Positions 1 to 13,629 of a DNA stretch of 13,629 nucleotides are shown here, in pieces. Each line of letters opens with the position of its first letter. Position 1 is the stretch's first letter. The notes under the pieces are model-generated. The model did no database searches. It was not told the origin of the DNA and saw only the letters and a program-made list of their open reading frames with translations. A program made the position numbers and the translations under genes. This DNA comes from Dunaliella salina (Eukaryota > Chlorophyta > Chlorophyceae > Chlamydomonadales > Dunaliellaceae). The stretch covers positions 218,318 through 231,946 of the forward strand of contig MU069935.1 of assembly GCA_002284615.2 (NCBI GenBank), in the 5' to 3' direction.

Positions 1-290
1 GGAGTCATGGCTTGATGAGGATAAGTTGAGGAAAAGTTGAGGATATGAGGGTTTATAAGTTGATGAGGTAAGATGAGGATAAGTGTCAACAGGAGTCATG
101 GCTTGATGAGGGCTCCTTAAGTAGACTGTGAAAGGCAGGCTGCATGTGTAGACGGGTGTCAAGGCCACTTGTGTGGACTGGAGCCACAAGTGTAGACCGA
201 GGCCACATGTGTAGACGGGGGTCAAGGCCACATATGTAGACTGCAGGCCGCATGTGTTATGCAGACTGGGTTAAGGTATTCCTGACGGGG
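1..290. repeat. Degenerate minisatellite-like DNA
   Basis: Two repeat themes are visible. The first 110 bases are built from variants of gatgagg and ttgagg, with the string ggagtcatggcttgatgagg at the start and again near position 90. From about 140 to 275 a unit containing tgtgtagacggg followed by tcaaggccaca recurs about six times with irregular spacing of roughly 18-31 bases. No ORF of note crosses it. It looks like non-coding tandem repeat DNA; no family is recognised. Confidence 0.55.
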
Positions 291-1204
291 CCTTATTGAG
301 GCTTTGCAGGGGTGGCTGCAAGCGTATTGGTTGGGTTTGTGGAGATGGCTTGTAGGGATGATGGCAAAGCCAGTTGTCGCGCGTCTCGAGTGAAGGCCTT
401 TTCCCCAGAGGGGGGCAACAGAGGCCTGAAAAGAGGGTACTTCAAATGTTCCCGTATGTACATCTCAATTGGCACTTTTTAAAACTACTACCCAGTTGTA
501 GCCCATGCTTTCCCCTATCCGTAGCACCTTAGCTTAGAAAGTGCCACTCGGGATGCACCTGCCTAATGGGCCGCGGCGCAAACCCTAATTTTCACCATCA
601 AAACTCCATATCTGACCAGCCGCTGCACCAAATAAGATGATTTTTTTGTGATGTGACGTCCTTGTGTCAAATAAATATCATTGCCCAAAAAATGGGGTAA
701 AAAGACCCAGTAGTTGGTCAGATACAGAATTCCAGCCATTTCCCTCAGAGAAAATCTTGCTTAAGGTCAGGACCCCAATCCCTGTGTGGTATCCTGCCTT
801 TTGCCAGCCAGGCCACCTCTGCCAATTCTGAGCACACCACCAGAAAGCTAGCAAAAAAAGTAATTTTTCAGCGCTAAACTGGTCCCGTTTGGCGAACCCT
901 GCTGTGCACTAGGCCTGCATGTTTGCGCGCTCTGCCAGCAAAACCCACCTCCTGTGTGCCCTAACCCTCCAGCTGCACCCCCAAGCCTGCAGGTGGACCC
1001 CAGGATGGTCCCTGGGTGCATTGGTGGCCACCTGGTGCGAGCTGGCAAGGGGCTGTCCTGGGGGTGCTCCAAAGCCAGTCGAGAGGAGTGATGACGACAG
1101 GGAACGGCTTTCTATTAATATTTAATGAAATTTTGGCGCTTCAGCAGAGTGTTGGGACGGGTCCCGGATTTCAAATGCCAACCCCTTTCAAGTTCCGCAG
1201 GCAG
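291..1204. other. No gene recognised
   Basis: Only short ORFs on both strands, none with a recognisable domain. Bases about 900-1100 are richer in G+C and contain a perfect 10-bp palindrome, ggtggccacc, at about 1024-1033. The rest is ordinary unique-looking DNA with no RNA gene or repeat that can be supported by eye. Confidence 0.4.
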
Positions 1205-1750
1205 TCATTCATTTGATATTAAATACGCTGTTTTGATTTTATCTTGAAGGGACTTACCCAACCACTTTTCGCGGGCAGGCTTAAAAATCCGAAAGATCCG
1301 CCACGGTGCAGAAAATTCAGAATTCTGGTTGGGTAAGTTTGCGAGAATTATCATCAAAACTGCATTGACCTCCTCGGATGTGTGCCCACAAGCAAACTTT
1401 CCAGAGTTTATAGCTCCAGCAACTTTGCGGNGCCCAGCAGCTCCTCCCTGGCNNCCATCATGGCAGCCCGCGGTGTCAATGTTGATGATGACAACCCCAG
1501 GCATCNGCCAGGNCANACAGCGGGNGNGGAGNTGGCCTGACGGGGCCTGGCCAGACCTCCCTGGGTATGCGTGCCTGTNCGTNCGATGAAAATCCGACAA
1601 NCAGCAGGGGTCCTCTCNACAACCCAAAATCANTTGNAANATTACCAGCAGGCTTCTCAAACACTCGCTGGTGCAGTTAGGGCCTGAGCAGGGTCCCTCA
1701 GAAAATGGCCATTTACGGGGATGACGAAGAAGTGCAGGTATGGGGCACAC
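1205..1750 (-). CDS. Unassigned open reading frame with many ambiguous bases
   Basis: A 181-codon minus-strand frame without a certain stop. It begins at a GTG, not an ATG, so if real it is an exon or a partial gene. No domain is recognised; the most protein-like part is the C-terminal half, after the ambiguous block, ending KIKTAYLISNE. About 16 N's between 1431 and 1640 could hide stops or frameshifts. The opposite strand carries a GGTAAGT donor-like sequence near 1327-1333, so the coding strand is not settled. It could be a fragment of a repeat family or chance openness. Confidence 0.2.
   Translation of the reverse strand: MCPIPALLRHPRKWPFSEGPCSGPNCTSECLRSLLVXXQXILGCXEDPCXLSDFHXTXRHAYPGRSGQAPSGXLXXRCXXWXMPGVVIINIDTAGCHDXXQGGAAGXRKVAGAINSGKFACGHTSEEVNAVLMIILANLPNQNSEFSAPWRIFRIFKPAREKWLGKSLQDKIKTAYLISNE
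1431..1640. other. Cluster of single ambiguous bases
   Basis: About 16 isolated N's lie in 210 bases, while the surrounding kilobases have none. Isolated N's, rather than a run, suggest conflicting reads (two alleles or collapsed repeat copies), not a scaffold gap. A second small cluster is in the 46-bp tandem repeat at 6020-6039 and a single N is at 12338. Confidence 0.7.
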
Positions 1751-2530
1751 CTGATGCTCCTTAATTACTAAAATATTAATAGAGAAACATGTGCCGCCTC
1801 AAAACATGCACTGGTGTGCCCAAATGAGAGGAATGCATGATTTTGATGCACAGAGCTCTACCTGAGCCACATCAGGGTGTCCCCAGCATGCCAGGCTAGC
1901 CTTTATCCTCAAACAAGCAAACCCTCATACTCAAAAGTGGGTAAAACATGTCCGGCAGGATATCATTCATTTTTGGCATTGGATTGGGGGGCTGACTTAA
2001 GGGGTGCCAAAAAGGTCAAAATTTGACCTCCTTCTTTCCTATTTTTGAATATGCGGGGTGTTAGCACATCATATAGGGGTTATTAAGAGAAATTTTTGGG
2101 GGTGGAAAGTGGCTTCAGGGTGGAGCTCTGGGCCGTTTTTTGGGTGATCTGAAGCCAGAGGATTGATCTGGGGACCTCTGAATTTCGTGAATTTTTGGGG
2201 GACAGGATAATTTAATAGAATTATAATGGCTGGCATGGTTAGAGTTGAGGAAAAAAGTTAAAAAAGAATGTATCAAGTGATTTTGGCCTGTTGACCCCCT
2301 CTGCCTTTTTCCTGTAAACCCTGAATAAGCTAATCATGAAAGCCAGCAGGTATTCCCATCTTTACGATCGTCTGTGTGCAATCTAAGACTCAGCACACCA
2401 TATGACCTCAGAGGAGGTCACAATTGCTGTAGTGCTCGCCAAAATTTTCTGGGCCAGCTAAAGCATTCAGGTCATACTATTTGATGCAGGTTTGTTCTTT
2501 GTGTGTGCCTCTGAGACGATCCTCATAAAG
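1751..2530. other. No gene recognised
   Basis: Low-complexity-free, gene-poor DNA without long ORFs. The only structure noted is a perfect interrupted palindrome, GGTCAAA-A-TTTGACC, at 2014-2028. Nothing else is supportable. Confidence 0.4.
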
Positions 2531-2648
2531 GTCTCTTCTTTTCCAAAGTTGTGGTAACTCTGAGGCGTTAGAGTGAATTAAGCTGATTTCATCAAGGCCT
2601 TTTCTTTTCCAAAGTTTTGGTAACTTTGAGGCGTTAGAGTGAATTAAA
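2531..2648. repeat. 66-bp direct duplication (two copies)
   Basis: The segment with ttccaaagtt at 2541 recurs at 2607, a period of 66 bases, with a shared core of about 50 bases ending ggcgttagagtgaatta. Because 66 is a multiple of three, the minus strand reads as two 22-residue repeats sharing LIHSNAS, LP and LWKR. There is no further support for coding. It is either a simple tandem duplication or a small in-frame repeat in an exon. Confidence 0.7.
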
Positions 2649-3349
2649 TTGGTTTCCCTCACCTTACCTGAGCATACAGGAGTACTTGAGGCTTCACATG
2701 TGTGCCCTGCACCATCAGATAGCTGTAGGAGATTCTATCAAAACTGAGTTTCAAATGGTCTAAATCTGGCCGTATTTCAAAAACGTATATATGATCTCAG
2801 ACAAAAAGCACGGGCGCAGTCTGGTCTGGGATCATGCATATCTCTTTGAGGTATACCCTCAGGAAGTCCCAAATGGTTGTAATTCCCCTCAGACACATTG
2901 TCAGAAGGCCTGCAATTCTGACATGCCACGGACCGTGCAGGCATTCTCTGCTTGAATTCCTTCTTCATCTCGCTAGCACTGTAAGCTAATAGTCCTAGCA
3001 AATAAAGAGAGAGTGACATGTTTGGCCTTTCCTGCTTGTTGCCCTGCATGCAGCGGTGTGCTAGACTCTTTGGCACCTCTGCATGGTAAACTGCACACCT
3101 TGGACATCAGGGGGGCGCACATCAGGTGACTCTCGTTGGTGTGCTTGCTTGGACCTTCGAACCATCACCCTGGTTTCCATGTGTTTTCAAGAAATTGGTG
3201 CTGGGAAGATAATGCCCGCACTTGAATTTTTTTCTTGCACTTGAATTGCGTCGCCTGGTGCCGCTTAGGTCTCAGTTGGCCTTCCTGTGCTCTGGGATTG
3301 AGCTGCAGAACTTTGTCTTTGTCAACGCCAAAGTGGTTCCTGCCAGGTG
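2649..3349. other. No gene recognised
   Basis: Contains modest ORFs on both strands (for example a 99-codon minus-strand frame at 2777-3076) with no recognisable domain. A minus-strand CAG|GTAAG donor-like sequence lies at 2663-2672 without a supporting exon. No RNA gene or repeat was seen. Confidence 0.35.
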
Positions 3350-3395
3350 CAGCATCTCTTGCTTCATGGTACAGCAGCATCTCTTGCTTCATGGT
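3350..3395. repeat. 25-bp tandem duplication
   Basis: The 21-base string beginning cagcatctcttgcttcatgg occurs at 3350-3370 and again at 3375-3395, a period of 25. The copies are identical, so the duplication is recent or homogenised. It lies within a 185-codon plus-strand frame of no recognisable family. Confidence 0.85.
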
Positions 3396-3639
3396 TGGCT
3401 AGTCACCTGCGTGCTTTGTTGGTTAATTGGTTGTTGGGTTGCTCCTGGACAGGTGCACCATCTCATGCTTGGTGTGCTGGGTCACCAGGTGATGCTATTG
3501 ATTATCCAAAGTCAAGATTTGCCACCTCCCAAGCGAACCTCTATTGGCTCCTCCTTTAGCGGCACGGGAACAGCCCACCAACACAAATATGGAGTCAGCT
3601 CAACACTTCACACCCTCTTTAATCTGCCCCTTCGCCCTT

Positions 3640-4160
3640 TGCACATTGGATCAAGAATTTCCATCTTTGTGCATTGGGTCATCCATGTCCATCTGTGCCC
3701 ATTTGAGCATGAGGTCATAAATGTCCCTTTTGTGCATGGAATCACAAATGCATCCATCTGTGACCAGTGGCCATCTTGAGAAAAGAAAAAAAAATCTATG
3801 TAAGTCAAAGGCTACGTGCATGAAGGTAAGGTCCTTTCACGGGAGAGCTAGAGACCTCACCAGAAAGCCTCAGAACCTACACTACCTTCCATTTGTGGAC
3901 ATTGTTCACTGTCCCTCTACGTCCATTTGTGCGTCGGATCATAAATGTTTTTTTGTGAATTGGATCACAGATGTCCGTCCATCATCCATTTTCCATTCCA
4001 TGTTTATTTGTGTGCAGTGGATACCAAATTTCCATCCGTGCTTATCCTTTCATGTTAATTCATATGTTTCCATATCCGTTGCTGCAAATTTTGACATTCC
4101 GCACTGTGGAACATGAGTGTGAACTCAAAAATCATCCATCCAAGTTCATCCATGTGCAAA
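3640..4160. repeat. Degenerate satellite, about 30-bp period, split by a retrotransposon tail
   Basis: Variants of catttgtgcattggatcataaatgtccat recur across 3640-3780 and again from about 3895 to 4160, for example gtgcattgggtcatccatgt, gtgcatggaatcacaaatgc, gtgcgtcggatcataaatgt and gtgaattggatcacagatgt. The two blocks are separated by the reverse-oriented retrotransposon 3' end at 3780-3894, which therefore inserted into an existing array. ORFs here are side effects of the repeat. Confidence 0.65.
3780..3894 (-). mobile_element. Old reverse-oriented LINE 3' end with A-rich tail
   Basis: Read on the minus strand, this is a diverged copy of the last 100 or so bases of the element ending at 13629. 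Aligned landmarks are tctatgtaagtcaaaggc (tctacgcaagccaaaggc in the reverse complement of 13595-13629), acgtgcatgaag, gacctcaccag and acctacacta. It begins with a run of 14 bases that are all A except one G, the complement of a TTTTCTTTT-type tail. Homology stops near 3894, inside the 3' UTR, so this copy is severely 5'-truncated. No clear target-site duplication was found. Confidence 0.75.
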
Positions 4161-4446
4161 GTTGCGGACGTTCCGCGTAGGTCAGCCTTTTGGCCGGGAA
4201 AATACAATGTAAATGGCGTGTAAATATGAAATTAGCCCACTCTATCCATGTGTATCGGCAATCATCGCCTCATAAAGCATAACACCTTCAAACTCTGACC
4301 TCCCACATCGTTGGATATAAGGGCAAACTTGCAACCTCACAGATTTCTGCCCCTTAGCTTCTGTTCCTCTGATTTTGAGACTGCTTTGGGCAAGTACTCA
4401 CGCCGCTTGCCCACTTTGATGCCTCTGGATCTCTGTGACTGCAACG
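4161..4446. other. No feature recognised
   Basis: Unique-looking DNA with overlapping short ORFs on both strands and no recognisable domain, repeat or RNA gene. Confidence 0.35.
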
Positions 4447-4745
4447 AGGCCTGCAAGGCAGCATTTGGGATGGCTTCTTCTGCAGGTCCTGAAGGCACAA
4501 GGAACCTGCAAGTCCTGCAAATCCTGCAAGTCCTGCTAAGGGCACACAGAACCCGTAAGCAATCAGACTCCCATTGTAGGCTCGATCGAGCGCAGCACCC
4601 TTTTTTATTGTTGTGAGCTTCAAGCAGCCATTTTTTAATTTCCGTGTCTGCAGTGATGCCTGCATGGCAGCTTTTGGAATGGCTTTTTCCCCAAGTCCTG
4701 CTGAGGGCGCACAGAGCCTGCGAGCACTTGGACTCCATCACTGTA
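4447..4745. repeat. Imperfect direct duplication with an internal 9-bp microrepeat
   Basis: The block at about 4447-4570 (cctgcaaggcagcatttggg ... aagtcctgctaagggcacac) recurs at about 4655-4745 (cctgcatggcagcttttgga ... aagtcctgctgagggcgcac). The spacing is 209 bases at the first landmark and 165 at the second. The first copy is longer by about 44 bases because it carries four cctgcaagt-like 9-mers at about 4505-4535. Plus-strand translation gives a shared AC(K/M)AAFGMA string; the minus strand gives shared LCALSRT. The coding strand, if any, is undecided. Confidence 0.7.
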
Positions 4746-4814
4746 CGCTGGAGCCTCAGGCTTGGCACACGTGTTCATCGATGCTACCGCAGCTCTCTGA
4801 GCTGACCCTGACCG

Positions 4815-5040
4815 CTGGAAAGGTGGGTGGGTGTCATATATGTGGGTCTGTTGCTTTCCTTTCGGTTTCTCTCAGTATGGAAGATGTGTGTGGATATTGC
4901 ATACCTTCCAGGTTCTCAAATGTGGGGAGATGATGTGTACGTCATGCTGAATGTGTGTATGGGTGTATGTTGCGTACCTCTTGGTTTCTCACAAAATATA
5001 GGAGGTGTGCATCATGCTGGTTTTATACAACCATACATCC
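4815..5040. repeat. Degenerate GT-rich repeats
   Basis: Three rough repeats begin at ggtttctctcagtatgg (about 4863), ggttctcaaatgtgg (about 4912) and ggtttctcacaaaatat (about 4982). Each is followed by a gatgtgtacgtcatgctg-like segment. Divergence is high and the period is irregular (about 50-70). No coding signal. Confidence 0.4.
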
Positions 5041-5205
5041 AAGTGTAGGAGGAGCGGATGTATGAAATTTTTTAAAACCACGCAAGAAAGCTTGAGATCA
5101 AGATAAGGTGCCATGTGTTCTTGACGCTGTTTTATTCAGGACTGCACTGCAAATTGTGCTCTGCGAGCTGCAGTTTGACTTGCACCTAACAGTTTGACTC
5201 ACTGA

Positions 5206-5416
5206 CGTAAAGTAGAGCATGCAGGACTTGACAAAGTGAAGCTGCTTGACGGGTGTGTTGTCACTGGCTCAGCCAAAGCTACCACAGAGCATTTTCTGAA
5301 CCCCTCGGTCCTTGCGCCATGCCCGTGCACCCGTTGGCTTGCTGCTCAGGGGATTACAGTGCAAAATGCCTCTGACTTTGTTGAGTCCTACACGTCTGTC
5401 TCCTTGAAGCGCTTGA

Positions 5417-5448
<32 letters not shown>

Positions 5449-5943
5449 CAACAGAGCCAAGCCCCCCAGCAGCAACAGGGCGGAGATCAGCAGCAGCGGC
5501 AGCAGCAGCAGCGATGGCAGCTGCACCGGCAGCAGCAAATTCCTCCCGTGAATGACCTGGGCAGTGAGGCCAGGGTCAGCGGAGCCGCGGCAGCTTCTGC
5601 ATGCAATGCCAGTGAGTTCATGTTACAATATGCAGAGAAAAGAAGCCCTCCAGTCACTCAACCTTTCCATGAAGCTTTGATACACGAACCTATACAACGT
5701 GTTAGAGTTGATCCAACAACATTGTTCCTCTCCAAATTTGTTATTATCTTGGAAAAGAATATGATATCGCACTTGAATTATAAACAAACCGCACAGAAAC
5801 CAGTAAATGGTACAGGTTACAGGCTACGGGGAGAAGAAGGCCTCCAGTCAAAGTCACTGACTGCTCGTCTTTTCATAAGAAAAGCAGAGGTCCATGTTTT
5901 TGGGGATGAGGTTGACAAGAAAGATGCCAGTGAGTGCAAATGA
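5206..5943 (+). CDS. Polyglutamine-encoding open segment, probably an exon plus readthrough
   Basis: The frame is open from 5206 (after TGA at 5203) to TGA at 5941-5943 and contains no ATG before the repeat; the first possible start is GTG at 5236. A 3' splice site after gcatgcag (5217-5224) could begin an exon. Counting from the GTG, the first 61 residues are of mixed composition, then come 12 consecutive Gln (CAG with some CAA) and a Gln-rich stretch to about residue 103. A CCA|GTGAGTT donor-like site at 5612 would end the exon, making 5612 onward intron. The remainder has no recognisable domain and runs into the 46-bp tandem repeat, which supports an intronic nature. Function unknown; moderate support as a coding fragment because of the CAG-phased repeat. 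Confidence 0.35.
5419..5537 (+). repeat. CAG microsatellite and CAG-rich region
   Basis: Eight pure CAG units (5419-5442) are followed by CAA/CAG alternation to 5454, then interrupted CAG-rich sequence to about 5537. In the plus-strand frame it reads as glutamine; the minus strand would read leucine. Confidence 0.9.
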
Positions 5944-6209
5944 AATAGGGGATGAGGTTTACAAGAAAGATGCCGGTGAGCGCAAATGAAATAGGGGATG
6001 AGGTTTACAAGAAAGATGCNANNGAGNGCAAATGAAATNGGGGATGAGGTTTACAAGAAAGATGCCAGTGAGCGCAAATGAAATAGGGGATGAGGTCTAC
6101 AAGAAAGATGCCAGTGAGCGCAAATGAAATAAGGGATGAGGTTTACAAGAAAGATGCCAACAAGCGCAAATGAAATAGGGGATGAGGTTTACAAGAAAGA
6201 TGCCAGTGG
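5902..6209. repeat. 46-bp tandem repeat, six full copies plus a partial copy
   Basis: Units start at 5902, 5948, 5994, 6040, 6086, 6132 and 6178, an exact 46-base period. Each begins ggggatgaggtttacaagaa and carries gatgccagtgag, then gcaaatgaaata. The third unit has five N's (6020-6039). The seventh stops after gatgccagtgg. Since 46 is not a multiple of three, the array cannot encode a repeated peptide. High identity points to recent expansion. Confidence 0.95.
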
Positions 6210-6400
6210 CTACAACTTGTCTAATCCCACATTTACAGTATGCAAGCCAATATGTGTCCCCATCCTTAATTGCTGTTAGAAGAGATTTCCTCCCACGCCC
6301 ACGTCCGTTTTCTTTGCTGTTCTTAGTGTGAGCAAAGGCAGCAGAACTTGTCTGTGCGGGTGGGCTTGCACAGAGAGGGCTCGCACAGTGCATCGACTGT

Positions 6401-6598
6401 GGAAAAGAGGAGAAGAGAACAAGAGAGAAAAGGGAGAAGATGCTGAGCATCACAGAAGCTAAGAGAAGAAAAGGAGGAAACGAAGGAGAAAAAGAAGAAG
6501 GAGATGGAGAAGAAGAAGAAGGAGGAGGAGGAGGAGGAGGAGGAGGAGGAGAAGAAGAAGAAGAAGAAGAAGAAGAAGAAGAAGAAGAAGAAGAAGAA
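6401..6598 (+). repeat. Polypurine tract with (GGA)10 and (GAA)16
   Basis: Purine-rich from 6401, with only occasional pyrimidines, and pure purine for 93 bases at 6506-6598. The core is ten GGA units (6521-6550) followed directly by sixteen GAA units (6551-6598). The poly-Glu, poly-Lys and poly-Leu/Phe/Ser reading frames over it on both strands are artefacts of the repeat. Confidence 0.95.
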
Positions 6599-8190
6599 TG
6601 TCAAAAGGCTGCATGCTTCCCCCGTCCGTGACATCTGTAACAAAAGGCAGCTCTGTAGACCTGTCACGCATAGGTTGTGTAAAGAGGGCTAAGAAGCCGG
6701 CAAAAGAGGCTTCAAAGAGGGCAGAAAAGGCATCAAAGAAGGTCTTTCACCCGTTTTCGCCCAACCTTTGTCATGCACGTGGAAGGTTTGGGATTTTGCC
6801 ACCAACGCATCACAAACTTCATAAACACCAAACCCATACACCGTGCATCAGCGTGACCATCCTGCACCCCTCGATATTTGTATTTGTGATTCATGTGCAT
6901 TCCCGCAGGGGCAATCACCCTCTGTTTACCCTGAAACTTAAAATATGTGAAGTAAAATTGCATGTACAAGCTGCCTGCAGCAAAGGTAGCTGCAGGAACA
7001 TGAAAAAGAGCAGGCTTGAAGCCTACTTGGCTGCCCTACACCAAATAACAGGGATCATTGTTTACAAGTCTATATTTGTACTAAAAATCTGGCTTTTTTT
7101 TCCTGAAGCTCGCGAGAAGGGCAAATGGTCGAGGTGTTGAGGCATAATCCCACTCTACTCTCCAGAAGCAAAAGCACATACAAACCTACATACAAATATT
7201 TTTGGTGTAGACACACAAGCGTGATGATAATAAAACAAGTGGCATAACACTGGAGCATTTGTAGCTTTGTGGCTGTATCGAAAAGAGGCGGTGGTGGAAA
7301 TGAGAGTAGTAAAAGAACTTGAGGAAATGAGAGCAAAAGTACCTTCATACTCAATAAGCGGATCCTTTTTGGCCAAAACAAAAGGAAATCTACTTTTTGG
7401 TTTATTTGTCTGGAAGTTGCAGAACACACTCTACTTTCTGAACTTCTTAAGAAGCTGCAAAGAAATGTAAAATGTAGTGTAAAAACACATAGGATCCAGC
7501 CGCATACACTGTTCCCTTGCAAAAAAAAGGACTCAAATGACACATTCTTTAAGAAGTGTTTGAGTTCCTGCAGCACACACTGCTCCTATGTGTGACGACC
7601 TGCACAAACATCTCCTACACCCATCAAGAAAAACAAAAACATTTGCGCTCTGTGTTATCCAGATCTCAGGCAAGGTTCACACTATCTCACATAGATACTG
7701 CTCCAACAAATTAAGATTTACAACAAACCTCTTCCTCTGCACGCTACATATCAGTCTTGATTGAATTGATTGGCAGCTTGAACTGATTGGCTTCAGCCTT
7801 CTGTTTCCGCCTTTTTTATTGGAGGGGCTTTCAAGAAGCTTCCCATTCCCAGCTGCTGATGACCCCTTTTTTTTAATATTAAGGTGTTGATGTAAGAACG
7901 TGAGGATTAATGGATGTTCACAGCGCTTTATGAGCTTTAATAAATAGACTTCCGGCGCTTTGGGGCCTTCATCACTGCTCACATAAGAAACTCTTGAAAC
8001 CAATTTTTTTTTGCTACCATACAATTTCCCGCTTGCTCAGAAATAATTAATTTTTCAAGGCGTCAACCGTCATCCCGCGCCCCTCAAAAGCTCTGCCTTT
8101 GCGGGATGATACGTTTGCGTAAGCTAGCACAAAAACTCAACATCTGGTTGGCCAGTTGTCGAGCCAGTCCAAGTTCCCCGAATGACCTGA
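6599..8190. other. No gene recognised
   Basis: Several ORFs of 60-180 codons exist on both strands. The plus-strand frame after the purine tract begins with a Lys/Ala-rich stretch (about 6670-6745), and a 115-codon minus-strand frame lies at 7677-8024. None shows a recognisable domain or a consistent splice framework. An AATAAA-type sequence is at about 7938. Intron or intergenic DNA is the simplest reading. Confidence 0.35.
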
Positions 8191-8565
8191 CCTGGCGCAG
8201 GTGGCAGTCCTGGGCCCAGCGCTGCCACATCCTCACGAGGTGGCTCATCTGGCCCCTCGCGCAGCTGGAAGAAATCCCTGCACAAGGTGGCACCGGCAGC
8301 TAGTACTGCCACAACAAGTGCTGCGCCTGCTGGGCCGGCGACAACAGCGCCTGCTGAGCCGGTAGAGACTTTGCCTACTGGGCCTGTGACAACAGAATCC
8401 ATGCCTGAGGGCGTGCCACTCCCAGCACAGCCGCTGCTGCTGAAGGTGCATGGGCTGAAACCTGGCCAGGTAGACGACCTGCGGTCCCTGGTCGAGCAGC
8501 AGGCGCGTTCCGAGTGGGGTCCGCTGGTGGTGTTCAATCCCTGTCAGGATGCATCGACGGTTTAG
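8191..8565 (+). CDS. Ala/Pro/Thr-rich open segment leading into the first 140-bp repeat
   Basis: Open from 8191 (after TGA at 8188-8190) to TAG at 8563-8565, with no early ATG. An exon could begin after gcgcag at 8199. It encodes a basic/Ser-rich lead, then a linker of repeated GPATTAPAEP-like units (about 8330-8400), then a 40-residue module with GLKPGQVDDL and PLVVFNPCQD. G+C content is higher than in the flanks and codon third positions favour G/C, which is gene-like. The same module recurs three times downstream but in other frames, so the gene is either interrupted or uses splicing that cannot be resolved here. No family is recognised. Confidence 0.4.
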   Translation, partial: PGAGGSPGPSAATSSRGGSSGPSRSWKKSLHKVAPAASTATTSAAPAGPATTAPAEPVETLPTGPVTTESMPEGVPLPAQPLLLKVHGLKPGQVDDLRSLVEQQARSEWGPLVVFNPCQDASTV

Positions 8566-9010
8566 GAAGGTTTTTGATGGTGGACGGACTGAGGTTGAAA
8601 CCAGGCCAGGTAGACGACCTGCAGTCCCTGGCGGAGCAGCAGGCGCAATCCGAGTGGGGTCAGCTCGTGGTGTTCAAGCCCTGTCGGGATATGTTACATA
8701 TTCAGGAACGTTTTTGATGGTGGATGGATTCAGGCTGAAACCAGGCCAGGTAGACGACCTGCAGTCCCTGGTGGAGCAGCAGGCGCAATCCGAGTGGGGT
8801 CAGCTGGTGGTGTTCAAGCCCTGTCGCGATATGTTCCATATTTAGGAATGTTTTTGATGGTGGATGGATTCAGGCTGAAACTAGGCCAGGTAGACAACCT
8901 GCAGTCCCTGGTGGACCAGCAGGCGCAGCCTGAGTTGGGTGTTCCGCTGGTGGTGCTCAGGCCCTGTCAGGATGTGTCGATGGTTCATGAAGATTTTTGA
9001 TGGTGGATGG
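8454..9010 (+). repeat. 140-bp tandem repeat, four copies
   Basis: The landmark ctgaaaccaggccaggtaga starts near 8455, 8595, 8735 and 8875, an exact 140-base period; the last unit is 3 bases longer. Units end with tttttgatggtggatgg. Each encodes a KPGQVDDLQSLVEQQ-type peptide, but because 140 is not a multiple of three, successive copies fall in successive frames, each closed by its own stop. Several differences between copies 1 and 2 change the amino acid (R/Q, V/A, R/Q, P/Q, N/K), so there is no sign of protein-level constraint among them. Confidence 0.95.
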
Positions 9011-9100
9011 CCGGCAGAACAGATGGTTATGTGCACCGACAGTTAGGTATGCTCTTTTCCTTAACTGATGTGGGGAGAGTTGTCACGGCCTGCGTAGTTT

Positions 9101-9190
9101 TTCTTTTCCTTTCGTTTTCCTTTTCTTTTCTTTTCTTTTTGCAGACAGTTGCTTGTTGCAGACATTTTCTTTTTGCAGACATTTTTTGCT
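9101..9190 (+). repeat. Pyrimidine tract and three 17-bp repeats carrying TTGCAGACA
   Basis: A T/C-rich tract (tttttcttttcctttcg and TTTTC units) ends at ttttgcag, 9144. The 9-mer TTGCAGACA occurs at 9139, 9156 and 9173, an exact 17-base spacing. Each copy is a textbook 3' splice site (pyrimidines then GCAG), so this could be a splice acceptor region with three alternative sites, or a pyrimidine microsatellite with a small tandem expansion. Confidence 0.7.
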
Positions 9191-9460
9191 GGTTGCCGCG
9201 CGCCAGGGGGTGTGTGCTGTGTGCAGGAATCGTCCTCAGGTCACGTCAGCCACTGGTTTGAATCCTTGCCAGAACCGAAAATTGGCAAAGGTTTGATCTT
9301 TGCCAATCTGTGCGCAGTAAAGCCTATCCTTGATGCAGCCTTGTCCTTTGGGACACCAAGCAATGAAAAAAAGCTACTGCTGCGCTAGGAGCCTGTGCTT
9401 CTGCAAGAGGACAAGGATGTATGCTCTGCTGCCTCCCACTCTAAATTTCATTTTCAACAG

Positions 9461-9666
9461 TTTTCGAGGTGAATTTCCTGTGGCACCGCCTCATGTTGCA
9501 GTGCATTAAAGTGTTGTGCGAGACAGGTGTTAATGAAGGAAGTTTCAGTGACATGCAAGTCCAGCTATCAAGGGTGCGAGCATTTTTGTCACGTCTTGCA
9601 GGTTCAGGAATTCTGCAGGAGCTCATGCTCCAGGTTGGGCAAAGCAGCTTTTTCGATGTATCTTAG
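9461..9666 (+). CDS. Candidate terminal exon of an unidentified gene
   Basis: A pyrimidine-rich stretch ending ttttcaacag (9460) is followed by a frame reading FEVNFLWHRL and then 50 or so well-mixed residues with an amphipathic, helix-like pattern (SRVRAFLSRLAGSGILQELM), closed by TAG at 9664-9666. The frame depends on the splice acceptor, not on an ATG; its first candidate start codon is only a GTG at 9469. It may belong with the open segments at 8191-8565 and 9241-9388, but no phase-consistent chain was established. No domain recognised. Confidence 0.35.
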
Positions 9667-10060
9667 ATGTCACGAACGGAGGAAACAAATAGCAAGAACC
9701 AATTGTGTACACTCAAAATTTCTGCAGCCTTCACAACTTGTTGCAAGATGGGAAATCAGCAGCAGTTTGCTTTTGAACAAATACGTAAAAATATATCTGG
9801 ATTGGATATTTTGTGACACACAAGAAGGAGAGGTTCCCTGACACGTAATCTGGAAGGCCCTCATAAAAGGGCCCCCTTGGGCCCTAATCAATTGACACAA
9901 GCCTAGGAGACAGAGCCCCTGATGTTATAGGGCTGAGGTTATTACAACATATTTTAAGAGGGAAAGCATGTAACAAGAGGATACTAGGGTTCAAGGTTGG
10001 TTTTGTGCCTTGCAGAAACTTCAATTTACCTGTTTAATCATATGACACCTGAGCTCTGCG
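9667..10060. other. No gene recognised; one inverted repeat
   Basis: No supportable ORF. At about 9857-9874 a perfect 6-bp stem, GGCCCT-loop-AGGGCC, is followed by further GGGCCC-containing sequence (about 9868-9883), a compact palindromic patch of unknown role. Confidence 0.4.
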
Positions 10061-10079
10061 GACCTGGCAGGTCTCCTGC

Positions 10080-10290
10080 CATGCTTCCACATGCGCAGAC
10101 TCTTGTTTGTTCTATTCTCCAACACCACAATTCCAGACCCCCCCCCTCCTCACAGGCACCACATACATTGCGCTTCCGGATGGCAGGGACTCCTTTCACA
10201 ATTCCCACTCAGTGACTGGAAAAAAAAAGAAAAGTCTACGCAAGCCAGAGGCCGCGTGCATTAAGTGACTGGCTTTTATTCGAGACCTAA
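10080..10290 (+). pseudogene. Relic of the LINE RNase H region, forward orientation, interrupted
   Basis: Bases 10165-10205 match the ORF segment 12280-12320 at 34 of 41 positions (acattgcRcttccRgatg then cagggac). Homology resumes beyond an insertion: actggcttttattcgagacct (10267-10287) matches 12322-12342. Upstream similarity from about 10080 is weaker and lacks the segment coding for the KAHSG/GADA motifs, so there is probably an internal deletion. The frame is not open. It is an older copy, same strand as the long element, broken by the 44-bp insertion at 10220-10263. Confidence 0.65.
10220..10263 (-). mobile_element. 44-bp reverse LINE tail insertion with 9-bp target-site duplication
   Basis: The direct repeat agtgactgg lies at 10211-10219 and 10264-10272. 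Between them is an A-rich run and then the reverse complement of the final 35 or so bases of the element ending at 13629 (aaaagtctacgcaagcca... with one mismatch). This is the layout of a target-primed retrotransposition event truncated to its last 30-odd bases plus tail. Removing it restores continuity with the ORF homologue on both sides. Confidence 0.8.
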
Positions 10291-10294
10291 AATG

Positions 10295-10632
10295 GAAAGT
10301 AAAAGTCTATGCTGGACAGCAGCCAGCATGCATTAAAGAAGGACCCTACAGTCAGCGAGTCCCACCAACTGAGCCAACCGTGAGTTACCGAGCTATTGTG
10401 GGTCCAGCAGGCTGTCAGCCATCCATCCATCCATCATGATGCGTACGCCTCGCTCTCCTGCAATCAGCCTGTCCTGTGGCCTTCCCTCCAGGATCCCCCA
10501 TTGCTCACGTTGGTGAATTGTATGGCACCAAGTGCTGCTGATTTTGTTGATGCCTTGACTGCATGATGGTGGAGTTGGGTACAGTTTTGAGGGCCTTGTC
10601 TTTCGATAAGCCAAGTTTGCAGAAAAGGTGAA
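10295..10632 (-). pseudogene. Reverse LINE copy A: C-terminal coding end, 3' UTR and tail
   Basis: On the minus strand this begins 5'-truncated near 10632. It first encodes LGLSKDKALK (compare LGLTKQKAKS in the long ORF), changes frame at least once, then reads QREQWGILEGRP and MADSLLDPQ-stop (compare QRASGRGFAGRP and MASNPPDPH-stop). The stop is at 10395-10393. About 96 bases of 3' UTR follow, ending in a perfect 7-bp terminal hairpin (10309-10315 with 10323-10329) and the tail complement ggaaagtaaaagtc. It is a decayed relative of the element, not a direct duplicate. Confidence 0.85.
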
Positions 10633-10706
10633 AGTAATACAAGTCTACGATGGACACAGCCTGCGTGCAAAGTGAAAGTAAAAAGGGAAAAGCTACGCAA
10701 GCGGGA
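10626..10706 (-). mobile_element. Two very short reverse LINE 3' ends in tandem
   Basis: The first carries tail complement gtgaaagtaatacaagtctacg followed by cctgcgtgcaaag (about 10627-10668). The second carries gtgaaagtaaaaaggg and then aaaagctacgcaagc (about 10669-10702), where homology to the element end stops after about 12 bases. Both are oriented like copy A and lie head-to-tail with it. Confidence 0.6.
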
Positions 10707-10717
10707 CCGGCCCCCCC

Positions 10718-10749
<32 letters not shown>

Positions 10750-10769
10750 CTTTTTCTTTTCCGGCCCCC
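10707..10769. repeat. (TTTTC)n pyrimidine tract between 9-bp direct repeats
   Basis: The 9-mer ccggccccc occurs at 10707-10715 and 10761-10769. The 45 bases between are pure pyrimidine: a few C, then TTTTC/TTTTTC units. Flanking direct repeats around a tail-like tract look like an insertion consisting only of tail sequence, though slippage in a C-rich context is an alternative. Confidence 0.65.
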
Positions 10770-10775
10770 AAGCAT

Positions 10776-10845
10776 CAAGTGAAAGTAAAATTCCACGCTA
10801 GCCACAACTTGTTGAACCTGTGGGCATTAAGGAAGGACCTAGAAG
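10776..10845 (-). mobile_element. Short reverse LINE 3' end
   Basis: The tail complement aagtgaaagtaaaattcc is followed by acgctagcc and, about 25 bases on, gcattaaggaaggacc, matching the order of landmarks in copy A (gcattaaagaaggacc) and the complement of the long element's end. No coding sequence is included. Confidence 0.6.
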
Positions 10846-11065
10846 CAAAAGTAAACGTCTATGCTGGATAATGCCAGCGCGCATTGAGATAAGTTCCAAA
10901 AGGCAGTGCTGGCACTCACAGTGAGTCCTGCCAACGGGGGCTCGCTATGAGCAGCAAAGCTAGTGTAATTCCGGCGGGTTGTCAGCCATCTGTCCAGCTG
11001 TGCGCCTTGCTGTCCTGCAAACATCCCTGATAGTAGCCCCCCACCCTTACACCCCCATTGCTTTG
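10846..11065 (-). pseudogene. Reverse LINE copy B: C-terminal end, 3' UTR and tail
   Basis: Minus strand, from about 11065 down: 5'-truncated, then a frame ending MADNPPELH-stop with the stop at 10962-10960. This matches MASNPPDPH-stop of the long ORF and MADSLLDPQ-stop of copy A. The roughly 110-base 3' UTR shares gtcagccatc-flanked and gtcc-ccaac landmarks with copy A and ends in a hairpin (10863-10867 with 10874-10878) and the tail complement aaaagtaaacgtc. Its truncated 5' end abuts the forward element head-to-head. Confidence 0.85.
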
Positions 11066-13502
11066 GTTGCTCCTCAATGCAACAGTCCATTCCCACATCC
11101 GATCAGCCCTGCATAAATGGTGCATGGTCTCAGCGGAGAGGTTTTCCAGCCCTCTTGACTTTGAAAATACCTACAACACTTATTTCAGCGCAAACTACCG
11201 AGACCAGGTCTTTGGGGCGCACAAAGATGCCCTCTCTGTGCGCTACACTGGCTTCTCCTTCTGCCATCCTCCACACGATGATGAAATGATGTTTAAGCAC
11301 CTACGCCACGCAGTGCACTCCTCCCTCCATTCCACAGATCCAGTTGCCACCTTCATGCTCCTGCCCCACTGGAGAGGCTTCAGCTGTAACGTGTATATGA
11401 GCTGGCTGAGCCAATACCCAGAGACTACAAAAGTTCTTGCCAAATTCCCTGCAAGTAAAGTCCAATTCCAAGCACCACAACACTGGTTTGATACCATCAC
11501 CAATCCTACTCCACCTTCCTATCCTATGCAACTCATCGTTGTTTGGAACCCTAACGCCAGGGAAATACTAGATACCGCAAACAAAGACTGGTTTCAGTCC
11601 CTCCAGCAAGATGTAAAGCAAGTTACACCAGAAGCTTGTTGGCTACCTTTGGATTCTCCAAAGACTGTCACACCGCTGCGTACCCACCAACACCTAGCAT
11701 CAAATACTTGGAAACAGAAATTTCAATCACTCCCCCCTGACACCCATAGCTGCTCACACAAGTGCCCTCAGGAAAGGGCAGAATTCATCCCTGCCAACTT
11801 CAAAAAGATATTCACACCTACAGTCAAGGACTGGAGGGAAATCACCTACACTGATGGCAGTGTGATTAAACACAAAGATGACGACTCCCCACCCCTTCCC
11901 GGTTCAGGTGTTTACAAACCAGGAAGTGACACTGCTGCACCCTCCCAACACTTGCAACTGCACATAAAACCCAATGGCCATGGACCGACCAATACCATCA
12001 CCAGAGCAGAACTTGTGGGTATCCTTGTGGCACTCCAACACAAGCAAACTGAAATTGCCACTGATAGTGCATCATGCCTTTTTCAGATTTTTAATCAAAC
12101 CCTTAACCCGATGCGCATGAGGTATCACCTACATGCAGAGCTCATTCATGCAATATCAACCATATTAGAGCACTCCCCTCACCCTATCCATTTTTACAAA
12201 GTCAAAGCCCACTCTGGCATCATAGGAAATGAAGGGGCTGACGCTTGCGCTCGCACCGCAGCCCTCTCTCACGCCATAGACATTGCACTTCCAGATGCCA
12301 GGGACCCTTTCCACAATTTCTATTGGCTTTCATTGAANACCTCTTCCACACAAAATGATGGCATGCACCGCTACCATGCGCTTCCGATGCACTATCTCAC
12401 CAACCTGAGCGACAAACTTAAAACACACATGCACAAGAAACACAAGCTTGGCTCTGCTGACACCTCTGGATACCACTACCAGAGATGGCAGAAGCTTAAC
12501 GATGCCACACCACCCACCGCCAATGCCAACACTGAAGTTTACAACCCAGCCCCTCAACTTGCAAACAGGGAGATCAGCAACTCCTTCTGGAAAAGCCCAA
12601 AGATAACCCTTAAACAGCAAATAAATCTTATGAAGTATCGAACGGATACAATGTACACACAGAGTCATGCCTCCAACTTCAATTTTTCCAGTTCTGTTAG
12701 ATGCCCACTCTGTGCAAATACGGACAGCATCAATCACGTTCTGCTTAGGTGTACCAACCCAACAATGAGTGGGATGCACACCAACAGACACCATGCGGCC
12801 CTTAGTCTCTGTGTAGAAGCCCTGAGTAGTCAGTTTAGTAAAGGCTGGTATGGCTCATCCCTCATTAGCATGGATGGCTGCAATCATGACAGCCTTCTGG
12901 ATCAAGGCATACAAATCCCTGAAACCACCTCTCAAACTATTCCAGATTGGGTTTTCCCAAATGACATTGCCTCACCTGCTCGGCACCAAAGCCGCCCTGA
13001 TGCTCTCTTTGTGCGCCCCATCCCAGGCAGACAAGCCCACCTTGATCCTACCGAGATCCCCCCAAATGATAGAGATATTCACCTTGTTGAACTTAAATTC
13101 TGCCCGGACACAAATCCCTTCATCACTCTGGAACGTGCACGGACTCAACATTCCCACACCATAACTAGACTTAAAACACGCAGCTTAAGAAACCCAAACA
13201 GGAACAACAAAGTGACTTTGCAGACCATCTTAATTGGTATGGGTGGCACAATTTACAATGAGCTAATAATTTCACCTCTCGTAAATCTGGGTCTAACCAA
13301 ACAGAAAGCCAAATCACTAGCATCCAAGCTCAGGGACCATGCCATCCAAAGATTATCCACCATCATTAACACTAGACATGCACTTTGCTTACAGAGGGCA
13401 TCTGGGAGGGGGTTTGCTGGGCGCCCGGCGGCGGCTGAGGATGAAAGAAGGAGAGTCCGAGCGCTCAGGGGCATGGCTAGCAATCCTCCAGATCCCCATT
13501 AG
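11058..13502 (+). CDS. 5'-truncated LINE polyprotein: PCIF1-like domain, RNase H, CCHC, restriction-like endonuclease
   Basis: The frame is open from 11037 (TAG at 11034) to TAG at 13500-13502; numbering here takes TTG 11058 as residue 1. The first ATG (11124, residue 23) lies inside a conserved domain, so the true start is missing. Residues about 14-170 resemble the catalytic core of PCIF1 (cap m6Am methyltransferase): ALHK, VSAERFSSPLD, VFG, then HPPHDDEMM (H70-H73, at the place of NPPF) and LLPHWRG. Residues about 260-400 are RNase H with D266, E318, D336, H385 and D395 all present. C549-C552-H560-C565 form CX2CX7HX4C. RPDALF (D648) and VELK (E678, K680) form a PD-(D/E)XK nuclease as in R2-like elements. 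No reverse transcriptase is present; it would be expected upstream in a full element. The last 35 residues are Arg/Ala-rich. One N (12338) leaves residue 427 unknown. The domain calls are firm except the PCIF1 call, which rests on motif order. Confidence 0.85.
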   Translation: MLWLLLNATVHSHIRSALHKWCMVSAERFSSPLDFENTYNTYFSANYRDQVFGAHKDALSVRYTGFSFCHPPHDDEMMFKHLRHAVHSSLHSTDPVATFMLLPHWRGFSCNVYMSWLSQYPETTKVLAKFPASKVQFQAPQHWFDTITNPTPPSYPMQLIVVWNPNAREILDTANKDWFQSLQQDVKQVTPEACWLPLDSPKTVTPLRTHQHLASNTWKQKFQSLPPDTHSCSHKCPQERAEFIPANFKKIFTPTVKDWREITYTDGSVIKHKDDDSPPLPGSGVYKPGSDTAAPSQHLQLHIKPNGHGPTNTITRAELVGILVALQHKQTEIATDSASCLFQIFNQTLNPMRMRYHLHAELIHAISTILEHSPHPIHFYKVKAHSGIIGNEGADACARTAALSHAIDIALPDARDPFHNFYWLSLXTSSTQNDGMHRYHALPMHYLTNLSDKLKTHMHKKHKLGSADTSGYHYQRWQKLNDATPPTANANTEVYNPAPQLANREISNSFWKSPKITLKQQINLMKYRTDTMYTQSHASNFNFSSSVRCPLCANTDSINHVLLRCTNPTMSGMHTNRHHAALSLCVEALSSQFSKGWYGSSLISMDGCNHDSLLDQGIQIPETTSQTIPDWVFPNDIASPARHQSRPDALFVRPIPGRQAHLDPTEIPPNDRDIHLVELKFCPDTNPFITLERARTQHSHTITRLKTRSLRNPNRNNKVTLQTILIGMGGTIYNELIISPLVNLGLTKQKAKSLASKLRDHAIQRLSTIINTRHALCLQRASGRGFAGRPAAAEDERRRVRALRGMASNPPDPH

Positions 13503-13551
13503 TTCTGTCTCTTGCTCTCTTCTAGGCTAATTTTGTCTAGTTTAGGTGGAG

Positions 13552-13568
13552 GGCCTCCTGGTGAGGCC
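13552..13568 (+). promoter_or_regulatory. 3' UTR hairpin, GGCCTC-CTGGT-GAGGCC
   Basis: Perfect 6-bp stem with 5-base loop. In the old copy at 3780-3894 the same place reads GGCTTT-CTGGT-GAGGTC (sense), in which all six pairs remain possible if G-U is allowed. The loop is unchanged. Possible recognition structure for the element's reverse transcriptase. Confidence 0.5.
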
Positions 13569-13601
13569 TCTAACTTTTGTTTGGGGTTCTTCCCTTAATG
13601 C

Positions 13602-13621
13602 ACGCGGCCTTTGGCTTGCGT
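13602..13621 (+). promoter_or_regulatory. Terminal stem-loop next to the tail
   Basis: ACGC (13602-13605) pairs with GCGT (13618-13621) and GCC (13607-13609) with GGC (13613-13615). Copy A forms ATGCTGG/CCAGCAT and copy B GCTGG/CCAGC at the same place, with a C-G to T-A compensatory change in copy A. LINEs often need such a 3' structure for target-primed reverse transcription. Confidence 0.6.
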
Positions 13622-13629
13622 AGACTTTT

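What the first reader, a model, noticed from the sequence alone, without database searches (positions are those of the whole stretch)
11058..11570. PCIF1-like methyltransferase domain fused to a LINE polyprotein
Ahead of RNase H, zinc motif and endonuclease, the ORF carries an ordered series of motifs like the PCIF1 catalytic core: ALH..., VSxExFxSPLD, a YFG/VFG turn, xPPx followed by an acidic helix start, and a LLPxWR strand. PCIF1 is known as the writer of m6Am next to the mRNA cap. A retroelement carrying such a module could modify its own RNA's 5' end, or use the fold for RNA binding. I do not know whether this fusion has been described.
Basis: partly seen in the sequence, partly recalled or inferred. 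Interest (0 to 1): 0.9.

Follow-up and report, generated by a model that had tools for sequence, protein, structure and literature searches.

The report
Retrotransposon carrying an RNA-cap methyltransferase fold
A jumping gene in the genome of a green alga (probably Dunaliella) carries, inside its copying machinery, a domain with the fold of the human enzyme that methylates the first letter of messenger RNAs; related jumping genes elsewhere keep this domain, although its active site is altered in this alga.

The parts
11037..13502 (+). 821-aa stop-to-stop ORF: C-terminal part of a LINE polyprotein; its first 17 codons or so are flanking DNA
11086..11090 (+). 5' truncation point of this copy
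   Evidence: of the 55 other matches in the genome none begins before query 54 = window 11090; a local blastn run on fetched loci extends some to query 50 = 11086; junction alignment
11090..11630 (+). PCIF1/CAPAM-type methyltransferase core
11145..11159 (+). SSPLD, equivalent of ASPLN in PCIF1
11208..11219 (+). VFGA, equivalent of YFGS in PCIF1
11265..11276 (+). HPPH at the place of the catalytic NPPF motif
11358..11375 (+). LLPHWR strand, equivalent of FIPEWR in PCIF1
11841..12263 (+). RNase H domain
   Evidence: PF00075 E 3.2e-10
12567..12755 (+). zinc motif (CPLC...H...C)
   Evidence: zf-RVT E 5.8e-5, below the curated cut-off
12980..13370 (+). restriction-like (PD...ELK) endonuclease, approximate limits
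13503..13629 (+). 3' UTR, cut by the contig end; fetched copies continue past this point, mostly into TTTTC repeats and then unrelated flanks

Best explanation
The window ends in a 5'-truncated copy of a Dualen/RandI-type LINE of a green alga, probably Dunaliella. A PCIF1/CAPAM-type adenine-N6 methyltransferase core is a standing part of the polyprotein of this LINE family, between RT (with, in a number of members, a PHD finger) and RNase H (shown by sequence and structure comparison). In members that keep the motif NPEY the domain probably methylates adenine at N6 in cis, on the element's own RNA or on the newly made DNA (inferred). In the lineage of this genome the motif has become HPPH; the protein was kept under constraint and the fold probably serves as a nucleic-acid-binding module of the retrotransposition complex (inferred).
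For: Identity. Fusion in single open frames: P0090, P0091, P0095, P0103 and P0106 each have RT, PCIF1 and RNase H in this order, three of these five with a PHD finger between RT and PCIF1; 9 of 92 ORFs have a [YF][AV]DD motif upstream in frame and 80 of 92 have YTDGS downstream. Element nature: 35 other near-full copies at 91-96% identity, variable 5' ends, a common 3' end in the 19 fetched copies. Dualen layout: Josephin E 1.3e-8 and weak APE halves in L029, RVT_1 in L012, R2-like C-terminus in P0016. Constraint: mean pairwise identity among 14 distant relatives is 36% over PCIF1, 41% over RNase H, 30% over the endonuclease, 19% over the PCIF1-RNase H linker; dN/dS over PCIF1 is 0.26-0.41 in six diverged copies of this genome. 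Motif: NPEY in 58 of 93 rows; the window sits in a supported 16-row set without NPEY.
Against: No activity is shown for any member. NPEY departs from NPPF at the third and fourth places, so even the main lineage could be inactive or differ in substrate. Within this genome the dN/dS of the PCIF1 part (0.26-0.41) hardly differs from that of the linker (0.31-0.47), so it shows constraint on the protein, not on this domain in particular; it carries no confidence limits. The APE matches are below Pfam cut-offs. The RT was not placed on a tree with known Dualen elements. HP-type motifs need at least three changes on the tree, and its root is not fixed. Cellular PCIF1 genes of this genome could not be searched.
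Confidence: 0.6

Rival explanations
1. The domain methylates the cap-adjacent adenosine of the element's own mRNA (m6Am), as PCIF1 does, and so tunes stability or translation of the element RNA.
For: Among solved structures the PCIF1 entries match far better than other methyltransferases; the FASPLN-like and N-P-x-[YF] motifs are kept in many relatives.
Against: PCIF1's helical domain, which reads the m7G cap (PMC10544176, passages), was not found: the profile of 14 relatives, which includes the upstream region, matches only residues 303-505 of 6irv, the methyltransferase part. No WW domain was listed in five long ORFs. Motif HPPH in the window.
Confidence: 0.25
2. The domain is a DNA adenine methyltransferase that marks the cDNA or the insertion site, targeted by the neighbouring PHD finger to active chromatin.
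For: A PHD finger precedes it in a number of members; DIRS elements carry Dam-like adenine methyltransferases next to RT and RNase H (PMC5890265 and PMC3266345, passages); one relative, P0122, has an insignificant Dam match over the same stretch (E 0.1).
Confidence: 0.25
3. The domain is a passenger with no role in the element.
For: The catalytic motif is changed in several lineages; within this genome dN/dS of the domain is like that of the linker.
Against: Over long distances the domain is far better conserved than the linker (36% against 19%) and close to RNase H (41%).
Confidence: 0.08
4. The PCIF1-like stretch is a chance junction of LINE and host DNA, or an annotation artefact.
For: The window copy is truncated just inside the domain, and about 17 codons upstream are host DNA.
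Against: 35 other genomic copies with the same region; 17 of the 18 other fetched copies share DNA upstream of it with L012; distant relatives with the same order in one frame.
Confidence: 0.01

Closest known systems
Dualen/RandI group of non-LTR retrotransposons (Kojima and Fujiwara 2005, recalled, not read; described in passages of PMC4640811 and PMC3636483)
   Same: RT, RNase H, a PD-(D/E)XK-type endonuclease and APE-like halves in one element; an upstream Josephin (cysteine protease) match. That published Dualen has a cysteine protease is recalled.
   Different: A PCIF1-type methyltransferase core, in a number of members with a PHD finger, between RT and RNase H; I do not know whether the published Dualen elements have it too.
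PCIF1/CAPAM, the cap-adjacent m6Am methyltransferase
   Same: Methyltransferase-domain fold and the order SPL, FG, motif IV, PxWR.
   Different: Motif IV NPEY or HPPH instead of NPPF; no WW domain listed; helical domain not detected by profile; part of a retroelement polyprotein.
DIRS1-like retrotransposons with a methyltransferase domain (Dam-like)
   Same: A retroelement whose pol region carries an adenine methyltransferase beside RT and RNase H (PMC3266345 and PMC5890265, passages).
   Different: Dam-like rather than PCIF1-type; tyrosine-recombinase elements, not LINEs.
Retrotransposons with captured cytosine DNMTs in dinoflagellates and charophytes
   Same: Capture of a methyltransferase by retroelements of algae (PMC5890265, start of abstract and passages).
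   Different: C5-cytosine enzymes.

Membership tests
PCIF1/CAPAM methyltransferase | PCIF1-type methyltransferase-domain fold and sequence profile | tested here: met
PCIF1/CAPAM methyltransferase | Catalytic NPPF motif | tested here: not met
   HPPH in the window and in 17 of 25 aligned matches from fetched loci; among 93 family rows NPEY 58, NPPF none
PCIF1/CAPAM methyltransferase | Helical domain that reads the m7G cap | tested here: inconclusive
   The A1 profile matches only residues 303-505 of 6irv; the upstream region was not modelled
PCIF1/CAPAM methyltransferase | N-terminal WW domain | tested here: not met
   No WW family listed at E <= 0.1 in P0090, P0091, P0095, P0103, P0106, whose frames run about 900-1330 aa upstream of the domain but may be incomplete at the N-terminus
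PCIF1/CAPAM methyltransferase | m6Am-forming activity | not testable with these tools
   No assay
Dualen/RandI LINE | Reverse transcriptase | tested here: met
   RVT_1 E 2.5e-5 (below cut-off) and 1.2e-9 in two frames of L012; down to E 1.4e-26 in relatives
Dualen/RandI LINE | RNase H | tested here: met
   PF00075 E 3.2e-10
Dualen/RandI LINE | Restriction-like endonuclease | tested here: met
Dualen/RandI LINE | APE endonuclease | tested here: inconclusive
   Exo_endo_phos E 0.0076 and Exo_endo_phos_2 E 0.0017 in two neighbouring frames of L029, both below cut-off
Dualen/RandI LINE | Cysteine protease (recalled feature) | tested here: inconclusive
   Josephin E 1.3e-8, above cut-off, in one copy (L029); the kind of protease in published Dualen was not checked
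Dualen/RandI LINE | RT grouping with known Dualen elements | not tested
   No reference Dualen sequence was at hand

The most novel reading that the evidence does not exclude
A widespread group of LINEs captured a PCIF1-type adenine methyltransferase long ago and uses it, together with a PHD finger, to write N6-methyladenine on its own RNA or on newly inserted DNA. It would be a retroelement that brings its own epitranscriptomic or epigenetic writer, with secondary loss of catalysis in the Dunaliella/Haematococcus lineage.
Probability: 0.45. Interest if true: 0.9.

Novelty: new variant of a known kind. Interest (0 to 1): 0.74.

Why it matters
PCIF1 is the known writer of the cap mark m6Am (the title of PMC10544176 calls it the only one; PMC10281464, start of abstract, also lists METTL4). 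A fast-evolving family of PCIF1-type domains inside selfish elements would show how such an enzyme can be re-used, would give natural active-site variants (NPEY, HPPH), and would make it testable whether retroelements mark their own RNA or DNA with methyl groups. It would also extend methyltransferases found in retrotransposons (Dam-like in DIRS, cytosine DNMTs in algal elements) to a PCIF1-type enzyme in LINEs.

Tried and rejected
Chance junction with host DNA: rejected.

DNA transposon suggested by the 39-nt inverted repeat 10230-10268 / 13591-13629: rejected. The right arm is the 3' tail of the LINE, found at the 3' end of each of the 19 fetched copies; the left arm lies outside the element, before 11086.

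Viral or prokaryotic carriers: scans of viral contigs and genome contigs with alignment A4 matched 34 and 36 stretches by pattern, none confirmed by tblastn. This does not exclude distant relatives.

Cellular PCIF1 proteins for a tree: the third protein search listed 47 proteins among 71 candidates; all 47 carry PF12237 in their precomputed domains and no source name says PCIF1. I did not sort cellular from retroelement proteins beyond that. The tree therefore has one PCIF1 row, a 99-residue fragment on a long branch, whose place is unsure.

Cellular PCIF1 in the window's genome: the PF12237 search was sent 14 times and never answered.

Domain-specific selection within this genome: dN/dS did not set PCIF1 apart from the linker.

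Literature: ten searches. Sixteen papers hold both PCIF1 and retrotransposon; by title and start of abstract none is about such a fusion, and I opened none of the 16. One search listed 10 of 54 papers, so a paper with both Dualen and PCIF1 is not excluded by it. Iyer et al. 2016 (BioEssays, adenine methylation in eukaryotes; id and DOI recalled) is not held, nor is Franco et al. 2023 on Drosophila Pcif1. I recall that Iyer et al. treat PCIF1-type enzymes and cannot exclude that they report this fusion. Kojima and Fujiwara 2005 was not looked up.

Full report
What is in the window. The window is bases 218318-231946 of contig C500 of its genome, and ends where the contig ends. The ORF at 11037-13502 has no stop for 821 codons. 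Pfam finds PCIF1_WW (PF12237, E 1.9e-10, above its cut-off), RNase_H (E 3.2e-10) and a weak zf-RVT (E 5.8e-5) in this order. The Pfam name is misleading: PMC7641849 (passage) states that this family is not a WW domain but a CAPAM-like methyltransferase. phmmer against PDB sequences gives human PCIF1 at E 6e-4 and zebrafish PCIF1 at E 0.08.

It belongs to a LINE. A DNA search of the genome lists 56 matches, a lower bound because 40 of 3940 candidates were scored; besides the window copy, 35 span the query from position 54-64 to 2518 or beyond at 91-96% identity. None of the other 55 begins before query 54, so the window copy is cut off at about 11090 and what lies upstream is flanking DNA (11086). 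I fetched 19 of the 35. With L012 as reference, 17 of the other 18 share DNA upstream of this point with it, for about 100 bp to over 4 kb, not always without breaks; L013 shares none, being truncated at nearly the same place as the window copy. Each of the 19 ends in the same 3' sequence, mostly followed by TTTTC repeats and then unrelated DNA. Variable 5' truncation with a common 3' end is what target-primed reverse transcription leaves (established knowledge).

Layout of the whole element. Upstream in L012 are two frames with RVT_1 matches (E 2.5e-5, below cut-off, and 1.2e-9). Further upstream in the C62 copy (L029) are a Josephin match (E 1.3e-8) and, in two frames, parts of an APE-like endonuclease (E 0.0076 and 0.0017, both below cut-off). 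Dualen/RandI LINEs are described as carrying both an APE and a PD-(D/E)XK endonuclease (PMC4640811, PMC3636483, passages); that they also carry a cysteine protease is recalled. The longer copies in this genome have broken frames, but relatives from other sources have long open ones: P0090 (2095 aa), P0091 (2042), P0095 (2109), P0103 (2045) and P0106 (1486) all read RT - PCIF1 - RNase H, with a PHD finger before PCIF1 in three of the five.

Distribution. The first protein search returned 88 proteins, of which 57 carry the PCIF1-like domain by a family HMM; I did not check one by one why the other 31 lack it. After three searches it is 105 of 137. The named source among the carriers is Haematococcus lacustris (for example P0028, P0031, P0066), and one is labelled Pelagomonas calceolata; the three named D. 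salina proteins are not among the carriers. Scans of viral contigs and of prokaryote genomes found no confirmed relative.

Is the domain kept? Among 14 distant relatives (alignment A1) mean pairwise identity is 36% over PCIF1, 41% over RNase H, 42% over the zinc part, 30% over the endonuclease, but 19% over the linker between PCIF1 and RNase H and 22% between PHD and PCIF1. Within this genome, between the window copy and six diverged copies (77.5-89.2% identity), dN/dS over the PCIF1 part is 0.26-0.41; in the diverged copies where enough codons were aligned it is 0.09-0.32 for RNase H, 0.29-0.50 for the zinc/endonuclease part, 0.31-0.47 for the linker and 0.36-0.70 for the stretch between RNase H and zinc. 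So in this genome the protein was under constraint, but PCIF1 does not stand out from the linker; there are no confidence limits. Closer copies (93-96%) scatter from 0.33 to 0.78 over PCIF1.

Is it active? Human PCIF1 uses NPPF (N553-F556), and forms changed at N and F are the usual inactive mutants (PMC10544176, passages). In 93 rows that span the motif (92 proteins and the window), 58 read NPEY, 6 HPPH (the window one of them), the rest are scattered, and none reads NPPF; 59 of 93 fit [NDS]P.[YFW]. Of 25 aligned matches from fetched loci of this genome, 17 read HPPH. An NHW-x-x-P-like motif ahead of the domain was found in 36 of 62 rows by pattern. In alignment A4, 16 proteins that I picked mainly for the NPEY motif, ERFASPLNF and the N, E, Y and E of NPEYE are invariant; for the latter this is partly built in by the choice, and two rows end before RNase H. 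On a tree of 94 rows the window groups with P0002 (HPPY) and P0004 (HPIY), inside a supported set of 16 rows (99/97) without NPEY that also holds Haematococcus rows; HP-type motifs also occur elsewhere on the tree (at least three changes forced by supported branches), and NPEY rows occur in most other larger sets. I take NPEY as older within the family and the HPPH of this lineage as derived; the root is not fixed, and several long rows are of unsure place.

How it most likely works. Shown: a PCIF1-type fold is a regular part of this LINE polyprotein. Inferred: since the motifs around cofactor and target base are kept in much of the family, these members probably transfer a methyl group to adenine N6, and since the domain is fused to RT and RNase H the substrate is probably the element's own RNA or new DNA. 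Cap-specific action is uncertain, because the helical domain that binds the cap in PCIF1 was not detected by profile. DNA action is uncertain, because only a PHD finger, the DIRS precedent and an insignificant Dam match speak for it. For the window's lineage, HPPH speaks for loss of catalysis with retention of a binding role. I put about 0.65 on activity in the NPEY lineage and about 0.7 on loss of activity in this genome's elements.

Novelty. Dam-like adenine methyltransferases in DIRS elements and cytosine methyltransferases in algal retrotransposons are known (PMC3266345, PMC5890265, passages). Dualen elements are known. I therefore call it a new variant of a known kind.

Noticed in passing
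window 10296-10623: A repeat of about 330 bp with 39 longer matches elsewhere in the genome at 68-73% identity, a lower bound; possibly a SINE-like element.
   Followed up: partly
window 10222-10268 (similar: 10631-10669, 10845-10883, 3782-3820): Reverse-complement copy of the LINE's 3' tail with its AAAAG run, outside the LINE, and looser repeats of it; three short matches of 91-98% identity lie beside copies of the 330-bp repeat. Short elements may share the LINE tail for mobilisation.
   Followed up: partly
P0137 (527 aa, unnamed source): The strongest PF12237 match among the proteins scanned (E 6.1e-19), motif NPEY, no RT or RNase H listed; its C-terminal half holds a stretch that by eye resembles motif I of cytosine DNA methyltransferases, without Pfam support.
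   Followed up: partly
P0009, P0039, P0045, P0048: Proteins matched by this LINE carry names of bacterial MAGs (Halalkalibacterium, Paracoccaceae, Hydrogenophaga), probably eukaryotic contamination of bins.
   Followed up: no
P0021: Labelled Pelagomonas calceolata but contains stretches very similar to the Dunaliella element; contamination or close transfer.
   Followed up: no
window 5856-6269 and 8421-8980: Tandem arrays with a period of 46 bp and of 140 bp.
   Followed up: no
L029:1676-2551 (-): Josephin match in the 5' part of the element (E 1.3e-8); worth comparing with the cysteine protease recalled for published Dualen elements.
   Followed up: partly
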